A stretch of DNA of 64,000 bases from Candidatus Latescibacterota bacterium (GTDB taxonomy: Bacteria; JAAXHH01), in the NCBI GenBank assembly GCA_012270975.1, contig JAAXHH010000034.1, positions 124,001-188,000 of the forward strand, in the 5' to 3' direction. The translations under genes were made by a program, and so were the position numbers. The notes beneath the pieces are model-generated. The model saw only the letters and a list, made by a program, of their open reading frames with translations. It had not been told where the DNA came from and did not search any database. How positions within the stretch are numbered: the stretch's first letter is position 1; each line of letters starts with the position of its first letter. Positions 1 through 64,000 of this stretch are shown here, piece by piece.

Positions 1-270
1 GAGCGTGCTCACCGGATCCAGAATCGCATCCACGGCGGGGCCGATGCCCGGGATATTGCTCAGCACGTCCATGCCCGCGGCCGCGCCGACGGCGATGGTA
101 ACCGCCAGGTAGCCCGTCGCGTCTTCCGCGTCAACCGCCATGTGCGCGTAGAGCAGGCCGAGAACCGCCATCGCCATCATGGTCAGTGCCGAGGAAATCA
201 GGGCACCGGGGAACAGCCCTTCGATTACCGCCAGAATGACTGCAATGATAATGACTATCCGTGTTGCCAT
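1..270 (-). CDS. Small membrane protein, paralogue of the next gene (partial, runs off the left edge)
   Basis: The ATG at 270 is preceded by AGGAGG with 8 bases between. The 90 codons visible have no stop, so the C-terminus lies outside the window. The protein opens with MATRIVIIIAVILAVIEG, a hydrophobic segment, followed by a second membrane segment, the motif VDAEDATGYL, a third hydrophobic stretch VTIAVGAAAG, and SNIPGIGPAVDAILDP. It matches the neighbour at 368-697 along its whole length, especially from VDAEDAT to LDP, so the two are tandem duplicates 97 bases apart on the same strand. I recognise no family. Small size and about three membrane segments suggest an inner-membrane protein of unknown role. 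Confidence 0.7.
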   Translation of the reverse strand, partial: MATRIVIIIAVILAVIEGLFPGALISSALTMMAMAVLGLLYAHMAVDAEDATGYLAVTIAVGAAAGMDVLSNIPGIGPAVDAILDPVSTL

Positions 271-367
271 GTATCTAACCTCCTGAATCGTTTGGTCGTC
301 TCAAATCATGGTATTCCGGTCGGGGAAGCGGCGGAATCGTAACCGCCGGTCCGCCGTGCGGCGTTCG

Positions 368-697
368 TCAGCCTTTGATCCGGTTTACCGTGCGAATGAC
401 CAGAATGGAAGCCACACTGGCATACAGGGCTGAACTGGCCGGATCGAGCATAGCGTCTAGGTAAGTACCGATGGCCGGGATGCTGCTCAACGCGTCCGCT
501 CCCGCCGCGGCACCGACGGCAATGGTCACGACGAGATAATCGGTAGCGTCCTCCGCGTCGACTCCCGTGATACCATAGACGACACCCAGAATGACAATCA
601 GTATCATCATCACCCCGCCATCGTCCATCATGCCACCCGCTAAGCCCTGAATAATCGCCAAGAGGGCGATCACTAAAACTATTACTCGGTTCAGCAT
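368..697 (-). CDS. Small three-segment membrane protein of unknown family
   Basis: 109 residues. ATG at 697 with an AGGAGG eight bases upstream, one of the best ribosome sites in the window. Hydrophobic segments lie at about 3-22, 29-45 and 55-67, with a fourth weaker one at 88-102. The central motif VDAEDATDYL and the following GAAAGADALSSIPAIG are shared with the truncated paralogue immediately downstream. The C-terminus ends in a short basic tail (RTVNRIKG). No catalytic residues or known domain are apparent. The pair may be cotranscribed. The identical acidic motif between hydrophobic segments hints at a conserved structural or ion-interacting role, which is only inference. Confidence 0.75.
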   Translation of the reverse strand: MLNRVIVLVIALLAIIQGLAGGMMDDGGVMMILIVILGVVYGITGVDAEDATDYLVVTIAVGAAAGADALSSIPAIGTYLDAMLDPASSALYASVASILVIRTVNRIKG

Positions 698-1114
698 GTC
701 TACCTCCTAGAGGAGAGAGATTTTGTCACCAGGCCCGCGCACGAGACCGCGCACACGTACCTGTGACGGGAAACGACGGCGAGACGAACTTGCGTCGAGT
801 TACGCACAGCAAACCCCACCTGTCGCTAACTTCCTTCGCAACGATTCAGTCGGACGTGCGCGTCCGCACGTCATCGACTGCCTTCAGAAGCCTGGTCGGA
901 GTCCTGCGAATCGGGCCTGTTTCCCCGATGGTTCTATTGCGTTTTTTGGGTTATGTAACCAATAAATAACGGAAGGAAAGTACTGTCAAGGGTAATTGTA
1001 TTGTTTGCCGCAAAAAAACACCAGAAATCCGGTTGTTTTACGACAATACAACATGCTGCGCGTGCGTCCTTGTCCGGTTCCGGATCTAAATGGTATCGAG
1101 GAAGAACGCGTAAT
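698..1114. other. 417-base intergenic region with two inverted repeats and no convincing gene
   Basis: No reading frame here has both a ribosome site and protein-like composition. A perfect inverted repeat with 8-base arms and a 4-base loop lies at 853-872 (GACGTGCG, CGTC, CGCACGTC). It is not followed by a T-run, so it is not a standard terminator. A second short palindrome, GGTTATGTAACC, lies at 949-960. The region separates the leader of the small membrane gene from the 3' end of phoR, both on the minus strand. Confidence 0.5.
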
Positions 1115-2977
1115 TCAAGTCATTCCACCCGTTGAAGTTCCGGCGACTGCCTCGCGGTCCGATCGGGGCTGGTCCTCCGATTCGCCCGCCGCCTTCTCTT
1201 CCGACCAGACGGGGAGCGAAAGGAAGAAGCTCGCGCCTTCGCCGACCCGGCTTTCGACCCAGGCCCGGCCATTCAGCAGTTCCATGGTATGGCGGACGAT
1301 CGCGAGGCCGAGGCCGGTTCCCCCCAGCGCCCTCGATCGCGCGCGGTCCACCCGGAAGAATCGTTCGAAGATCCGCGGCAGGGCGTCAGACGGAATACCG
1401 GGACCCGTATCGGCTACGGACAGGACGATTTCGTCGCCCCGTTCCGCGATGCTTACGGTGATCGATCCGCCGTCCTCGGTATACTTGACGGCGTTGTCGA
1501 CCAGGTTGGTGAGCGCCCGCTCCATCAATGCGGCGTTGCCGCGCGCCGGCCTTTCCGTCTCGAACCTGAGGGCAAACTTCAGATGCTTGCGGGCGATCTG
1601 CTCCGCGAATCCCTCCGCGACCCGTTCGGACACCCGGTCGAGGCGACAGGCCGCGATTTCGACCTCGTACTGTCCGGATTCGATCCGGGAGAGTTGGAGG
1701 AGATCCTCGACCAGCGCCTGTAACCGGTCGGTATGGTGCAATATGGAGTTGACGAACCGGCGCAACGCGGTCGTATCGTCCATCGCGCCGTCCAGCAGGG
1801 TCTCGACATAGCCCTTGATGGAGGTCAGGGGGGTCCTGAGCTCGTGGGAGACGTTGGCCACGAAGTCCTTCCGAACCTGCTCGAGGTGCCGCAGTTCGGT
1901 CATGTCGTGGAACACGGCGACCACGCCGTGAAGCTGCTTACCGATGCGTACGGGCGTGAGATGCACCTGGAAGATGCGCTGGCTCCACTCCAGCGCCAGG
2001 TCGAACACGGCATCCTCGTTCAGGGACGGCGCAGAGTCGATCGCGGCGTCCACCGCGCTTTGCAGGTCATGGTTGCGCACCACCTCGATCGGCCGCTTGT
2101 TCAGACACCAGGCGTCCACCTCCATCATGCGCTTGAAAGCCGGATTGACCATGAGGATCCGGCCGTCCGCGGAGGTTACCATGACGCCTTCCGCCATGCC
2201 CGAGAGCACGGCTTCAAGCTGAGCGTTTTCTTCCCGGATCTGCGAAACCCTCGCTTTCGACTGTTCGGCCATCTCGTTCAGGGCGGCGGCGAGAGAGGCC
2301 AGCTCGGCGTGGGCCGGCGCGGAAGCCGTGACCTCGAGATCGCCGGCGGCCTGCCGGAGGGCGACTTCCGTCATGCGTTCGATGGGGCGGGATACCAGCC
2401 TTTCCGTGGCCCAGCTCAGCACGACGCTCAGCAAAAGACCGATGCAAAGGGCGGCAAGCACGATCTTCCATATGTGAGACTCGATCCACTGGAACTGCTG
2501 AAGCGGCAGCGCGACGCGCACGACGCCCCGAACTCCTTCGGTCCGGAAGGGTACCGCCACGTAAGCCATGTCGGTTTCCAGGGTATTGCTGTAGCGGATG
2601 CTGTTACCGACACCCGACGCGGCGGCCTCGATGATTTCGGGCCGGTCGCCGTGGTTTTCCATGAAAGGAACGGCGGAGAGGGGGATGGATGAATCGCCGG
2701 CCACGACGCCGTCTTCCGCAACCACGGTCACCCGGGCGCCGCACTGCTCCGCCAGGCGGTCCGCGATCGGATCGACCGTCCCGGGCGAGAGCGAAGGGAG
2801 CGGCGTGTTTTCGAGGTAGGACTGGATCAGGCGCGCGTCGTGGAGGAGCTGCTGGCGGGTGTGGCCGCTGACATCCCCGCGCAGGGACGTGTTCAGGTAG
2901 ACATAGACCGCGCCGGCCACCACGAGGGTGAAGGCGACGTAGCCGACCAGGATCTTGGTTTGGAGCGAAAACCGCAT
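1115..2977 (-). CDS. phoR: PhoR-type membrane sensor histidine kinase
   Basis: 620 residues from the ATG at 2977; longer frames upstream only overlap phoB. Order: membrane segment 1 (about 8-28), periplasmic sensor region with a dCACHE/PAS-like look (30-165), membrane segment 2 (170-190), HAMP linker (191-245), PAS domain (252-365), HisKA with phospho-acceptor His378 in SHELRTP, and an HATPase domain with N box NLVDNAVKYT, G1 DTGPGIP and G2 GGTGLGLAIV. It would autophosphorylate and pass phosphate to the response regulator encoded 8 bases upstream. The architecture and pairing match PhoR of phosphate-starvation systems, although no pst or phoU gene is in the window, so the signal is inferred. 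All catalytic boxes are intact. Confidence 0.9.
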   Translation of the reverse strand: MRFSLQTKILVGYVAFTLVVAGAVYVYLNTSLRGDVSGHTRQQLLHDARLIQSYLENTPLPSLSPGTVDPIADRLAEQCGARVTVVAEDGVVAGDSSIPLSAVPFMENHGDRPEIIEAAASGVGNSIRYSNTLETDMAYVAVPFRTEGVRGVVRVALPLQQFQWIESHIWKIVLAALCIGLLLSVVLSWATERLVSRPIERMTEVALRQAAGDLEVTASAPAHAELASLAAALNEMAEQSKARVSQIREENAQLEAVLSGMAEGVMVTSADGRILMVNPAFKRMMEVDAWCLNKRPIEVVRNHDLQSAVDAAIDSAPSLNEDAVFDLALEWSQRIFQVHLTPVRIGKQLHGVVAVFHDMTELRHLEQVRKDFVANVSHELRTPLTSIKGYVETLLDGAMDDTTALRRFVNSILHHTDRLQALVEDLLQLSRIESGQYEVEIAACRLDRVSERVAEGFAEQIARKHLKFALRFETERPARGNAALMERALTNLVDNAVKYTEDGGSITVSIAERGDEIVLSVADTGPGIPSDALPRIFERFFRVDRARSRALGGTGLGLAIVRHTMELLNGRAWVESRVGEGASFFLSLPVWSEEKAAGESEDQPRSDREAVAGTSTGGMT

Positions 2978-2985
2978 GACATGGC

Positions 2986-3663
2986 CTACCTGGCGAAGCG
3001 GTAACCTACCCCGCGCACCGTTTCCACCATGCCGCTGGCCTCGCCGAGCTTCTCTCGCAGGCGCTTTACGTGGGCGTCCACGGTACGGCCGTACCCCATG
3101 TAGTCGTAGCCCCACACCACGTCGAGCAGTTCTTCCCGCGTCTGTACCCGGCCGCGGCGCTGATAGAGAATGACCAGCAGTTTGAATTCGGTGGCCGTCA
3201 GGGATACGGCACGGCCCGCAACGGACACGTGGTGACCTTCAACGTCGATGACCAGGGGTCCGACCCGGGCCGGACCCGGGGTTTCCGGTACGGTACGCCG
3301 GCGCAGTATGTTTCGGATGCGGAGGGCGATCTCCCGGGGACTGAAGGGTTTGACCACGTAGTCGTCGGCCCCCAGTTCGAGACCGATGATCCGGTCGATT
3401 TCCTCGCTTTTCGCGGTCAGCATCAGGATGGGAATGGACCTCGTGCGTTCGTCCTGCTTCAGAATGCGACAGACCTCGGTGCCTTCGAGGCCGGGCAGCA
3501 TCAGGTCGAGCACGATGAGGTCGGGCGTATCGTCGCGGGCCTTGTCGAGGGCGGCGGGGCCGTCCGTCGCCACGATCACATCGAAACCCGACTTCTCCAG
3601 GTTGTACTGGATGATTTCCACGATATCCGGCTCGTCGTCGACGACCAGTATCGTCTGTCGCAT
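2986..3663 (-). CDS. phoB: PhoB-type response regulator (receiver plus winged helix)
   Basis: 225 residues, ATG at 3663 with GGGGAG upstream. The receiver domain (1-118) has acid residues Asp9/Asp10, phospho-acceptor Asp53 in VLDLMLPG, the TAK motif (83-85) and Lys105 in VKPFSP. A Trans_reg_C (OmpR/PhoB) DNA-binding domain fills the second half, ending GVGYRFAR, the family's wing. It lies 8 bases before phoR and is clearly cotranscribed with it. Probable transcription factor of the phosphate regulon. I cannot confirm Pho boxes in the window. The identification as PhoB rather than another OmpR-family regulator rests on the PhoR-like partner and overall sequence. Confidence 0.9.
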   Translation of the reverse strand: MRQTILVVDDEPDIVEIIQYNLEKSGFDVIVATDGPAALDKARDDTPDLIVLDLMLPGLEGTEVCRILKQDERTRSIPILMLTAKSEEIDRIIGLELGADDYVVKPFSPREIALRIRNILRRRTVPETPGPARVGPLVIDVEGHHVSVAGRAVSLTATEFKLLVILYQRRGRVQTREELLDVVWGYDYMGYGRTVDAHVKRLREKLGEASGMVETVRGVGYRFAR

Positions 3664-3794
3664 GTTCACTCCCCGGCGTGAGCCCGCCGAATCTCCATAG
3701 TGGTATCGTAAATATATCCGGAGCGGGACCTGTTGAAAATACAAAACAATCCCCGAAACGGCGGCGGTGCCTACCTCCTGATCGCCAGCGGCGC

Positions 3795-4433
3795 CTACTT
3801 CGCCGACGGACACAGGTCGCTCAGCACACATTCGTCGCACTTCGGCCGCCGGGCGACGCACGTCTTCCTCCCGTGGTTCGCGAAGAGATGCCCCAGGCCC
3901 GTCCAGTCCGACTCCGGAACGATCTTCACCAGGTCGGATTCGATCCGGTCGGGGTCGGACTGCTTCGTGAATCCGAGGAGAGCGGACAGTCTTTTTACAT
4001 GGGTGTCCACGGCGATGCCCGGAATGCCGAAAGCGTTCCCGCGCACCACGTTGGCCGTTTTCCGGCCTACGCCTGCCAGGCTGGTGAGATCCCCCATGCC
4101 CGCGGGCACTTCGCCGCCGTGGAGGTCGATCAACGCCTGGCAGCATTTGCGGATATTGGCCGCCTTGCTTCGGTAGAATCCGGTGGTGAAGATATCCGCT
4201 TCCAGCGCCTCGGCGGGCGCTTCCAGGTAGTCTCGGGGGGTCGGATACTTTTCGAAGAGGGATTCCGTGACGATGTTAACGCGGTGGTCCGTGCACTGCG
4301 CCGAGAGGATCGTGGCGATCAGCAGTTCAAAAGGCGAGGTGAAATTGAGCGCCGGCCCCACGTCGGGGTAGGTCTTCTTCAGGCGTTCCAGCACCTCCCC
4401 CATCCGCTCCCGCTGCGCTTTCCTGCTCGGCAT
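3795..4433 (-). CDS. nth: Endonuclease III (DNA glycosylase/AP lyase)
   Basis: 212 residues, the usual family length. It removes oxidised pyrimidines from DNA and cleaves the abasic site. The helix-hairpin-helix reads LAGVGRKTANVV with the catalytic Lys125. The catalytic Asp143 lies in VDTHVKR. The [4Fe-4S] cluster ligands Cys192, Cys199, Cys202 and Cys208 show the C-X6-C-X2-C-X5-C spacing. It lies 131 bases upstream of phoB and 108 bases downstream of the PolX-like gene on the same strand, so two DNA-repair genes are neighbours. Nothing is missing. Confidence 0.95.
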   Translation of the reverse strand: MPSRKAQRERMGEVLERLKKTYPDVGPALNFTSPFELLIATILSAQCTDHRVNIVTESLFEKYPTPRDYLEAPAEALEADIFTTGFYRSKAANIRKCCQALIDLHGGEVPAGMGDLTSLAGVGRKTANVVRGNAFGIPGIAVDTHVKRLSALLGFTKQSDPDRIESDLVKIVPESDWTGLGHLFANHGRKTCVARRPKCDECVLSDLCPSAK

Positions 4434-4541
4434 GCTTAGGGTTCTCCTCGCGGGAACCGGGCCGCGCGGGGACGTCCCGGGCCGTTCCCGTCCTGAAGAC
4501 CGGAGATCCGGATCATCGCCACGGTATCGGACGCGGATCGG

Positions 4542-6263
4542 TCAACTCGCCGCCGTGCGGTGTCTTCCCGCCTTCAGCCCGATGAGTTCGTCCGCTTCCA
4601 GGTGGTTCAGGAGACGGTCCGCCGTCACCCCGCCCTTGCGGACCATGGCAAGCCCGTAGTCCACGTAGTCCAGTTCGTCCACGTGATGGGCGTCGGGGCC
4701 GATGCTGAACCGGGCGCCCCGGGCCATGCCGTAATCGAGATGCCGCCAGTCCAGGTCGAGACGGTGGGGATTCGCGTTGACTTCGATGGCGACGTCGTGG
4801 GCCACCGCTTCATCGATGAGGCGGGCCACGTCCACGGGATAACCGTCCCGGGCCAGCAACAGGCGGCCCGTGGGATGGCCCAGAATGGTGGTATGCGGAT
4901 TCCTGATCGCCCTGACCATGCGTTCGGTCATGTCCGCCTCGGACATGTTGAACATGGAGTGCACGGATGCCACGACCAGGTCGAAAGTGGCCAGGACTTC
5001 GTCAGGGTAGTCCAGGCTTCCGTCGGGAAGGATGTCGGACTCGATGCCCTTGAGGATGCGGAAATCGTCGTACCTGGCGTTCAGGGCATCGATTTCCCGC
5101 TGCTGTTCCATTACCCGTTCGATGCTCAGTCCATGGGCGTATGCCGCGGTCCGGCTGTGATCGCAGACCGCGATGTAGCCGAAACCCCGCGCCCGGGCGC
5201 CTTCGGCCATTTCATGGAGGCTGTGCATCCCGTCGCTGTAGGACGTATGGTTGTGGATCACGCCATGGATGTCTGCCCGGGACGGCAGTTCCGGCAGGCG
5301 GTTTCCCGCGGCCCGGTCAACCTCCTCGCCGCCTTCCCGCAGTTCCGGCGGAACGAACTGGAGGCCGAGTATGTCGTAGAGAACGGGTTCGTCGGGACAG
5401 GGGATCACGGCGTGGTCGCGTATGACGTGCCGGTCGGTGATGGTGATCCCCCGGTCGTCGGCGTGCCGGGCGATGCGGGTACGGTGGCCATCGCTGCCCG
5501 TCCAGTGATACAGCGTAACGGCAAAGGTCTCATCCGGAACGCAATGGACGCGAATGGGCAGTCCGGCAGGTCCGGTGACGGTCACGTCCCGGCCGTCCTC
5601 CTCGTGAACCTGGCCGAAACGATGCAGGATGGGGTGGAGCCTGTCCCGGTCGGGATGGCCCACGACGAGGTCTATTTCGCGGATCACTTCCATCCTGCGC
5701 CGGACGTCTCCCGCGATCTCCACGCGCCATACGTCCGGGTGGCGCAGCAGGTCGTCCACCAGGGATTTCGCCTCGTCCAGTGCGCGGTCCAGGAGGTGGA
5801 GCCCCCGGGACCGCTTGATCAGGTCTATGCCCTTCAGCACGCGCTCCTGGGTCTTGGCGCCGAATCCGTCCAGCTTGACGAGCCGGTTTTCACGGCAGGC
5901 GTATTCCAGCTCCCCCACGGTGTCGATACCCAGATGGTCGTGAATCGTCCGGACTTTCCTGGCGCCGAGTCCCGATATGGTGAGCATTTCCTGTAAGCCG
6001 GCCGGCACGGTCTGAACGAGGGTCTGATGATAACTCGACTGCCCGTCCCGGACGAGTTCGGTTATGTGACGCACCATGGACGCGCCCAGGCCGGGGACCT
6101 TGTCCAGCCGGTCTTGCTTCACCACGTCTTCCACGGGTTCGGACAGCGTTTCCACCCGGCGCGCGGCATTCGCGTAGGCGCGGGTCTTGAAGGTGTTCTC
6201 GCCCTGCAGGATCAGGAGCGACCCGATCTGGCTGAGGATCTTGCCAATCTGCTTGTTGGTCAT
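4542..6263 (-). CDS. polX: PolX-family protein: degenerate polymerase X domain with intact PHP phosphoesterase domain
   Basis: 573 residues, normal length for bacterial PolX. Order: helix-hairpin-helix and thumb-like regions (1-150), polymerase palm (160-320), PHP domain (330-570). The PHP metal ligands are all present: His337/His339, Asp368/His369, Glu408, His435, His463, Asp524/His526. The polymerase palm is eroded. The motif that carries the first two catalytic aspartates reads EID (Glu196, Asp198), and the third, normally V-D-L, reads IRV with Arg238. The GS motif before it is GD (185-186). The inference is a PHP-dependent 3'-5' exonuclease or AP endonuclease in base-excision repair, with little or no polymerase activity. 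Its neighbour is endonuclease III. Confidence 0.9.
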   Translation of the reverse strand: MTNKQIGKILSQIGSLLILQGENTFKTRAYANAARRVETLSEPVEDVVKQDRLDKVPGLGASMVRHITELVRDGQSSYHQTLVQTVPAGLQEMLTISGLGARKVRTIHDHLGIDTVGELEYACRENRLVKLDGFGAKTQERVLKGIDLIKRSRGLHLLDRALDEAKSLVDDLLRHPDVWRVEIAGDVRRRMEVIREIDLVVGHPDRDRLHPILHRFGQVHEEDGRDVTVTGPAGLPIRVHCVPDETFAVTLYHWTGSDGHRTRIARHADDRGITITDRHVIRDHAVIPCPDEPVLYDILGLQFVPPELREGGEEVDRAAGNRLPELPSRADIHGVIHNHTSYSDGMHSLHEMAEGARARGFGYIAVCDHSRTAAYAHGLSIERVMEQQREIDALNARYDDFRILKGIESDILPDGSLDYPDEVLATFDLVVASVHSMFNMSEADMTERMVRAIRNPHTTILGHPTGRLLLARDGYPVDVARLIDEAVAHDVAIEVNANPHRLDLDWRHLDYGMARGARFSIGPDAHHVDELDYVDYGLAMVRKGGVTADRLLNHLEADELIGLKAGRHRTAAS

Positions 6264-6327
6264 GCCTGGTTTCCGTCCTGGCGTGTCCTAGACGTCCTGG
6301 CGCGTTCTCAACGTCCCGGGCGCACGT

Positions 6328-6741
6328 TCAACAGCCTGGCGCGGTTTCTCCGTCCTGGCGCGCGGCGCGGGCATTCCGCCGACAGGCTTCGATGAATTCC
6401 GGCAATCTCTTTACGAACTCCGACCGGGGCACGGCCCGTTCGCAACCCGCCGCACGGGCGCGCGCGAAGGCTTCGGGCCGCGTATGCCGGCCGTAAGCCA
6501 TCATCGGGGTATCCCTGGTCGCTTCGCCGTCCCTCAGATGAGAAATCAAACCCACGGCGTCCGTACGCGAAAGATCGAGATCCACGATGATCGCGGCCGG
6601 CGGGCCACCCTCGGGATCATCCGGGATCTCGCTCGCTTCCGCCGCGAAGAGCGGGTTGCCGCCCAACTGCCGGACGGTCTCCCCGATTTTCGACGAGAAA
6701 AACAGGTCGTCCACCACCACGAGCACGGTATGGTCGGTCAT
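6328..6741 (-). CDS. Stand-alone receiver-like (response regulator) domain, atypical active site
   Basis: 137 residues from ATG 6741, which has GGAG five bases upstream; a GTG one codon earlier is possible. The fold order of a receiver is visible: VLVVVDD at the N-terminus, AIIVDLDLS with the candidate phospho-acceptor Asp54, and a final amphipathic helix. The usual Thr/Ser is replaced in MMAYGRH and the usual Lys-Pro reads PRSEF, so the switch residues are altered. No output domain. It lies upstream of the PolX-like gene and divergent from the iron operon. It could be a non-canonical partner in a two-component pathway; target unknown. Confidence 0.65.
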   Translation of the reverse strand: MTDHTVLVVVDDLFFSSKIGETVRQLGGNPLFAAEASEIPDDPEGGPPAAIIVDLDLSRTDAVGLISHLRDGEATRDTPMMAYGRHTRPEAFARARAAGCERAVPRSEFVKRLPEFIEACRRNARAARQDGETAPGC

Positions 6742-6910
6742 CACGGCTCCAGGGTCATTTCATTCCATACTGGCTGACAGCGCTTCGGCATTCGAATATA
6801 AGGGCAGGATTCTGCAGGAAACAAGCGTATTGTTCAGCCCCGCGCCGCGCACCGCGGATGGATTTGCCCGTCTCCGTTCGGACCGGTTTGGGATTTTCTA
6901 CATCTAATTC

Positions 6911-6939
6911 TTGACATGTATACTATATAACTATATATT
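6911..6939 (+). promoter_or_regulatory. Sigma-70 promoter of the iron operon
   Basis: TTGACA (6911-6916, perfect -35) and TATATT (6934-6939, -10) are separated by 17 bases in a locally AT-rich stretch. The first start codon downstream is at 7015, giving a leader of about 70 bases. The candidate operator overlaps its downstream end. Confidence 0.75.
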
Positions 6940-6953
6940 TAGTCTTGTCTAAA
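6938..6953 (+). promoter_or_regulatory. Candidate DtxR-family operator over the transcription start
   Basis: The 16-base sequence TTTAGTCTTGTCTAAA has matching arms TTTAG and CTAAA around six central bases. It starts inside the -10 hexamer and covers the expected transcription start. Palindromes of this kind and position are used by metal-dependent DtxR/MntR repressors, and the first gene of the operon encodes one, so autoregulation by iron or manganese is likely but inferred. Confidence 0.55.
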
Positions 6954-7014
6954 AATCGTGCCGGCTCGTATCGCGCGGCATGCGGCCGCCGAAATCAGTT
7001 TACGGAAGTCTTCC

Positions 7015-7704
7015 ATGCCCACGCCAGCCACCGAAGATTACCTGAAGGCCATCTACAAGCTGCAGGAAAACGCGGAAGCCGCGTCGACCAATGCCGTCGC
7101 GGACCGGATGGGCGTCTCGGCCGCCTCGGTCACCAACATGATGAAGAGACTGTCGGAGACCGGCCTGGTCGAACACCGGCCCTACCAGGCGATCAGGCTG
7201 ACCGACGCAGGCAGGAAGATCGCCCTCGAAATCATCCGTCACCACCGGTTGCTGGAGGTGTACATGGCGGAAGCGCTCGGGTTTACCTGGGACCAGGTGG
7301 ACGCGGAGGCGGAACGGCTGGAGCACGTGATCTCCGAAGAGTTCGAGGACAAAATCGACGCCATGCTGGGACACCCGACGACGGACCCCCACGGATCGCC
7401 CATACCGGCAAAGGACGGTTCCATAGCCAGGACGGACCACGACCGGCTGTCCGACATGGAACCGGGCCGCACCGTGGTCATTCGCCGTGTGACAGACACG
7501 GACCCGGCCTTGCTCCGTTACCTGGGGAAACTCGGTCTCCGGCCGGGCAACCTCGTGGACGTATTGAACAAAGAGCCCTTCGACGGGCCCGTGCTTCTGC
7601 GCGTGGGCGGCGAGGAACACCACGTGGGGCACCAGGTCGCCAGCAGTGTCCTGGTTGAATGTGTGGCCGGGCAAGAGGAAAACGACCGGCGGGCAGTATC
7701 ATGA
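7015..7704 (+). CDS. DtxR/MntR-family metal-dependent transcriptional repressor
   Basis: 229 residues from the ATG at 7015, where MPTPATEDYLKAIY is the typical family N-terminus. A winged helix (8-65, recognition helix around VSAASVTNMMKRL) is followed by the metal-binding dimerisation domain, with RHHRLLEVY, the ERLEH segment and GHPTTDPHG, and then an SH3/FeoA-like domain at the C-terminus. With Fe2+ or Mn2+ bound it should repress the operon through the palindrome at 6938-6953. It overlaps the next gene by four bases (ATGA). Whether iron or manganese is the co-repressor is not settled by the sequence; the feo genes favour iron. Confidence 0.9.
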   Translation: MPTPATEDYLKAIYKLQENAEAASTNAVADRMGVSAASVTNMMKRLSETGLVEHRPYQAIRLTDAGRKIALEIIRHHRLLEVYMAEALGFTWDQVDAEAERLEHVISEEFEDKIDAMLGHPTTDPHGSPIPAKDGSIARTDHDRLSDMEPGRTVVIRRVTDTDPALLRYLGKLGLRPGNLVDVLNKEPFDGPVLLRVGGEEHHVGHQVASSVLVECVAGQEENDRRAVS

Positions 7705-8762
7705 CCGGAATCATCATACTCATTGCCGTCGGCGCGCTTTTCCTTCCGCAATACGGACTGTACTGGCGCTTCCGGCGCAGGCGGTGGCTGCATTCGAGGC
7801 AGGCTATCGACGATGCCCTCGCCCATCTGCACCAGTTTCAGCACGACGGCCGGCAGGCGTCCGTGGAGTCCCTTTCAAATACCCTGGGCACATCGACGAA
7901 GCACACGTTGATCCTGGTCAACCGCATGGCGCAGCTGGACCTGGTGGTCATGACGGGGCAGGGCATGGGGCTCACGGCGGCGGGCCATCGCTGGGCGCTC
8001 CAGATCATCCGGGCTCACCGGCTGTTCGAGCGGTATCTCGCCGACGAAACCTCCGTACCCCGGGAAAAGATCCACGCCCATGCGCACCAGTTGGAACACA
8101 CGGTGACCGAGGCGCAGGTCGACAAGATGGATGCCGATATGGGCCATCCCACGTTCGATCCACAAGGGGATCCGATCCCGAACGCCGCCGGCGACATGAA
8201 GGAGATCGAAAGCCAGAAACTCGTCGACTGGCCGGCCGCCAAACCGGCGCAGATCGTGCATATCGAGGACGAGCCGCCGGAAGTGTATGCCCAGATCATC
8301 GCCGAGGACCTCCATCCCGGCATGATCATCACGATTGTAGACATGTCGCCCGTACGGATCGTCATCGGCACGCCGGACGCCGAACACGTACTGGCCCCGG
8401 TGGTCGCGGCGAACATCTCCGTGCGGGAGGCCCCCGCTGAGCGCATCGAACCGCCGGGCGTCCCGCTTACGACGCTGAAACACGGGGAACAGGGCCGCGT
8501 CGTTGGCCTGTCACCGGCCTGCCAGGGTTTGACCCGGCGGAGGTTCCTCGACCTGGGCCTGACGCCCGGAGCGCGCATCGAACGGGTCATGCAGAGTGCC
8601 TTCAGCGATCCCACGGCCTACCGGGTCCGGAACACCCTGATCGCTCTCCGCCGCGAACAGTCCGATCTGATCAGGATCGAACGGTCCGCATGGACCGAAC
8701 AGCCCGAACGGACCGAACAGCCCGAACAACACCAACAGAACGAAGGGGAGATCGGAGTATGA
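7701..8762 (+). CDS. Membrane-anchored DtxR-like protein with C-terminal FeoA domain
   Basis: 353 residues from the ATG overlapping the previous stop. An N-terminal membrane segment (about 3-16, [17 protein letters not shown]) is followed by a basic cluster RFRRRR, so the bulk is cytoplasmic. Then come a winged helix (35-95), a DtxR-like dimerisation region ([25 protein letters not shown]), an SH3-like domain and a second FeoA-type domain (about 255-330, with [19 protein letters not shown]). The last 20 residues hold a Glu-Gln-Pro repeat. A DtxR protein tethered to the membrane and carrying FeoA is unusual. It may link metal sensing directly to the FeoB transporter, or act as a structural FeoA rather than a repressor. 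It overlaps the FeoB GTPase gene by four bases. Confidence 0.85.
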
Positions 8763-9613
8763 GTACGGAATCCGCGCTACCTGGACCGCCGGAACGGGCC
8801 GGAACGCCGGAGCCGGCCGCACCGGCCGCACCGCCCGGACACGACTGCGCGTCCTGTGCACTGCAGGAAAACCTGGTTCAGATGGGGATTTCGCTGGACC
8901 GGTGGGACTATGTCATCGCCCTGGCGGGCAACCCGAACGTGGGAAAGAGCACGGTCTTCAATGCGTTGACCGGTTTGAAGCAGCATACGGGGAACTGGCC
9001 GGGGAAGACGGTCAATCGCGCCGAGGGCGGCTTCGAGTTCAACGGCAGAAGGTACAAGATGATCGATCTGCCCGGCACGTATTCCCTTCTTTCCGCCTCC
9101 ATAGACGAGGAGATCGCCCGGGACTTCATCCTCTTCGGACGCCCGGACTGCGCGTTGATCGTCGTCGACGCCACCATGCTGGAGCGCAATCTCAACCTGG
9201 TGCTCCAGGTGCTGGAGATTACGGACAAGGCGGTGCTCTGCCTGAACCTGATGGACGAGGCCGTACGCAGGGGCATCTCGGTGGATCACCGCGCACTGTC
9301 GCGCGAACTGGGCGTACCGGTCGTACCGGTATCGGCAAGGAAGGGGGAAGGACTCGGCCTCCTGATGCGCACGGTTGCCGACGTGATCCAGGGGACGATC
9401 CGGAACGCGCCGCGGCGCATAACAGGCAACGGAGACCTCGACCGGACCGTGGATACAATCACGGGCATGCTGCGCGAATCGTACCCGGACCTGCCGAACC
9501 CCCGCTGGATCGCCTTCAGGCTCCTCGACGGCGACTACCGGGTGCGCCAGGCCCTGGAACAGGGCGAATTCAGCCGGATGGGCGCCCTGGCGGAACTAAA
9601 GACACGGGAATGA
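8759..9613 (+). CDS. feoB: FeoB GTPase (N-terminal G domain as a separate protein)
   Basis: 284 residues comprising only the cytoplasmic part of FeoB. A Pro/Ala-rich leader with a Cys pair (Cys30, Cys33) precedes the G domain: G1 GNPNVGKST (57-65), G2 in TGNWPGKT, G3 DLPG (103-106), G4 NLMD (163-166), G5 VSARKGEG. A helical region resembling the GDI domain follows. In most bacteria this is fused to the ferrous-iron permease of about 480 residues encoded next. Here the reading frame ends in TGA and the permease starts at the overlapping ATG, so the break is clean and translationally coupled, not a random frameshift. The two products presumably assemble into one Fe2+ transporter. Confidence 0.93.
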
Positions 9614-11037
9614 GGGATATGAGCGACACTGCGACGAGATCCCGTACCGGGGAGGACATCCTCGGCCGGGTCGAAGAAATGCAGCGGGGGCTGGAAGGGT
9701 CGTACCGGGATGAAATCGTCGAGGCCATCTACCAGGACGCCGAGGCCATCAGCCGGAAGGTCGTCCGTACCGGCGAGAAGACTTCCTATCCGTGGGAACA
9801 GAAGCTGGATCGCATCGTAACCTCGAAGGTCTGGGGCCTGCCCTTCATGGCCCTGCTCCTGGGCGTCGTCTTCTGGGTCACGATTTCGGGGGCGAACGTG
9901 CCCTCCGCCATGCTGGCCGAAGGACTGTTCTGGCTCGGTGCACGCGGCGTCGAGCTCTTCGAGTGGCTGGGCATGCCGTGGTGGGCCACCGGGTTCGTCT
10001 GGCACGGTGTCTACCGGGGACTGGCCTGGGTGATCGCCGTCATGCTTCCCCCCATGGCGATTTTCTTTCCCATTTTCACCATACTGGAAGACCTGGGGTA
10101 CCTCCCCCGAGTGGCATTCAACGTCGACGCGCTGTTCAAGAAAGCGGGCGCCCACGGCAAGCAGGCGCTTACCATGAGCATGGGCCTGGGCTGCAACGCG
10201 GCGGGCGTGGTAGCCTGCAGAGTAATCGACTCGCCGCGGGAGCGGCTGATCGCCATCCTTACCAATAACTTCATGCCCTGCAACGGGCGGTGGCCCACGC
10301 TGATCATGCTCGCGACCCTGTTCGTGGCGGCGGCCTTCCCGCCGGCCTTCGCGGCCATGGCCGCGGCCGGCTCCCTCGTCCTCATCGTCCTGATCGGCGC
10401 CGCGACGACCCTGCTGGTTTCGGCCATTCTGTCCCGGTCCTTTCTGCGCGGCGAAGCCAGCAGTTTCACGCTGGAACTCCCGCCCTACCGGCGTCCCAGC
10501 ATCCTGCGCGTGCTGTACACCTCGCTGATAGACCGGACGATCTTCGTATTGTGGCGCGCGGTGGTCATGGCCGTGCCGGCGGGCGGCGTGATCTGGCTGC
10601 TGAGCAACATCCACGCCGGGGGACAAAGCCTGACGGTATGGGTCTCGCAGTGGCTGGAACCCGTGGGACGGGCCATCGGTCTCGACGGCGTGATCCTGCT
10701 GGCCTACATCATCGCCATCCCCGCCAACGAAATCGTGGTTCCTACCATCATCATGGCCTATACGGGCGCCGGCATGATGATCGAACTGGACACGATGGCG
10801 GAACTGCGGCAACTCCTGGTGGACCAGCAGGGATGGACCCTCCTCACCGCCGTCTGCCTGATGCTCTTCTCCCTGCTGCACAACCCGTGTTCCACGACCA
10901 TGTGGACGGTCTACCGGGAAACCAGGAGCGTGAAGTGGACTGTCGTGAGCGGTCTCATGCCCCTGGTCATCGCCTTCATCCTGCTCTTCATCGTCGCCCA
11001 GACCGCCTACTGGATCATGGGACTGGCGGGATGGTGA
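9610..11037 (+). CDS. feoB: FeoB permease (membrane part as a separate protein)
   Basis: 475 residues from the ATG at 9610, which overlaps the GTPase stop codon; a second ATG at 9619 is possible. A cytoplasmic stretch (1-65) matches the region that normally joins the G domain to the membrane part. It is followed by about eight to nine membrane segments with the two Gate repeats. The first Gate includes [13 protein letters not shown] with its Cys and the [11 protein letters not shown] loop. The second carries the HNPCSTTMW motif. It moves Fe2+ across the inner membrane together with the GTPase and FeoA-type partner encoded upstream. It is the last gene of the operon. Confidence 0.93.
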
Positions 11038-11065
11038 CACCTGAAGTTTCCGGACGCGCAGACTA

Positions 11066-11089
11066 CTACCTGGGAAGCAGGTAGCCTCT
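11066..11089. terminator. Possible hairpin terminator between convergent genes
   Basis: A perfect stem of CTACCTG and CAGGTAG (11066-11072 and 11078-11084) with a 5-base loop is followed on the plus strand by a pyrimidine run CCTCTCTCTTTC. It lies 28 bases after the feoB permease and overlaps the stop codon of the convergent cysNC gene. The T-run is weak, so this is tentative. Confidence 0.35.
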
Positions 11090-12976
11090 CTCTTTCATCA
11101 ACTCGACGATTCGGGTAACGGACCGATCGACGGGATCGGTCTCCGACGAGACCGTCAGCGCCGGATCGCGGGGCTTCTCGTAGGGGTAATCCACGCCGGC
11201 GAGGTTACGCAGCAGGCCCCGGTCCGACTGCTCGTAACAGCCCGTGGTGTCATGCCGCCGGCACCAGTCCAGCGACGCGTCTACGAAGACTTCCACGTAT
11301 CGGCCGGCTCCGATCCGTTCGGCCACCTGGCGGCGGCTTTCCTCGCCCGGCGAAATGAACGAGGCGATGACGATGAGGCCCGATTCGTTCAGCATGGCCG
11401 CGCATTCGGCTACGCGCCGCAGGTTCTCGGCCTGGTCCGCCGCCGAAAAGCCCAGGTCGCGGCTGAGTCCGCTTCGAACGACCGAACTGTCCAGCACCAC
11501 CACCGAGTACCCCGCTTCGTACAGCGCCTTTTCCAGTCCGTAGGTGACAGCCGATTTCCCCGAGCCCACCAGTCCGGTGATCCAGATCGTGCACGGCTTC
11601 TGGCCATAGCGCGCGACGCGGCGGTCCGGGTCCACCAGGCTGGACCTTTTCGATGTAGCGGCCCTGGGTTCGGAATCGGCGTCCACGTCCATAGGCACCC
11701 GGTCTTCCGGAAGCCGGTCGATGATCATGCCCGCGGCCACGGTATGGTTGGACAGATAGTCCACCAGGATGAAACTCCCCGTCAATCGGTTGTTCTGGTA
11801 CGCGTCGGAGAATAGCGGGGTGTTCGAGGTCAGCGCCACCCGGCCGATTTCATTGAGCGAAAGGCAGGGCACGTTGACTTTGTGCAGCGTGTCCACGTCG
11901 ATCCGGTAGTCGACGTGGTCAATGCTCACGCGGGCGGTCTGCGTGGTCTGCTTGATCAGGTAGTGGCGGGCCGGATCCATGGGGGCTTCGTCCATCCACA
12001 CCACCATGGCCTCGAATCGCCAGACCACGTGGGGCAGATTCCGCGGATGTACGATCATGTCTCCCCGGCTGACATCCACCTCGTCTTCGAGCTGCAGCGA
12101 TATGGACATGGGCGGATAGGCCGCGTCTAGGTCGCCGTCGAAGCTGGAGACCGACTTCACCCGGGTCCGGTTCTGGCCGGGCAGGATCAGCACCTCGTCC
12201 CCGGGCCGGACCACGCCGGACAGCACCGATCCCGCGTAGTACCGCGCATCCTGGTCGGGGCGGATGACGTACTGCACGGGAAAGCGCAGGTCCACCAGGT
12301 TGCGATCGGTCAGGAACTGGACGTCCTCCAGGATATCCAGCACCGTCTGGCCGTGATACCACGGCATGCGGTCACTCTGCTCCACCACGTTGTCGCCGAG
12401 GAGGGCGCTCACCGGAACGAGCCGTATGTCGCTGACGTTCAGCTTCGCGGCATAGTCCAGGAATTCGTGGCGGATGGCGGAAAAGACCTCCTCGCTGTAG
12501 TCCACCATGTCCATCTTGTTGACGGCCACGACCAGGTGTTGTATGCCGAGCAGGGACGTGATGAAAGCGTGGCGGCGGGTCTGCGTCAACACGCCGTTGC
12601 GCGCGTCGACCAGTACGATCGCGAGGCTTGCGCCGGATGCCCCGGTCGCCATGTTCCGGGTGTACTGCTCATGGCCGGGCGTGTCGGCGATAATGAACTT
12701 CCGCCTCGGCGTCGAGAAATACCGGTAGGCTACGTCGATGGTGATGCCCTGTTCCCTTTCGGCCTTGAGGCCGTCCAGCAACAGGGCCAGGTCGGGGGCT
12801 TCGTCCTTGCGGGCCAACTGCTTGAGGGAGGCGAGATGGTCCTCGTAGATGTTCTTCGAGTCGGCCAGGAGACGGCCGATCAACGTGGACTTGCCGTCGT
12901 CCACGCTGCCCGCCGTACTGAATCGCAACAGTTCTTTTTCTTCGTTCTGCGTCAAAAACGTCTGGATGTCGGTCAT
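11066..12976 (-). CDS. cysNC: CysN-CysC fusion: sulfate adenylyltransferase GTPase subunit with a degenerate APS kinase domain
   Basis: 636 residues. The CysN half (1-430) is complete: [10 protein letters not shown]-loop, [20 protein letters not shown], then EF-Tu-like beta-barrel domains. With CysD it makes adenosine 5'-phosphosulfate from ATP and sulfate, driven by GTP. The CysC half (455-636) keeps a P-loop (GLVGSGKS) and FISPGEESR. However, the conserved DGDN motif reads DSSV and the KGLY motif reads TGCY, so kinase activity is doubtful. A separate intact CysC lies 1.1 kb upstream on the same strand. Usual family length. Gene order cysC, cysD, cysNC suggests one sulfate-activation unit. 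Confidence 0.92.
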
Positions 12977-13033
12977 TTCAAGAGTCGCTGCCGGTCGGAT
13001 GGGCGGACCGCCGCTTCGGCGGCCGAGCCGTCT

Positions 13034-13939
13034 TTAGAAATAGCCTTCCCGCTTCTTCATTTCCATCGAGCCTTCCTGGTCGTGATCGATGATGCGGGTA
13101 GACCGTTCGGATATGCGTTCCACCATCATTTCCTCGATGATCTCTTCGACGGACGTGGCAGTGGAACGCACGGCGCCGGTGCACGGAGAACAGCCCAGCG
13201 TGCGGAACCGGCAGACCATGGACCGGGGCGTTTCACCGGGCAGGATGCGGGCCTGTCCCTCCACGGGAATCAGTTGTTCTCCCCGGATCACGACCCGGCG
13301 CTCCCGGGCGAAGTACAGGGGCACGACCGGGATGTTCTCCCGGTGGATGTACATCCAGATATCCAGTTCGGTCCAGTTGGAGAGGGGAAACACCCGGATG
13401 GATTCCTCCTGGCCGACGCGGCAGTTGTAGAGGTTCCAAAGTTCGGGCCGCTGGTTCTTCGGATCCCACTGGCCGAACCGGTCCCGGAAGGAGAAGAACC
13501 GCTCCTTGGCCCGCGACTTCTCCTCCTCGCGGCGGGCGCCGCCGAGGGCGGCGTCGAAGCCTCCTGACCTGAGCCCGTCGAGCAGGGCCTGGGTCTTCAG
13601 CAGGCCGCAGCAGCGCTGCGTGCCGAGATCGTACGGATTGGCGCCGACGGCGATGGCGTCCTCGTTGCGGAAGACGATCAGGTCCGCCGCATATTCTTCG
13701 GCCATGCGCGCCCTGAAGTCGTACATCTCCTCGAACTTGTACCCCGTATCGACATGCATGAGCGGAAAGGGCAGCTTCTGCGGATAGAAGGCCTTGCGCG
13801 CGAGATGCAGCATGACCGAGGAATCCTTGCCGACCGAATACAGCATCACCGGCCGTTCGAATTCAGCGACGACTTCCCGCATCACGTGGATGCTCTCGGC
13901 TTCGAGCTGCATCATGTGCGAGATGGTGTAACGGGGCAT
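13034..13939 (-). CDS. cysD: Sulfate adenylyltransferase subunit 2
   Basis: 301 residues, standard length. The PP-loop is [10 protein letters not shown] near residue 35, followed by [12 protein letters not shown] and the C-terminal [11 protein letters not shown] and KKREGYF tail typical of CysD. It catalyses ATP sulfurylase chemistry together with the GTPase subunit encoded 57 bases downstream. Nothing unusual. Confidence 0.96.
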
Positions 13940-14058
13940 GGATGGATTACCGCCTCTCTGGTCGATTGACCGGGCAAAAACCGGGACGGGGGGTCGCCGA
14001 ACGAGCCCGGCCGCCCGGAGTCGCCGGGACCATTACCCGCGTGGACTTCCTCATAAGG

Positions 14059-14595
14059 TCATACATAGGGTTCGACATGTCGCATCACCGCGGCCACGGA
14101 CTCCCCGACGGTTTGACGCGAGGTGTCGATCACCAGTTCCGGTCCGTCCGGTTCTTCGTAAGGATCGTCTATGCCGGTGAAGCCCTCGATTTCACCCCGG
14201 CGGGACTTCGCGTAGAGTCCCTTTACGTCCCGCGATTCGCACACGGCCAACGGTGTGGACACGTGTACTTCAATGAACCGGCGGCATAATTCCCGGACCC
14301 GGTTGCGGGCTTCCCTGTAGGGTGAAATAAGGGACACGACCGGGCAGACGCCGTTTCGCTCGAGGACCGCGGCCAGGTATCCCACGCGTGCGATGTGGGC
14401 CACACGTTCGTCCCGGGTGAAACCGATATCGGGGAAAAGGGCCCTGATTTCATCTCCATCCAGCCGTTCGGCCTTGATGTTCCTGTCTTTCAAATTAGTG
14501 TGGACCCGATCCGCGATGGTGCTCTTTCCCGACCCGGACAACCCTGTGAACCATAGGACGAAAGGGCTTTGTGCCTCGTGAGGTCTGCCGGACAA
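14059..14595 (-). CDS. cysC: Adenylylsulfate kinase, stand-alone
   Basis: 178 residues. It phosphorylates APS to PAPS. The P-loop is GLSGSGKST, the APS-binding motif DGDEIR is intact, as are ISPYREARNRVRE, KGLYAKSRRGEIEGFTGIDDPYE and the other lid residues. This contrasts with the eroded CysC domain in the cysNC product and suggests that this protein supplies the activity. It lies 119 bases upstream of cysD on the same strand. PAPS could feed assimilatory reduction or sulfotransferases; a damaged sulfotransferase gene lies at 41 kb. Confidence 0.95.
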   Translation of the reverse strand: MSGRPHEAQSPFVLWFTGLSGSGKSTIADRVHTNLKDRNIKAERLDGDEIRALFPDIGFTRDERVAHIARVGYLAAVLERNGVCPVVSLISPYREARNRVRELCRRFIEVHVSTPLAVCESRDVKGLYAKSRRGEIEGFTGIDDPYEEPDGPELVIDTSRQTVGESVAAVMRHVEPYV

Positions 14596-15042
14596 TTGTC
14601 GAACTCCGCGCTTCGAATCCGAACCTGATTCAAACTGCTGTCATTCAGCACCTGATTCAACTGCTGTCATTCAGCGCATACCATATTATGAATCCGGTTA
14701 CGAATAGCAACAGATATATGACATCCCCGGCACGATCTGCCGGCGAGCGCCGGGGTTTGGCGTCCGGAAGCCGGACGACGGACGATCCGTATGCGCCCGG
14801 CAATTGTATCGCCCGTGAAATACCTTGACCGTGCCTCGCGATATTCCGAGTTTCTCCACTGGACACCTGGTCTTGCGCGCGTACTTCAGGGAGTGATGAC
14901 TCGAGGCGCGCAAGCGCGGCGGCCGAAGTCGATTCTGCAAAGGATACCTTAAGAAAGATTGTCAAAAACGCGTAAGGTATTTGTCGTTCGTCCACCTCGC
15001 GGGTTGGAGAGAACCGACCCGCCGCCGGACTTAGGAGTATTC
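14596..15042. other. 447-base intergenic region with a tandem repeat
   Basis: This lies between divergent cysC and the efflux operon. At 14623-14649 and 14650-14675 the same 26-27-base unit (starting ACCTGATTCAA, ending GTCATTCAGC) occurs twice in direct tandem, the second copy lacking one A. A minus-strand frame near 14657-14750 would encode a hydrophobic tail (VIYLLLFVTGFIIWYAL), but it has no credible start or ribosome site. No clear promoter was recognised. Confidence 0.5.
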
Positions 15043-16473
15043 TTGAGATCGGTTTGTTCCATCCTCTTGTCCGCGGCGCTGATCCTGAGTTGCGCTTCTG
15101 CCCCGAAGCTCCAGATTCCGCCGATAGACGCCGACGTTCCCTCGAAATGGACCGCCGGACCATCGGAGTACGGCCGCTTCGCGGCGCGCTGGTGGGTCGA
15201 TTTCGGTGACCCGCGGCTGGATGGGCTCGTTGACGAGGCCCTGGCGCACAACTACGACCTTAAGGCCGCCTCCGGCCGCATGGCGGCCGCAAGGGCGCAG
15301 GCACGTATCGTCGGCGCCCCCCTGTTTCCCCAGGTCAGCCTGGACTTCAACCGTTCGCGGCAACGCCGGAACTTCATCGGATTTCCCATTCCGGGCGGTA
15401 ATGGCGGTGTGTTGAATACCACGTCGACGAATTACGGCGTATCGACCAACATAAACTGGGAAGTCGACCTCTGGGGCCGCCTCAGCGATGACAAGGCGGC
15501 CGCGCTGGCGGACATGCAGGGTTCGCAGGCCGATCTGTACGGCGCGCGGTCATCCGTCGCGGGGCAGACCGCCAAGGCGTGGTTCGCTGCCGTGGAAGCC
15601 CATCGCCAGCTCGAGTTGGCCCGGGCGACCAGGGACAATTTCAAGGTAGTCAACGAACGTATCGACAACCGGTACCGAAGAGGACTCCGGCCCGCTCTCG
15701 ACCTGCGCCTGTCACTTTCAAACGTGGCCGCGGCGGAGGCCGTCGTCCTGCAGAGAATGCAACAGTTCGACAGTGTCGTCCGGCAGCTCGAAATCCTGCT
15801 GGGCAGGTATCCGGCGGCTGAAATGACGATCGGGTCGGACCTTCCTCCCGTACCTGAAGCCGTACCGGCGGGTCTTCCTGCCGATCTCATCGCGCGGCGG
15901 CCGGACCTGATGCTCGCCGAACGGCAGCTTGCCGCGGCGGGGGCACGGATCGCCGTCGCGAAAAAGGCGAGGTACCCGGCGATCCGGTTGACCGGTTCGG
16001 GCGGGACCTCCTCGGCCGCGCTGACCGACCTGCTCGACGGCGATTTCATCGTCTGGAGCCTCGCCTCCAGCCTGCTGCAGCCCCTTTTCCAGGGCGGACG
16101 TCTCCGCGCGGGTGTGACGCTGGCCGAGGCCAACCGGGACCAGGTGCTCGCGAATTTCGCGGGCCGGGCCCTTCGCGCCTATGGGGAGGTGGAGACCGCC
16201 CTGGTAGCGGACGGATTGCTCAAGCAGCGGGAAGCCGCGCTGCTTGAAGCCTCCACGCAGGCCACGGCCGCCCGTGAACTGGCGGAATCCCGGTACCATG
16301 GCGGACTGAGCGACGTGATCACCATGCTGGACGCCCAGCGGCGCGCCTTCGATTCCGAAGGTCAATATCTGGCCGTGCGGCGCCAACGGCTGGACGCGCG
16401 GGTCGATCTCTACCTGGCGCTCGGGGGCGGATTCGAACGCATGGTAGTGGAAACAGGGGAAACACAGGAGTAA
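15043..16473 (+). CDS. Outer-membrane efflux lipoprotein (NodT/OprM family)
   Basis: 476 residues from a TTG at 15043, chosen because AGGAG lies 6 bases upstream and the result is a clean lipoprotein signal: RSVCSILLSAALILSC with the lipobox Cys near residue 17. Two outer-membrane efflux (TolC-like) repeats follow, with the family motifs WWVDFGDPRLDGLVDEAL near the N-terminus and DLIARRPDLMLAERQLAAAGA in the middle. It forms the trimeric exit duct of a tripartite pump. Three bases separate its stop from the adaptor gene, so the three genes form one operon. Normal length for the family. Confidence 0.92.
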   Translation: MRSVCSILLSAALILSCASAPKLQIPPIDADVPSKWTAGPSEYGRFAARWWVDFGDPRLDGLVDEALAHNYDLKAASGRMAAARAQARIVGAPLFPQVSLDFNRSRQRRNFIGFPIPGGNGGVLNTTSTNYGVSTNINWEVDLWGRLSDDKAAALADMQGSQADLYGARSSVAGQTAKAWFAAVEAHRQLELARATRDNFKVVNERIDNRYRRGLRPALDLRLSLSNVAAAEAVVLQRMQQFDSVVRQLEILLGRYPAAEMTIGSDLPPVPEAVPAGLPADLIARRPDLMLAERQLAAAGARIAVAKKARYPAIRLTGSGGTSSAALTDLLDGDFIVWSLASSLLQPLFQGGRLRAGVTLAEANRDQVLANFAGRALRAYGEVETALVADGLLKQREAALLEASTQATAARELAESRYHGGLSDVITMLDAQRRAFDSEGQYLAVRRQRLDARVDLYLALGGGFERMVVETGETQE

Positions 16474-16476
16474 CGG

Positions 16477-17685
16477 ATGAACAAGTGGGTCAAGACATTC
16501 CTGCCGCTGGGCATTATCGCGGGATCGGTGCTGATCCTGGTCTTCCTGGTCCGCAGCAGACCCGTGGTGGAAAGCAAGCCGCCGGCCATCCCGCCGCCGA
16601 TTGTTCGCGTGACCACCGCGACCCTGGACACGGTCCGGCTCACGGTGCGGTCCCAGGGCGCCGTGATGCCGAGGACCGAGAGCGCGTTATCGGCGGAGAC
16701 GGACGGACAGATCGTTTACGTTTCGCCGTCCTTCGTACCCGGCGGATTCTTCGAAAGAGACGAATTGCTGGTGCGCCTGGATCCTCGCGACGCGGAACTG
16801 GCGGTCACGCGGGCCGCAGCGGATACGGCCCGGTTTGCCACCGCGCTGCAGATCGAACAGGAGGAATCCCGTCTGGCCCAGGACGAATGGCGCCAACTGG
16901 GCTCGGGCGCGCCCATGCCGCTGGTCCTGAGAGAACCCCAACTGGCCCAGGCCCGGGCGAACCTGGAAGCATCTGTCGCGGCGCTTCAGCAGGCGCAGCT
17001 CAACCTGGAACGAACCGAGATCCGCGCGCCGTACGCCGGCCGGGTGCGGAAGAAGAACGTGGACGTGGGTCAGTTCCTCCGGCGGGGCGAGGCGCTGGCG
17101 ACCATCTACGCGATCAACTATGCCGAGATACGGCTGCCCATACCCGATGAAGAACTGGCGTTTTTCGACACCCCCATGCAATTCCGCGGCGAGATGGCCC
17201 GGACTCAAGGTCCTCCGGTCGTGATCAGCGCGGAATTCGCCGGCCGGCAACACCGGTGGAACGGCAGGGTGGTACGCATGGAAGGCGAGATCGATCCCAT
17301 GAGCCGGATGGTCTACGCCGTGGCAAGAGTGGAGAATCCCTACGGCCGCGGAGCGAATCCCGACCGGCCGCCCCTGGGGATCGGCATGTTCATCGAGGCC
17401 GAAATCCTGGGCAGAAGTTATCCCGACGTGGCGGTATTGCCCCGGACGGCCATGCATGGCGAAAACCGGATCGCCGTGATCGATGAAGAGAACAGGCTTC
17501 GCTTCCGCAACGTGGACGTCCTGCGGATAGAATCGGACCGGGTGCTCATCCTGAGCGGGATCGAAACGGGCGAACGCGTCTGTCTGTCCGCCCTCGAAAC
17601 CCAGGTGGACGGCATGGAAGTGCGCATACTTGAAACCGAATCGGCTGGCGCCGTCGTCCAGGAAGAGGAAGGTACGGGCAGATGA
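16477..17685 (+). CDS. RND efflux periplasmic adaptor (membrane fusion protein)
   Basis: 402 residues. N-terminal membrane anchor (about 8-24, PLGIIAGSVLILVFLV), a split lipoyl-like domain (ALSAETDGQIVYVSP and later RAPYAGRVRKKNVDVGQFL) around a helical hairpin, then beta-barrel and membrane-proximal domains. It joins the inner-membrane pump to the outer-membrane duct. The stop overlaps the pump's ATG (ATGA). The substrate cannot be predicted from the sequence. Confidence 0.92.
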   Translation: MNKWVKTFLPLGIIAGSVLILVFLVRSRPVVESKPPAIPPPIVRVTTATLDTVRLTVRSQGAVMPRTESALSAETDGQIVYVSPSFVPGGFFERDELLVRLDPRDAELAVTRAAADTARFATALQIEQEESRLAQDEWRQLGSGAPMPLVLREPQLAQARANLEASVAALQQAQLNLERTEIRAPYAGRVRKKNVDVGQFLRRGEALATIYAINYAEIRLPIPDEELAFFDTPMQFRGEMARTQGPPVVISAEFAGRQHRWNGRVVRMEGEIDPMSRMVYAVARVENPYGRGANPDRPPLGIGMFIEAEILGRSYPDVAVLPRTAMHGENRIAVIDEENRLRFRNVDVLRIESDRVLILSGIETGERVCLSALETQVDGMEVRILETESAGAVVQEEEGTGR

Positions 17686-20600
17686 ACTACGTGCTCGCCT
17701 GGTTCGCCCGGAACAACGTGGCGGCCAACCTGCTCATGGTGACCATCATCGTGGGCGGACTGCTGATGATATCCCGGATCAAGGTCGAGATCTTTCCCGA
17801 GTTCGAGACCGACATCGTCGTCATCACGGTCCCCTACCTGGGCGCGGCGCCGGCCGAAGTGGAAGAAGCGGTATGCGTCCGGTTGGAGGAGGCCATCCAG
17901 GACCTGGACGGCATCAAGAAACTGAGTTCCACCGCGTCGGAAGGGGTCGGGAGGATCCTGGTCGAAGTGGACCCCGACGCCGACTCCCGCACGCTGCTCC
18001 ACGATATGAAGTCCCGCGTGGACGCCATCGACACCTTTCCCGAGGAAACGGAAAAGCCGGTGATCCAGGAGATCATCTTCAGGCGCCAGGTCATCGATGT
18101 CGCCGTGGCCGGAAACCTGGACGAGCCCTCCATGAAGCGGCTCGCCGAAGAGATTCGGGAAGACCTGCTGGCCCAGCCTGAAATCAGTTACGTGCAACTG
18201 GCAAGCGTCCGGCCGTACGAGATTTCGATCGAGGTTTCGGAAGCCGCGCTGCGTCGTTACGGACTCACGTTCACCGAAGTCGTCAGCGCCGTGCGCAATT
18301 CCTCGCTCGACCTGCCCGGCGGTTCGGTGAAGACCCCCGGCGGGGAGATCCTGCTCCGGTCCAAGGGGCAGGCCCTGGTCGGTTCCGATTTCGACCGGAT
18401 CGTGCTGCGGTCCCGCTCCGACGGCACCCGTCTCCTGCTCAGCCACGTGGCGCGTATCGTCGACGGTTTCGCCGAAACGGACATATTCTCCCGCTTCGAC
18501 GGAAAACCGGCCGCCCTGGTCCAGGTGTACCGCGTGGGCAACGAAAACATCCTGGATGTTTCCGGTGCCGTTCATCGATACGTGGACGCGAAACAGGCGG
18601 AACTCCCGGAAGGCGTCGAACTGATCACCTGGCAGGACCAGTCCCGGCTTCTGGAAAGCCGGCTCGACCTGATGATCACCAACGGCCAACTGGGCTTCCT
18701 GCTCGTCTTTCTCTGCCTGGCCCTGTTTCTGCGTATCCGGCTGGCGTTCTGGGTCGCTATGGGCATCGTCATCTGCTTTCTCGGCACCTTCTGGATGATG
18801 CCGCTTCTGGATGCGTCCATCAACATGCTTTCGCTTTTCGCCTTCATCATGGTGCTCGGCATCGTGGTGGACGACGCCATCATCGCCGGAGAGAACATCT
18901 ACGCGCACCAGGAACGGGGCGAAGAACCCGCGACGGCCGCCCGGATGGGCGTCCAGGAAATCGCCAAGCCGATCACTTTCGCGGTTTTGACGACGATCGT
19001 CGCCTTCTCGCCCATGTTCTTCGTGGAGGGGCTCATGGGGAAATTCTTCGAGGTTTTCCCCATCGTGATCATCCTCATGCTGCTCTTTTCCCTGGTCGAG
19101 TCCCTGCTCATTCTGCCGACCCACCTGCGCCACGGGCAGCCGAAGCAAAAGGACAGCCCGCTGCCCAATACGTTCCCGCTGGTAAGGCCCTTCTACCTCG
19201 TGCTCTTCTACGCCGACAAGTGGCTTCATGAACTGCAGGACAACGTGGCCCGGCTGCTCAGGCGCTTCGTGGAAGGCGTCTATGTTCCCTTGTTGAAGAA
19301 GGCCCTCGCCTGGCGGTACGTCACGCTTTCCATCGGCGTAGGCGCGATCATCCTTACCGTCGGGCTCGTGGCCGGCGGCATCCTGCGGTTCGTGTTTTTT
19401 CCGCCGGTGGAAAACGAATTCGTGTCAGCCCACCTTACCCTGGCGCAGGGGACGCCCGCCGAGGTAACCGACCGGTACATTTCGCTGATCGAGGACAGTG
19501 CCGTGCAACTGCAGAACCAGCTCGGCGGGGAGATCTCCCCGGATGAATCCGCTGGCGGTAACGGGATCATCGTGAACATCATGGCGGCCATCGGCCAACA
19601 GCCGAACGCGGCCCGGGCGCAACAGAATGCGGGAAGTCTTGCGGTATCCGATCGATCGTCCCACATCGGCGAAGTCGTACTGGGCTTGTCGCCTTCGGAG
19701 ACGAGGGACATCAGCGGCGAGGAAATCGTGAATCGCTGGCGGGAGCTTATCGGACCGATTCCCGACGTTGTGGAGCTCTCGTTCACCTCCTCGCTGTTCA
19801 ACGTGGGCGAAGCGATCAACATCGAACTGTCCAGTCCCGATCCCGATGGCCTGCTTCAAGCTACAGCCGAATTGAAACGGACGGTGGCCAATTACGACGG
19901 CGTCATGGACGTCGCCGACGACTTCCGGCCCGGGAAACAGGAAATCAGGCTGAACGTAACCCCCGAAGGCGAAGCGCTCGGCATCACCATGTCCGGGTTG
20001 TCCCGCCAGGTCCGCCAGGCCTTTTACGGAGAGGAGGCGCAGCGCATTCAGCGGGGCCGGGACGATGTCCGCGTGATGGTCCGGTATCCCGAATCGGAAA
20101 GACGGTCCCTGGGCGACATGGAAAACATGCGGATTCGGACGCCGACCGGCATTGAGGTGCCGTTTTCGCTTGCCGCCCGGGCGGAAATGGGAAGGGGCTA
20201 TTCGAACATCCGGCGCACGGACCGGAAGCGCGTCATCAACGTCACCGCCGACGTGAACGATGCCGTGGCCAGTTCCAATGATATTCTCGCCGACCTCACG
20301 TCGTCCTACCTTCCGTCGCTGATGGCCAGGTATCCGGGCCTGACCTACACGCTGGAAGGACAGCAGCGCAACCAGCAGGAGTCCATCGAAAGCCTGAGCT
20401 TCGGCTTCCTGGTCGCCCTGCTCGTGATCTACGGACTGCTGGCCATTCCCTTCAAATCCTATGTACAGCCCATGATCATCATGAGCGTCATCCCCTTCGG
20501 CATCGTGGGTGCGGTCATGGGGCACCTGATCATGGGGTTCGCGATTTCGCTCCTTTCCCTGTTCGGCATCGTCGCGCTTTCGGGCGTCGTGGTGAACGAC

Positions 20601-20963
20601 AGCCTGGTGCTGGTGGACTTCATCAACCGTGGGCGCGAGCGCGCGGGCGAGGGTGCGGACCTGCACGAGATCATCCGCAACGCGGGCGTCGCCCGGTTCC
20701 GGCCCGTGCTGCTGACCTCGCTCACGACCTTCGCCGGACTGACGCCCATACTGCTCGAAAAGAGCCTCCAGGCCCAGTTCCTCATCCCCATGGCCATATC
20801 CCTGGGATTCGGTGTGCTCTTCGCCACGGCCATCACGCTGATCCTGGTCCCCATCTGCTACTACATCCTCGAAGACGGGCTCGCCGTTCTGTCCCGCATC
20901 CGGAACCGGCTGAAGGGACAGGTTCTGGAACCGGGCGAAGCGATCGAGACCCCGGCTTCCTGA
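17682..20963 (+). CDS. RND-family efflux pump, inner-membrane subunit
   Basis: 1093 residues, a usual length for the family. Twelve membrane segments in the standard 1+5+1+5 layout. It opens with NNVAANLLMVTIIVGGLLMI and IFPEFETDIVVITVPYLGAAPAEVEE. The proton-relay aspartate pair lies in GIVVDDAI in the fourth segment. The second half repeats the fold, with GIVALSGVVVNDSLVLVDF. Proton-driven exporter with the adaptor and duct encoded just upstream. Sequence features resemble the multidrug/acriflavine type more than heavy-metal CzcA pumps, but the substrate is unknown. Last gene of the operon. Confidence 0.93.
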   Translation: MNYVLAWFARNNVAANLLMVTIIVGGLLMISRIKVEIFPEFETDIVVITVPYLGAAPAEVEEAVCVRLEEAIQDLDGIKKLSSTASEGVGRILVEVDPDADSRTLLHDMKSRVDAIDTFPEETEKPVIQEIIFRRQVIDVAVAGNLDEPSMKRLAEEIREDLLAQPEISYVQLASVRPYEISIEVSEAALRRYGLTFTEVVSAVRNSSLDLPGGSVKTPGGEILLRSKGQALVGSDFDRIVLRSRSDGTRLLLSHVARIVDGFAETDIFSRFDGKPAALVQVYRVGNENILDVSGAVHRYVDAKQAELPEGVELITWQDQSRLLESRLDLMITNGQLGFLLVFLCLALFLRIRLAFWVAMGIVICFLGTFWMMPLLDASINMLSLFAFIMVLGIVVDDAIIAGENIYAHQERGEEPATAARMGVQEIAKPITFAVLTTIVAFSPMFFVEGLMGKFFEVFPIVIILMLLFSLVESLLILPTHLRHGQPKQKDSPLPNTFPLVRPFYLVLFYADKWLHELQDNVARLLRRFVEGVYVPLLKKALAWRYVTLSIGVGAIILTVGLVAGGILRFVFFPPVENEFVSAHLTLAQGTPAEVTDRYISLIEDSAVQLQNQLGGEISPDESAGGNGIIVNIMAAIGQQPNAARAQQNAGSLAVSDRSSHIGEVVLGLSPSETRDISGEEIVNRWRELIGPIPDVVELSFTSSLFNVGEAINIELSSPDPDGLLQATAELKRTVANYDGVMDVADDFRPGKQEIRLNVTPEGEALGITMSGLSRQVRQAFYGEEAQRIQRGRDDVRVMVRYPESERRSLGDMENMRIRTPTGIEVPFSLAARAEMGRGYSNIRRTDRKRVINVTADVNDAVASSNDILADLTSSYLPSLMARYPGLTYTLEGQQRNQQESIESLSFGFLVALLVIYGLLAIPFKSYVQPMIIMSVIPFGIVGAVMGHLIMGFAISLLSLFGIVALSGVVVNDSLVLVDFINRGRERAGEGADLHEIIRNAGVARFRPVLLTSLTTFAGLTPILLEKSLQAQFLIPMAISLGFGVLFATAITLILVPICYYILEDGLAVLSRIRNRLKGQVLEPGEAIETPAS

Positions 20964-21116
20964 GTGCGGATCCGGGCCGTCCGGGCCATACAAACTCCTT
21001 GCCTGCACCCGCGTATTTCCCCATCTTTCCCACAGGCGCGGTAACACCGGAAGTACCCGGACAGAGGTGCTTCCGGCGGGCGTAATCCGCTATGGGTCAA
21101 CGAACGGGGGGCCTCC

Positions 21117-24100
21117 TTGCCTTTCCACGCCGATCTGCATCTTCACTCCCATTTCTCCCGGGCGACCAGCAAGAACCTGAATCTGGAGCATCTGTACAAG
21201 TGGGCCCAGCTGAAGGGGATCCGGGTGGTAGGTACCGGGGATTTCGTCCATCCGGGATGGATGGATGAGTTGGAGGAGAAGCTGCAACCGGCCGAGGAAG
21301 GTCTGTTCCGGCTGAAACCCGAGCACGAGAGGGCGATGCAGGACCAGGTGCCGGCGGCCTGCCGTGCGCCCGTCCGCTTCATGCTGACGGTTGAGATCTC
21401 GAACATCTACAGACGCCTCGGCCGCGTGCGCAAGGTGCACAATATCATCTTCGCACCGGGCTTCGAAGCCGCCAGGTCGCTGCAGGCCCGCCTGGGCGCC
21501 ATCGGCAATATCCGGTCGGACGGGCGGCCCATCCTGGGGCTGGACTCCCGGGACCTGCTGGAGATCACGCTGGAGACCGACCCGATGGCCTGCCTCATCC
21601 CCGCCCACGTCTGGACGCCCTGGTTTTCCGCCCTGGGTTCCAAGGGAGGCTTCGACCGGATATCGGATTGTTACGGCGACCTCACGGAGCATATCTTCGC
21701 CGTCGAAACCGGCCTGTCGTCCGATCCGCTCATGAACTGGCGGCTGGAACAACTCGACCCCTACGTGCTCGTATCGAACTCCGACGCCCATTCGCCCGGA
21801 AAGCTGGGCCGGGAAACCACCCTGTTCGATACGTCCTGCGACTATCCCGCGATCTACAGTGCCCTCTCCGATCCGGAAGACGCCGGGTTGACGGGGACGG
21901 TGGAGTTCTATCCCGAAGAGGGCAAGTATCACTATGACGGACACAGGAAGTGCCGGAGAAGGATGCATCCCCGGGAGACCATTGCCGCGGACGGACGGTG
22001 TCCGGATTGCGGCAAGGCCGTGACCGTGGGCGTCATGGCCCGCGTGGAAGAGCTCGCGGACCGGTCCGAGGGGAAAAGACCCGCTCGCGCGCGCCACTTC
22101 TTCAGTGTGATTCCCCTTCCCGAGATCATCGGGGAGGCGAAACAGGTCGGCGCCGGGTCCAAAACGGTGGACCTGGTCTACCAGGCCATGCTCGCGCGCC
22201 TGGGCAGCGAACTCAGTATACTGCTGGATATTCCCGAAGATGACATCGAACAGGTGGCGGGGCCGTTGATCGCCGAAGGCATTCGGCGCATGCGGGTCGG
22301 CGAGGTGGATATCCTGCCGGGATATGACGGAGATTACGGTGTGATCAAGTTGTTCAACCAGGCCGACCGCCTGGGCGGCGATACGCAAATCGCCCTGCTG
22401 GACGAACTGCCCGAGACAGCGAAAGCGCCGACACGCAGGACTGTGCCGGATGATTCGCCGGAGATGGAGGAAGAGGCGCCGAATCGCACGAATGGGACGG
22501 CCGGGATCGCCGATCCGCCGCCAGCCCTGTCGGAGTTCCTGGAACCCGTGGGACCGGCTGCCGCGGATCCTGCCCCGGAGCCTCACGAAACCACCTCTGC
22601 CGTGGCCGTGCTCGAAGCGCCGGAGAAAGCGGAAGACGCGGCAACGAACGACGGCCGCCTCAACGAAGATCAGCGAAAGGCCGTAAGAAACCACGAGGGC
22701 CATTTGCTTATCGTGGCGGGCCCCGGCACCGGGAAGACCCACACGCTGACCCACCGCATGGCTTACCTGGCGCGACATGAAACCACGCCCGGCCGGATGC
22801 TGGCCGTGACCTTCACCAACAAGGCCGCCGGCGAAATGAAATCACGGCTGGAAAAACTCCTCGACGGCCGGACCGAGGATGCCATGGTCGGCACGTTCCA
22901 CGGGATCTGCCTCGCCCTTATGCGCCAGTGGTCGCGCCATACGAGCATCCCGTTCAGCCTGAGCGTGGCGACGCCCGACGACCAGGACCGGCTGGCCCGC
23001 GCGCAGTGGCCCCGGGACAACGCCGCGCAGCGCAGGCGGCGGCTGGAAGAGGTAGCCCGGTGGAAGGCATCGGATCGAAGCGGTGAGATTCCGGAAGCGG
23101 TTTCGGCCTATACCCGCCTCCTGCGCAGACATGGGCTGCTGGACTTCGACGACGTCATCCTGGAGACCACCAAGCTGCTCCAATCGGACGAGCGGTTCCG
23201 GAACAGCGTGCACGAGCGGTTCCGCTACGTTTTCGTGGACGAGTACCAGGACATCAATCCGGCCCAGCACGCCCTGCTGAAGATCCTGGCGGAAGGCGGC
23301 GCCCGAATCACCGCCATTGGCGATCCCAACCAGGCCATATACGGATTTCGCGGAGCGGACATCCGGTATTTCCATTCATTCGCGGACGATTTCCCCGGTG
23401 CACAGGTACAGTACCTCAAGGAAAACTACCGTTCCGCGGCTTCCCTCCTCGACGCCTCGTCGCAGGTCATGGGCGCCTCCAGCCAGTCCACGGCGCCCCC
23501 CCTGGTCGCCGCGCTCTACGTCCAGGGGCGCCTCGTCATCAAGGAAACCCGATCGGACAAGGCCGAGGCCGAGTACGTCGTACACCAGATCGAACGACTG
23601 GTGGGCGGAACAAGCCTCTTCTCCCAGGATTCGGGCCGTCTGGAGGGCGGGACGGATCCCGGCGAGGAACGATCCTTCGGAGACGTTGCCGTACTGTACC
23701 GGACGAAGAGCCAGAACTCGGCCCTGGTGGAGGCCTTCGAACGCAGCGGGATACCTTTCCAGGTCGCCGGCGACACGTCCCTCATCAACAGGCCGGGCGT
23801 GCAGGAGATGATCACCCTGCTTCAACTGGGCGACGGACGGACCAGGCGTGCCGTCACCACCGCCTCGGCGCTGCGGTGCCTGTCGTCGACGATTGACGGG
23901 CTGGGAGACCGGACCGTGGAACTCATCGAAGAGATCTGGAATCGGCGCACGCAGATCACGATCGACCATGTACGGGACCTGATGGATCGGCCGCGCCTGC
24001 TTATGAAGCGGTCCAGGGCCGGCTTGGAAGCCCTGCTGGACGACCTGAAAACCATTAACGCCGACCTGGAGAAAAATACGGCGGCGGGCGTGCTGAAAAA

Positions 24101-24617
24101 CCTGGCCCGCACCTCTGTCTGGGATAAATTGAAGTGGCGCTATCCCAGGGCGGACGAGAGTCTGCGCGAGCTGATCCGGTGCGCCAGAATCGAGACGGAA
24201 GTGGCGGTCCTGCTCGACAAATTGCTGCTCAGCCAGGAATACGACGCCTATGGGGAAGTGGCGGAGCATGTGAATCTCATGACCCTTCACGCGGCCAAGG
24301 GGCTGGAATTCCCGGTCGTATTCGTCGTTGGCTGCGAGGACGGCCTGGTGCCCTTGCGTCAAGGAGGCATGGAGTCCGACCCGGAGGAAGAACGCCGCCT
24401 GTTTTACGTGGCCATGACCCGTGCCAGGGAACGGCTCTATCTCGTGCGGTCGAAGAAGCGCATGCTGTTCGGCGAGGTGCGCTCGACCCGGCCGTCGCCA
24501 TTCCTGACCGATATCGAAGAACAGTTGAAGCAATACGATAAACCAAGTGGGGCGGACCGGCGCCGGCGGAGAAAGGCCAAACCGAAACCGTCGAACCAAC
24601 TGGGCCTTTTCGGATAG
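21117..24617 (+). CDS. EndoQ-like PHP endonuclease fused to a UvrD/PcrA-type helicase
   Basis: 1166 residues from a TTG start (MPFHADLHLHSHFS). Residues 1-420 match endonuclease Q: PHP metal ligands His8/His10, Asp42, Glu93, His164, Asp223/His225, the signature RATSKNLNLEHLYKWAQLKG, and a zinc-binding insertion with Cys279, Cys295 and Cys298. EndoQ cuts 5' of deaminated bases such as uracil or hypoxanthine. Residues 430-510 are a flexible acidic/proline linker. Residues 513-1150 are an SF1A helicase: Walker A AGPGTGKT (534-541), VDEYQD (707-712), GDPNQAIYGFRG, the late motif NLMTLHAAKGLEFPVV and VAMTRARERLYL. The inference is incision at damaged bases followed by strand unwinding by the same polypeptide. 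No partner gene is adjacent. Confidence 0.9.
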   Translation: MPFHADLHLHSHFSRATSKNLNLEHLYKWAQLKGIRVVGTGDFVHPGWMDELEEKLQPAEEGLFRLKPEHERAMQDQVPAACRAPVRFMLTVEISNIYRRLGRVRKVHNIIFAPGFEAARSLQARLGAIGNIRSDGRPILGLDSRDLLEITLETDPMACLIPAHVWTPWFSALGSKGGFDRISDCYGDLTEHIFAVETGLSSDPLMNWRLEQLDPYVLVSNSDAHSPGKLGRETTLFDTSCDYPAIYSALSDPEDAGLTGTVEFYPEEGKYHYDGHRKCRRRMHPRETIAADGRCPDCGKAVTVGVMARVEELADRSEGKRPARARHFFSVIPLPEIIGEAKQVGAGSKTVDLVYQAMLARLGSELSILLDIPEDDIEQVAGPLIAEGIRRMRVGEVDILPGYDGDYGVIKLFNQADRLGGDTQIALLDELPETAKAPTRRTVPDDSPEMEEEAPNRTNGTAGIADPPPALSEFLEPVGPAAADPAPEPHETTSAVAVLEAPEKAEDAATNDGRLNEDQRKAVRNHEGHLLIVAGPGTGKTHTLTHRMAYLARHETTPGRMLAVTFTNKAAGEMKSRLEKLLDGRTEDAMVGTFHGICLALMRQWSRHTSIPFSLSVATPDDQDRLARAQWPRDNAAQRRRRLEEVARWKASDRSGEIPEAVSAYTRLLRRHGLLDFDDVILETTKLLQSDERFRNSVHERFRYVFVDEYQDINPAQHALLKILAEGGARITAIGDPNQAIYGFRGADIRYFHSFADDFPGAQVQYLKENYRSAASLLDASSQVMGASSQSTAPPLVAALYVQGRLVIKETRSDKAEAEYVVHQIERLVGGTSLFSQDSGRLEGGTDPGEERSFGDVAVLYRTKSQNSALVEAFERSGIPFQVAGDTSLINRPGVQEMITLLQLGDGRTRRAVTTASALRCLSSTIDGLGDRTVELIEEIWNRRTQITIDHVRDLMDRPRLLMKRSRAGLEALLDDLKTINADLEKNTAAGVLKNLARTSVWDKLKWRYPRADESLRELIRCARIETEVAVLLDKLLLSQEYDAYGEVAEHVNLMTLHAAKGLEFPVVFVVGCEDGLVPLRQGGMESDPEEERRLFYVAMTRARERLYLVRSKKRMLFGEVRSTRPSPFLTDIEEQLKQYDKPSGADRRRRRKAKPKPSNQLGLFG

Positions 24618-24688
24618 GATTCGTCCCGGTTGGGAACAGCTGGACGCGCCTGGACCTGTCCGGATGCGCGTGATTGAAAGGAGAGGCC

Positions 24689-25333
24689 ATGTTAAGAGCA
24701 AAAAGAACCCTGTTTACCGTACTGGTCGCCGGATTGTTCGCATCTGCCGTGTATACTGTCGCCAATTCAAAGGCAGGCCCGGAACCGCAATCCGGAGAAA
24801 CCGGGCGGACCAGCGAATACGCACTGGCTACTTTCGCCGGCGGCTGTTTCTGGTGCATGGAACCGCCCTATGACGAACTGGACGGCGTCGTTTCCACCAT
24901 CGTGGGGTACATCGGCGGTCACGTGCGCAATCCGAGCTACGGCGAGGTATCCGCGGGCGGCACCGGTCATACGGAGGCCATGGAAGTCCGCTACGATCCG
25001 GCGAAGATCACGTACCAGGAACTGCTGGACGTATTCTGGATGAACATCGATCCGACGGTGGATGACCGCCAGTTCTGCGACAAGGGAAGCCAGTACCGCG
25101 CGGGGATTTTCTATCACAACGCCGAACAGAAAGCGCTGGCCGAGGCATCGAAACAGAAATGGATCGATTCCGGCCGTTTCGCTCGCGTGGTGACCGAGGT
25201 CACCCCGGCTTCGGTGTTCTACAAGGCGGAAGAATACCACCAGGACTATTACATCAAGAATCCGTTGCGGTACAAGTTCTACCGGTACAACTGCGGCCGG
25301 GACCGGCGCCTGGAAGAGCTGTGGGGCGACTGA
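24689..25333 (+). CDS. msrA: Peptide methionine sulfoxide reductase MsrA, exported
   Basis: 214 residues from the ATG at 24689, which has AAAGGAGAGG just upstream. An N-terminal signal-like hydrophobic segment (about 7-25) precedes the MsrA domain, so the enzyme probably acts outside the cytoplasm or at the membrane. The catalytic Cys53 lies in GGCFWCME, a GYIGGHVRNPSYGEVSAGGTGHTEA segment follows, and a resolving Cys lies in YRYNCGRD. It repairs methionine-S-sulfoxide in proteins. The gene lies 71 bases after the helicase fusion and 31 bases before the YtfJ-like gene. Confidence 0.94.
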   Translation: MLRAKRTLFTVLVAGLFASAVYTVANSKAGPEPQSGETGRTSEYALATFAGGCFWCMEPPYDELDGVVSTIVGYIGGHVRNPSYGEVSAGGTGHTEAMEVRYDPAKITYQELLDVFWMNIDPTVDDRQFCDKGSQYRAGIFYHNAEQKALAEASKQKWIDSGRFARVVTEVTPASVFYKAEEYHQDYYIKNPLRYKFYRYNCGRDRRLEELWGD

Positions 25334-25364
25334 CGGGACCTTGTGAACAAATGGGAGAACATAC

Positions 25365-25721
25365 ATGGCAGATCTGGAAGACCTGGTGAAAACCACCCTG
25401 GGCGAGCTCAGGGAAATGGCCAAGGCGCAGTCCGTCGTCGGCGATCCGGTGGAGGTTGGTGACACGACCGTCATCCCCCTCGTCAAAACCGGGTTCGGAT
25501 TCGGCGGCGGCGGAGCGCAGGACAAAGACGGCGGACGCAGCGGCACCGGCGCCGGCGGGGGTGTGCAGCCGGTTGCCGTGCTGGTCGTCAAGGATGGCGA
25601 CGTCCGCCTGGAACGCATGTCGGGCCAGTCGGGCGTATCCTCGGCCGCGCATACGGTGGCCGACCTGCTGAAGTCCGTGTTGGACCGATTCACAAAGTCG
25701 GGCGAACGTAAAGAAAGCTGA
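25365..25721 (+). CDS. GerW/YtfJ-family protein
   Basis: 118 residues. It has the family layout: N-terminal helix (DLVKTTLGELREMAKAQSVVGDPVEVGDTTVIPLVKTGFGFGGGG), a Gly-rich low-complexity loop, and VAVLVVKDGDVRLERM. In spore formers GerW/YtfJ is a sporulation protein needed for germination; relatives occur in many non-spore-forming bacteria with unknown role. The next gene, 3 bases on, encodes a DUF2953-like protein, the same pairing as ytfJ/ytfI in Bacillus. No other sporulation gene is near, so the pair probably has an envelope-related role. Confidence 0.85.
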   Translation: MADLEDLVKTTLGELREMAKAQSVVGDPVEVGDTTVIPLVKTGFGFGGGGAQDKDGGRSGTGAGGGVQPVAVLVVKDGDVRLERMSGQSGVSSAAHTVADLLKSVLDRFTKSGERKES

Positions 25722-25724
25722 GCC

Positions 25725-26378
25725 GTGACCCCGAATCTCGAACCGGTACTCCTCATACCCGCCGCGTTGCTGCTCGTGGCCGTGCTTCTGCTCGCCACCC
25801 CCGTGACGATTTCCTTCTCGATCGTCCGGCGGAAAGCATTCTCGGCCAGGATAACGATCGGTTGGCTGTTCGGACTGCTCCGCTTCACGCCGCCCCTGAC
25901 AGGAGACGGTGAGCGTACGAGAAGGAAGAGAAGGCGGAGAAGGCGGCCGGACGCTGCGCCGCCCGAGCCGGATGAAGCTTCCCGGAAAGCGCCTCGCAAA
26001 GCACCGGGCGCCCCGGCGCAACGCTTCCGCGCGTTGCTGAAGAGCGAGGGATTCGTCCGGGGCGTGCTGAGATTCCTGTGTGACATGGCCAGGTGCGTGC
26101 GTTTCGTGTCATTGCACGTCGCAGGCCGCGTCGGGCTGGACGATCCCTGTGACACAGGCCGGCTCTGGGGAAGTATCTGCGCCGTCACCGGATTCCTGCA
26201 CGGCGCGAAGCGTGTCAGGTTTCTCGTCGAACCCGAATTCAACGAAGCCGTATTGGAACTGGACGGCCGCGGCGAGATCCGCATCGTGCCTGCGACCCTG
26301 CTCTTGCCCACCGTCCGGTTCGTCCTTTCTCCAGCCACGCTTCGCGCGGCATGGGCCGCGTCCCGGCGGCAGGAATAA
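25725..26378 (+). CDS. DUF2953-like membrane protein (YtfI-type partner of GerW/YtfJ)
   Basis: 217 residues, GTG start 3 bases after the YtfJ-like gene. One strong membrane segment (about 8-27), then a cluster of arginines and lysines (RTRRKRRRRRRPD), a disordered Pro/Ala stretch, and a C-terminal globular part with GRVGLDDPCDTGRLWG and FLVEPEFNEAVLELDGRGEIRIVPA, the conserved shape of the DUF2953 family. The function of the family is unknown. Assignment rests on this C-terminal pattern and on the genomic pairing. Confidence 0.75.
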   Translation: MTPNLEPVLLIPAALLLVAVLLLATPVTISFSIVRRKAFSARITIGWLFGLLRFTPPLTGDGERTRRKRRRRRRPDAAPPEPDEASRKAPRKAPGAPAQRFRALLKSEGFVRGVLRFLCDMARCVRFVSLHVAGRVGLDDPCDTGRLWGSICAVTGFLHGAKRVRFLVEPEFNEAVLELDGRGEIRIVPATLLLPTVRFVLSPATLRAAWAASRRQE

Positions 26379-26410
26379 CTCCAGCATCTGATTCGTTTCC
26401 AGGAGCATTC

Positions 26411-28126
26411 ATGTCATCATCTCTTCGCAGCGCCCAGTGGTTCGGTCCCAAAGACAAAGTGGGATTCATCCATCGAAGCTGGATGAAGAACCAGGGGCTT
26501 CCGGATCATGTCTTCGACGGCCGGCCCGTCATCGGCATCTGCAACACCTGGTCTGAACTGACGCCGTGCAACGCCCACTTCCGGATCATCGCGGAACGGG
26601 TCCGCCGCGGCGTGTACGAGGCGGGCGGGTTCCCGGTGGAATTCCCCGTCATGTCCCTGGGCGAGCCCCTCATGCGGCCCACGACCATGCTCTTCCGCAA
26701 CCTGGTCAGCATGGACGTGGAAGAGACCATTCGCGCCAATCCACTCGACGGGGTCATCTTGCTCGTGGGATGCGACAAAACGACCCCGGCCCTGCTCATG
26801 GGCGCCGCGAGCTGCGATCTGCCCACCCTGGCCATCTCGGGCGGGCCCATGCTCAATGGGCGGTTCAGGGGTCGGAATATCGGGTCCGGCACGGACGTGT
26901 ACAAGTTCAGCGACGAGGTGCGCGCCGGGACGATGAGCGAAGAGGAGTTTCTGGAAGCGGAATCCTGCATGAACCGGTCCACGGGACACTGCATGACCAT
27001 GGGGACGGCCTCCACCATGGCCAGCGTCGTGGAAGCGATCGGCCTTGGCATGCCCGGCAACGCCGCCATCCCCGCGGCCGACGCCCGGCGGATGAAGCTG
27101 GCCCACGAGGCGGGCGGACGGGTGGTGGAGATGGTACGCGAGGACCTGCGCATGTCCGGGATCGTCACGCGCGAGGCCCTGGAGAACGCGATCCGGGTGG
27201 TCGGGGCCATCGGCGGCTCCACCAATTCGGTCGTGCACCTGCTGGCCATCGCGGGACGCCTGGGCGTCGATCTCTCCCTGCAGGACTGGGACCGCCTGGG
27301 TTGCGACATCCCGTGTATCGTGAACCTGATGCCGTCGGGTCAGTACCTGATGGAAGATTTCTATTACGCGGGCGGACTGCCGGCCGTGATCCGCGAGTTG
27401 GGAGACCTGATTCATCGCGACGCCATGACCGTGAACGGCAGGACCATTGGTGAAAACACGGCCGACGCGCCCTGTCACGACCGGGAGGTCATCAGGACTC
27501 TCGACGCTCCGCTGACCCCGACCGGAGGACTCGCCGTGCTCAAAGGCAACCTGTGTCCCGACGGCGCCATCATCAAGCCCTCGGCGGCATCGCCTGAACT
27601 GATGCGGCACCGTGGCCGCGCCGTGGTGTTCGAGAACATCGAGGACCTCCACGATCGCATCGACGATCCGGACCTGGAGGTGGACGCGGAGAGCGTCCTG
27701 GTGCTGAAGAACTGCGGACCGAAAGGATATCCGGGCATGGCCGAGGTGGGGAACATGCCGCTGCCGTCGAAACTGCTGCAACGGGGCGTCACGGACATGG
27801 TGCGCATATCCGATGCGCGCATGAGCGGCACGGCCTACGGAACGGTCGTGCTCCATACGGCGCCGGAGGCCGCGGCAGGCGGCACGCTGGCCCTCGTCGA
27901 GGATGGCGACATGATCGAGCTGGACGTCGGTCAACGCCGTCTTGAACTCGATGTGACCGAGAGTGAACTGGCCCGGAGGCGAGCCCGCTGGACTCAGCCC
28001 GAACCGGCGACAGACCGGGGATACTGCCGGTTGTACGTGGACCACGTGCTGCAGGCTGACCGGGGCGTGGACTTCGATTTCCTCGTCGGCGGCAGCGGCG
28101 CGCCGGTCGCACGGGATTCACATTAG
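26411..28126 (+). CDS. IlvD/Edd-family sugar-acid dehydratase, closest to L-arabinonate dehydratase
   Basis: 571 residues from the ATG at 26411, with AGGAG upstream. Iron-sulfur cysteines are visible: Cys44 in GICNTWSEL, Cys121 in GCDKTTPALLMGAASC, and a third in GHCMTMGTAST. Other family signatures are GGSTNSVVHLLAIAGR, MEDFYYAGGLPAVIREL, and KNCGPKGYPGMAEVGNM. The N-terminus, WFGPKDKVGFIHRSWMKNQGLPDH, is that of arabinonate/pentonate dehydratases, not of the branched-chain amino-acid enzyme. It would convert a sugar acid into its 2-keto-3-deoxy form. It is followed at 16 bases by the PhyH gene, and then by a sugar isomerase, forming a catabolic operon. Confidence 0.85.
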   Translation: MSSSLRSAQWFGPKDKVGFIHRSWMKNQGLPDHVFDGRPVIGICNTWSELTPCNAHFRIIAERVRRGVYEAGGFPVEFPVMSLGEPLMRPTTMLFRNLVSMDVEETIRANPLDGVILLVGCDKTTPALLMGAASCDLPTLAISGGPMLNGRFRGRNIGSGTDVYKFSDEVRAGTMSEEEFLEAESCMNRSTGHCMTMGTASTMASVVEAIGLGMPGNAAIPAADARRMKLAHEAGGRVVEMVREDLRMSGIVTREALENAIRVVGAIGGSTNSVVHLLAIAGRLGVDLSLQDWDRLGCDIPCIVNLMPSGQYLMEDFYYAGGLPAVIRELGDLIHRDAMTVNGRTIGENTADAPCHDREVIRTLDAPLTPTGGLAVLKGNLCPDGAIIKPSAASPELMRHRGRAVVFENIEDLHDRIDDPDLEVDAESVLVLKNCGPKGYPGMAEVGNMPLPSKLLQRGVTDMVRISDARMSGTAYGTVVLHTAPEAAAGGTLALVEDGDMIELDVGQRRLELDVTESELARRRARWTQPEPATDRGYCRLYVDHVLQADRGVDFDFLVGGSGAPVARDSH

Positions 28127-28142
28127 TTTCCTGGAGGCGGTA

Positions 28143-28859
28143 ATGCGTAAGACGCTGGACGACGACGCCCCTTCATCCTTCGCGGAAAACGGTTTTATCC
28201 TCGTCGAATCCGTTTTCACGGTGGATGAAATGGCGGCGTGCAAGGTCGCCGCAAAGGAACTGGTGGAAAACCGATCGGGACCGTCGGGCGTACACGTGTG
28301 GATGAGCGACGCCATCCCGCCCCTCTTCGAATCGGTATCCTGCGATCCCCGGATGGCGGCCATCCTGCGACCGCTGATCGGTCCGCGCATCGAGTTTCTC
28401 AGCGCGAAGCCCGTCTTCAAGTCCACCACGGTCCACTTCGCCTCGCCCTGGCACCAGGACCAGGCGTACTGGGGCGGCGCGACCAAGTGGTCCGCCTGGA
28501 TCGCGCTCGACGACGCGACCGTGGGAAACGGATGCCTTCGGGTCATACCCGGATCCCACCGGCGAACGCGGGATCACGCATCGGTGCGGGACGCCAGGGG
28601 GTTCGTCAACCGCGTTTCTGACGACGACCTCAAGGACGATCCGATTATGGACGTGGAAATGAACTGCGGGGACGTGCTGGTATTTCACGACCGGCTGCTG
28701 CACAGTTCCCATCCAAACATGTCCGGCCGGGACCGCTGGTCCTTCATTCCCACCTACCGGAACGCTGATGTGCCCGATACATCCACGGTCTGGACCACTT
28801 CGAAACCCATGAATGCGCATAGCCAGCGCAGTCCGATCCAACCCAAGGAGACGAAATGA
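28143..28859 (+). CDS. Phytanoyl-CoA dioxygenase (PhyH) family oxygenase
   Basis: 238 residues, ATG at 28143 with GGAGG upstream. The 2-oxoglutarate/Fe(II) site is visible: His104 and Asp106 in HQDQAYW, a distal His187 in DRLLHSSHPN, and an Arg near 196-198 for 2-oxoglutarate. Such enzymes hydroxylate many small molecules, so the substrate is unknown. Its place between a sugar-acid dehydratase and a sugar isomerase suggests a carbohydrate or derived osmolyte as substrate. Its stop overlaps the start of the next gene (ATGA). Confidence 0.85.
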   Translation: MRKTLDDDAPSSFAENGFILVESVFTVDEMAACKVAAKELVENRSGPSGVHVWMSDAIPPLFESVSCDPRMAAILRPLIGPRIEFLSAKPVFKSTTVHFASPWHQDQAYWGGATKWSAWIALDDATVGNGCLRVIPGSHRRTRDHASVRDARGFVNRVSDDDLKDDPIMDVEMNCGDVLVFHDRLLHSSHPNMSGRDRWSFIPTYRNADVPDTSTVWTTSKPMNAHSQRSPIQPKETK

Positions 28860-29671
28860 AAATCGCCCTGCAGGAAGCCCTGCTCCCAGGCGAAACGCTC
28901 GACGAAAAACTGGATTTCGCCGAATCTGTGAACGTCGAAGGGCTCGAGATATCCGGGCGGGGTCCGGCCCGTCGGATCGACGAACTGGAGTCCGCGCTGC
29001 GAAACCGCACCATACGGCTGGTTTCGCTGTGCGGCCAGGGCACTTTCGATTTCCTGGATCCCGATGTGGATAAGAGAAATCACAGCATCGCCGAGGCGAA
29101 GGAGAACCTGGAGGTGTGCGGGCATTTCGGGACGGTCGGCCTGATCCTGCCGCCCATATTCGGGCCGCCGCGCCTCCCCGATCTCACGCCCCTGGCCGAC
29201 GCCATCACCCTTGAAATGCAGTTGCTGACGGAGATCGTCCGGGACCTGGCGGAATTCGCCGCGGAGCAGCACACGAAGATATTGCTGGAACCCTTGAACC
29301 GCTACGAGGAGCACCTGCTGAGACAGCAGGAACGGGGGATCGAAATCATCCAGCGTGCAGGCGATCCGCCGTCGGCCAGCCTGCTGTGCGACTTCTTCCA
29401 CATGCACATCGAGGAGACGGACACGCCGGCCACGCTGCGACGCATCGGACGCCGGTACGTAGGCCACGTGCATATGGCCGACAATACGCGCCAGGAGCCG
29501 GGCTCGGGGGACATCGACTGGAATGCGGGGCTCTCCGCCCTCAGGGATATCGGATTCGACGGTTACCTGGCTTATGAATGCGGCATTACGGGAGACAGCG
29601 AAGCGGAGCGGCGGGAAACCCTGGCAAGGTCGGTGAAATTCATCCAGGGTGTAATTGAAGATTTATCCTGA
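28856..29671 (+). CDS. Sugar phosphate isomerase/epimerase-like TIM barrel (xylose-isomerase-like)
   Basis: 271 residues. The AP-endonuclease-2 barrel pattern is present: VEGLEISGRG, LLEPLNRYEEHLL with a metal-binding Glu, CDFFHMHIEE with Asp/His, VGHVHMADNTR and YLAYECGI near the end. This family includes epimerases, isomerases and dehydratases acting on sugars or inositols. It ends the operon with the dehydratase and dioxygenase genes, overlapping the latter by four bases. The exact reaction is not determinable from the sequence. Confidence 0.85.
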   Translation: MKIALQEALLPGETLDEKLDFAESVNVEGLEISGRGPARRIDELESALRNRTIRLVSLCGQGTFDFLDPDVDKRNHSIAEAKENLEVCGHFGTVGLILPPIFGPPRLPDLTPLADAITLEMQLLTEIVRDLAEFAAEQHTKILLEPLNRYEEHLLRQQERGIEIIQRAGDPPSASLLCDFFHMHIEETDTPATLRRIGRRYVGHVHMADNTRQEPGSGDIDWNAGLSALRDIGFDGYLAYECGITGDSEAERRETLARSVKFIQGVIEDLS

Positions 29672-29729
29672 AAGGGCGGACCGGATTGACGGCGTCGGCG
29701 ACGTACCCACGAACGTCCGGCGGTCTCCG

Positions 29730-30344
29730 TCACGGCAGGATGATGTCCCGGTTCTCGAAACGCAGCCGCATCAGGAATTCGGAACCGAGGGTCTTCCGGA
29801 TACGCGAGACCGAGGTCCGGGCCTCGAGATGGAGGGGGTCCAGGGAGATCGCCTCCATGTAGGCGTCGTGGGCCTCTTCCAGTCTGATCATCTTCTCCAG
29901 TGTACGGCCCAGATCGAAGTAGCTTTCTACGGCCCATAGCCGGTCTTTGTCCCGTGAGATCGCCTCCCGGAACTCATTCACCGCCGCTTCGTACTGGCCG
30001 GCGGCGGCGTACAGGCGGGCGGCCATCAGCCAGCAGGGCACGTAATCCACGTCCCGGGTCCTGGCCATGTGTACATACCGGATCGCCTCTTTCACATTGC
30101 CGCGTTCGAAGAACAGGCGGCTCATCCCCACGTAGGCCGGGGCAAAGCCGTCATCGAGCTGGATCGTCCTGCGCAACGCCTCTTCCGCCTCGCCATGGGC
30201 GCCGGATTCCAGCAGATACAGTGCCCGCGCATACTCGGTTTCGGGCGTACCGAGCGAATCAGAAAACTCCATGGTCTTCGCACCGCATCGGGCGAACGCC
30301 AGCGCCGCGATGACCAGTCCCAGGCAAATCGCCGATCGTCGCAC
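29730..30344 (-). CDS. TPR-repeat lipoprotein
   Basis: Roughly 204 residues. I place the start at GTG 30344, five bases after GGGAGG, rather than at the ATG at 30359, which has a poor ribosome site. The frame continues upstream through the tRNA-Gly gene, so the longer translation is an artefact. A signal-like segment ends FARCGAK, a possible lipobox Cys. At least four tetratricopeptide repeats follow (ARALYLLESGAHGEAEEALRR, AYVGMSRLFFERGNVKEAIR, CWLMAARLYAAAGQYEAAVN, SYFDLGRTLEKMIRLEEAHD). TPR lipoproteins commonly act in envelope assembly, but the partner is unknown. It follows the tRNA terminator, so it probably has its own promoter. Confidence 0.75.
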   Translation of the reverse strand: MRRSAICLGLVIAALAFARCGAKTMEFSDSLGTPETEYARALYLLESGAHGEAEEALRRTIQLDDGFAPAYVGMSRLFFERGNVKEAIRYVHMARTRDVDYVPCWLMAARLYAAAGQYEAAVNEFREAISRDKDRLWAVESYFDLGRTLEKMIRLEEAHDAYMEAISLDPLHLEARTSVSRIRKTLGSEFLMRLRFENRDIILP

Positions 30345-30360
30345 GGGCACCTCCCTCATA

Positions 30361-30393
30361 AGAAAACGCCCCGCGGATGGACAAACCGCAGGG
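30361..30393 (-). terminator. Rho-independent terminator after tRNA-Gly
   Basis: On the minus strand a 9-base-pair stem (GCCCTGCGG with CCGCGGGGC, one G-T pair) with a 9-base loop is followed by GTTTTCTT. It begins a few bases after the tRNA 3' end. It fits a terminator that closes the tRNA transcript before the TPR gene. Confidence 0.7.
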
Positions 30394-30399
30394 CTGTCA

Positions 30400-30472
30400 G
30401 GCGGGAAACGGGGCTCGAACCCGCGACCCTCAGCTTGGGAAGCTGATGCTCTGCCAACTGAGCTATTCCCGC
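30400..30472 (-). tRNA. tRNA-Gly (anticodon CCC)
   Basis: The minus strand gives a complete cloverleaf of 73 bases including the discriminator. The acceptor is GCGGGAA with TTCCCGC, the D-arm is GCTC...GAGC, the anticodon stem TCAGC/GCTGA encloses loop TTCCCAA, and the T-arm is GCGGG TTCGAGC CCCGT. The anticodon bases lie at 30437-30439 (CCC on the minus strand). The 3' CCA is not encoded. It decodes GGG glycine codons. Confidence 0.93.
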
Positions 30473-30577
30473 GGGACAAGTAGAGACCGGGATGGCCGCT
30501 GCTTACCGTAAGCTATCCCGGCGACCCGCGCTGTGTCAAGCGAAATCCTGAACGGTCCGCACCGCCCCATTCACCGG

Positions 30578-31666
30578 TCAGGTTTCAAGCGATTTCTCTT
30601 CCTCGAACCGTTCCAGCGCAAGCTGGATCAGCTTGTCGATCAGATCCCCATAGGACACTCCGGCGACCTCCCAGAGCTTGGGAAACATGCTGATCCGGGT
30701 GAAACCGGGGATGGTATTGAGTTCGTTTACCAGGACCTCGCCGTCGTCCTTCAGGAAGAAATCCACACGGGACATGCCCTCGCAGGCCAGCACCCGGTGG
30801 GTTTCCACGGCAGTCGCCCGAATCTTCTCCGTCAGTTCGGACGGCAGCGCGGCCGGGATCTCCAGCTCGGCGCCGTGTTCGTCGATGTACTTCGCCTCGT
30901 AGGAGTAGAACTCGTGGGTGGGCCGGACTTCGCCCAGTCCGGATGCTTCGGGACGGGCGTTTCCCAGCACCGCGCATTCGATTTCCCGGCCGTTTACGTA
31001 CTCCTCCACCAGGATCTTCCGGTCGTACCGAAAAGCTTCCCGGACGCCCGCTTCGAATTCCCCGGCGTCATGGGCCTTGGTGATGCCGACGGATGAACCC
31101 AGGTTGGCGGGCTTGATGAAGCAGGGCATGCCCAGGCGGTCACGCACTTCGTCGAAAGCGATTCGGTCCCTTTCGGAAGATGCGAAGGTCATGAAGGCGG
31201 GGGTGGCGATGCCGGCCTCCCGCAACAGACGCTTCATCACGTCCTTGTCCATGGAAACCGCCGAACCCAGGACGCCGGAGCCCACGTAGGGCAGATTGGC
31301 CAGCTTCAACAGGCCCTGAACCGTGCCATCCTCGCCAAAGGGTCCATGGAGAACGGGGAAGATGACGTCGATGTTACCGGCAGGCCGGTGTGTCGTCCGG
31401 GTCGCAACCTGGTCTGCGGGCGCCCCGGGAGCGAGGGTTACGGTTTCACTCAGCCGGTTCAGGGCGATCAGCTTGGGATCGTGGGCGTTGAGCAGGAATT
31501 CCGCCGAATCGCCCAGATGCCACTGTCCGTTGCGATCGATTCCGATAAGGACTACCTCGTACCGGCTCCGGTCGATGGCGTCGACGATATTCCGCGCCGA
31601 CTGAAGCGAGACCTGGTGTTCCGCCGACCTGCCCCCGCACAGGACTCCTACCCGGATTTTCTTCAT
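30578..31666 (-). CDS. ddl: D-alanine--D-alanine ligase
   Basis: 362 residues, in the usual range. ATP-grasp enzyme making the D-Ala-D-Ala dipeptide for peptidoglycan. N-terminal substrate domain with GVLCGGRSAEHQVS, ATP-grasp region with HGPFGEDGTVQGLL, MDKDVMKRLL, FIKPANLGSSVGI, EEYVNGREIE, and the catalytic C-terminal SRVDFFLKDDGEVLVNELNTIPGFT. It lies 42 bases downstream of hemW on the same strand and ends the lepA-lepB-hemW-ddl gene group. The presence of ddl confirms a peptidoglycan wall. Confidence 0.95.
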   Translation of the reverse strand: MKKIRVGVLCGGRSAEHQVSLQSARNIVDAIDRSRYEVVLIGIDRNGQWHLGDSAEFLLNAHDPKLIALNRLSETVTLAPGAPADQVATRTTHRPAGNIDVIFPVLHGPFGEDGTVQGLLKLANLPYVGSGVLGSAVSMDKDVMKRLLREAGIATPAFMTFASSERDRIAFDEVRDRLGMPCFIKPANLGSSVGITKAHDAGEFEAGVREAFRYDRKILVEEYVNGREIECAVLGNARPEASGLGEVRPTHEFYSYEAKYIDEHGAELEIPAALPSELTEKIRATAVETHRVLACEGMSRVDFFLKDDGEVLVNELNTIPGFTRISMFPKLWEVAGVSYGDLIDKLIQLALERFEEEKSLET

Positions 31667-31708
31667 GATGCCGACTCTTTCGGTATGCGCACCGGCCTGA
31701 CGGTCCGG

Positions 31709-32842
31709 CTACATGAGGTACGCGCAGACGCTGTCCGCAAGGGCCAGCCCCTTTCGGGTCAGGCGGATCCGCGCCCCGCGCTCCGCCAGCAACCCTTCCT
31801 CGGCCAGGGTATGGATCGCCGGGTCCCGTTTGCCCATGGCATCGTCCCCGAACCGGTCGCGGAACACCCGCGTATCCATGCCCTCGACGGATCTCAGGCG
31901 CAGCAGGATATACTCATGTATACGTTCCTCCACCGAGAGCGTTTCATCCATATCTATGGCCTCGCCCCACTCGTCCATGGCCGACAGGTAGTCGGCGAGG
32001 CTGCGCGAGTTGGCCAGCCGCCGGCCGGCCAGGTGAGAGTGGGCCGACGGCCCCAGCCCCAGGTAGTCGCCGCCGTTCCAGCAGGAAACGTTATGCCGGC
32101 ATGCGAAGCCGGGTTTCGACAGGTTGGAGACTTCGTAGTGCCGGTAACCCGCGGCGGCCAGCCGGTCAAGCGCCTGGTAATAGCAGGCAACGTGGCCCGC
32201 TTCGTCCGGCAGGTCCAGCGTGCCCTCCTCTTCCATCCGGGCGAATTTCGTTCCCGGTTCGATCGTCAACCCGTAGACCGACACGTGCTCCGGGTCCAGG
32301 GAAACCGTGCGTTCCAGCGTATCCGTCCAGTGCGATGCCGCCTGGCCGGGTACGCCGAACATGAGATCGAGATTGACGTTTTCGAAGCCGGCTTCTCTTG
32401 CGAGTACGATCGCCTCTTCGGCCTGGTCCGCCGTATGACGCCGTCCGAGCCGTCGCAGGATATCATCTGAAAAGGACTGGACGCCGATGCTGAGCCGGTT
32501 GACACCCAGTTCGCGAAGGCGTTGCAGCTTGGAGATCCTGACCGTTTCCGGATTGGCTTCCACCGTGACTTCGGCGTCAGGGTCGACGCGGAAGAAACCG
32601 TGGATCATCCCGAAGACGCGGTCCAGCTGACGATCCGTAAGACAGGTGGGGGTGCCTCCGCCCAGGAAGACCGTGTCGATGGTGCTGTCCGGCCAGGGCG
32701 ATTCACGGCCGCGACGCCCGGCCTCGGTTTCCAGGGCCGCCAGCAGCCGGTCTACCCGGCCGTCTTTAAGCAGTTCAAAGGAGAAATCGCAATACGGGCA
32801 GGCATGGGTGCAGAATGGGATATGGATGTATAGACCGGCCAA
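31709..32842 (-). CDS. hemW: Heme chaperone HemW (radical SAM)
   Basis: 377 residues from a TTG at 32842 with GGGAAG about eight bases upstream. The codon is chosen because the protein then begins AGLYIHIPFC, the family N-terminus. The [4Fe-4S] ligands are Cys11, Cys15 and Cys18 in CTHACPYC. The motif FLGGGTPTCL and the later SIGVQSF are present, and a C-terminal HemN-type domain closes the protein. HemW differs from HemN by lacking the first extra N-terminal Cys and is a heme-inserting factor. It is 42 bases upstream of ddl and 17 bases downstream of lepB. Confidence 0.9.
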   Translation of the reverse strand: MAGLYIHIPFCTHACPYCDFSFELLKDGRVDRLLAALETEAGRRGRESPWPDSTIDTVFLGGGTPTCLTDRQLDRVFGMIHGFFRVDPDAEVTVEANPETVRISKLQRLRELGVNRLSIGVQSFSDDILRRLGRRHTADQAEEAIVLAREAGFENVNLDLMFGVPGQAASHWTDTLERTVSLDPEHVSVYGLTIEPGTKFARMEEEGTLDLPDEAGHVACYYQALDRLAAAGYRHYEVSNLSKPGFACRHNVSCWNGGDYLGLGPSAHSHLAGRRLANSRSLADYLSAMDEWGEAIDMDETLSVEERIHEYILLRLRSVEGMDTRVFRDRFGDDAMGKRDPAIHTLAEEGLLAERGARIRLTRKGLALADSVCAYLM

Positions 32843-32859
32843 AGTGTATGCTTCCCGAC

Positions 32860-33567
32860 CTACATGACGATTCTGCCGATGCGATTCCAGCGGACCCGCC
32901 ACGGAACGTGGACGATGTTGTAACCCAGCACGTAGGCCAGGGAGGCGACGCTCTCCAGGGGCCTGGACGATTGCCACACCAACTCGGGGTCGTTCCGGTG
33001 GCGTTCCCAGGACCAGTAGATGATGAAGGCGTTGCCCACGACGTCCTTCGTGTCTACGAATCCCCAGTACCTGCTGTCTGAACTGTAGTCCCGGTTGTCG
33101 CCCATGACGAACAGGGCACCCGCCGGCACGATCTTGGGACCCCAGTTGTCCCGGGTGCTCCGGGTAGCCGCCCTTACCGTCGGATCATCGAACTTGACTT
33201 GCGGCGGATTCTCCACCAGCACATCGTCCACGTAAACGCTCTTGTCCCGGATCTCCACCTTCTGTCCGGCGACGGCGATACAACGCTTGATGAACATCTG
33301 CGCCGGGTTCCGGGGATAGGGAAAGACCAGTATATCGCCGGGTTCGGGATCGCGCCAGGCGGGCAGCCGCACATCCGTGAAAGGAATGCCGGGGCCGTAG
33401 AGAAACTTGTTGACCAGCAGGAAATCACCCACCTGCAGGGTGGCTTCCATGGATTCCGACGGAATCCGGAAGGCCTGAACGACCTCCGCGCGGATGACGA
33501 GGAAGAGCAGCACGGTGAACAGCACGATTTCCGCGTACTCTCGCAGCAGGGACTTGTTTTTCGCCAA
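32860..33567 (-). CDS. lepB: Signal peptidase I
   Basis: 235 residues from a TTG at 33567 (AGAGGA upstream); the longer frame upstream is just overlap with lepA. One membrane segment (about 12-30) leads to the catalytic Ser39 in IPSESM and Lys93 in MFIKRCIAVAG. The family motif GDNRDYSSDSRYWGFV follows. It cleaves signal peptides on the outer face of the inner membrane. Gene order lepA-lepB is a very common pairing and supports cotranscription. Confidence 0.92.
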   Translation of the reverse strand: MAKNKSLLREYAEIVLFTVLLFLVIRAEVVQAFRIPSESMEATLQVGDFLLVNKFLYGPGIPFTDVRLPAWRDPEPGDILVFPYPRNPAQMFIKRCIAVAGQKVEIRDKSVYVDDVLVENPPQVKFDDPTVRAATRSTRDNWGPKIVPAGALFVMGDNRDYSSDSRYWGFVDTKDVVGNAFIIYWSWERHRNDPELVWQSSRPLESVASLAYVLGYNIVHVPWRVRWNRIGRIVM

Positions 33568-33623
33568 GGATGGATATCCTCTTGGATGCTGAGCCGTCCG
33601 GTCTGAAACCCGGCCTCCGACGC

Positions 33624-35441
33624 CTATCCGCCGACGGCCGCGCCTTCGCCCCGGATATCCAGCACCGCCAGAAAGGCCTCCTGCGGCAATTCGACGTTTC
33701 CGACCTGCTTCATGCGCCGTTTGCCCTCCTTCTGCCTTTCCAGGAGCTTGCGTTTCCGGGTAACGTCGCCCCCGTAACACTTGGCGGTGACGCTCTTGCG
33801 CAGGGGACGGATCGATTCCCGCGCGATGACCCTGCCGCCGATGGCGGCCTGGACGGCGACCTCGAACATCTGCCGCGGTATGATCTTGCGCAGCCGCTGG
33901 CACAGCTCGCGGCCCCACTCGTAGGCCTTGTCCTTGTGGATGATGATCGAAAGGGCGTCCACCAGGTCGCCGTTGAGGAGCAGGTTCAGCCTGACCAGGG
34001 GCGAGACGCGGTATTCCAGGAAGTCGTAGTCGAACGAAGCATACCCGCGGCTGATCGACTTCAGCCGGTCGTAGAAATCGAAGACGATTTCCGACAGCGG
34101 CAGTTCGTACTGCAGGGCGACCCGGGTCGCGTCGAGGTATTCCATGGCCTTGTAAACGCCCCGCCGGTCGCGGGTCAGCTTCATGATATTGCCGATGTAA
34201 TCCGTGGGCACTACGATCTGCGCCTGTATGAAGGGCTCTTCCACGCTGTCGATGAGCGAAGCGTCGGGCATGTCGGCCGGATTGTCCACGCGGAGCACCT
34301 CGCCCGCGGTGGTCCTGATCCGGTACTCCACGCTGGGCATGGTGGCCAGGATCGTAAGTCCGTACTCCCGCTCGAGACGCTCCTGCACGACCTCCATGTG
34401 CAGGAGTCCCAGGAAACCGCAGCGAAAACCGAACCCGAGCGCTACCGAGGTTTCGGGTTCGTAGACCAGGGCGGCGTCGTTCAACTGGTATTTCTCCAGG
34501 GCCTCCTTGAGTGGCTCATAGTCTTCCGACGAGGCCGGGTACAACCCGCTGAACACCATGGACTTGGCCTCCCGGTAACCGGGAAGGGGCTCGTCGCAGG
34601 GCCGGGCGGCATCGGTGACCGTGTCGCCCACGCGGGCGTCCGCCACGTTTCGGATATTCCCGATCAGATAGCCGACCTCCCCGGCCGTGAGCGCGTCCAC
34701 GGGCGCCTTGTCAAAACGCAGTACACCGGTCTCCGCGACCTCGAACCGTTTGTCATTGGAACACATCAGGATGTCCATGCCCGGCCTGATTTCGCCGCTC
34801 ATGACGCGCACATAGGGCACGGCGCCGCGGTACTGATCGAATATCGAGTCGAAGATAAGGGCCCGCAACGGACCGTCGTCGGGTTCGGGGGGCGGGATGC
34901 GGTCCAGGATGGCCTGCAGCACCTCCTCGACCCCGATACCGTCCCTGGCGCTGGTCAGGATGACGTCGCCGGGTTCGACGCCCAGCAGATCCACGATCTG
35001 TCCCGTAACGACGTCGATCCGGGCGTTGGGCAGATCGATCTTGTTGATCACCGGGACAATGGTCAGGTCGTTTTCCAGGGCCAGGTACAGATTGCTGATC
35101 GTCTGCGCCTCGATGCCCTGGACCGCGTCGATGATCAGGAGCGCGCCCTCGCAGGCGGCGAGGCTGCGGGATACCTCGTAGGAGAAATCGACGTGACCGG
35201 GGGTATCGATGAGGTTGAGGGCGTAAGCCTGACCGTCCGGCGACTCGTAAGACATGCGGATCGCGTGGGCCTTGATCGTGATGCCCCGCTCCCGCTCCAG
35301 GTCGAGGTTGTCCAGCATCTGGGCGCGCATCTTCAAGGGAGACACGGTGCCCGTCATCTCCAGCAGGCGATCCGCCAGCGTCGATTTGCCGTGGTCGATA
35401 TGGGCGATGATGGAGAAGTTGCGAATCTGTACCGTGGACAT
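33624..35441 (-). CDS. lepA: Elongation factor 4 (LepA)
   Basis: 605 residues from the ATG at 35441 ([21 protein letters not shown]). GTPase motifs are intact: [25 protein letters not shown], and SARDGIGV. The EF-G-like domains and the LepA-specific C-terminal region ([44 protein letters not shown]) complete it. It back-translocates or remodels stalled ribosomes. First gene of the group lepA-lepB-hemW-ddl. Confidence 0.96.
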
Positions 35442-35509
35442 GGAATCCCCGTGTGGCCGCCCGGAAAACCGGAAAGCCGCTTCAATTCGAATCGGATGCA
35501 ACAGGGTGA

Positions 35510-35538
35510 AATAAAACGATTAAGGCGCGGAATGTCAA
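35510..35538 (-). promoter_or_regulatory. Likely sigma-70 promoter for lepA-lepB-hemW-ddl
   Basis: On the minus strand TTGACA (35533-35538, perfect) and TTTATT (35510-35515) are 17 bases apart. The leader to the lepA ATG would be about 65 bases. The -10 is moderate. Confidence 0.5.
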
Positions 35539-35637
35539 TAAGTATGCGGACCGACGGAGACCCGTTTCGAAGGCGGGAATCTTCGCGTTTTCCGGTTCAG
35601 GGACGGCTTGAGATCCGGTACCGGCCGGTCGGAAAAT

Positions 35638-36216
35638 TTAAGACCGCTTGCCGACCTGCATGTTCGGGTTTCCGACGCCCAGCGCCTCGGCCGTGCGCAC
35701 CAGGATGAACCCGACTACCAGCGTCGTGACCACCAGCAGCAGGGAACCCCATTCGACGGAGGCGGATACCGGCTCGGGCAGGCTGCCCGCCACCGCGCCG
35801 ACCTGTGTCTGGACATATGCCTGGAAGTCACCAATCGCCGTAGCCACAGGCCCCGTTACAGCCTGTACGGGCAGGAGATTCTCCAGGAATCCGGCAAACA
35901 TCCCGCGGTACAGCCAGAGCAGGGCGGCAACCGCCAGCGTTGCGGCAAAGACCACGCGGGGAAAGACCACGGACGGCACGAACCACGAGGACTGCCGGGG
36001 CACCGGGAGCCCTGCCATCACGTTGGCCAGGAAGGCGTCGGAGGGTGCCGCCGGCGGGGTCGTCTCCACCGTATCGATCAGGGCGTCGAGCACGGCCATC
36101 TCCGACCTGCAGCGTTCGCACCCGACAAGATGGGAGTCTACCAGCCGGCGCTCATCCGGGGCAAGCGCCCGGTCGACGGCTTCATATATCAGTCGTTGTA
36201 CGGATTCACAGTTCAT
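35638..36216 (-). CDS. Anti-sigma factor with zinc-binding HC motif
   Basis: 192 residues from the ATG at 36216. The N-terminal anti-sigma zinc motif is H-X3-C-X2-C (HLVGCERC, preceded by a Cys at position 3). Two hydrophobic segments lie at about 88-104 (VVFAATLAVAALLWLYRG) and 158-176 (SLLLVVTTLVVGFILV). It lies 32 bases downstream of the ECF sigma gene on the same strand. Membrane location suits a factor that senses envelope stress and releases the sigma factor. The trigger is unknown. Confidence 0.85.
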   Translation of the reverse strand: MNCESVQRLIYEAVDRALAPDERRLVDSHLVGCERCRSEMAVLDALIDTVETTPPAAPSDAFLANVMAGLPVPRQSSWFVPSVVFPRVVFAATLAVAALLWLYRGMFAGFLENLLPVQAVTGPVATAIGDFQAYVQTQVGAVAGSLPEPVSASVEWGSLLLVVTTLVVGFILVRTAEALGVGNPNMQVGKRS

Positions 36217-36248
36217 GGTCAAATCGACTCCGGACCCCTGTGCCAAGT

Positions 36249-36848
36249 TTAACCCGGCCAATCGGGCTCCATGGACCGGCCGACCAGGTTCCGCAAAGCG
36301 GCGCGGGCACGGAACAGCCGGGCCTTGACGGTGCCTATCGGCAGTTCCAGCGCTTCTGAGATCTCGTCATACGACAGGCTCTGGATATGATACATCGCGA
36401 TCACCGCGCTGTAAATAGGCGGAAGCGCCGACACCAGGCTCCTGACCTGTTCCCTGAATTCAGCCTGCTCGAACCGTTCCGCGGGATTCGCCGCCGTATC
36501 CGGTATCTGCAACGGCAATCCGTCATCGTCATCTTCCGGCTCCGAAAGGGAAGTGGTGGACAGGTCGCGCCGGGCACGCCGTGCCGAGCTCAGGCTCACA
36601 TTCACCGCGATACGGTAAAGCCACGTGGCGAACCGGGCGTCTCCGCGAAACCTGTCGAGACTCCGGTAAGCCCGGACGAATACATCCTGCGCCGCTTCTT
36701 CGGCGTCTTCGCGGTTTCCAACGATCCTGAGAGTCAGGTTGAACACGGAAACCCGGTGCCGGTCAACGAGATGGGCGAAGGCCGGCCGGTCGCCTTTCCG
36801 GGCCCTTGCGACGAGTTCTTCATCGCTCAAATCCATGGGTCGCCTCAT
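36249..36848 (-). CDS. ECF-family RNA polymerase sigma factor
   Basis: 199 residues; an internal ATG at 36836 is an alternative and equally sensible start (MDLSDEELVARARKGD). Region 2 includes NREDAEEAAQDVFVRAYRSLDRFRG and FATWLYRIAVN. Region 4 is SALPPIYSAVIAMYHIQSLSYDEISEALELPIGTVKARLFRAR. It would redirect RNA polymerase to stress promoters, under control of the membrane anti-sigma factor encoded next to it. Divergent genes at 37124 and 37657 may be targets, but no convincing shared promoter was found. Confidence 0.92.
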   Translation of the reverse strand: MRRPMDLSDEELVARARKGDRPAFAHLVDRHRVSVFNLTLRIVGNREDAEEAAQDVFVRAYRSLDRFRGDARFATWLYRIAVNVSLSSARRARRDLSTTSLSEPEDDDDGLPLQIPDTAANPAERFEQAEFREQVRSLVSALPPIYSAVIAMYHIQSLSYDEISEALELPIGTVKARLFRARAALRNLVGRSMEPDWPG

Positions 36849-37123
36849 CCTGTCTCAAGCGAGTCTCAGCCGCGTACAGGGCCGTTTCGCCGGACAGATT
36901 CGACCCCTTTTAGGAATCCCGGTCGGTTCCCCATTCAACAATAAGACTACCGGGAATCTACAAATGTTTCAATACATGAGTATACTTTTTCCGTGGCAAT
37001 ACCTGTAAATAGATTTAATTTTCAATTTCCGAAACAAAAGGACAGGTTTTCGTGTCGAAAAGTTGAGCGGCATTGCTGAGCAGACGATGCGACTGAAGCA
37101 GCAGGATCCATCTGGAGGCGGGT
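36849..37123. other. Divergent intergenic region between the sigma gene and the membrane-protein genes
   Basis: 275 bases, locally AT-rich from about 36940 to 37030. A plus-strand pair GAAAC (37031-37035) and GTC (37054-37056), 18 bases apart, has the spacing of an ECF-type promoter and would serve the gene at 37124. It is weak evidence. No comparable pair with the correct spacing was seen for the sigma gene itself. Confidence 0.35.
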
Positions 37124-37648
37124 ATGGATAGCTGGAAAGCCTGGGCGGTTTTGTTCATCACTACCTGTATAACGGCAGTAGTCCTCGCCTATCTGGACTA
37201 CCGGGAGGCAGCCGTGGGTACGGTTTCCATTTCCTTCGGCCTGGGCATCGTCCTCGGGTTTCTGGGGTTTCTGAGGAGGGGAAGGGAAATCAGGCACCAC
37301 GAACGTATGGCGATGATCGAGAAAGGGATATACATCGAAGCCAGGAAGCACGATTCCGGCGTGCCCTCTCTTTTCGTGGTGCTCCTGGTGGGCATCGGCC
37401 TGGCCACGGTCATAGCCAGCGACGTGGAGTTCTTCGGCTTCGTGCTGCTGTTCGTCGGCATCGGACTGATTGTGCGCTCCCGGCTGCTGCATAACAGGAA
37501 CCAGGAACACGCCGGCATTCAGCAGGCCCGACCCGGCGCCGTACCTGATCCCGGCGCCGTACCTGATCCCGGCGCCGTACCTGATCCCGATCCCAGCGCC
37601 GATCCCGGTACCGGTGAACAGACGACGGGGAAGAAAAACGGAGAGTGA
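37124..37648 (+). CDS. Membrane protein of unknown function with a tandem GAVPDP tail
   Basis: 174 residues, ATG preceded by GGAGG. Hydrophobic segments at about 7-23, 33-49 and 80-115, with HHERMAMIEKGIY between, a motif seen in DUF6249-type inner-membrane proteins. The C-terminal tail is disordered and carries GAVPDP three times in a row. These are encoded by an 18-base unit repeated in tandem at about 37531-37584. The ORF ends 8 bases before the PspC-domain gene, so the two are probably cotranscribed and may form an envelope-stress pair with the divergent sigma/anti-sigma genes. Confidence 0.75.
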   Translation: MDSWKAWAVLFITTCITAVVLAYLDYREAAVGTVSISFGLGIVLGFLGFLRRGREIRHHERMAMIEKGIYIEARKHDSGVPSLFVVLLVGIGLATVIASDVEFFGFVLLFVGIGLIVRSRLLHNRNQEHAGIQQARPGAVPDPGAVPDPGAVPDPDPSADPGTGEQTTGKKNGE

Positions 37649-37656
37649 CGTAGCCA

Positions 37657-38373
37657 GTGCCTAAGAAAACCCTCTACAGATCCACTTCCAACAGGATGAT
37701 AAGCGGCATATGCGGCGGCCTGGCCGAATACTTCGACGTGGATGCTTCCGTGCTTCGGATCGCCCTGGTCGCCTTCACGGTAATCACCCTGCCCGCTTTC
37801 GGCCCCTTCGTCTTCCTCGCGTACCTGGTGTGCGTTTTCATCATACCCAGGAATCCCGACCCGACGCCCGCGAACGCAGCCGATGCGCCGGCGGCTTCCG
37901 GGGAATCTGACGGCACGGTACAGGCGGGACAGGCGGTCCAGCAAGCCCAGGGCTACCCGAGCACCTCCCGGAACAACAACACGGTCTGGGGAATCCTGCT
38001 GGTCCTGCTGGCCGTGATCGTGCTGGCCTATTCATACACTCCGGACTTCGGGCCGGACTTCGGGCGATTCTCCTTCTTCCTTCCGGTGGTTCCGATCCTG
38101 GCAATCGCCGCCGCGGTTTTCATCCTGTTTGTTTACAGAGGGCAGATCATGGAGTTCTTCAGACATAGACGACTGTACCGGCTGAATGAAGGCAAAAAGA
38201 TCTTCGGCGTGTGCAACGGTCTGGCGGATGCGTTCGACCTGGATCCAACCCTGGTGCGCATCGGGTTCTTCATCGCCTTTCTGTTTTCCGTGGGAACAGT
38301 AACCCTGCTCTATCTCTTCATGGCTTTCGTCATGCCCGTGGGACGCCCCGAAAGTCCCGTTGAGAACGCGTAA
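37657..38373 (+). CDS. Double PspC-domain membrane protein
   Basis: 238 residues from a GTG. Two PspC domains, at about 3-68 (LYRSTSNRMISGICGGLAEYFDVD with a following hydrophobic helix) and about 168-235 (LYRLNEGKKIFGVCNGLADAFDLD). Between them is a Pro/Ala/Gln-rich linker and two more membrane segments (about 107-122 and 133-152). PspC proteins sense membrane stress. Duplication of the domain in one polypeptide is unusual but known. The gene lies beside ECF sigma and anti-sigma genes, in keeping with envelope homeostasis. Confidence 0.88.
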   Translation: MPKKTLYRSTSNRMISGICGGLAEYFDVDASVLRIALVAFTVITLPAFGPFVFLAYLVCVFIIPRNPDPTPANAADAPAASGESDGTVQAGQAVQQAQGYPSTSRNNNTVWGILLVLLAVIVLAYSYTPDFGPDFGRFSFFLPVVPILAIAAAVFILFVYRGQIMEFFRHRRLYRLNEGKKIFGVCNGLADAFDLDPTLVRIGFFIAFLFSVGTVTLLYLFMAFVMPVGRPESPVENA

Positions 38374-38435
38374 CGCGCGACGCCAGCCGATGGCCCGAAG
38401 TCCCTCCGGCTTCGGGTCAAGTCCCCCGAATGCGC

Positions 38436-38464
38436 TTGACAACCGGTATTCAGCCTCCTAGAAT
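38436..38464 (+). promoter_or_regulatory. Sigma-70 promoter upstream of surE
   Basis: TTGACA (38436-38441) and TAGAAT (38459-38464) separated by exactly 17 bases. It points at the short ORF at 38521 and surE at 38749. Both hexamers are strong. Confidence 0.7.
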
Positions 38465-38520
38465 ATACCCCGATCAGTCAGCGTCCGGGACCGGTCGCCT
38501 TTACGTTTCATATCGACGAC

Positions 38521-38742
38521 ATGGGTATGAGAAGAAAGAACAACCTGCGTCTGGCCCGTATCATACAGTGGATCAGCGGCGGACTTGCCATCATCGTAAT
38601 CTATCCCCTGTTCGGATTACTCCTGCCGTGCTGGCGAAGGATCAGACGACCTCGTGTTCAGCGCAAGGCGAATTACCCGCATTCCTCGACTTCCCGACCA
38701 CACTACAATCCAACCGGAAAACCCGTTCCCCAGGACAAGTAG
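38521..38742 (+). CDS. Small hypothetical protein with one membrane segment
   Basis: 73 residues starting MGMRRKNNLRLARIIQ, then a hydrophobic segment (about 17-36, WISGGLAIIVIYPLFGLLLP) and a basic/polar tail. No clear ribosome site, so the start is uncertain. It lies between a good promoter and surE, ending 6 bases before the surE start, which supports a coupled pair, but it could also be just the surE leader. Confidence 0.4.
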   Translation: MGMRRKNNLRLARIIQWISGGLAIIVIYPLFGLLLPCWRRIRRPRVQRKANYPHSSTSRPHYNPTGKPVPQDK

Positions 38743-38748
38743 GCCGCG

Positions 38749-39432
38749 GTGAAACTGATCGTTACCAACGACGACGGCATTGAGGCGCAGGGTCTGCTGA
38801 CCCTCGCCGGCCTGGCGTCGCAGTGGGGAGACGTGGTTATTGTCGCACCGGCGGAAATCCAGTCCGGCGCCAGCCACCAGTTGACCAACAACCGTCCAAT
38901 CCGCGTGGATGAACTTGCTGGAGACCGATACAGGGTCTGGGGCACACCGGCCGACTGTGCCCGCCTGGCGCTCGGTCAACTGGCGGCGGATGGAGACTGG
39001 GTGCTTTCAGGGATAAACCACGGAGCCAATCTCGGGGTGGACGTCTACGAATCCGGTACCGTGGCAGCCGCCAGGGAAGCGGCATTCCACGGATGCAAAG
39101 CCATGGCGCTGTCCCATTATGTGGCGGAGGGACGGGCGATCGACTGGCCGCTGGCCGCCGAACGCCTCGGGCCGTTGCTCGAACGCCTGCTGCACGAACC
39201 CCTGGAATCCGGATGTTTTCTTAACGTGAATCTGCCGCACCCGGAGCACACGGAACGTCGACTGGAGACGAAAATCGCTTCGGTGGACTCGAGTCCCTTC
39301 AGGCACACATTCGCACGAACCGGAAACGGTTATCTAAACGTGGATGTATACCACGAACGGCCCCGGCGACCCGGCCAGGATACCGACCTTTGCTTCAGCG
39401 GTCACATTTCCGTGTCCACGATCAGGGTCTGA
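38749..39432 (+). CDS. surE: 5'/3'-nucleotidase SurE
   Basis: 227 residues, GTG start. The metal-binding motif VTNDDG (Asp8/Asp9) opens the protein. The SGASHQLT segment, and SGINHGANLGVDVYESGTVAAAREA with the conserved Asn and Gly residues, follow, then NVNLPH. SurE dephosphorylates nucleoside monophosphates and is often part of stress survival. The only neighbour on this strand is the small membrane ORF upstream. Confidence 0.93.
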   Translation: MKLIVTNDDGIEAQGLLTLAGLASQWGDVVIVAPAEIQSGASHQLTNNRPIRVDELAGDRYRVWGTPADCARLALGQLAADGDWVLSGINHGANLGVDVYESGTVAAAREAAFHGCKAMALSHYVAEGRAIDWPLAAERLGPLLERLLHEPLESGCFLNVNLPHPEHTERRLETKIASVDSSPFRHTFARTGNGYLNVDVYHERPRRPGQDTDLCFSGHISVSTIRV

Positions 39433-39489
39433 CCGAATCTTTCCGTTTTCGTCCAGGAATCTGCGTACCGCCCGCCTGAACGGCCCGGT

Positions 39490-40832
39490 TCATTGACAGT
39501 TGACAACGCCTTGCAGTCCCGAGTTTTGTCCAACCATTTCCAACCATGCTTGAAATCCCGGCTCGAGGGGAGCGCACAGACCTGTCCCGGATAGCCATAG
39601 CGCGCTGAGCCTGGTGAGATTGGCGAGCTCGATCGGCAAGGGACCCGTGAGCCGGGGGTTGCTGCTGAGATCCAATTGCCAGAGACTACTCATCCCGCCC
39701 AGTTCGGGCGGAACGGATCCGGTTAGCGCGTTGTTTGAGAGAAAGATTCTTTCAAGCGCACCGAGCGCACCAATCTGTGGCGGGATCTGTCCGCTCAATC
39801 TGTTGTTGCCGAGATCCAGAAACTTCAGATTGGACAGGTTTCCCAGCTCCGGCGGGATACGGCCCGAGATTCCGTTGTGTGACAAATCCAGGCTGGCTAG
39901 CCTGGAAAGGCGGCCCAGCGATGCCGGCATCTCTTCCGTAAGTTGATTATGATCCAGTGACAACCGTTCGAGGCTTCCGAGGTTTCCCATTGATCCCGGG
40001 ATTTCGCCGCTCAGGTTGTTCCTGGACAGACTCAGATATACAAGAGAAGACAGGTTTTCTAACGACGGCGGAATCTCGCCCGTTAACTGGTTATCGATCA
40101 GGTATAGCGTCGTCAGGCTTCGGAGGTCGGCCAATGACGATGGAATACTGCCGCTGAATGTGGACAATGACAGGCTCAGAGTCTGGAGCTTTGAAAGACG
40201 GCCCAGTTCCTCGGGAATCTCACCCCTGATGCCAATATCCCCGAGAACCAGGCTCCGAAGCTCGCCAAGGTCTCCCAGCTCCGACGGCAATTCACCCCGC
40301 AGACCGTTTCTTTCAAGATTCAGTCCTTCGACACGGCCTTCCGAATTGACCGTGATGCCATACCATTCACCCACGGGCCTGGCACTTAACCAGTTTTCGT
40401 TATTCGACCATCGGGGTCCGTTCATTGCGGCATAAAAGGCGGCAAGCGCAGCCTCGTCGCTGCTTAAAGAGCGGACGCTTACCTGTATAACTGCCGACAC
40501 ATTACCTGACATGACGGTAACAACGGCACTTCCGGCCGAAAGCGCCGTTATCACGCCTGGTTGTTTACGCTGACGACCTCCGTAGCGCTGATCGACCAAC
40601 TCAGAATCGGATTCGTTATCCGCGCGGCGTTCTGATCCAGCACCTCGATTACAGGCATCGCTGAATCACCTGTTTTCAGGGTTATCTGCGATGGAGTAAT
40701 GATTATACGTGCAGGAACCTGGGAACGCGAGTCTGTGGGGCCTTCATCACCACAGGAGGTTATTGCCCAAAACACCGAGCAAATAGTGGCTATCAACAAA
40801 GAACGAACAGTGTAATCGATCAAGATCGGCAA
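39490..40832 (-). pseudogene. Leucine-rich-repeat lipoprotein gene, interrupted by a one-base frameshift
   Basis: Two frames meet near 40555-40560. The upstream frame (TTG 40832, signal LLIATICSVFWAITSC with lipobox Cys, then an Ig-like part) stops at TGA 40551. The downstream frame (stop at 39490) continues the same Ig-like domain with GVITALSAGSAVVTV, then about ten 24-residue repeats of the GxIPxxLGxLxxLxxLxLxxNxLSG type. Adding one G in CAGGCGTGATA would join them as NNQGVITAL. It may be a real mutation or a sequencing or assembly error. The product would be a surface protein for recognition or adhesion. Its base composition is less GC-rich than the neighbours, suggesting transfer. Convergent with surE. 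Confidence 0.75.
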
Positions 40833-41055
40833 GCCTTCCCGCGTACCAACAACAGATGCCCTCGCAAGGATTCTACAAATGAACCTCTGGTCGTTATGCG
40901 TTTCTACTTTTAAGATTGTCAGTAAAACGTACTTGAATGTAATGTATGGGGACAGATCGGCAATTCATTATAGTCCTTTTGCCCTGCACCCTGAAATAGA
41001 AACGGTGCTTCAAACTCCGACTCAAATGTAAGTCACTTTCCGGTGAGCGGCGTTC

Positions 41056-41774
41056 ATGTCCATCATCACCATCATTGGCCGGGGGCACTCCGGAACGCGT
41101 GCCATGTCGCACACGCTCTATACGAGCGGCGTGTTCATGGGCCGAACGATAAACGCGTCCGGCGACAAGGTACCGCCGCACGATCTCTACGACGCCTGCC
41201 GCGTCTTCGCGAAATACGTCGCCTGGGAGGTGGACTTTCCTGGGACTACGCGCGGGTGCTGGAAATGGATCCCGATCCGGAATTCGTGGAGAAAGTGGAA
41301 ACATACCTGTCCGACGTGGCGGAAAACGGGAACCTGCACCGTGGATGGAAACTCCCGGAAACGACGCTGGTCTATCCCTGGATCGTCCGCATGTTTCCCG
41401 ATATCAGGTATATACACTGGATCCGGGACCCCCGGGACGGCATACTGGCCGCCCACAGGACGGACGATCTCGGTGATTTCGGCATCGCGTATCCGGCCAC
41501 CCCGGACATACGCAGGCAACGGGCTGTTTCCTGGCTCTATCAGTACCACCTCATGAAGGCGACACCAAAGCCCGCCCATCTCCTGACCGTGCGGTTCGAG
41601 GACTTCGTACTGAACCAGGAAGAGACCCTGGGCCGTTTGGAAGACTACCTCGGCATGCCCCTGAGCCGCATCGTCGTTCGCCCGGAAGCGGTGGGCCGGT
41701 GGAAAACGGCGGAAGGCGATCTCCCCATGGACCTGCTGGGGGAAGCGCTGGAGGAACTGGGATATGAAGTCTGA
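41056..41774 (+). pseudogene. Sulfotransferase-family gene with a frameshift
   Basis: The first frame, from ATG 41056 (MSIITIIGRGHSGTRAMSH), carries the PAPS-binding loop GRGHSGTR and continues to about KYVAWEV. The rest, from about 41235 to the stop at 41774, lies in another frame and reads LSWDYARVLEMDP, then HWIRDPRDGILAAHR (the 3'-phosphate-binding RDPRD) and RFEDFVLNQEETL. Joining them gives one sulfotransferase of about 238 residues. The break is near the sequence GAGGTGGACTTTCCTGGGAC. It is the second frameshifted gene in about 700 bases. It lies convergent to the aminotransferase. Confidence 0.75.
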
Positions 41775-41865
41775 GACGGCGGCGCGTTTCAGTTACGACA
41801 CGGGCGGTCCATACTCCCGGCGGCATTTCCCGGCGGGCTTGCTTCGAAATCCGCCGGCGCGGACC

Positions 41866-43062
41866 CTATTCTTCCCGACGTGACAAATCCCTCAACTTGT
41901 CCACGCACCGATCGATTTCTTCCGTGGTGTTGTAATAGTGGGTAGAGATGCGGATGCCGTGGTGACCGTCCCGGTCGTGGTCGTCCACGTGCAGATTCGC
42001 TTCCTCCTCCATGGGGCTCCGCCAGCGCGCCGCGTTGATCCCGTCGAATTCGAAGATGGTGGAACCCGGGGACGAAATGGCGTGGGACCGGTCGGTGAGC
42101 AATCGCAGCCGGGGGATGTCGAGGAGGGCCCGTCTTAGGTAATCCGACAGCATGCGGAGACGCCGTTCGATATTGACTATGCCGATCCGGTTGAGGAAGT
42201 CGAGGGCGGTGCCCAACGCCGCGCGCACCGGAAGGTCGTAGGTCCCCTGAACCTCGTAACGAAGGGCATCCTCCACGCGGTCGGCAGCCGACGCGTAGAG
42301 CGAGCTGAAGGACGGCTGCATGGCGCGACTTACGTACAGAAACCCCGTGCCGGCGGGACCCAGAAACCATTTGTGCAGACTGTTGGTATAAAGGTCGCAT
42401 TCCATATCCCCCAGGTCGACGTCCAGCATACCCACGGCCTGGGCGCCGTCGATGGCCGAAATCAACCCCCGCTCCCTGGCCAGGGCGCAAAGCCGCTTGA
42501 CCGGATACAGGTATCCCCCCCGGGTTACGTGGCAGAAAAAGAGCACCTTCGTTCGCCCGTCGATCGCCGCGGATATGCGCTCCACGATGTCGTCCTCGCC
42601 AACCAGCGGGCTGGGGATATGGACCTCCCTGATATCGATCCCGTCCCGTTCCGCCCTTACCTTCCAGGGCCGCACCGCGCTGGGATGCTCCTGGGTAGTC
42701 ATCAGGATCCGGTCGCCGCGTGCCAGGTCCAGGCCGTTGACGATATGATAGAGACCCTCGGTAGCGTTGCGCGCAAGGGCGATTTCACCGGTTTCCGCGC
42801 GCAGAAAACCCGCCATGGCCGGCCTGAGTTCGCCTTCGATGTAGTCGTGGAATACCCGTTTGGCCCGCGATGGATTCTCGGACATCAGGCGAAATCCCTC
42901 GGCGACGGCGTCCCGAACGGGCCTGGGCGGCATGCCCAGGGCGGCGTTGTTGAGGTAGGCGTGGTCCGGTTCAAGTATGAACTGCGACCGGACCCGGGAC
43001 CAGTACGCAAGATCACCGGGATCGATGCGGCGGGTCTGCGGTTCGGAGATGGAAGTCAGCAT
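41866..43062 (-). CDS. Class V aminotransferase (PLP; isopenicillin-N-epimerase or cysteine-desulfurase-like)
   Basis: 398 residues. PLP Lys231 in TNSLHKWFLGPAGTGFLYV, with the preceding Asp205 in ISAIDGAQAVGMLDVD and the helix EHPSAVRPWKVRAERDG. The motif NAALGMPPRPVRDAV is the N-terminal signature. No conserved Cys loop of cysteine desulfurases is evident, so a transaminase or epimerase reaction is more likely. Substrate unknown. It is separated by 67 bases from the BatE-like gene upstream on this strand. Confidence 0.85.
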   Translation of the reverse strand: MLTSISEPQTRRIDPGDLAYWSRVRSQFILEPDHAYLNNAALGMPPRPVRDAVAEGFRLMSENPSRAKRVFHDYIEGELRPAMAGFLRAETGEIALARNATEGLYHIVNGLDLARGDRILMTTQEHPSAVRPWKVRAERDGIDIREVHIPSPLVGEDDIVERISAAIDGRTKVLFFCHVTRGGYLYPVKRLCALARERGLISAIDGAQAVGMLDVDLGDMECDLYTNSLHKWFLGPAGTGFLYVSRAMQPSFSSLYASAADRVEDALRYEVQGTYDLPVRAALGTALDFLNRIGIVNIERRLRMLSDYLRRALLDIPRLRLLTDRSHAISSPGSTIFEFDGINAARWRSPMEEEANLHVDDHDRDGHHGIRISTHYYNTTEEIDRCVDKLRDLSRREE

Positions 43063-43129
43063 AGGCGTATCTCGATATCCTGTGTCCGGGTTGGAGTCCT
43101 GCGTGGAGACCGCGTGAATCGGGTCAAGG

Positions 43130-44002
43130 TCAGATGCCTTCGAGGTCGTCCTGGGAGAGCCAGCCGTTCTTTCCGTCCGGCAGCGAGATCCTCATCCAAT
43201 CGTCCCGTTGTTCGACCAGTCGCACCTTGGCGCCTTCGTGCAACGTAAAAGCCGGATCGGATCCAGCATCGGGGCTCGTTCTTACCACGGCCGTCGGGCG
43301 CAGGACGATGGCCTCCTCATTCGCCAGGCCGTCGTAGATCTTGATGCCCATAAAACCGATGGCCAGAACCATGACAGTGCACGTAACCAGTAAGACATAG
43401 CCTGTCGTGATCCGCGTGCGCGGCTGCCTGGCAAGGAGGTAGAACACCAGGGCAAGCGAAGCGATGAACACCGATACGGTCGCGGCGACCGTGGCTTCGT
43501 TCATCGTCACCCCGTCCAGCGCCTGGCTGCCGAACCACGGCACCTCTCCGGTGATCTGGTCCGCCGTCCTGTCGTTTGCCAGATCGAGGTTGTTGTGCAG
43601 ATCCGCGTCCCGGGGCAGGTACCGGGTCGCCCGCTCGTAGGCCAGGATGGCCGGGCCGATCCGGTCCTGCTTGTAATAGGCGTTACCCAGGTTGTAGTAC
43701 ACGTGCCCGTTGCGTATCCCGCGTTCGATGATTCGTTCGTACGTCCGGCCCGCCTCCGCGTACTTCCCCTCCTCGTAGAGCAGGTTCCCCTGCCGATACA
43801 ACGACAGGGTCTGCCGGTCCGCCGGACCTCCGGCGCAACCGGCGGTCACACAGCCGGCGGTCACACAGCCGGCGGTCAGCGCGATCAGGATCAGCCGCGT
43901 AACCGGGTTGCGGCGGCCGTGGCGCTTCGAAATCCTCTTCGGTTTCGAGGCGGCCCCCGATTGGCTCTTTGCGCGCATGATGGGTAATGGTGTGGCTTTC
44001 AA
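43130..44002 (-). CDS. batE: BatE-like TPR/SH3 protein with lipoprotein-like signal
   Basis: 290 residues from a TTG overlapping the batD stop (TTGA) with GGAGA upstream; an ATG at 43978 is an alternative. The region before the first Cys is followed by TAGC repeated three times (AGCVTAGCVTAGC), a duplicated lipobox encoded by a 15-base tandem repeat. Then come TPR units (YRQGNLLYEEGKYAEAGRTYERI, VYYNLGNAYYKQDRIGPAILAYERA), two membrane segments (about 172-190 and 200-217) and a C-terminal bacterial SH3 domain (PTAVVRTSPDAGSDPAFTLHEGAKV). It completes the Bat cluster with BatA, BatB and BatD. Confidence 0.85.
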   Translation of the reverse strand: MKATPLPIMRAKSQSGAASKPKRISKRHGRRNPVTRLILIALTAGCVTAGCVTAGCAGGPADRQTLSLYRQGNLLYEEGKYAEAGRTYERIIERGIRNGHVYYNLGNAYYKQDRIGPAILAYERATRYLPRDADLHNNLDLANDRTADQITGEVPWFGSQALDGVTMNEATVAATVSVFIASLALVFYLLARQPRTRITTGYVLLVTCTVMVLAIGFMGIKIYDGLANEEAIVLRPTAVVRTSPDAGSDPAFTLHEGAKVRLVEQRDDWMRISLPDGKNGWLSQDDLEGI

Positions 44003-45891
44003 CGGTCTCCGGCCATCCGCGATTCGATGGATTCGATGCCCTTCCGGGCCTTGTCAAGAATGTCTTCGGTGTGTTCCGGAGTGAGCGCCGTGGGGGCGAA
44101 CCGGGCCATATCACAAGCGTCCAGACAGTCCTTGACCAGATCTGCCGTGTCGTCGTCCACACCCTTTTCCCTGAGGAGTTCGACGACGCGAGGCGACGTC
44201 AGACCGGCCGTGGGCAGATTGTAATTGTCCGCGACGTAGCCGTACAGGGCATTGGATATTCCGGTGAAAGCCTGGTCAAGGGCGCCCTGGTCCAGCTTCT
44301 CTTTCGATTTCCGCAGTTCGCCATTGGCGTTTGCTTTCGCCCGGCGCCGCCGGGCATAACCGGCATCGCTTCGCAGGCGGTGGGCGTGGGACCTGTAAAA
44401 GACCGCGGCCAGGATTACCGCGACAGGCAGGGCGTGCATCAGGAGGTACCAGGAAGACCTGAACAGGACCTCTCCCTGATCGCCGAGGAACACCGTTTCG
44501 GGCTTGATGTACTGTATATCCTGCCGTATTTGCCGGACGACCGTTTTGCGCGGCGTTCCCACGACTGCAGCCTGTTCTTCGCTGGCCGGCAGGACGGTAA
44601 CGGTTACGGGATCGGTCGCCGCGACCCGGTAGGCATCCGCATCGGGATTGAAAAAAGGAAAGGTCAGCGACGCAATGGTATGGTCGCCGGGGAGGGTGGG
44701 GATGAGCACGTGTTCCCAGGTCTTCGTTCCCGAAACACGCGGTCCGTCTGAGGCGTATTCCGCCTTGTTTCCGGATTGGTACTCCTTGAAATAGTCGAGC
44801 GGCGGCAGATCGGGATCTTCCACGGTCTTCAGGTTGCCCTCGCCGGCGAGCACGATCGTCAGCGTCACGGGCTGGTTGACCTCCGTAGTGGTCTGGTCCA
44901 CCCTCGCCTGGAGCGAAAAATCGCCCACCGCGTTGCCGAAACCGGACGGACGGCCCTCGCCCGGAAGGGGCAGAACCGTCACGGTCTGCTCCTCGGACGT
45001 CACCCTGATCTGGCGCGTAGTCGAGAAAAACGTATCGAAGGGATCGTTCAAAAAGCTGTCGAGAAGGCCTCTGCGGGATCGTTCGCCCTGCACGTCGCAG
45101 ATCATGGACAGCGGCTCGATTTTCAACTCGCCCGTCACGGTGGGAAACAAAGCGATCTGCCGCAGTCTGGCTACGGCGTACCGCCTGCCGGCAATGATTT
45201 CTTCCATGAAATCGAGGTGGTGCGCCGAAAAGAGCTCCTCCAGCCAGAAGCCGGTATAGGTGGGGACCTCATCGTACCGTGCGTTCGACAGGCCCAGACG
45301 GGTGAACAGCGTGTAGGTTACCGTTACCTGCTCTCCCTGGTAGACTCGCTTCTTGTCCACGGTGGTCCGGATGTACACCGCGTCTCCGAGGTCCGGCAAG
45401 GCCGCGTCATCCTGTGACGGACTTGCGGGCGCGGTTGGAGGACCGCCGACCGGTGCCGAACGAGTTCCACCCCGTGGCGCCTGGCCCGAGGCGCCCTGCG
45501 TCACCTCAATCGTGATGGGCGTCGTTTCGTGGGTCACTCCGTCATGGGTCAGCTCGGCCGAGTCGATGACGAAGGTCCCCGTCATCCGGGGTTTCAGCTG
45601 GTAGATGAACCGCACGGACCTGGAGGAGGACAGCTTTCCGTTAACCAGATTGAAGCTGGTGGATGAGGAAGAGGTGCTGCCGATGACGCTGAATGACTGC
45701 ATGTCGGGCAGATCGGGATTCGGGACGTCGCCCAGGTCGGATCCGGACACCGAGACGGTCAGTATCAGCGTTTCGTCTACCGTCACCCGGGTCCGGTTTA
45801 CCTCCGCCGTTACGGAGATTTCCTGTCCCGTTACGGAGAGGGGGCCCAAAAGCAGCAACAGGCACAGGCTTCTATGCATCCACGGTCTCAT
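43999..45891 (-). CDS. batD: BatD-like oxygen-tolerance membrane protein
   Basis: 630 residues. Signal peptide (about 5-22), then several immunoglobulin-like beta domains with VNRTRVTVDETLILTVSVSG and MTGTFVIDSAELTHDG, a membrane segment near 480-497, and a basic cytoplasmic tail with a Cys-containing helical end. Such proteins occur with BatA/B VWA proteins and MoxR, and are thought to support envelope assembly or stress survival. Its start lies 4 bases after the asd stop, and its stop overlaps the batE start. Confidence 0.88.
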   Translation of the reverse strand: MRPWMHRSLCLLLLLGPLSVTGQEISVTAEVNRTRVTVDETLILTVSVSGSDLGDVPNPDLPDMQSFSVIGSTSSSSTSFNLVNGKLSSSRSVRFIYQLKPRMTGTFVIDSAELTHDGVTHETTPITIEVTQGASGQAPRGGTRSAPVGGPPTAPASPSQDDAALPDLGDAVYIRTTVDKKRVYQGEQVTVTYTLFTRLGLSNARYDEVPTYTGFWLEELFSAHHLDFMEEIIAGRRYAVARLRQIALFPTVTGELKIEPLSMICDVQGERSRRGLLDSFLNDPFDTFFSTTRQIRVTSEEQTVTVLPLPGEGRPSGFGNAVGDFSLQARVDQTTTEVNQPVTLTIVLAGEGNLKTVEDPDLPPLDYFKEYQSGNKAEYASDGPRVSGTKTWEHVLIPTLPGDHTIASLTFPFFNPDADAYRVAATDPVTVTVLPASEEQAAVVGTPRKTVVRQIRQDIQYIKPETVFLGDQGEVLFRSSWYLLMHALPVAVILAAVFYRSHAHRLRSDAGYARRRRAKANANGELRKSKEKLDQGALDQAFTGISNALYGYVADNYNLPTAGLTSPRVVELLREKGVDDDTADLVKDCLDACDMARFAPTALTPEHTEDILDKARKGIESIESRMAGDR

Positions 45892-45895
45892 GCGA

Positions 45896-46954
45896 TCAAT
45901 CCAGGTATCCCTGGGTCCGCAGCAGTTCCGCGTTCATGATGGCGGTACCCGCGGCGCCCCGGATGGTGTTATGGGAGAGTACCACGAATTTCATGTCCAG
46001 CACCGGGCAGGGCCGGATCCGGCCCACCGTCACGGCCATGCCGTTTTCGGCGTCGCGGTCCATCCTCGGCTGCGGCCGGTCCGGCTCATCGCGAACGATG
46101 ACCGGGTGCCTCGGGGCAAAGGGCAGGCCGAGTTCCTGGGGCAGCCCCCGGTGGTTGCGCAGCGCTTCGGCGAGCCCCTTCGTGTCGGTTTCCTTCTCCA
46201 GACTCACGGAGACGCATTCCATGTGGCCGTCCTGGACGTGGACCCGGTTGCACTGGGCGCTGACGACGATCCCGGAATGCTCGATCCGGTTATCCCGGAA
46301 CCTGCCCAGCAGCTTCAGGGTTTCCCGCTCCATCTTGTCTTCTTCTTCCCCGATGTAGGGAAGCACGTTATCCAGAATCTCAAGGGAGGGGACACCCGGG
46401 TAGCCGGCCCCGGACAGCGCCTGCATGGTGGTGACCGCGACCTGCCGGATGCCGAAGTGGTCGGCGATCGGCTTCAGCGCCATCGTAAGACCGATGGTGG
46501 AGCAGTTCGGATTGGTCGCGATGAACCCACGGTCATAACCTCTTCGCTTCCGCTGGTAGTCGATGATCCTGCAGTGGTCCCCGTTGACCTCGGGAACAAG
46601 CAGCGGCACGTCGTCGTCCATGCGGTGGTTCTTCGAATTGCTGACGACCGCGTAGCCGGCGGCGGCGAAGGCCGCCTCGATCGGACCGGCCACCGAGGAA
46701 TCCAGGCCGGAGAACACGAGATCGCAGTCCAGCCCCGGTTCGCAGAGCGTAACGGACATCTCCCGCGCGGCCTCCGGAATCGGCGTGTCCAGCCGCCAGA
46801 CCGCGGCCTCCGGGTAGGGTCTGCCGGCCGACCGCTCCGACGCCGCAAGGGCGGTTACCCTGAACCATGGATGGTTTTCGAGCAGTTGGACGAACCGCTG
46901 TCCCACCGCCCCGGTCGCGCCCAGAATACCCACTTTAATCTCATGCTTCGACAC
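45896..46954 (-). CDS. asd: Aspartate-semialdehyde dehydrogenase, archaeal/fungal type
   Basis: 352 residues, GTG start. NADP-binding [13 protein letters not shown], the catalytic Cys151 in [11 protein letters not shown], and [17 protein letters not shown] with the active His. The overall pattern is that of the archaeal and fungal branch, not the E. coli-type enzyme. It reduces aspartyl phosphate to aspartate semialdehyde, the branch point to lysine, threonine and methionine. It lies 29 bases after hom and 4 bases before batD, so these genes share a transcript with Bat genes on either side. Confidence 0.94.
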
Positions 46955-46983
46955 TTCTGACTCCTGTATCAGTTACCAGGGTT

Positions 46984-48096
46984 CTATCGATCTCCGTCGG
47001 GCAGCGTCCTGGCCGCCTTGATCAGGTCGCCGAACAGGCCCCCTGCCGTCACTTCCGGTCCTGCGCCCGGCCCCCGCACGATCAACGGGTTGTCACAATA
47101 TCTCATTGTCGTTACCACGACCATGTTGTCCGAACCGGACAGGCTTCCCAGGGGACTGTCTCTGTCCACGCTCCTGAGGCCTACCCGGCACGTGCCGTCT
47201 CCCACGGTGGCGACGTATCGCAGCACCTGCCCGCGTTGCCTCCCGTCTTCCACCCGCCGCGCGTATTCCGCGTCCTCCCGGGGCAGCATCTCCATGAACG
47301 CATCCACGGAAGGGGCTTCGAGCAGCGCTTCGGAAACCATGCCCTCGACCTTCAGATCCTCGAGCTCGAGACGGTAACCGATCTCCCGGCCAAGGATCAG
47401 CGCTTTCCTGGCCACGTCCATCCCGTTCAGGTCGTCCCGGGGATCGGGTTCCGTGTATCCGAGCGCTTTCGCTTCCCGGACGATTTCCGAAAAAGCAAGC
47501 CCCTCGTCCAGCCGGGAACAGATGTAGCCCAGCGTACCGCTCAGGCATCCCACGATTTCGGTTACTTCGTCGCCGGTGTCCACCAGTTCCCTGACGGTGC
47601 TTATGACGGGCAGTCCGGCGCCCGCCGTCGTTTCGTACCAGTATCGCATCCGTCCGGCGCGGCCGAGCCGCCGGATCTCCTCGTAGGCGGCTCCCCGGTC
47701 GGTGATCGGCTTCTTGTTGGCCGTCACGACCGGGACGCCCTTACGAAGACAGGCCAGGTGCACTTCCGTCATATCGGCGGACGTCGTGTCGATCACACAG
47801 AGATTCCGCGGAGGATCCTGCAGCAAACGATCGATCATGGCCGCTGCGCCCGGGTAATCCGCGGTCCTTTCCCCGTCGTTCAGCAACCTGTCCAGGCCGC
47901 CGGGCGCTTGCAACGCCGAATTGAGTCCCCGCGGATCGAAGACCACCAGGTTCCGGCCGCATATCCCGACGTATTCGAAGGAGAGACCACTTGCCTCCGC
48001 CAGGGCCTCGGATCGTTCCGCCACCTGCCTGATCAGCGCTCCGCCTATGTTCCCCTTCCCGAACTGAAACAGGTTAATTACGCTCAAAACCTCCAT
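46984..48096 (-). CDS. hom: Homoserine dehydrogenase
   Basis: 370 residues from the ATG at 48096; a TTG at 48111 is possible. NAD(P)-binding motif [15 protein letters not shown], then [10 protein letters not shown], and substrate motifs [17 protein letters not shown] and [23 protein letters not shown]. It matches the HSD part of bifunctional ThrA-like enzymes and has no regulatory ACT domain. It overlaps the end of lysC by 23 bases, so the pair looks like a split ThrA. It makes homoserine from aspartate semialdehyde. Confidence 0.93.
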
Positions 48097-49495
48097 CTCC
48101 TCCCAGTCCAAAGGACGCGTGCACCAGTTGAACGGTCTTCTGCAGGTCTTTTCGTTCGACGATGAACGAGATGTTCAGTTCCGAAGAACCCTGGGCGATG
48201 GCGATGATGTTGATCCCGTGTTCGCCGAGAATGCCGAACGTGCGCGCCGCGATCCCGGGGGTTCCCTTCATGCCGCCGCCGACTACCGCCACCACGGCCA
48301 GGTCGGATTGAACCGAAATTTCCTCCAGGCTGCCTTCGGCGACTTCATGACGGAATTCCTCCTTCAGCGCCTGGACGGTTCCGGGGCTGTCCCGTTCGTC
48401 GACGGCCAGGCAGATGTCGTGTTCGGATGAAGCCTGCGTAATCATGACGACCTGGGTCTTGCGTTCGGCCGTGGTCTTGAAAAGGCGCGCGTGGGTGTCC
48501 GGCGTTCTGCTCAGGCTGGTGCCTTCGACCACGATCAGACACAGCCGGTCGATACTCGTCACGGCTTTCACGCCCAGGGGCGCCGCCCGGGTGCGCGGTG
48601 AAATGACCGTGCCGTTGTTCCCGGGCCGGAAGGTGTTCCGGATCCGGATGGGAATCTCCTGTTTCACCGCGGGCAGCATGGTCATGGGATGCAGCACCTT
48701 GGCGCCGAAATAGGACATCTCGGCGGCCTCGAGATACGAGATCTCCTCGAGAACGCGGGCGTCTCCGACGATCCTCGGATCGGCTGTCATCGCGCCGTCC
48801 ACGTCCGTCCAGATCCAGATTTCCCCGGCATGCAACGCGCCGCCGACCAGGGAGGCGGTATAGTCCGAGGCGCCCCGCCCCAGGGTCGTGGTGACCCCTT
48901 CATCCGTGGATCCGAGAAACCCCGTAATGATCGGAATGCGGCCATCGGATACCATGGGGGCGAGCCCTTCTGAAAGACGGCGGTCCGTTTCCGCGAAATT
49001 CACCTCCGCCTCGGTGTAGCGTTCGTTGGTCTTCACGTATTCGCGCGCGTCGACGGGGATTGACGACAGGCCGGCCGAGCGGAGCGCCGCGGAGACCACG
49101 ATCACGGACAGGCGTTCGCCAAAGGAGCTGACCAGGTCGGCCGAGCGCGGGGAAAGCTCCCGGAGCAGCGTGATCCCGTGCAGGATTCCCGACAACTCGT
49201 CGATCAGCCCGGCGCAGTCTTCGAGGGCCCGCTTCCGCTCATCCCCCTCGGCCACGGCGCAAACCGTCTCCTCGTGACGTTTCCTCAAGGCTTCGAGGGC
49301 CTCCGTTGGTTCGGTTCCGCCACAGGCGGTGGCCGCCATCGCCCGAAGGGCGTCGGTCACCTTGCTCATGGCCGATAAGACTACCGACAGGCCGTGTTCG
49401 CGGTAGTTTCCGACGATTTCGACAACCTGTTTAATGGCCTCTACGCTGCCTACGGAAGTGCCTCCGAATTTCATGACTATCATAGTGCCCGCCAT
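48074..49495 (-). CDS. lysC: Aspartate kinase with ACT domains
   Basis: 473 residues. Kinase domain with KFGGTSVGS at the N-terminus, SFGERLSV and TLGRGASDYTASLVGGAL with the ATP- and substrate-binding residues, and two ACT-type domains at about 310-470 (VVEGTSLSRTPDTHARLFK, VAVVGGGMKGTPGIAARTFGILGEHGINI). ACT domains in such kinases bind lysine or threonine for feedback control, which is a likely regulatory point. The next gene, hom, overlaps it. It lies 27 bases after the TPR gene of the Bat cluster. Confidence 0.94.
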   Translation of the reverse strand: MAGTMIVMKFGGTSVGSVEAIKQVVEIVGNYREHGLSVVLSAMSKVTDALRAMAATACGGTEPTEALEALRKRHEETVCAVAEGDERKRALEDCAGLIDELSGILHGITLLRELSPRSADLVSSFGERLSVIVVSAALRSAGLSSIPVDAREYVKTNERYTEAEVNFAETDRRLSEGLAPMVSDGRIPIITGFLGSTDEGVTTTLGRGASDYTASLVGGALHAGEIWIWTDVDGAMTADPRIVGDARVLEEISYLEAAEMSYFGAKVLHPMTMLPAVKQEIPIRIRNTFRPGNNGTVISPRTRAAPLGVKAVTSIDRLCLIVVEGTSLSRTPDTHARLFKTTAERKTQVVMITQASSEHDICLAVDERDSPGTVQALKEEFRHEVAEGSLEEISVQSDLAVVAVVGGGMKGTPGIAARTFGILGEHGINIIAIAQGSSELNISFIVERKDLQKTVQLVHASFGLGGDGGFERN

Positions 49496-49522
49496 CGCGG
49501 CTCGTCGGTCCGCCTGGACCGG

Positions 49523-50197
49523 CTACCAGTCTTTCTCCGGGTTGACCTGTGTGGCCTGCTGCCTGCGCAGCCGGCGCTGTATATCCTGTTCATCCCTGTT
49601 CAGGGCATTCAGAAGACGTTCCGCCTGTTCCCTGCTCAGTTCCCCTTCGCGGGGGGCCTGCTGCTGTTCCGGGTTTTCCCCTTCTTCGGGTTGCTGCTGC
49701 TCCGGCTCCGGCGGCTGCTCCTGGCTATCCTGGCTATCCTGTTCGTCCTGATCTTCCGGTGGATCCTGCGCGTCCCGGGGCTCCTGTTCCGCCTGCTGTT
49801 CCTGGAGTTGCCGCATCACGAATTCCAGGTTGTATTTCATGTCGAGATCATCCGACTTGATCCGCAGTCCCTCTTTGTAAGCCTCGATGGACTCCTCCAG
49901 CCGGCCCATGCGAAACAGGCTGTTGCCCATATTGTACCAGGCCCGGCCGCCGAGCGGCGCGTCGCCGTCCAACGCGTTCGTATACGCCTGCACGGACGTG
50001 GGATACTGCTCGGAGCGGTGCAGCGCGTTGCCCCGGTTGTAGTGAAGCGCCGGGTTTTCTCCGTCTTCGGCCAGCGCCTCGTCATAGGCCGCCAGCGCCT
50101 CTTCGTACTTTTCCTGGCGGTACAGTTCGTTCCCGCGGGCGTTCTTCGCGGCCGGCTGCAAACCGAGGAACAGGATGATGACCAGTATAGCGCTCAT
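49523..50197 (-). CDS. TPR protein of the Bat cluster (BatC-like)
   Basis: 224 residues. A short N-terminal hydrophobic segment (ILVIILFLGLQP) anchors or exports it. Three to four TPRs at about 18-118 (GNELYRQEKYEEALAAYDEAL, LHYNRGNALHRSEQYPTSVQAY, WYNMGNSLFRMGRLEESIEAY). A long, charged Gln/Glu/Pro-rich disordered tail follows. It lies 18 bases downstream of the BatB-like VWA gene and 27 bases before lysC. Confidence 0.85.
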   Translation of the reverse strand: MSAILVIILFLGLQPAAKNARGNELYRQEKYEEALAAYDEALAEDGENPALHYNRGNALHRSEQYPTSVQAYTNALDGDAPLGGRAWYNMGNSLFRMGRLEESIEAYKEGLRIKSDDLDMKYNLEFVMRQLQEQQAEQEPRDAQDPPEDQDEQDSQDSQEQPPEPEQQQPEEGENPEQQQAPREGELSREQAERLLNALNRDEQDIQRRLRRQQATQVNPEKDW

Positions 50198-50215
50198 GAC
50201 TCGGGGTTCCGACGT

Positions 50216-51226
50216 TTACGATTCGACGAGCAATCTGCGGTCCCGGATCACGGTATCCGCGACCAGGAGCAGCAGGCCGAACAGCAATATATACTGATAA
50301 CGTTCAACGTACTGCGTAAATTCCCTGCTTTCGAACTCCGCCCTTTCCAGCGATTCCAGGGTATCGTATACCAGGTCCATCTCTTCTCCACCCGGCGATG
50401 CCCTGTAGTACGCCCCCCCTGTCGTTTCCGCGATGTGGCGCAACGTATACTCGTCCAGGCGGCTCATGACCACTTCCCCGGAACGGTCCCGCATGTGGCC
50501 GGCGACCATGCCGTCCTCGCCCGTGACCGGTATGGGAACGCCCAGTGGCGTGCCGATACCCACCACGTAAACGCGAACGTCCAGGGCCGCCAGTTCCGCG
50601 GCGACGGCGACGGGGTCCTCCTGGTGATCTTCTCCGTCGGTAATCAGTACGACGGCCTTGTACCCCTTGTGATCCTGCCGGAACGACCGGCCCGCGATGC
50701 GCAAAGCCTCGGCAATGGCCGTTCCCTGCGTGCCCACCGTCTGGGTATCGATTCCGTTCAGAAAAAGCTCCACGATGCTGTAATCGGTAGTCAAAGGACA
50801 CTGCAGAAAAGCCGATCCGGCGAAAACCACCAGGCCGACCCGGTCGTTCCGGAGCTGTCTAACGAGGGACCGGACCGCGTACTTGGCCCGTATGAGGCGA
50901 TTCGGCCGGACGTCTTCGGCCAGCATGCTATTGGAGACATCCAGCGCGATCATCACCGAAAAACCGGTCTGGCGCACCGTTTCGGACCGGGTTCCGAACT
51001 GCGGCCGGGCGAGTGCCAGGGCAAAACAGACCAGGGTCAGGATAACAAGCGCCGCCTTGACCGACTGTCTTCCCGCTGCAGTTGAACGCGAAAGTCTGTC
51101 CAGCAGTTCCGGTTCGCCCAACTGCCTTAGTACGTCGCGCCTGCGCCGGAACCGGGCGACAAAGAACAGGATGATCAGCGGCACTGCCGCCAGCAGATAC
51201 AGAAACTCGGGTTGGGCAAATCGCAT
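50216..51226 (-). CDS. batB: VWA-domain membrane protein, BatB-like
   Basis: 336 residues. Membrane segment (about 9-24), a second one (about 57-72), then a von Willebrand A domain with MIDAS motif DVSNSM and the loop TDGEDHQEDPV, and a third membrane segment near the C-terminus (about 307-325). VWA proteins of this type pair with MoxR ATPases. It lies 43 bases downstream of the BatA-like gene and is followed 18 bases on by the TPR gene. Confidence 0.9.
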   Translation of the reverse strand: MRFAQPEFLYLLAAVPLIILFFVARFRRRRDVLRQLGEPELLDRLSRSTAAGRQSVKAALVILTLVCFALALARPQFGTRSETVRQTGFSVMIALDVSNSMLAEDVRPNRLIRAKYAVRSLVRQLRNDRVGLVVFAGSAFLQCPLTTDYSIVELFLNGIDTQTVGTQGTAIAEALRIAGRSFRQDHKGYKAVVLITDGEDHQEDPVAVAAELAALDVRVYVVGIGTPLGVPIPVTGEDGMVAGHMRDRSGEVVMSRLDEYTLRHIAETTGGAYYRASPGGEEMDLVYDTLESLERAEFESREFTQYVERYQYILLFGLLLLVADTVIRDRRLLVES

Positions 51227-51269
51227 GCGTACTCCGGTGATCCGAATGGTCCGAACGCGGCCGCCAGAC

Positions 51270-52277
51270 CTACGGCAGTCTTCTGAACCGGGTGTTGGCC
51301 AACAGGATTTCGGCCAGTACGAGGAACATGGCCGGCAACAGGAAATAGCCGAACAGTTCCGTGTACCTCGAGTAGGCGATGACTCTCATCTCCGTGCGTT
51401 CGAGGGCGTCGATGCGTTGATAGATGTGTGACAGCATTTCTCCGTCGGTCGCCTTGAAGTAGTATCCGCCGGTAATTCGCGCGACCTCCCGGAGCGTCTT
51501 CTCGTCGATTTCCGTGAGGGCGAGACTGCCGTCGCGGTTCCGGGCGTACGTACGGCCCAGTACCGGGTCGTCGACCGGAATCGGCGCGCCTTCCTCCTTC
51601 CCTATTCCGACCGAGTAGATCCTGACTCCCAGCGCTTCGGCCGCCTTGGCCGCGGTGATCGGATCGATGGCGCCGGTGTTGTTCACCCCATCGGTCAACA
51701 GGATGACCACCTTGCTCTCGGCGCTGCTCTGCCGCAGCCGGTTGACGGAATTGGCGATGCCCATTCCGATGGCCGTGCCGTCTTCGGTCAACCCGATCTC
51801 CACCTGGTCGAGCAGGCCGAGCAGCACGTCGTAGTCCAGTGTCAGGGGACACTGCGTGAAGCTGCGCCCCGCGAAGACGACCATGCCGATGCGGTCGTTT
51901 CTCCGTTCCCGGATAAAATCCGAGATCACCGATTTGGCGACATAGAGCCGGTTGCGGGGTTTGTAGTCTTCGGCCCCCATGCTGCCGGAGATGTCGAGTG
52001 CCAGCACGATGTCGATCCCTTCGGTCATCACCTCCGCGCCTTCGGTACCCGTCTGCGGCCGGGCAAGGGCGAGGATCGCCAGGCCGATGGCGGCGGCGCG
52101 CAGCGCGAAGGGGACGTGGCGGTACCTCAGGATGGACCCGCGCTTCAGCCGGTTTACGACCGAGATATCGGAAAACCTCAGTCCGCCTCGGCGGCCCTTC
52201 ACCTGGCGGCGATACCACCATAGGAGCACAGGCAGGAGCGCTAGCAGACCGAGAATCACTGGCGTGGAAAAGAACAT
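51270..52277 (-). CDS. batA: VWA-domain membrane protein, BatA-like
   Basis: 335 residues from the ATG at 52277; the longer frame upstream overlaps the preceding gene only. Membrane segments at about 4-22 and 56-74, VWA domain with MIDAS motif DISGSM (about 96-101) and TDGVNNTGAIDP, and a C-terminal membrane segment (about 310-327). The sequence resembles the BatB-like gene downstream, and the two are probable duplicates. It starts 7 bases after the DUF4381-like gene stop. Confidence 0.9.
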   Translation of the reverse strand: MFFSTPVILGLLALLPVLLWWYRRQVKGRRGGLRFSDISVVNRLKRGSILRYRHVPFALRAAAIGLAILALARPQTGTEGAEVMTEGIDIVLALDISGSMGAEDYKPRNRLYVAKSVISDFIRERRNDRIGMVVFAGRSFTQCPLTLDYDVLLGLLDQVEIGLTEDGTAIGMGIANSVNRLRQSSAESKVVILLTDGVNNTGAIDPITAAKAAEALGVRIYSVGIGKEEGAPIPVDDPVLGRTYARNRDGSLALTEIDEKTLREVARITGGYYFKATDGEMLSHIYQRIDALERTEMRVIAYSRYTELFGYFLLPAMFLVLAEILLANTRFRRLP

Positions 52278-52284
52278 GGGGCCG

Positions 52285-53340
52285 TCAATCCTTTGCCGTT
52301 GCCTGCAGAGGACCTGCACCGCCGTCGGAATCCTCGCCGGCGACGGGAGCATCGTCACCGGCCGGGTTATCCGGTTCGGTGACTTCCGACATCTCGGGCG
52401 GGCGCGTTAGCTCGACGATCTCCCGTCCTTCCCGCAAGGAAAGAGACTGCCGATGGGATTCCGGCGTATACTTTGCGAATTTCACCATGTCACATTCTTC
52501 GAACAGCAGTCGGACGGCCCGTGTTTCTTCACTGCCGATATCGAGTACGCGCAACGCCGCCATCAGTTCGGAGGTCGTGTACTCCATGGCGGCTATACCG
52601 TAGCGCGCGGACAGGTATCGGCGCAGTATCTCCGACAGCGCGGAGTAATGGGCGTTCACCCGTCCCTGGACCAGCCACTCCTTCAGGGCCAGCCGATCCA
52701 GTTCCTCCAGGGCGACCTCCCCGGGCGGACGCTCGACTTCCGGGACCACACCCTCCGGAGCGCCCCGGTTCCTGCGTCGCCTGATATACAGCACCACCAA
52801 CACCGCCGCGGCGAGCAACACCAGTCCGCCGATCACCCACCAGTACCACGGAACCTCGCCGGGGATTTCCACCGGGTCCTTCAGATCTCGTATATCCGCC
52901 GCTTCATCGTCAATCACACTGACGACCGTAACCGGTATGGCTTCGGATACGGCGGAAAGTTCGGTACCATCCGAAAGAACACATTTAAGCGCAAAGGGCG
53001 GTATGGAATGCTCGCCCGTCCGGTACAGGGTGAGTACGTACCGAAGGGAATCGACGTTCGCGCCGCCGGGCCCGGTCAGTGGTCCCTCGTGCTCGTAGGA
53101 GACCAGCTCGAAACCTTCCGGGGGGCGTCCGGATTCCGGCCACTCGACCGCGGCGTTGCCGGGACTCTTCACGGTGATCCGGTACAGGAAGGGATCGCCC
53201 ACGGTTATCCGGTCGCGGTCCACCGAGACCGCGATCGAGAACGCGTCGTCTTCTTCCTGCGGCGCCGGGACGGCTCCGGCGACGGCCGGATTCGTAGTAA
53301 CAGCCACCAGGATGGTGGCGAGTAGACAGAAGCACCTCAC
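52285..53340 (-). CDS. BatD-like/DUF4381-like membrane protein
   Basis: 351 residues. Signal peptide (about 5-22), an N-terminal beta domain (VSVDRDRITVGDPFLYRITVKSPGNAAV), a membrane segment (about 169-188), and a cytoplasmic helical part with ALKEWLVQGRVNAHYSALSEILRRYLSARYGIAAMEYTTSEL, the DUF4381-type pattern. Such proteins sit between MoxR/DUF58 and VWA genes in many clusters. It lies 16 bases downstream of the DUF4340 gene. Function unknown, presumably part of the membrane complex. Confidence 0.8.
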   Translation of the reverse strand: MRCFCLLATILVAVTTNPAVAGAVPAPQEEDDAFSIAVSVDRDRITVGDPFLYRITVKSPGNAAVEWPESGRPPEGFELVSYEHEGPLTGPGGANVDSLRYVLTLYRTGEHSIPPFALKCVLSDGTELSAVSEAIPVTVVSVIDDEAADIRDLKDPVEIPGEVPWYWWVIGGLVLLAAAVLVVLYIRRRRNRGAPEGVVPEVERPPGEVALEELDRLALKEWLVQGRVNAHYSALSEILRRYLSARYGIAAMEYTTSELMAALRVLDIGSEETRAVRLLFEECDMVKFAKYTPESHRQSLSLREGREIVELTRPPEMSEVTEPDNPAGDDAPVAGEDSDGGAGPLQATAKD

Positions 53341-53356
53341 CGCTCGCCGCCTCGTG

Positions 53357-55135
53357 TCACGATTTCGGTGTCTGGGCGACCATACTGTTGATTCGGGCTA
53401 TAAACCCGGCCCTGGCCAGGGATACGAGGGGGCTGTTTCGCTGCTTGACGTAGACCAGACTCTCGTCCCCGGGAAAGGACTTGCCCACCAGGAGCGATAT
53501 GCGTTCCTCCGGCACATCGTCCCGACCGCCGATCTGAAGCGTAAGTTCCATGATCGGCCGGTCCAGTCCGTAGGATGCCAGGTCCGCCTCGGGATCCGCG
53601 GTTACGAATGCCTGTGAATACAGCGAATCCAGCTCGCTGAACGCCCGGCCGACCGAGATCGCGTCCGCGTCGCCCGTTGCGGGCTCTTCCATCTTCCATA
53701 CGACTCTCTGCTTCTGGTCGCGGCGCACCCGAAGGCGTTCGTCGGGCGTAATCACTTCGAACATATGTACCTGGTAGCCCTTGAACCGCAGAATCTTGTT
53801 ATCGCGCAGCTCCAGTGCGGTGGCCGGCAGCCGCTGCAGACTGGACGCGTCCACCGCGTATATCCACTCCTCCGCCGGATCCAGCACGTATCTGTACTTC
53901 CCGTCACCGGAGGCGGTTCCGACGAGGATTTCCTGGGGCCTCACCCGGTCTTCGATCGTGAGCGCCAGGCTGGCGGCCGGGTGCTCGAATCCGTACGCCG
54001 CCCTGTTCGAGGGCGTCGCCGGGATGTGCTCCCGAACACGGGCGATCTCCAGGCTGTCCAGCATGGCCGTAATGAACCGGTCGTTCGCGCGCAACTCGTA
54101 AGGTGACGTCATCCGCCAGTCCTCGAAGGCATGCTTGACCAGCGTCACGGACTCGTCTCCCAGGTCCATCGAAAACGTGGGGATCCTGTAGGACTGAAAT
54201 TCGAAAGCCGTGGCCCGTCTGTAGAAGTCGGGTTCCCGGTCCAGTTGTTGAAGGATCGACATCGAAACCGAGTACACGTTGGGTCTTTCGCCGGTCATGG
54301 CGTAGACACGTCCCATTTCTTCATTACCCAGCGAAAGCGTATGCCGGATACCGCCGTCGCCGGACTTCACGATCGCCGTCATCACAGGATTCGCCAATCC
54401 GTATCCTTCAAGCGAAGACGGAGCCTCCTCGACGAAGGTAACAGCCGAGGCGCCGGTGATGGTGTTTACCGCGTTGATCACTTCGTCGCGCTCCGCCGGC
54501 AGCCGGTAGGGCTCTTCCACGCGCCAGGTCCCGAAGGGGTCCAGCTTCATGACGACTCTGCGGCCTCCCTTTTCGAGGATGACCTCGTCCACCTCGTCCA
54601 GTTCCACCCGCATCAGGTTGCGGTCCCGCAGCGCATCGGTGGACCTGCGCAGGTTTCCGTTGATCTGAGCGGAGATGAGAAACACCCGCCGCGTGCCCAG
54701 TTCCGCGGCGTAATAGGCCGCGCCCGTCGGATTCACGTCTCCCAGCAGCAACACCATGGGCTTGTCGAGACCCCGGATGACCTCGACGGACGCCGATGGA
54801 TACTCGAGGCCGTATTCCGCCAGGACTTCCGCCGAATCGGCCACGGTACGGCTGGGGGACAGGGTGGAGAATTCACGCAGCAGCGTGCCCACGATGTTCG
54901 GGTCCGCCGCGTACCTGATCGGATCGGTTATCTCCCAACCCTTCATCGGCACCTTTTCCAGCGTCGTAGCTTCGCCATCCACGGTAACCCTGATCTCGAC
55001 GACCTCCTCCGCTTCGATCTCGAACACGCGCACGGTTCCCGCGATCTGTTCGTCTTCGAGAACGAGAAGGAAGTAACCGGCCGCCAGCAAGCCCAGAATG
55101 ACGGTCAGGATGATCGTATAACGGCCACCGCTCAC
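53357..55135 (-). CDS. DUF4340-domain protein
   Basis: 592 residues. N-terminal membrane anchor (about 7-22, IILTVILGLLAAGYFLL). At least three repeated beta-rich modules follow, with motifs such as SPSRTVADSAEVLAEYGLEYPSASVEV, EEAPSSLEGYGLANPVMTAIV and TPSNRAAYGFEHPAASLALTI, the repeat pattern of DUF4340. These proteins are often encoded beside Gld-type ABC transporter genes, as here (13 bases from the GldG-like gene), and are believed to lie on the periplasmic face. Confidence 0.85.
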   Translation of the reverse strand: MSGGRYTIILTVILGLLAAGYFLLVLEDEQIAGTVRVFEIEAEEVVEIRVTVDGEATTLEKVPMKGWEITDPIRYAADPNIVGTLLREFSTLSPSRTVADSAEVLAEYGLEYPSASVEVIRGLDKPMVLLLGDVNPTGAAYYAAELGTRRVFLISAQINGNLRRSTDALRDRNLMRVELDEVDEVILEKGGRRVVMKLDPFGTWRVEEPYRLPAERDEVINAVNTITGASAVTFVEEAPSSLEGYGLANPVMTAIVKSGDGGIRHTLSLGNEEMGRVYAMTGERPNVYSVSMSILQQLDREPDFYRRATAFEFQSYRIPTFSMDLGDESVTLVKHAFEDWRMTSPYELRANDRFITAMLDSLEIARVREHIPATPSNRAAYGFEHPAASLALTIEDRVRPQEILVGTASGDGKYRYVLDPAEEWIYAVDASSLQRLPATALELRDNKILRFKGYQVHMFEVITPDERLRVRRDQKQRVVWKMEEPATGDADAISVGRAFSELDSLYSQAFVTADPEADLASYGLDRPIMELTLQIGGRDDVPEERISLLVGKSFPGDESLVYVKQRNSPLVSLARAGFIARINSMVAQTPKS

Positions 55136-55148
55136 GGCGCTTCGTCTC

Positions 55149-56768
55149 CTATTTCCTTCTCCACCACACCATGACGCCCGCGATCAGGATGCCGATGGGC
55201 GAAAGGATGCCGGTGATGATGAAGATGTCCCGCATCTGGCTCCGTGAAATCTGAACCAGCCTCGTGTCGCTCGACTTGGGCCGGATCGCGAGCAGATCCT
55301 CCTCCTGGGCGAGCCAGTTGAGGATGTTCAGGGCCAGGTCTCCGTTGCCCGGCAGCATGATATAGGCGTTGGAGGCAAAGGCCGAGTTGCCGACGACCAC
55401 GATCCGGGTCTTTAACTCGTGATCCTCCGGCCGCATCGCCATCTCCTGCGGGGTCAGCGTGGCCATGTCCCGGCGCGGCAGGGCCCTCGGGACGGCCGTT
55501 ATGGCGACGGCGATGGAAACCGGGCCGGTTTCGTCTTCCGCCGGATCCAGCTCGGGCGTGTACTCCATGGCTTCTTCCGGCGTGTCCGGCAGGGTGGATT
55601 CCGCCCAGCTGCGGGCACTGGTCATGGCGATGGTCTGTATTTCAACGGTGTCGTCGGAAGCCGACGCCGGCTCCACGGACCGCACCAGCGGAAAGAAGCT
55701 GACCGTATTGCCGAGCGCCCGGGTGATCGGATGGGCCGGGTACTGCATGACGGCCGGCATGTATTCGTTCATGCCCGGAAGGCGACCCACGGCACTCTGA
55801 TCGATCACCACGTCGTCGCCGATTTCCACCTTCCAGCGGGCAAGCAGCGCCGACAGATCGGCACTCTCCTCGGGATAGTCGGGATTGAGCAGGAACAAGG
55901 CGCGGCCGCCGCGGTCGAGGTAGTTGCTAATGGCTTCCTGCTCGTTGCCCACCAGGTTGGTCCTGGGCCCGGCCACCACGAGGACGGCGCAGTCCGCCGG
56001 TACTTCCACCTCGCTGAGGAGCGAAAAGCTCTTGACGACGTAACTCTGGTTCTCGAGCAGCTGCAGCATCCTGTTGTAGCCGGCCTGATCGGTCAGGTTG
56101 ACGTTGTGCTCGCCGTGGCCTTCTAGGAAGTATATGCTCTTCTGCCCTTCGCGCGTGACCTTGACCAGCGCGTTGGTCACGTTTTCTTCGAGGTATCGGT
56201 TGATGTGCTCGGTCTTGCCCTCGCTTTCGAACACGATCGTTCCGTAGGAGGTGATGTTGTACTGGCGCGCGATGCTGGGCTCGAGATCGGGGTCTATGAA
56301 TTCGTAGGTGATGTGGTCCGAGTGGTACCGGAACTGATTCAGCATGTCGTCGAGTTGATGCTGGATCGTGGCGTCGGACCCGCTGGAACGCAGGAATCCC
56401 ACGATATGAACTTCCTGGTCCAGTTCATCCAGCACGCTGACGGACAGGTCCGCCAGGCTGAACCGCTTGTTGGACGTCGTATCGTACCGCTGGGAGTAAC
56501 GCGAGCCGATCAGGTTCACGAAGGCCAGGATGCCGATCACCAGCAGGATCATGACGACCGTATTGGCGCCGTAACGCGTCGTACGCCGGCCAAGCAGGCG
56601 CCACACCCGCTCCCATTCGAAGACCAGCCATGCCGATCCGAGCGCCAGACCGGCCTGCAGGACGATCAACACCGTGCGCTGGGTCGCCGCGTCCGAGGCA
56701 TAGAGATAACCGCTCACCAGGATCAGGATGCCACCGAGGTAACCGGCGGACGAAATGAGGTTTTTCAT
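55149..56768 (-). CDS. GldG-like ABC-type transport auxiliary protein
   Basis: 539 residues. Two or three membrane segments at the N-terminus (about 5-24, 30-48, 67-87) and one at the C-terminus (about 513-533). Between lies a soluble region with the ABC_transp_aux pattern (RFSLADLSVSVLDELDQEVHIVGFLRSSG, IYFLEGHGEHN, VVAGPRTNLVGNEQEAISNYLDRGGRALFLLNPD). In Bacteroidota GldG works with GldA/GldF in gliding. Here no other gld gene is seen, so the complex probably has another role. It lies between the permease and DUF4340 genes. Confidence 0.85.
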   Translation of the reverse strand: MKNLISSAGYLGGILILVSGYLYASDAATQRTVLIVLQAGLALGSAWLVFEWERVWRLLGRRTTRYGANTVVMILLVIGILAFVNLIGSRYSQRYDTTSNKRFSLADLSVSVLDELDQEVHIVGFLRSSGSDATIQHQLDDMLNQFRYHSDHITYEFIDPDLEPSIARQYNITSYGTIVFESEGKTEHINRYLEENVTNALVKVTREGQKSIYFLEGHGEHNVNLTDQAGYNRMLQLLENQSYVVKSFSLLSEVEVPADCAVLVVAGPRTNLVGNEQEAISNYLDRGGRALFLLNPDYPEESADLSALLARWKVEIGDDVVIDQSAVGRLPGMNEYMPAVMQYPAHPITRALGNTVSFFPLVRSVEPASASDDTVEIQTIAMTSARSWAESTLPDTPEEAMEYTPELDPAEDETGPVSIAVAITAVPRALPRRDMATLTPQEMAMRPEDHELKTRIVVVGNSAFASNAYIMLPGNGDLALNILNWLAQEEDLLAIRPKSSDTRLVQISRSQMRDIFIITGILSPIGILIAGVMVWWRRK

Positions 56769-56841
56769 GTACGGATTTCTCTCCCTGCCTTGTGCGTGCC
56801 GCCGAAAGCCCGGGATTTCCCACCCAGTCGGCGTGGGCGGC

Positions 56842-57615
56842 TCAACCCCGCCAGCGTGTCGATTCCACTGACCGCACCGTGATGAACAGGCCCAGGAAAA
56901 TGAAACTCAGGAAAAACAGGCAGTCCGTCGAGTCGATGATCCCCTTCTCGAAGGTGTTGTAGTGCCTCAGTACGGACAGGTATCCGATGATCTCGCCCAG
57001 CGTGCCCGTCATCGAATCCGAGGCGAAATCCAACATCCAGAGTATGAGCGCGGCGCCGAAGCAGATCACGGCGGCCACGATCTGGTTCTCCGTCAACGAA
57101 GAGGCGAAGAGCCCGATGGTGATCACGCCGCCCCCGAGGAGCAGAAGACCCAGGTAGCCGGCCCAAATGGGACCCCAGTCCGGATCGCCGTACACCTGGA
57201 GCACCAGCGGGTAGATCATCGTCAGCCCGATCATGGCCGAGTACAGGGTAAAGGCCGCCAGGAACTTGCCCAGGATCACGTGCCAGTCCCGGACCGGCGA
57301 GGTGAGCAGCAGCTCGATCGTGCCGGATTTCTTTTCCTCGGAAAAGACCCGCATGGTGAGCATGGGCATGAGCGTCAGCACGGCCACGAAACTCATGGTA
57401 TTGAAAAGCGGCCGCATGATCATCTCGTTGATGTTGATCCGCTCCATCATGGGCGGGTACTCCGCGGCCTGCATGAAATACTGGGTGTAGTACTGTAAGC
57501 TCTGGAAAAACATGAAGCTTACAATGAAAATAAACACGGTCGAAAGGGCGTAGAAAATGGGCGAGATGAAATAGGCCCTCAGCTCACGGCTCCATATGGC
57601 CAGCAACCCCTGCAT
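56842..57615 (-). CDS. ABC-2 type permease (GldF-like)
   Basis: 257 residues from the ATG at 57615; the upstream frame is only the antisense of the ATPase gene. Six membrane segments are predictable, starting AIWSRELRAYFISPIFYALSTVFIFIVSFMFF, with MRVFSEEKKSGTIELLLTSPV, the conserved ABC-2 loop. It lies 2 bases after the ATPase stop. It forms the transmembrane half of the ABC complex with the GldG-like protein encoded next. The substrate is unknown. Confidence 0.88.
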   Translation of the reverse strand: MQGLLAIWSRELRAYFISPIFYALSTVFIFIVSFMFFQSLQYYTQYFMQAAEYPPMMERININEMIMRPLFNTMSFVAVLTLMPMLTMRVFSEEKKSGTIELLLTSPVRDWHVILGKFLAAFTLYSAMIGLTMIYPLVLQVYGDPDWGPIWAGYLGLLLLGGGVITIGLFASSLTENQIVAAVICFGAALILWMLDFASDSMTGTLGEIIGYLSVLRHYNTFEKGIIDSTDCLFFLSFIFLGLFITVRSVESTRWRG

Positions 57616-57617
57616 CG

Positions 57618-58565
57618 TCAGGCGACCTCCTCTTCCTGGGTCGTCAGCTCCAGGAATATCTCTTCCAGGCTCATGCCGAGCGTGGTCAGTTCCACGAGAT
57701 CCCAGTTGTTTTCGACCACGGTCGAAGCCACCGCGGGACGCAGGTCCTTCCCGGGAACGACGTCGATGTCGTAGTGCCACAGGCCGTCGCCGAGGGAAGA
57801 CCTCGTCTTCACGTCCACGATGCCGTCCTTCTTTTTCAACAGGTCCATCACTTCCTTGACCGGACCCCGGATCTGAGCCGAGATGGATTGCGAACCCCGC
57901 AGCCGCGCGTCCAGGTTGGCCGGCGTGTCCCCGGCCACGATGCGGCCCTGGTCGATGATGAGCACCCGCTCGCAGGTCTTGCTCACCTCGGGCAGGATAT
58001 GGCTGCTGAGGATAATGGTGTGGTCCCCGGCCAGGCTCTTGATGACCTCCCGGACCTCGTTGATCTGCTTGGGGTCCAGGCCGTTGGTCGGCTCGTCCAG
58101 GATCAGGACCTCGGGATCGTGTATCAGCGCCTGCGCCAGTCCCACCCGTTGCCGGAACCCCTTGGAGCAATGACCGACGATCCGGTTTTCGACCTCTTCC
58201 AGGGCAGTCAGCTCGATCACGCGGTTGACGGCCTCTTTCCGGTCGCGGGAAGGGATGTCCTTGATCCTGGCGATGAAGTCCAGATACGGGCGTACCCGCA
58301 TGTCCAGGTAAAGGGGCACGTTCTCCGGCAGGTATCCCACCCTGCGCCGCACATCCAGGGACTGTCTGAAGGTGTCGAAACCCGCCACGCGGACCGTGCC
58401 GGCCGTCGCGGGCATGAAACACGTCAGCACGCGCATGGTGGTGGTCTTGCCCGCCGCGTTCGGTCCGAGGAATCCGAGTATCTCGCCCTTCTCCACCTGG
58501 AAACTCACGTCCCGGACCGCGGTGAAGTTACCGTACTTTTTCGTCAGGTCCTTTACTTCGATCAC
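57618..58565 (-). CDS. ABC transporter ATPase (GldA/NatA-like)
   Basis: 315 residues. Walker A LGPNAAGKTTT, signature-like CSKGFRQRVGLAQAL in place of LSGGQ, Walker B VLILDEPTNGLDP and the switch His in IILSSHILPE. A C-terminal extension (about 225-315) is typical of the GldA group. It energises the ABC-2 permease encoded 2 bases downstream. It is separated by 147 bases from the DUF58 gene, where a promoter may lie. Confidence 0.92.
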   Translation of the reverse strand: MIEVKDLTKKYGNFTAVRDVSFQVEKGEILGFLGPNAAGKTTTMRVLTCFMPATAGTVRVAGFDTFRQSLDVRRRVGYLPENVPLYLDMRVRPYLDFIARIKDIPSRDRKEAVNRVIELTALEEVENRIVGHCSKGFRQRVGLAQALIHDPEVLILDEPTNGLDPKQINEVREVIKSLAGDHTIILSSHILPEVSKTCERVLIIDQGRIVAGDTPANLDARLRGSQSISAQIRGPVKEVMDLLKKKDGIVDVKTRSSLGDGLWHYDIDVVPGKDLRPAVASTVVENNWDLVELTTLGMSLEEIFLELTTQEEEVA

Positions 58566-58629
58566 ATCAGGCTCCCGGGGCCACTACTGCAAGTTCCGCG
58601 CAAAACGGCAGCGATTTTCAAAGTAACCT

Positions 58630-58658
58630 AATTTATCGCACAAAGTGATGAAAAGCAA
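58630..58658 (-). promoter_or_regulatory. Possible internal promoter before the ABC genes
   Basis: On the minus strand TTGCTT (58653-58658) and TAAATT (58630-58635) are 17 bases apart, in the only larger gap (147 bases) of the gene series from MoxR to BatE. Both hexamers are imperfect. Confidence 0.35.
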
Positions 58659-58712
58659 GCCTTTGTTGCCCTTCGATCCGATCCTTTCGTCGCCCGGCAG
58701 GGCGCCCGTGGT

Positions 58713-59594
58713 TCACCGGGCGAACTTGCGTTCGCGCAACTTGAAGAACTGAAGCAACGGATCGATATAGGGCTGGTCCGTACGGATATGGATGGCGTCC
58801 ACGCCGGTTACCCTGAACTGCTGGTCGCGGTCGTTTCGAATGGCCGTGTTGTATTCCGCGTACTGTCTGCGCCACTCGGCGTCGCCGGTGTCGACCAGGA
58901 CTTCGTCTCCCGACTCCGCGTCCTCCAGTTCGATCAGGCCGACGCCGGGCAGGCTGAGCTCCCTCGGGTCCGTGACCGTGACGGCGACGACGTCGTGCCG
59001 TTTGCTGGCGACCCGTAACGGCTTGATGTAGTCCGCGGTCAGAAAATCGGATATGATGAAGACGATGCACCTGCGCGTCAGCAGCCGGTTCAGGTATTCA
59101 AGCGCCTGCGCGATGTCGGTGCCGGTGTGTTCGGGCTGGTTGTAAAGCACTTCCCGGATCACCCGGAGAATATGGGTCCGGCCCTTCTTCGGCGGGATGA
59201 ACTTCTCGATCTGGTCGGTGAACATGAGGAGGCCGACGCGGTCGTTGTTCTGGATCGCCGCATAGGCGAGCAGCGCGCAGATTTCCGCGGTGATCTCACT
59301 CTTCATCTGGCCTACGGTCCCGAAATGACCCGACGCGCTGACATCGGCCATGAGGATGACCGTCAGTTCCCGTTCTTCGATGAAGCGCTTGACATAAGGC
59401 CGTCCCAGGCGCGCCGTGACATTCCAGTCGATCGACCGGATCTCGTCGCCCGGCTCGTACTCGCGCACCTCGGCGAATTCCATGCCGCGTCCCTTGAAGA
59501 CGCTGTGGTACTCGCCGCTGAACACGTCGTTCACGAGATGCTTGGTCCGGATCTCGATCTGCCGGATTTTCTGGATGATCTGCCTGGGTATCAA
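58713..59594 (-). CDS. DUF58-domain protein (VWA-like fold)
   Basis: 293 residues from a TTG overlapping the MoxR stop (TTGA). The DUF58 core is GRGMEFAEVREYEPGDEIRSIDWNVTARLG, followed by a VWA-like part with LMADVSASGHFG and VFIISDF. DUF58 proteins act with MoxR ATPases and VWA membrane proteins. Its coupling to MoxR marks the start of the Bat/ABC series. Complete. Confidence 0.92.
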   Translation of the reverse strand: MIPRQIIQKIRQIEIRTKHLVNDVFSGEYHSVFKGRGMEFAEVREYEPGDEIRSIDWNVTARLGRPYVKRFIEERELTVILMADVSASGHFGTVGQMKSEITAEICALLAYAAIQNNDRVGLLMFTDQIEKFIPPKKGRTHILRVIREVLYNQPEHTGTDIAQALEYLNRLLTRRCIVFIISDFLTADYIKPLRVASKRHDVVAVTVTDPRELSLPGVGLIELEDAESGDEVLVDTGDAEWRRQYAEYNTAIRNDRDQQFRVTGVDAIHIRTDQPYIDPLLQFFKLRERKFAR

Positions 59595-60604
59595 GGGATC
59601 TCTACACAGTCGAAGACGCGCTGGAGGATCTGTTCCGAGGTCATGTCCTCCGCCTCCGCTTCGTAGGTGATGATGACGCGGTGACGCAGCACGTCCATCC
59701 CGATCGACTTGACGTCCTCCGGAGTCACGTAGCCCCTGCGGCGGAGGAACGCGTGGGCGCGCGCGGCCGTCGCGAGGTAAATCGTCGCCCGGGGCGACGC
59801 GCCGTATTCGATCAGGTCGCGGATGTCGCCGAGTTCGCCGTAGTCTTCCGGACTGCGGGTCGCGAAGACCAGGTCCACGATGTACTGCTTGATCTTCTCG
59901 TCCATGTAGACCCGGTTGATAATCGATCTCGCCCCTACGATATCCTCCAGCGACACGACCTGTTCCACTTCCACCGGCTCGCCCGTCGTCATGCGGTTCA
60001 GGATTTCGAGCTCTTCTTCCTTGCGGGGATAGGTCGTGGTCAACTTCAGCATGAACCGGTCGACCTGGGCCTCCGGCAAGGGGTAGGTCCCCTCCTGCTC
60101 GATGGGATTCTGCGTGGCGAGTACGAGAAAGGGATCCTCCAGCGGGAAGGTCTCGTCGCCGATGGTTACCTGGTGCTCCTGCATGGATTCAAGAAGAGCG
60201 CTCTGCACTTTCGCCGGCGCCCGGTTGATTTCGTCCGCCAGGATGAGGTGGGCGAAAATCGGACCTTTTTTAGCAATGAACTCGCCGCTGTTCGCCTGGT
60301 AGATCATGGTGCCGGTGAGGTCGGCGGGGAGCAGGTCCGGCGTGAACTGGATCCGCTGGAACCGCGCCGAGACCGTCGAGGCCAGGGTGCGCACCGCCAG
60401 GGTCTTTGCCAGGCCCGGAACGCCTTCGAGCAGGATGTGTCCATTGGTCAACAGTCCGATCAGGAGCCGCTCGATCATGTACTGCTGGCCGACGATCACT
60501 TTTCCGATTTCCGAGACCAGCCGGTCGACGAATACGCTCTGCTCGTATATGCGGTCGTGGATGGCCTTGATGTCGTCCGGTGATTTCGCTTCTTCTGTGC
60601 TCAT
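59591..60604 (-). CDS. MoxR-family AAA ATPase
   Basis: 337 residues. Walker A GVPGLAKT (61-68), Walker B LADEINRAP, sensor 1 in LATQNPIEQEGTYPLPEAQ with the downstream arginine finger region DRFMLKL. MoxR ATPases are chaperone-like and act with VWA proteins in assembly of metal or envelope complexes. First gene of the long Bat/ABC series; 51 bases downstream of the FmdB-type gene. Confidence 0.94.
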   Translation of the reverse strand: MSTEEAKSPDDIKAIHDRIYEQSVFVDRLVSEIGKVIVGQQYMIERLLIGLLTNGHILLEGVPGLAKTLAVRTLASTVSARFQRIQFTPDLLPADLTGTMIYQANSGEFIAKKGPIFAHLILADEINRAPAKVQSALLESMQEHQVTIGDETFPLEDPFLVLATQNPIEQEGTYPLPEAQVDRFMLKLTTTYPRKEEELEILNRMTTGEPVEVEQVVSLEDIVGARSIINRVYMDEKIKQYIVDLVFATRSPEDYGELGDIRDLIEYGASPRATIYLATAARAHAFLRRRGYVTPEDVKSIGMDVLRHRVIITYEAEAEDMTSEQILQRVFDCVEIP

Positions 60605-60655
60605 GATGATCCTTCAGTTGGAGTCGGACGGACCTGGCTGACCTGGCGGGCCAGG

Positions 60656-61036
60656 CTAATCGGAAGACGAATCGGCCTTCGGGGAGGCTTCGGATTTCGA
60701 CTTGTCGCCGGAACCGGACTTGTCGCCGGAACCGGACGTGTCGGAGGACCCGCCGCCGTTGGATTTGGACCCGTCGGAACCGCCGTCGCTCTTGGACCCG
60801 GCGGATCCGGACGACGCGGACTCTTTGTCGGCCTTCTCGGCTTTCTTGTAGTTATCGCTGCGATAGTCCGTAGTGTAGAATCCATCGCCTTTGAACAGGA
60901 AACCCGCTCCGCCGCTGATGAGGCGTTGCACGGCGCCGCCGCATTCCGGGCACGCCGACAATGGTTCGGCCGTGATCGACTGAAACTCGGAGAACTCGTG
61001 GCTGCACTCGTTGCAACGGTACTGATAGGTAGGCAT
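60656..61036 (-). CDS. FmdB-family zinc-ribbon protein
   Basis: 126 residues. Opens MPTYQYRCNECSHEF with the CxxC, second CxxC in CPECGGAVQRLISGGAGFLFKGDGFYTTDY, the standard FmdB layout. The C-terminal half is low-complexity Ser/Gly/Lys/Asp, partly built from an 18-base tandem repeat at about 60699-60734. Function of the family is poorly known (putative regulatory protein). It lies downstream of groEL beyond a strong terminator, so it probably has a separate promoter. Confidence 0.85.
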   Translation of the reverse strand: MPTYQYRCNECSHEFSEFQSITAEPLSACPECGGAVQRLISGGAGFLFKGDGFYTTDYRSDNYKKAEKADKESASSGSAGSKSDGGSDGSKSNGGGSSDTSGSGDKSGSGDKSKSEASPKADSSSD

Positions 61037-61047
61037 GCGTTCCTTCC

Positions 61048-61085
61048 TAATAAAACCGGCGCCGACTGGAACAGCCGACGCCGGT
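61048..61085 (-). terminator. Strong rho-independent terminator after groESL
   Basis: On the minus strand a 14-base-pair stem (arms at 61072-61085 and 61055-61068, two G-T pairs) with a 3-base loop TTC is followed by TTTTATTAG. It lies 30 bases after the groEL stop and 18 bases before the FmdB start. Confidence 0.85.
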
Positions 61086-61115
61086 CTTCAAACATAGTAC
61101 TGCCCGGCAGGGAGC

Positions 61116-62780
<1,665 letters not shown>

Positions 62781-62832
62781 TCAGGTTCAACCGCAACCTG
62801 ACCTCGGCTGCGGTTCATACACTGTCGGTTAT

Positions 62833-63120
62833 CTACGATACGATACCCAGGATGTCCTCTTCCCGCATCATGAGGTATTCGGTATCATCCAGATTGACTT
62901 CCGTGCCGGAGTACTTGCCAAAGAGGATCTTGTCGCCGACCTTGACTTCCAGCCCCACGCGGTCGCCGTTGTCGCCGACGCGTCCCGGACCGGCCGCCAC
63001 GACCTCGCCCTGCTGCGGCTTTTCCTTGGCCGTATCGGGAATGATGATACCGCCGCGCTGTACCTCTTCCTCCTCGAGGCGCTTGACCAGGACCCGGTCG
63101 CCCAAAGGTTGTACGTTCAT
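62833..63120 (-). CDS. groES: Co-chaperonin GroES
   Basis: 95 residues. Starts [36 protein letters not shown], including the mobile loop, and ends [30 protein letters not shown] lies 8 bases before the ATG. First gene of the groESL operon. Regulation: see the promoter and palindrome entries. Confidence 0.96.
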
Positions 63121-63152
63121 TGCTTCCTGCTCCTTTCACTTGTGATAAGAAC

Positions 63153-63170
63153 GCTGATTTTTAAATCAGC
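63153..63170 (-). promoter_or_regulatory. Palindrome in the groES leader
   Basis: GCTGATTT, two bases, AAATCAGC: a perfect 8-base-arm inverted repeat placed about 15 bases downstream of the -10 box and 33 bases before the groES start codon. It may be an operator or mRNA hairpin. It is not the CIRCE element of HrcA. Confidence 0.5.
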
Positions 63171-63183
63171 ATGATAATGAACG

Positions 63184-63211
63184 ATTATCTCGTCCGCTTT
63201 CTTACGTGCAA
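63184..63211 (-). promoter_or_regulatory. Promoter of groES-groEL
   Basis: On the minus strand TTGCAC (63206-63211) and GATAAT (63184-63189) are 16 bases apart, giving a transcription start near 63177 and a leader of about 55 bases that includes the palindrome. A good sigma-70 type pair. Confidence 0.55.
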
Positions 63212-63486
63212 TTTCCGTGCCACCATGGGAAATACTGCCCACAAATCCCGGTAATTACAGTTTAAATAGTTGTTATTATAAGGTGTTATACACATTGCTG
63301 CGAAACGCCGGGGGGTATCGTCCCGCGCCTAGGTTTTCTGCCAATCTGTCACATACGCTGAATAGTGCCAATATGACCTTGCAAAAATAACGCAACAGGC
63401 CAATTTAGCCATGATATACTGGCGTGTCAAGGGCATTCGCAAATCTGATTGTATCGGTATGAAAACCCTGGACCGGTCCCTTTAAC
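63212..63486. other. AT-richer intergenic region without a recognised gene
   Basis: Between the groES promoter and the terminator of the small proline-rich gene. The composition falls clearly below that of the rest of the window. No open frame with a ribosome site was found on either strand, and no repeat other than short A/T runs. Confidence 0.5.
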
Positions 63487-63515
63487 CAAAAACCCCGCTC
63501 CTGGAAGCGGGGTTT
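63487..63515 (-). terminator. Rho-independent terminator of the small proline-rich gene
   Basis: Arms AACCCCGC (63491-63498) and GCGGGGTT (63507-63514) with an 8-base loop. On the minus strand the stem is followed by TTTTTGGTT. It lies 37 bases after the stop of the proline-rich ORF and would prevent read-through into the groES region. Confidence 0.75.
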
Positions 63516-63551
63516 GAGTTCCAGTTATAGTTGGATCACGGGCTTCAGGGA

Positions 63552-63710
63552 CTACCTGGGTTTGGGGGGTGGCTTCAGGGCGCTACCCACGTTGAGAGGT
63601 TTCGGATTCGCAGGTCTGTTCGGATTAGGTTTTGGTCTGAATCCCCGTGGGTTTATGTTCCTGCGAGTTGGCCCGTACCCTTTTTCTGGAGGTTGGGGTG
63701 TTTTTGACAT
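63552..63710 (-). CDS. Small proline-rich basic protein (52 residues)
   Basis: ATG at 63710 with GAGGAG seven bases upstream, TAG at 63552, then a strong terminator. The protein begins MSKTPQPPEKGYGPTRRN. It is rich in Pro, Arg, Lys, Asn and Gly, with the stretch RPKPNPNRPANPKP and ends LKPPPKPR. It has no predicted membrane segment or cysteine. The good ribosome site, clean terminator and one-sided composition support a real gene, despite its size. Function unknown: possibilities are a nucleic-acid-binding or SH3-partner peptide, or a secreted peptide resembling proline-rich antimicrobials. None can be settled from sequence. Confidence 0.65.
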   Translation of the reverse strand: MSKTPQPPEKGYGPTRRNINPRGFRPKPNPNRPANPKPLNVGSALKPPPKPR

Positions 63711-63837
63711 TTGACTGCTCCTCTTCCTTAATCGGAATGAATTCTACTGAAGAAATCTCCCCACTCGAAAGGAAAACACCACGACCCTGGGGAATCCAGT
63801 TATTCAGTCTCCACTACTGATTGTGCCGCGTTGTTCC

Positions 63838-64000
63838 CTACCGATAGACAACATCGGGAATGGCATATATGTAATCAGTAGTTTTTGGGCATGAGTTCTC
63901 GTATGTGGATTCGTTATTCTTTCCAATGCACCTATAGAAGACTATTTTCATCCATGGATTGAAAACGTGAGTTTTGTATCCACTTCCCACCCCGCCACGC
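63838..64000 (-). CDS. Possible C-terminus of a gene entering from the right edge
   Basis: A minus-strand frame is open from the window edge to a TAG at 63838-63840. It reads GYKTHVFNPWMKIVFYRCIGKN and ends TDYIYAIPDVVYR, protein-like composition for an AT-richer segment. An internal ATG (MKIVFYRC) is also possible as a start of a very short peptide. No domain recognised. It lies 127 bases upstream of the proline-rich gene. Confidence 0.3.
   Translation of the reverse strand, partial: RGGVGSGYKTHVFNPWMKIVFYRCIGKNNESTYENSCPKTTDYIYAIPDVVYR

Follow-up and report, generated by a model that had tools for sequence, protein, structure and literature searches.

Short proline-rich proteins encoded together with a DUF6338 gene have been described in Pseudomonas stutzeri, where a 2023 study detected three of them by mass spectrometry (PMC10433244). 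These proteins, SEP1, SEP2, and SEP5, are shorter than 50 aa and were predicted to form an operon with DUF6338 (PMC10433244). The authors called them species-restricted and not conserved outside P. stutzeri, and named antimicrobial roles among the functions suggested (PMC10433244). Two other systems invite comparison. The proline-rich antimicrobial peptides of the apidaecin class are short Pro/Arg-rich chains, like the peptide described here. LSm domains that bind linear peptides, as in LSM14 with 4E-T (6f9w) and in Edc3 (6am0), set a precedent for a short linear motif serving as an LSm ligand.

The window, by which we mean the whole 64,000-nucleotide stretch of DNA analysed (G000:C116:124001-188000), belongs to a metagenome-type assembly (G000) that comprises 4.06 Mb in 160 contigs. 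The 52-residue proline-rich ORF proposed there by the initial annotation, together with its GAGGAG and ATG, was confirmed (Table 1). The peptide contains two G[YF]xP motifs, GYGP and GFRP, and has a basic, PP-rich C-terminus. It thereby falls within the motif definition used below (at least one G[YF]xP, 25–130 aa, at least 10% Pro). Like the P. stutzeri proteins, the peptides of this kind are short, proline-rich, and encoded with a DUF6338 gene. Unlike those proteins, which were reported from P. stutzeri only, they span several phyla and share a common motif, and at the window locus the DUF6338 gene is reduced to a remnant.

Table 1. Features of the peptide locus (window coordinates)
Feature	Position	Strand	Description	Basis
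groES	62833..63120	minus	host gene flanking the cassette downstream	ORF listing
Terminator-like hairpin	63490..63515	minus	closes the cassette; kept in relatives	RNA folding
Proline-rich peptide ORF	63552..63710	minus (63710 to 63552)	52 codons/aa, MSKTPQPPEKGYGPTRRNINPRGFRPKPNPNRPANPKPLNVGSALKPPPKPR	ORF listing, genus homologues, dN/dS
DUF6338 gene remnant	63711..63804	minus	~31 C-terminal codons, NNWIPQGRGVFLSSGEISSVEFIPIKEEEQ	alignment with the intact G003, G010, and G005 copies
Shine-Dalgarno GAGGAG	63718..63723	minus	7 nt ahead of the ATG; also codes for some of the Glu residues that end the eroded DUF6338 gene	

The predicted terminator was likewise found, as a hairpin that begins 36 nt past the stop codon, with an 11-bp stem (−19.4 kcal/mol, z = −3.76) followed by a T-rich tail; a simple terminator scan of the minus strand did not flag it. 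The stem was found again in five relatives, and in G005 it carries substitutions on both sides. The peptide is strongly hydrophilic (GRAVY −1.6; highest 11-residue Kyte-Doolittle mean 0.02), and a search for a signal peptide or hydrophobic stretch found none. It matched no Pfam, NCBIfam, PHROGs, or PADLOC model, and no match was obtained by tblastn of the peptide against plasmids or by blastn of the peptide region against E. coli genomes. A literature search for GYQP strings returned incidental matches only; one in the split-hipA literature was rejected as a tryptic peptide. The suggestion of a new peptide class is upheld by the lack of a family model, although the peptide is one of a widespread, recurrent kind.

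The Pro/Arg/Lys-rich composition, together with the antimicrobial role named by the P. stutzeri authors (PMC10433244), could point to a secreted or intracellular proline-rich antimicrobial peptide. We consider this very improbable. The window peptide differs from the apidaecin class in lacking a secretion signal or any hydrophobic stretch, in carrying G[YF]xP repeats, and in the link of its family to a membrane protein. Its constant neighbour is DUF6338 and not an exporter or modification enzyme. The idea of a secreted peptide therefore found no support, and no export or modification genes lie beside it; the ORF is flanked by groES and by a gene for a dehydrogenase, and in relatives by DUF6338.

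Homologues of the window peptide were identified in 5 of 11 same-genus genomes (G003, G008, G010, G005, and G011, the last of these frameshifted) at 75–94% identity; close relatives of the locus carry the name of Gemmatimonadetes MAGs. Conservation of the reading frame, the check on which the initial annotation had staked its claim, was examined by the Nei-Gojobori method. The frame was conserved, with dN/dS of 0.11–0.26 and pS up to 0.61 in same-genus pairs other than G003/G008. That pair gave 0.34, and is too close to be informative, with one synonymous and one nonsynonymous change. The window peptide itself showed dN/dS of 0.13–0.15 against G003 and G008, based on few changes, and prophage peptides showed 0.02–0.06 in three informative pairs (pS 0.51–0.70). 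The peptide frame is under purifying selection, and the window ORF is a genuine coding gene. A chance ORF in GC-rich DNA was ruled out by the shuffles, control ORFs, and dN/dS. We also rejected a reading of the ORF as the C-terminal end of the gene upstream; the two lie in different frames in the intact pairs, and a fusion occurs only in G006.

In G003, G010, and G005, the peptide start lies within a few nucleotides of, or overlaps, the stop codon of a DUF6338 gene of ~220 aa. Two full-length copies match PF19865 (E = 1.9e-28 and 1.4e-28), and the G005 copy ends at a contig edge. The window genome has suffered a ~0.6-kb deletion, from just ahead of the DUF6338 start to ~31 codons before its end (junction relative to the G003 sequence, GAGACTGA/ATAACTGG). 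The ORF in the window consequently adjoins only this remnant; an intact DUF6338 gene lies directly 5' in the three orthologues. The Shine-Dalgarno sequence accordingly falls within the Glu-rich end of the lost gene too, where GAGGAG encodes part of its EEE tail. The translation signal seen initially is therefore present, but it is not an isolated leader. Similarly, the ORF was rightly recognised as real, but its eroded upstream DUF6338 gene and its status as the second gene of a cassette were missed.

The cassette is flanked on one side by groES and on the other by a divergently oriented gene for an Ldh_2-type dehydrogenase, which starts just past the end of the window. In G001, G002, G006, and G007, the groES-dehydrogenase interval is free of the cassette, and the gap is 435–481 bp versus 905 bp in the window genome. 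G005 carries the cassette at another location, and its own groES site is without an intact cassette. These cassette-free sites and the other location in G005 indicate that the cassette is mobile; of its two genes, the ORF is the second. Two paralogous cassettes (L026:5228-7059 and L028:5039-6851) have insertion points other than groES, and adjoin exonuclease III-like and topoisomerase-like genes, as judged from their sequences only.

Decay is also visible in relatives. G008 has undergone a separate deletion that left ~14 DUF6338 codons, and the C-terminus of its orphan peptide is frameshifted; in G011, both genes are frameshifted. With its DUF6338 partner deleted, the peptide gene of the window is probably a recently orphaned relic in an eroding cassette, one that is still translatable; the detection of the P. 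stutzeri proteins by mass spectrometry supports its translation by analogy only (PMC10433244). A P39L-type (Pro-to-Leu) change in the PPN of an otherwise constant PKPPN, along with the frameshifted G008 orphan, suggests relaxed selection. We put the chance that the window ORF has become a non-functional remnant slightly above even, a reading compatible with the explanation of the family preferred below. The deleted partner, the Pro-to-Leu change, and the broken genes in G008 and G011 favour it. The intact ORF, Shine-Dalgarno sequence, and hairpin argue for continued function, as do the low dN/dS values, few as the underlying changes are, and the presence of a second DUF6338 gene in the window genome (C104). 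This second gene is divergent (G000:C104:37062-37670; locus L039) and has its own 39-aa proline-rich ORF (MMAKEPVPPPRKPITTRGITPKPPNVVKPPPPPPPPPKK) directly 3', which lacks G[YF]xP and contains RGITPKP.

The deletion of DUF6338 with retention of the peptide would also be explained by a toxin-antitoxin-like pair, with DUF6338 acting as a membrane toxin and the peptide or peptides as its antidote. The peptide ORF was retained after DUF6338 deletion in both G000 and G008, and a Pantoea plasmid carries a frameshifted DUF6338 with an intact peptide. Lone two-gene cassettes occur in prophages, and in the P. stutzeri proteomics, the peptides were abundant and DUF6338 was undetected (PMC10433244). However, these cases are few, the C-terminus of the G008 orphan is frameshifted, and up to three tandem peptides would be unusual for an antidote. 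Moreover, the same proteomics left out membrane fractions (PMC10433244). We regard this arrangement as unlikely.

The pairing extends well beyond the window locus. Within the genus, G[YF]xP peptides were also found 3' of DUF6338 paralogues (G003:C31, G011:C212, G011:C23, and G006:C1). On plasmids, DUF6338 genes with such a peptide next to them were found in Sphingomonas, Mesorhizobium, Acinetobacter, Proteus, Fluviibacter, Pantoea, Rhodococcus, and Streptomyces, and a Klebsiella phage record shows the same arrangement. With an Acinetobacter-type alignment as the query, we recovered 25 DUF6338 loci in viral contigs, nearly all with at least one G[YF]xP peptide; viral scans with the genus or the Rhodococcus DUF6338 as the query gave no match. 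The hosts of the pair comprise Gemmatimonadota, Pseudomonadota, and Actinomycetota, as well as plasmids and prophages.

After clustering at 80%, we searched 40 DUF6338 loci for ORFs of 25–130 aa between positions −50 and +330 relative to the DUF6338 stop. An ORF with G[YF]xP and at least 10% Pro was present in 30 of the 40, versus 0.2 expected from dinucleotide shuffles, 1 on the antisense strand, and 2 among 258 control regions that follow other ORFs at these loci. The motif had been noticed in part of the 40 loci before counting, and the prophage loci are thus the cleaner test. Several exceptions were near misses, namely L079 (GYQP, 8% Pro), L073 (GYVP, 9% Pro), L060, L115 (44-aa proline-rich ORF), and L072, where a GYQP peptide lies 3' of a frameshifted DUF6338. 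Another, L008, is the in-frame DUF6338-peptide fusion. In the G006 fusion, a truncated DUF6338 C-terminal domain is joined in frame to a GYxP peptide (L048 / L027:6136-6591, G006:C1:2434xxx; 151-aa frame); lying within an N-terminally truncated gene, it may be a pseudogene. The peptide is absent from a tRNA-linked DUF6338 subfamily of the same genus (L044, L047, and L050; G006:C2, G003:C2, and G011:C198), whose genes adjoin tRNA-Val and tRNA-Leu genes. A DUF6338 scan of the phylum of G043 placed 1 of 195 genomes above the cut-off, with downstream ORFs that include a proline-rich one without the motif, and a scan of two small phyla gave no match.

A set of 46 non-redundant peptides (median 53 aa, mean 17% Pro, mean net charge +4.5) contained 95 motifs. 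Tyr occupies the aromatic position in 86 of these motifs and Gln the variable position in 63, mostly as GYQP. The C-terminus is usually PP with Lys/Arg, and 21 of the 46 end in PKKP. In L055, L061, L091, L105, and L110, a single DUF6338 is followed by two or three GYxP peptides in tandem, each different from the others, resembling the three-peptide operon of P. stutzeri. The window peptide belongs to an unnamed kind of hydrophilic, disordered-looking micro-protein with 1–4 G[YF]xP repeats, whose genes come immediately after DUF6338 in three or more phyla. These peptides are too diverse to prove a single ancestry, and convergence on the motif is possible. Provided that the SEP sequences carry G[YF]xP, the cross-phylum pattern argues against their restriction to P. 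stutzeri.

DUF6338 has a family model (PF19865), unlike the peptide, and we modelled two of its members with AlphaFold2: L023 (17 sequences, pLDDT 74, pTM only 0.48) and L099 (22 sequences, pLDDT 80, pTM only 0.60). Both models open with long helices, which we interpret as membrane helices, and place a beta barrel of ~70 residues at the C-terminus. Sm/LSm proteins took the top Foldseek ranks for both (best E values of 5e-4 and 9e-4, the leading hits reaching a TM by target of ~0.7), including LSM14 with 4E-T (6f9w) and a decapping complex with Edc3 (6am0). DUF6338 is therefore predicted to combine a membrane N-terminal half with an Sm/LSm-like C-terminal barrel. LSM14 and Edc3 differ from it in being soluble eukaryotic proteins, with resemblance at the level of the predicted fold and no sequence relation shown.

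As these matches include a peptide-bound LSm domain and the Edc3 complex, we propose that the repeated Gly-Tyr/Phe-x-Pro motifs may dock as linear ligands onto the Sm-like domain of DUF6338. The two proteins would be co-translated from a single mRNA, and docking would control the assembly or activity of the membrane protein. Overall, we favour, with a probability of roughly 60%, a genuine DUF6338-linked micro-protein that is a candidate ligand of the Sm-like domain and has been orphaned at this locus.

Sm/LSm domains commonly bind RNA. The peptide might instead be a small, RNA chaperone-like nucleic-acid-binding protein, perhaps passing RNA to the Sm-like domain, as its typical positive charge and the fold predicted for DUF6338 would allow. 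Nevertheless, the conserved G[YF]xP is no known RNA-binding motif, and neutral or acidic members exist, such as that of Streptomyces L074. We judge this role distinctly improbable.

The pair moves as a compact cassette through plasmids, prophages, and islands, often near anti-phage genes. On the Proteus penneri plasmid pPp47 (L059), Tn7-like transposition genes lead into DUF6338, which is followed in turn by genes for a GYxP peptide, a ThsB-like TIR protein, and a caspase; TIR and caspase genes also neighbour L058. Among the other plasmid neighbours are a CBASS cyclase accompanied by a 2TM/SLATT effector (L054) and, at L055, ThiF/JAB proteins, to which L061 and L077 have related arrangements; L074 adjoins a CHAT protein gene and L075 a type I restriction gene. 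PADLOC defence models matched neighbouring genes only, and neither DUF6338 nor the peptide. Such neighbourhoods are only suggestive of a link to anti-phage immunity, as defence genes abound on plasmids and prophages in any case. From them we infer that the peptide is possibly an immunity accessory. More broadly, though with considerable doubt, DUF6338 and the GYxP micro-protein may form an unrecognised, horizontally mobile module that serves as an autonomous or accessory immunity component. Its Sm-like protein, anchored in the membrane, would be assembled or gated by the disordered peptides acting as linear-motif ligands. Peptides like the supposedly newborn, species-specific ones would then be part of a multi-phylum system.

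DUF6338 is widespread yet uncharacterised, and its small partner has been overlooked by every profile library searched. The pairing provides a biochemical handle, consisting of a domain and a linear motif that are both predicted, and it suggests a simple annotation rule: a G[YF]xP ORF should be sought within ~50 nt 3' of DUF6338. The pattern also suggests revising the view that the proline-rich small proteins encoded with DUF6338 in P. stutzeri are confined to that species. Should the defence context be borne out, the pair would represent a new membrane component of anti-phage islands.
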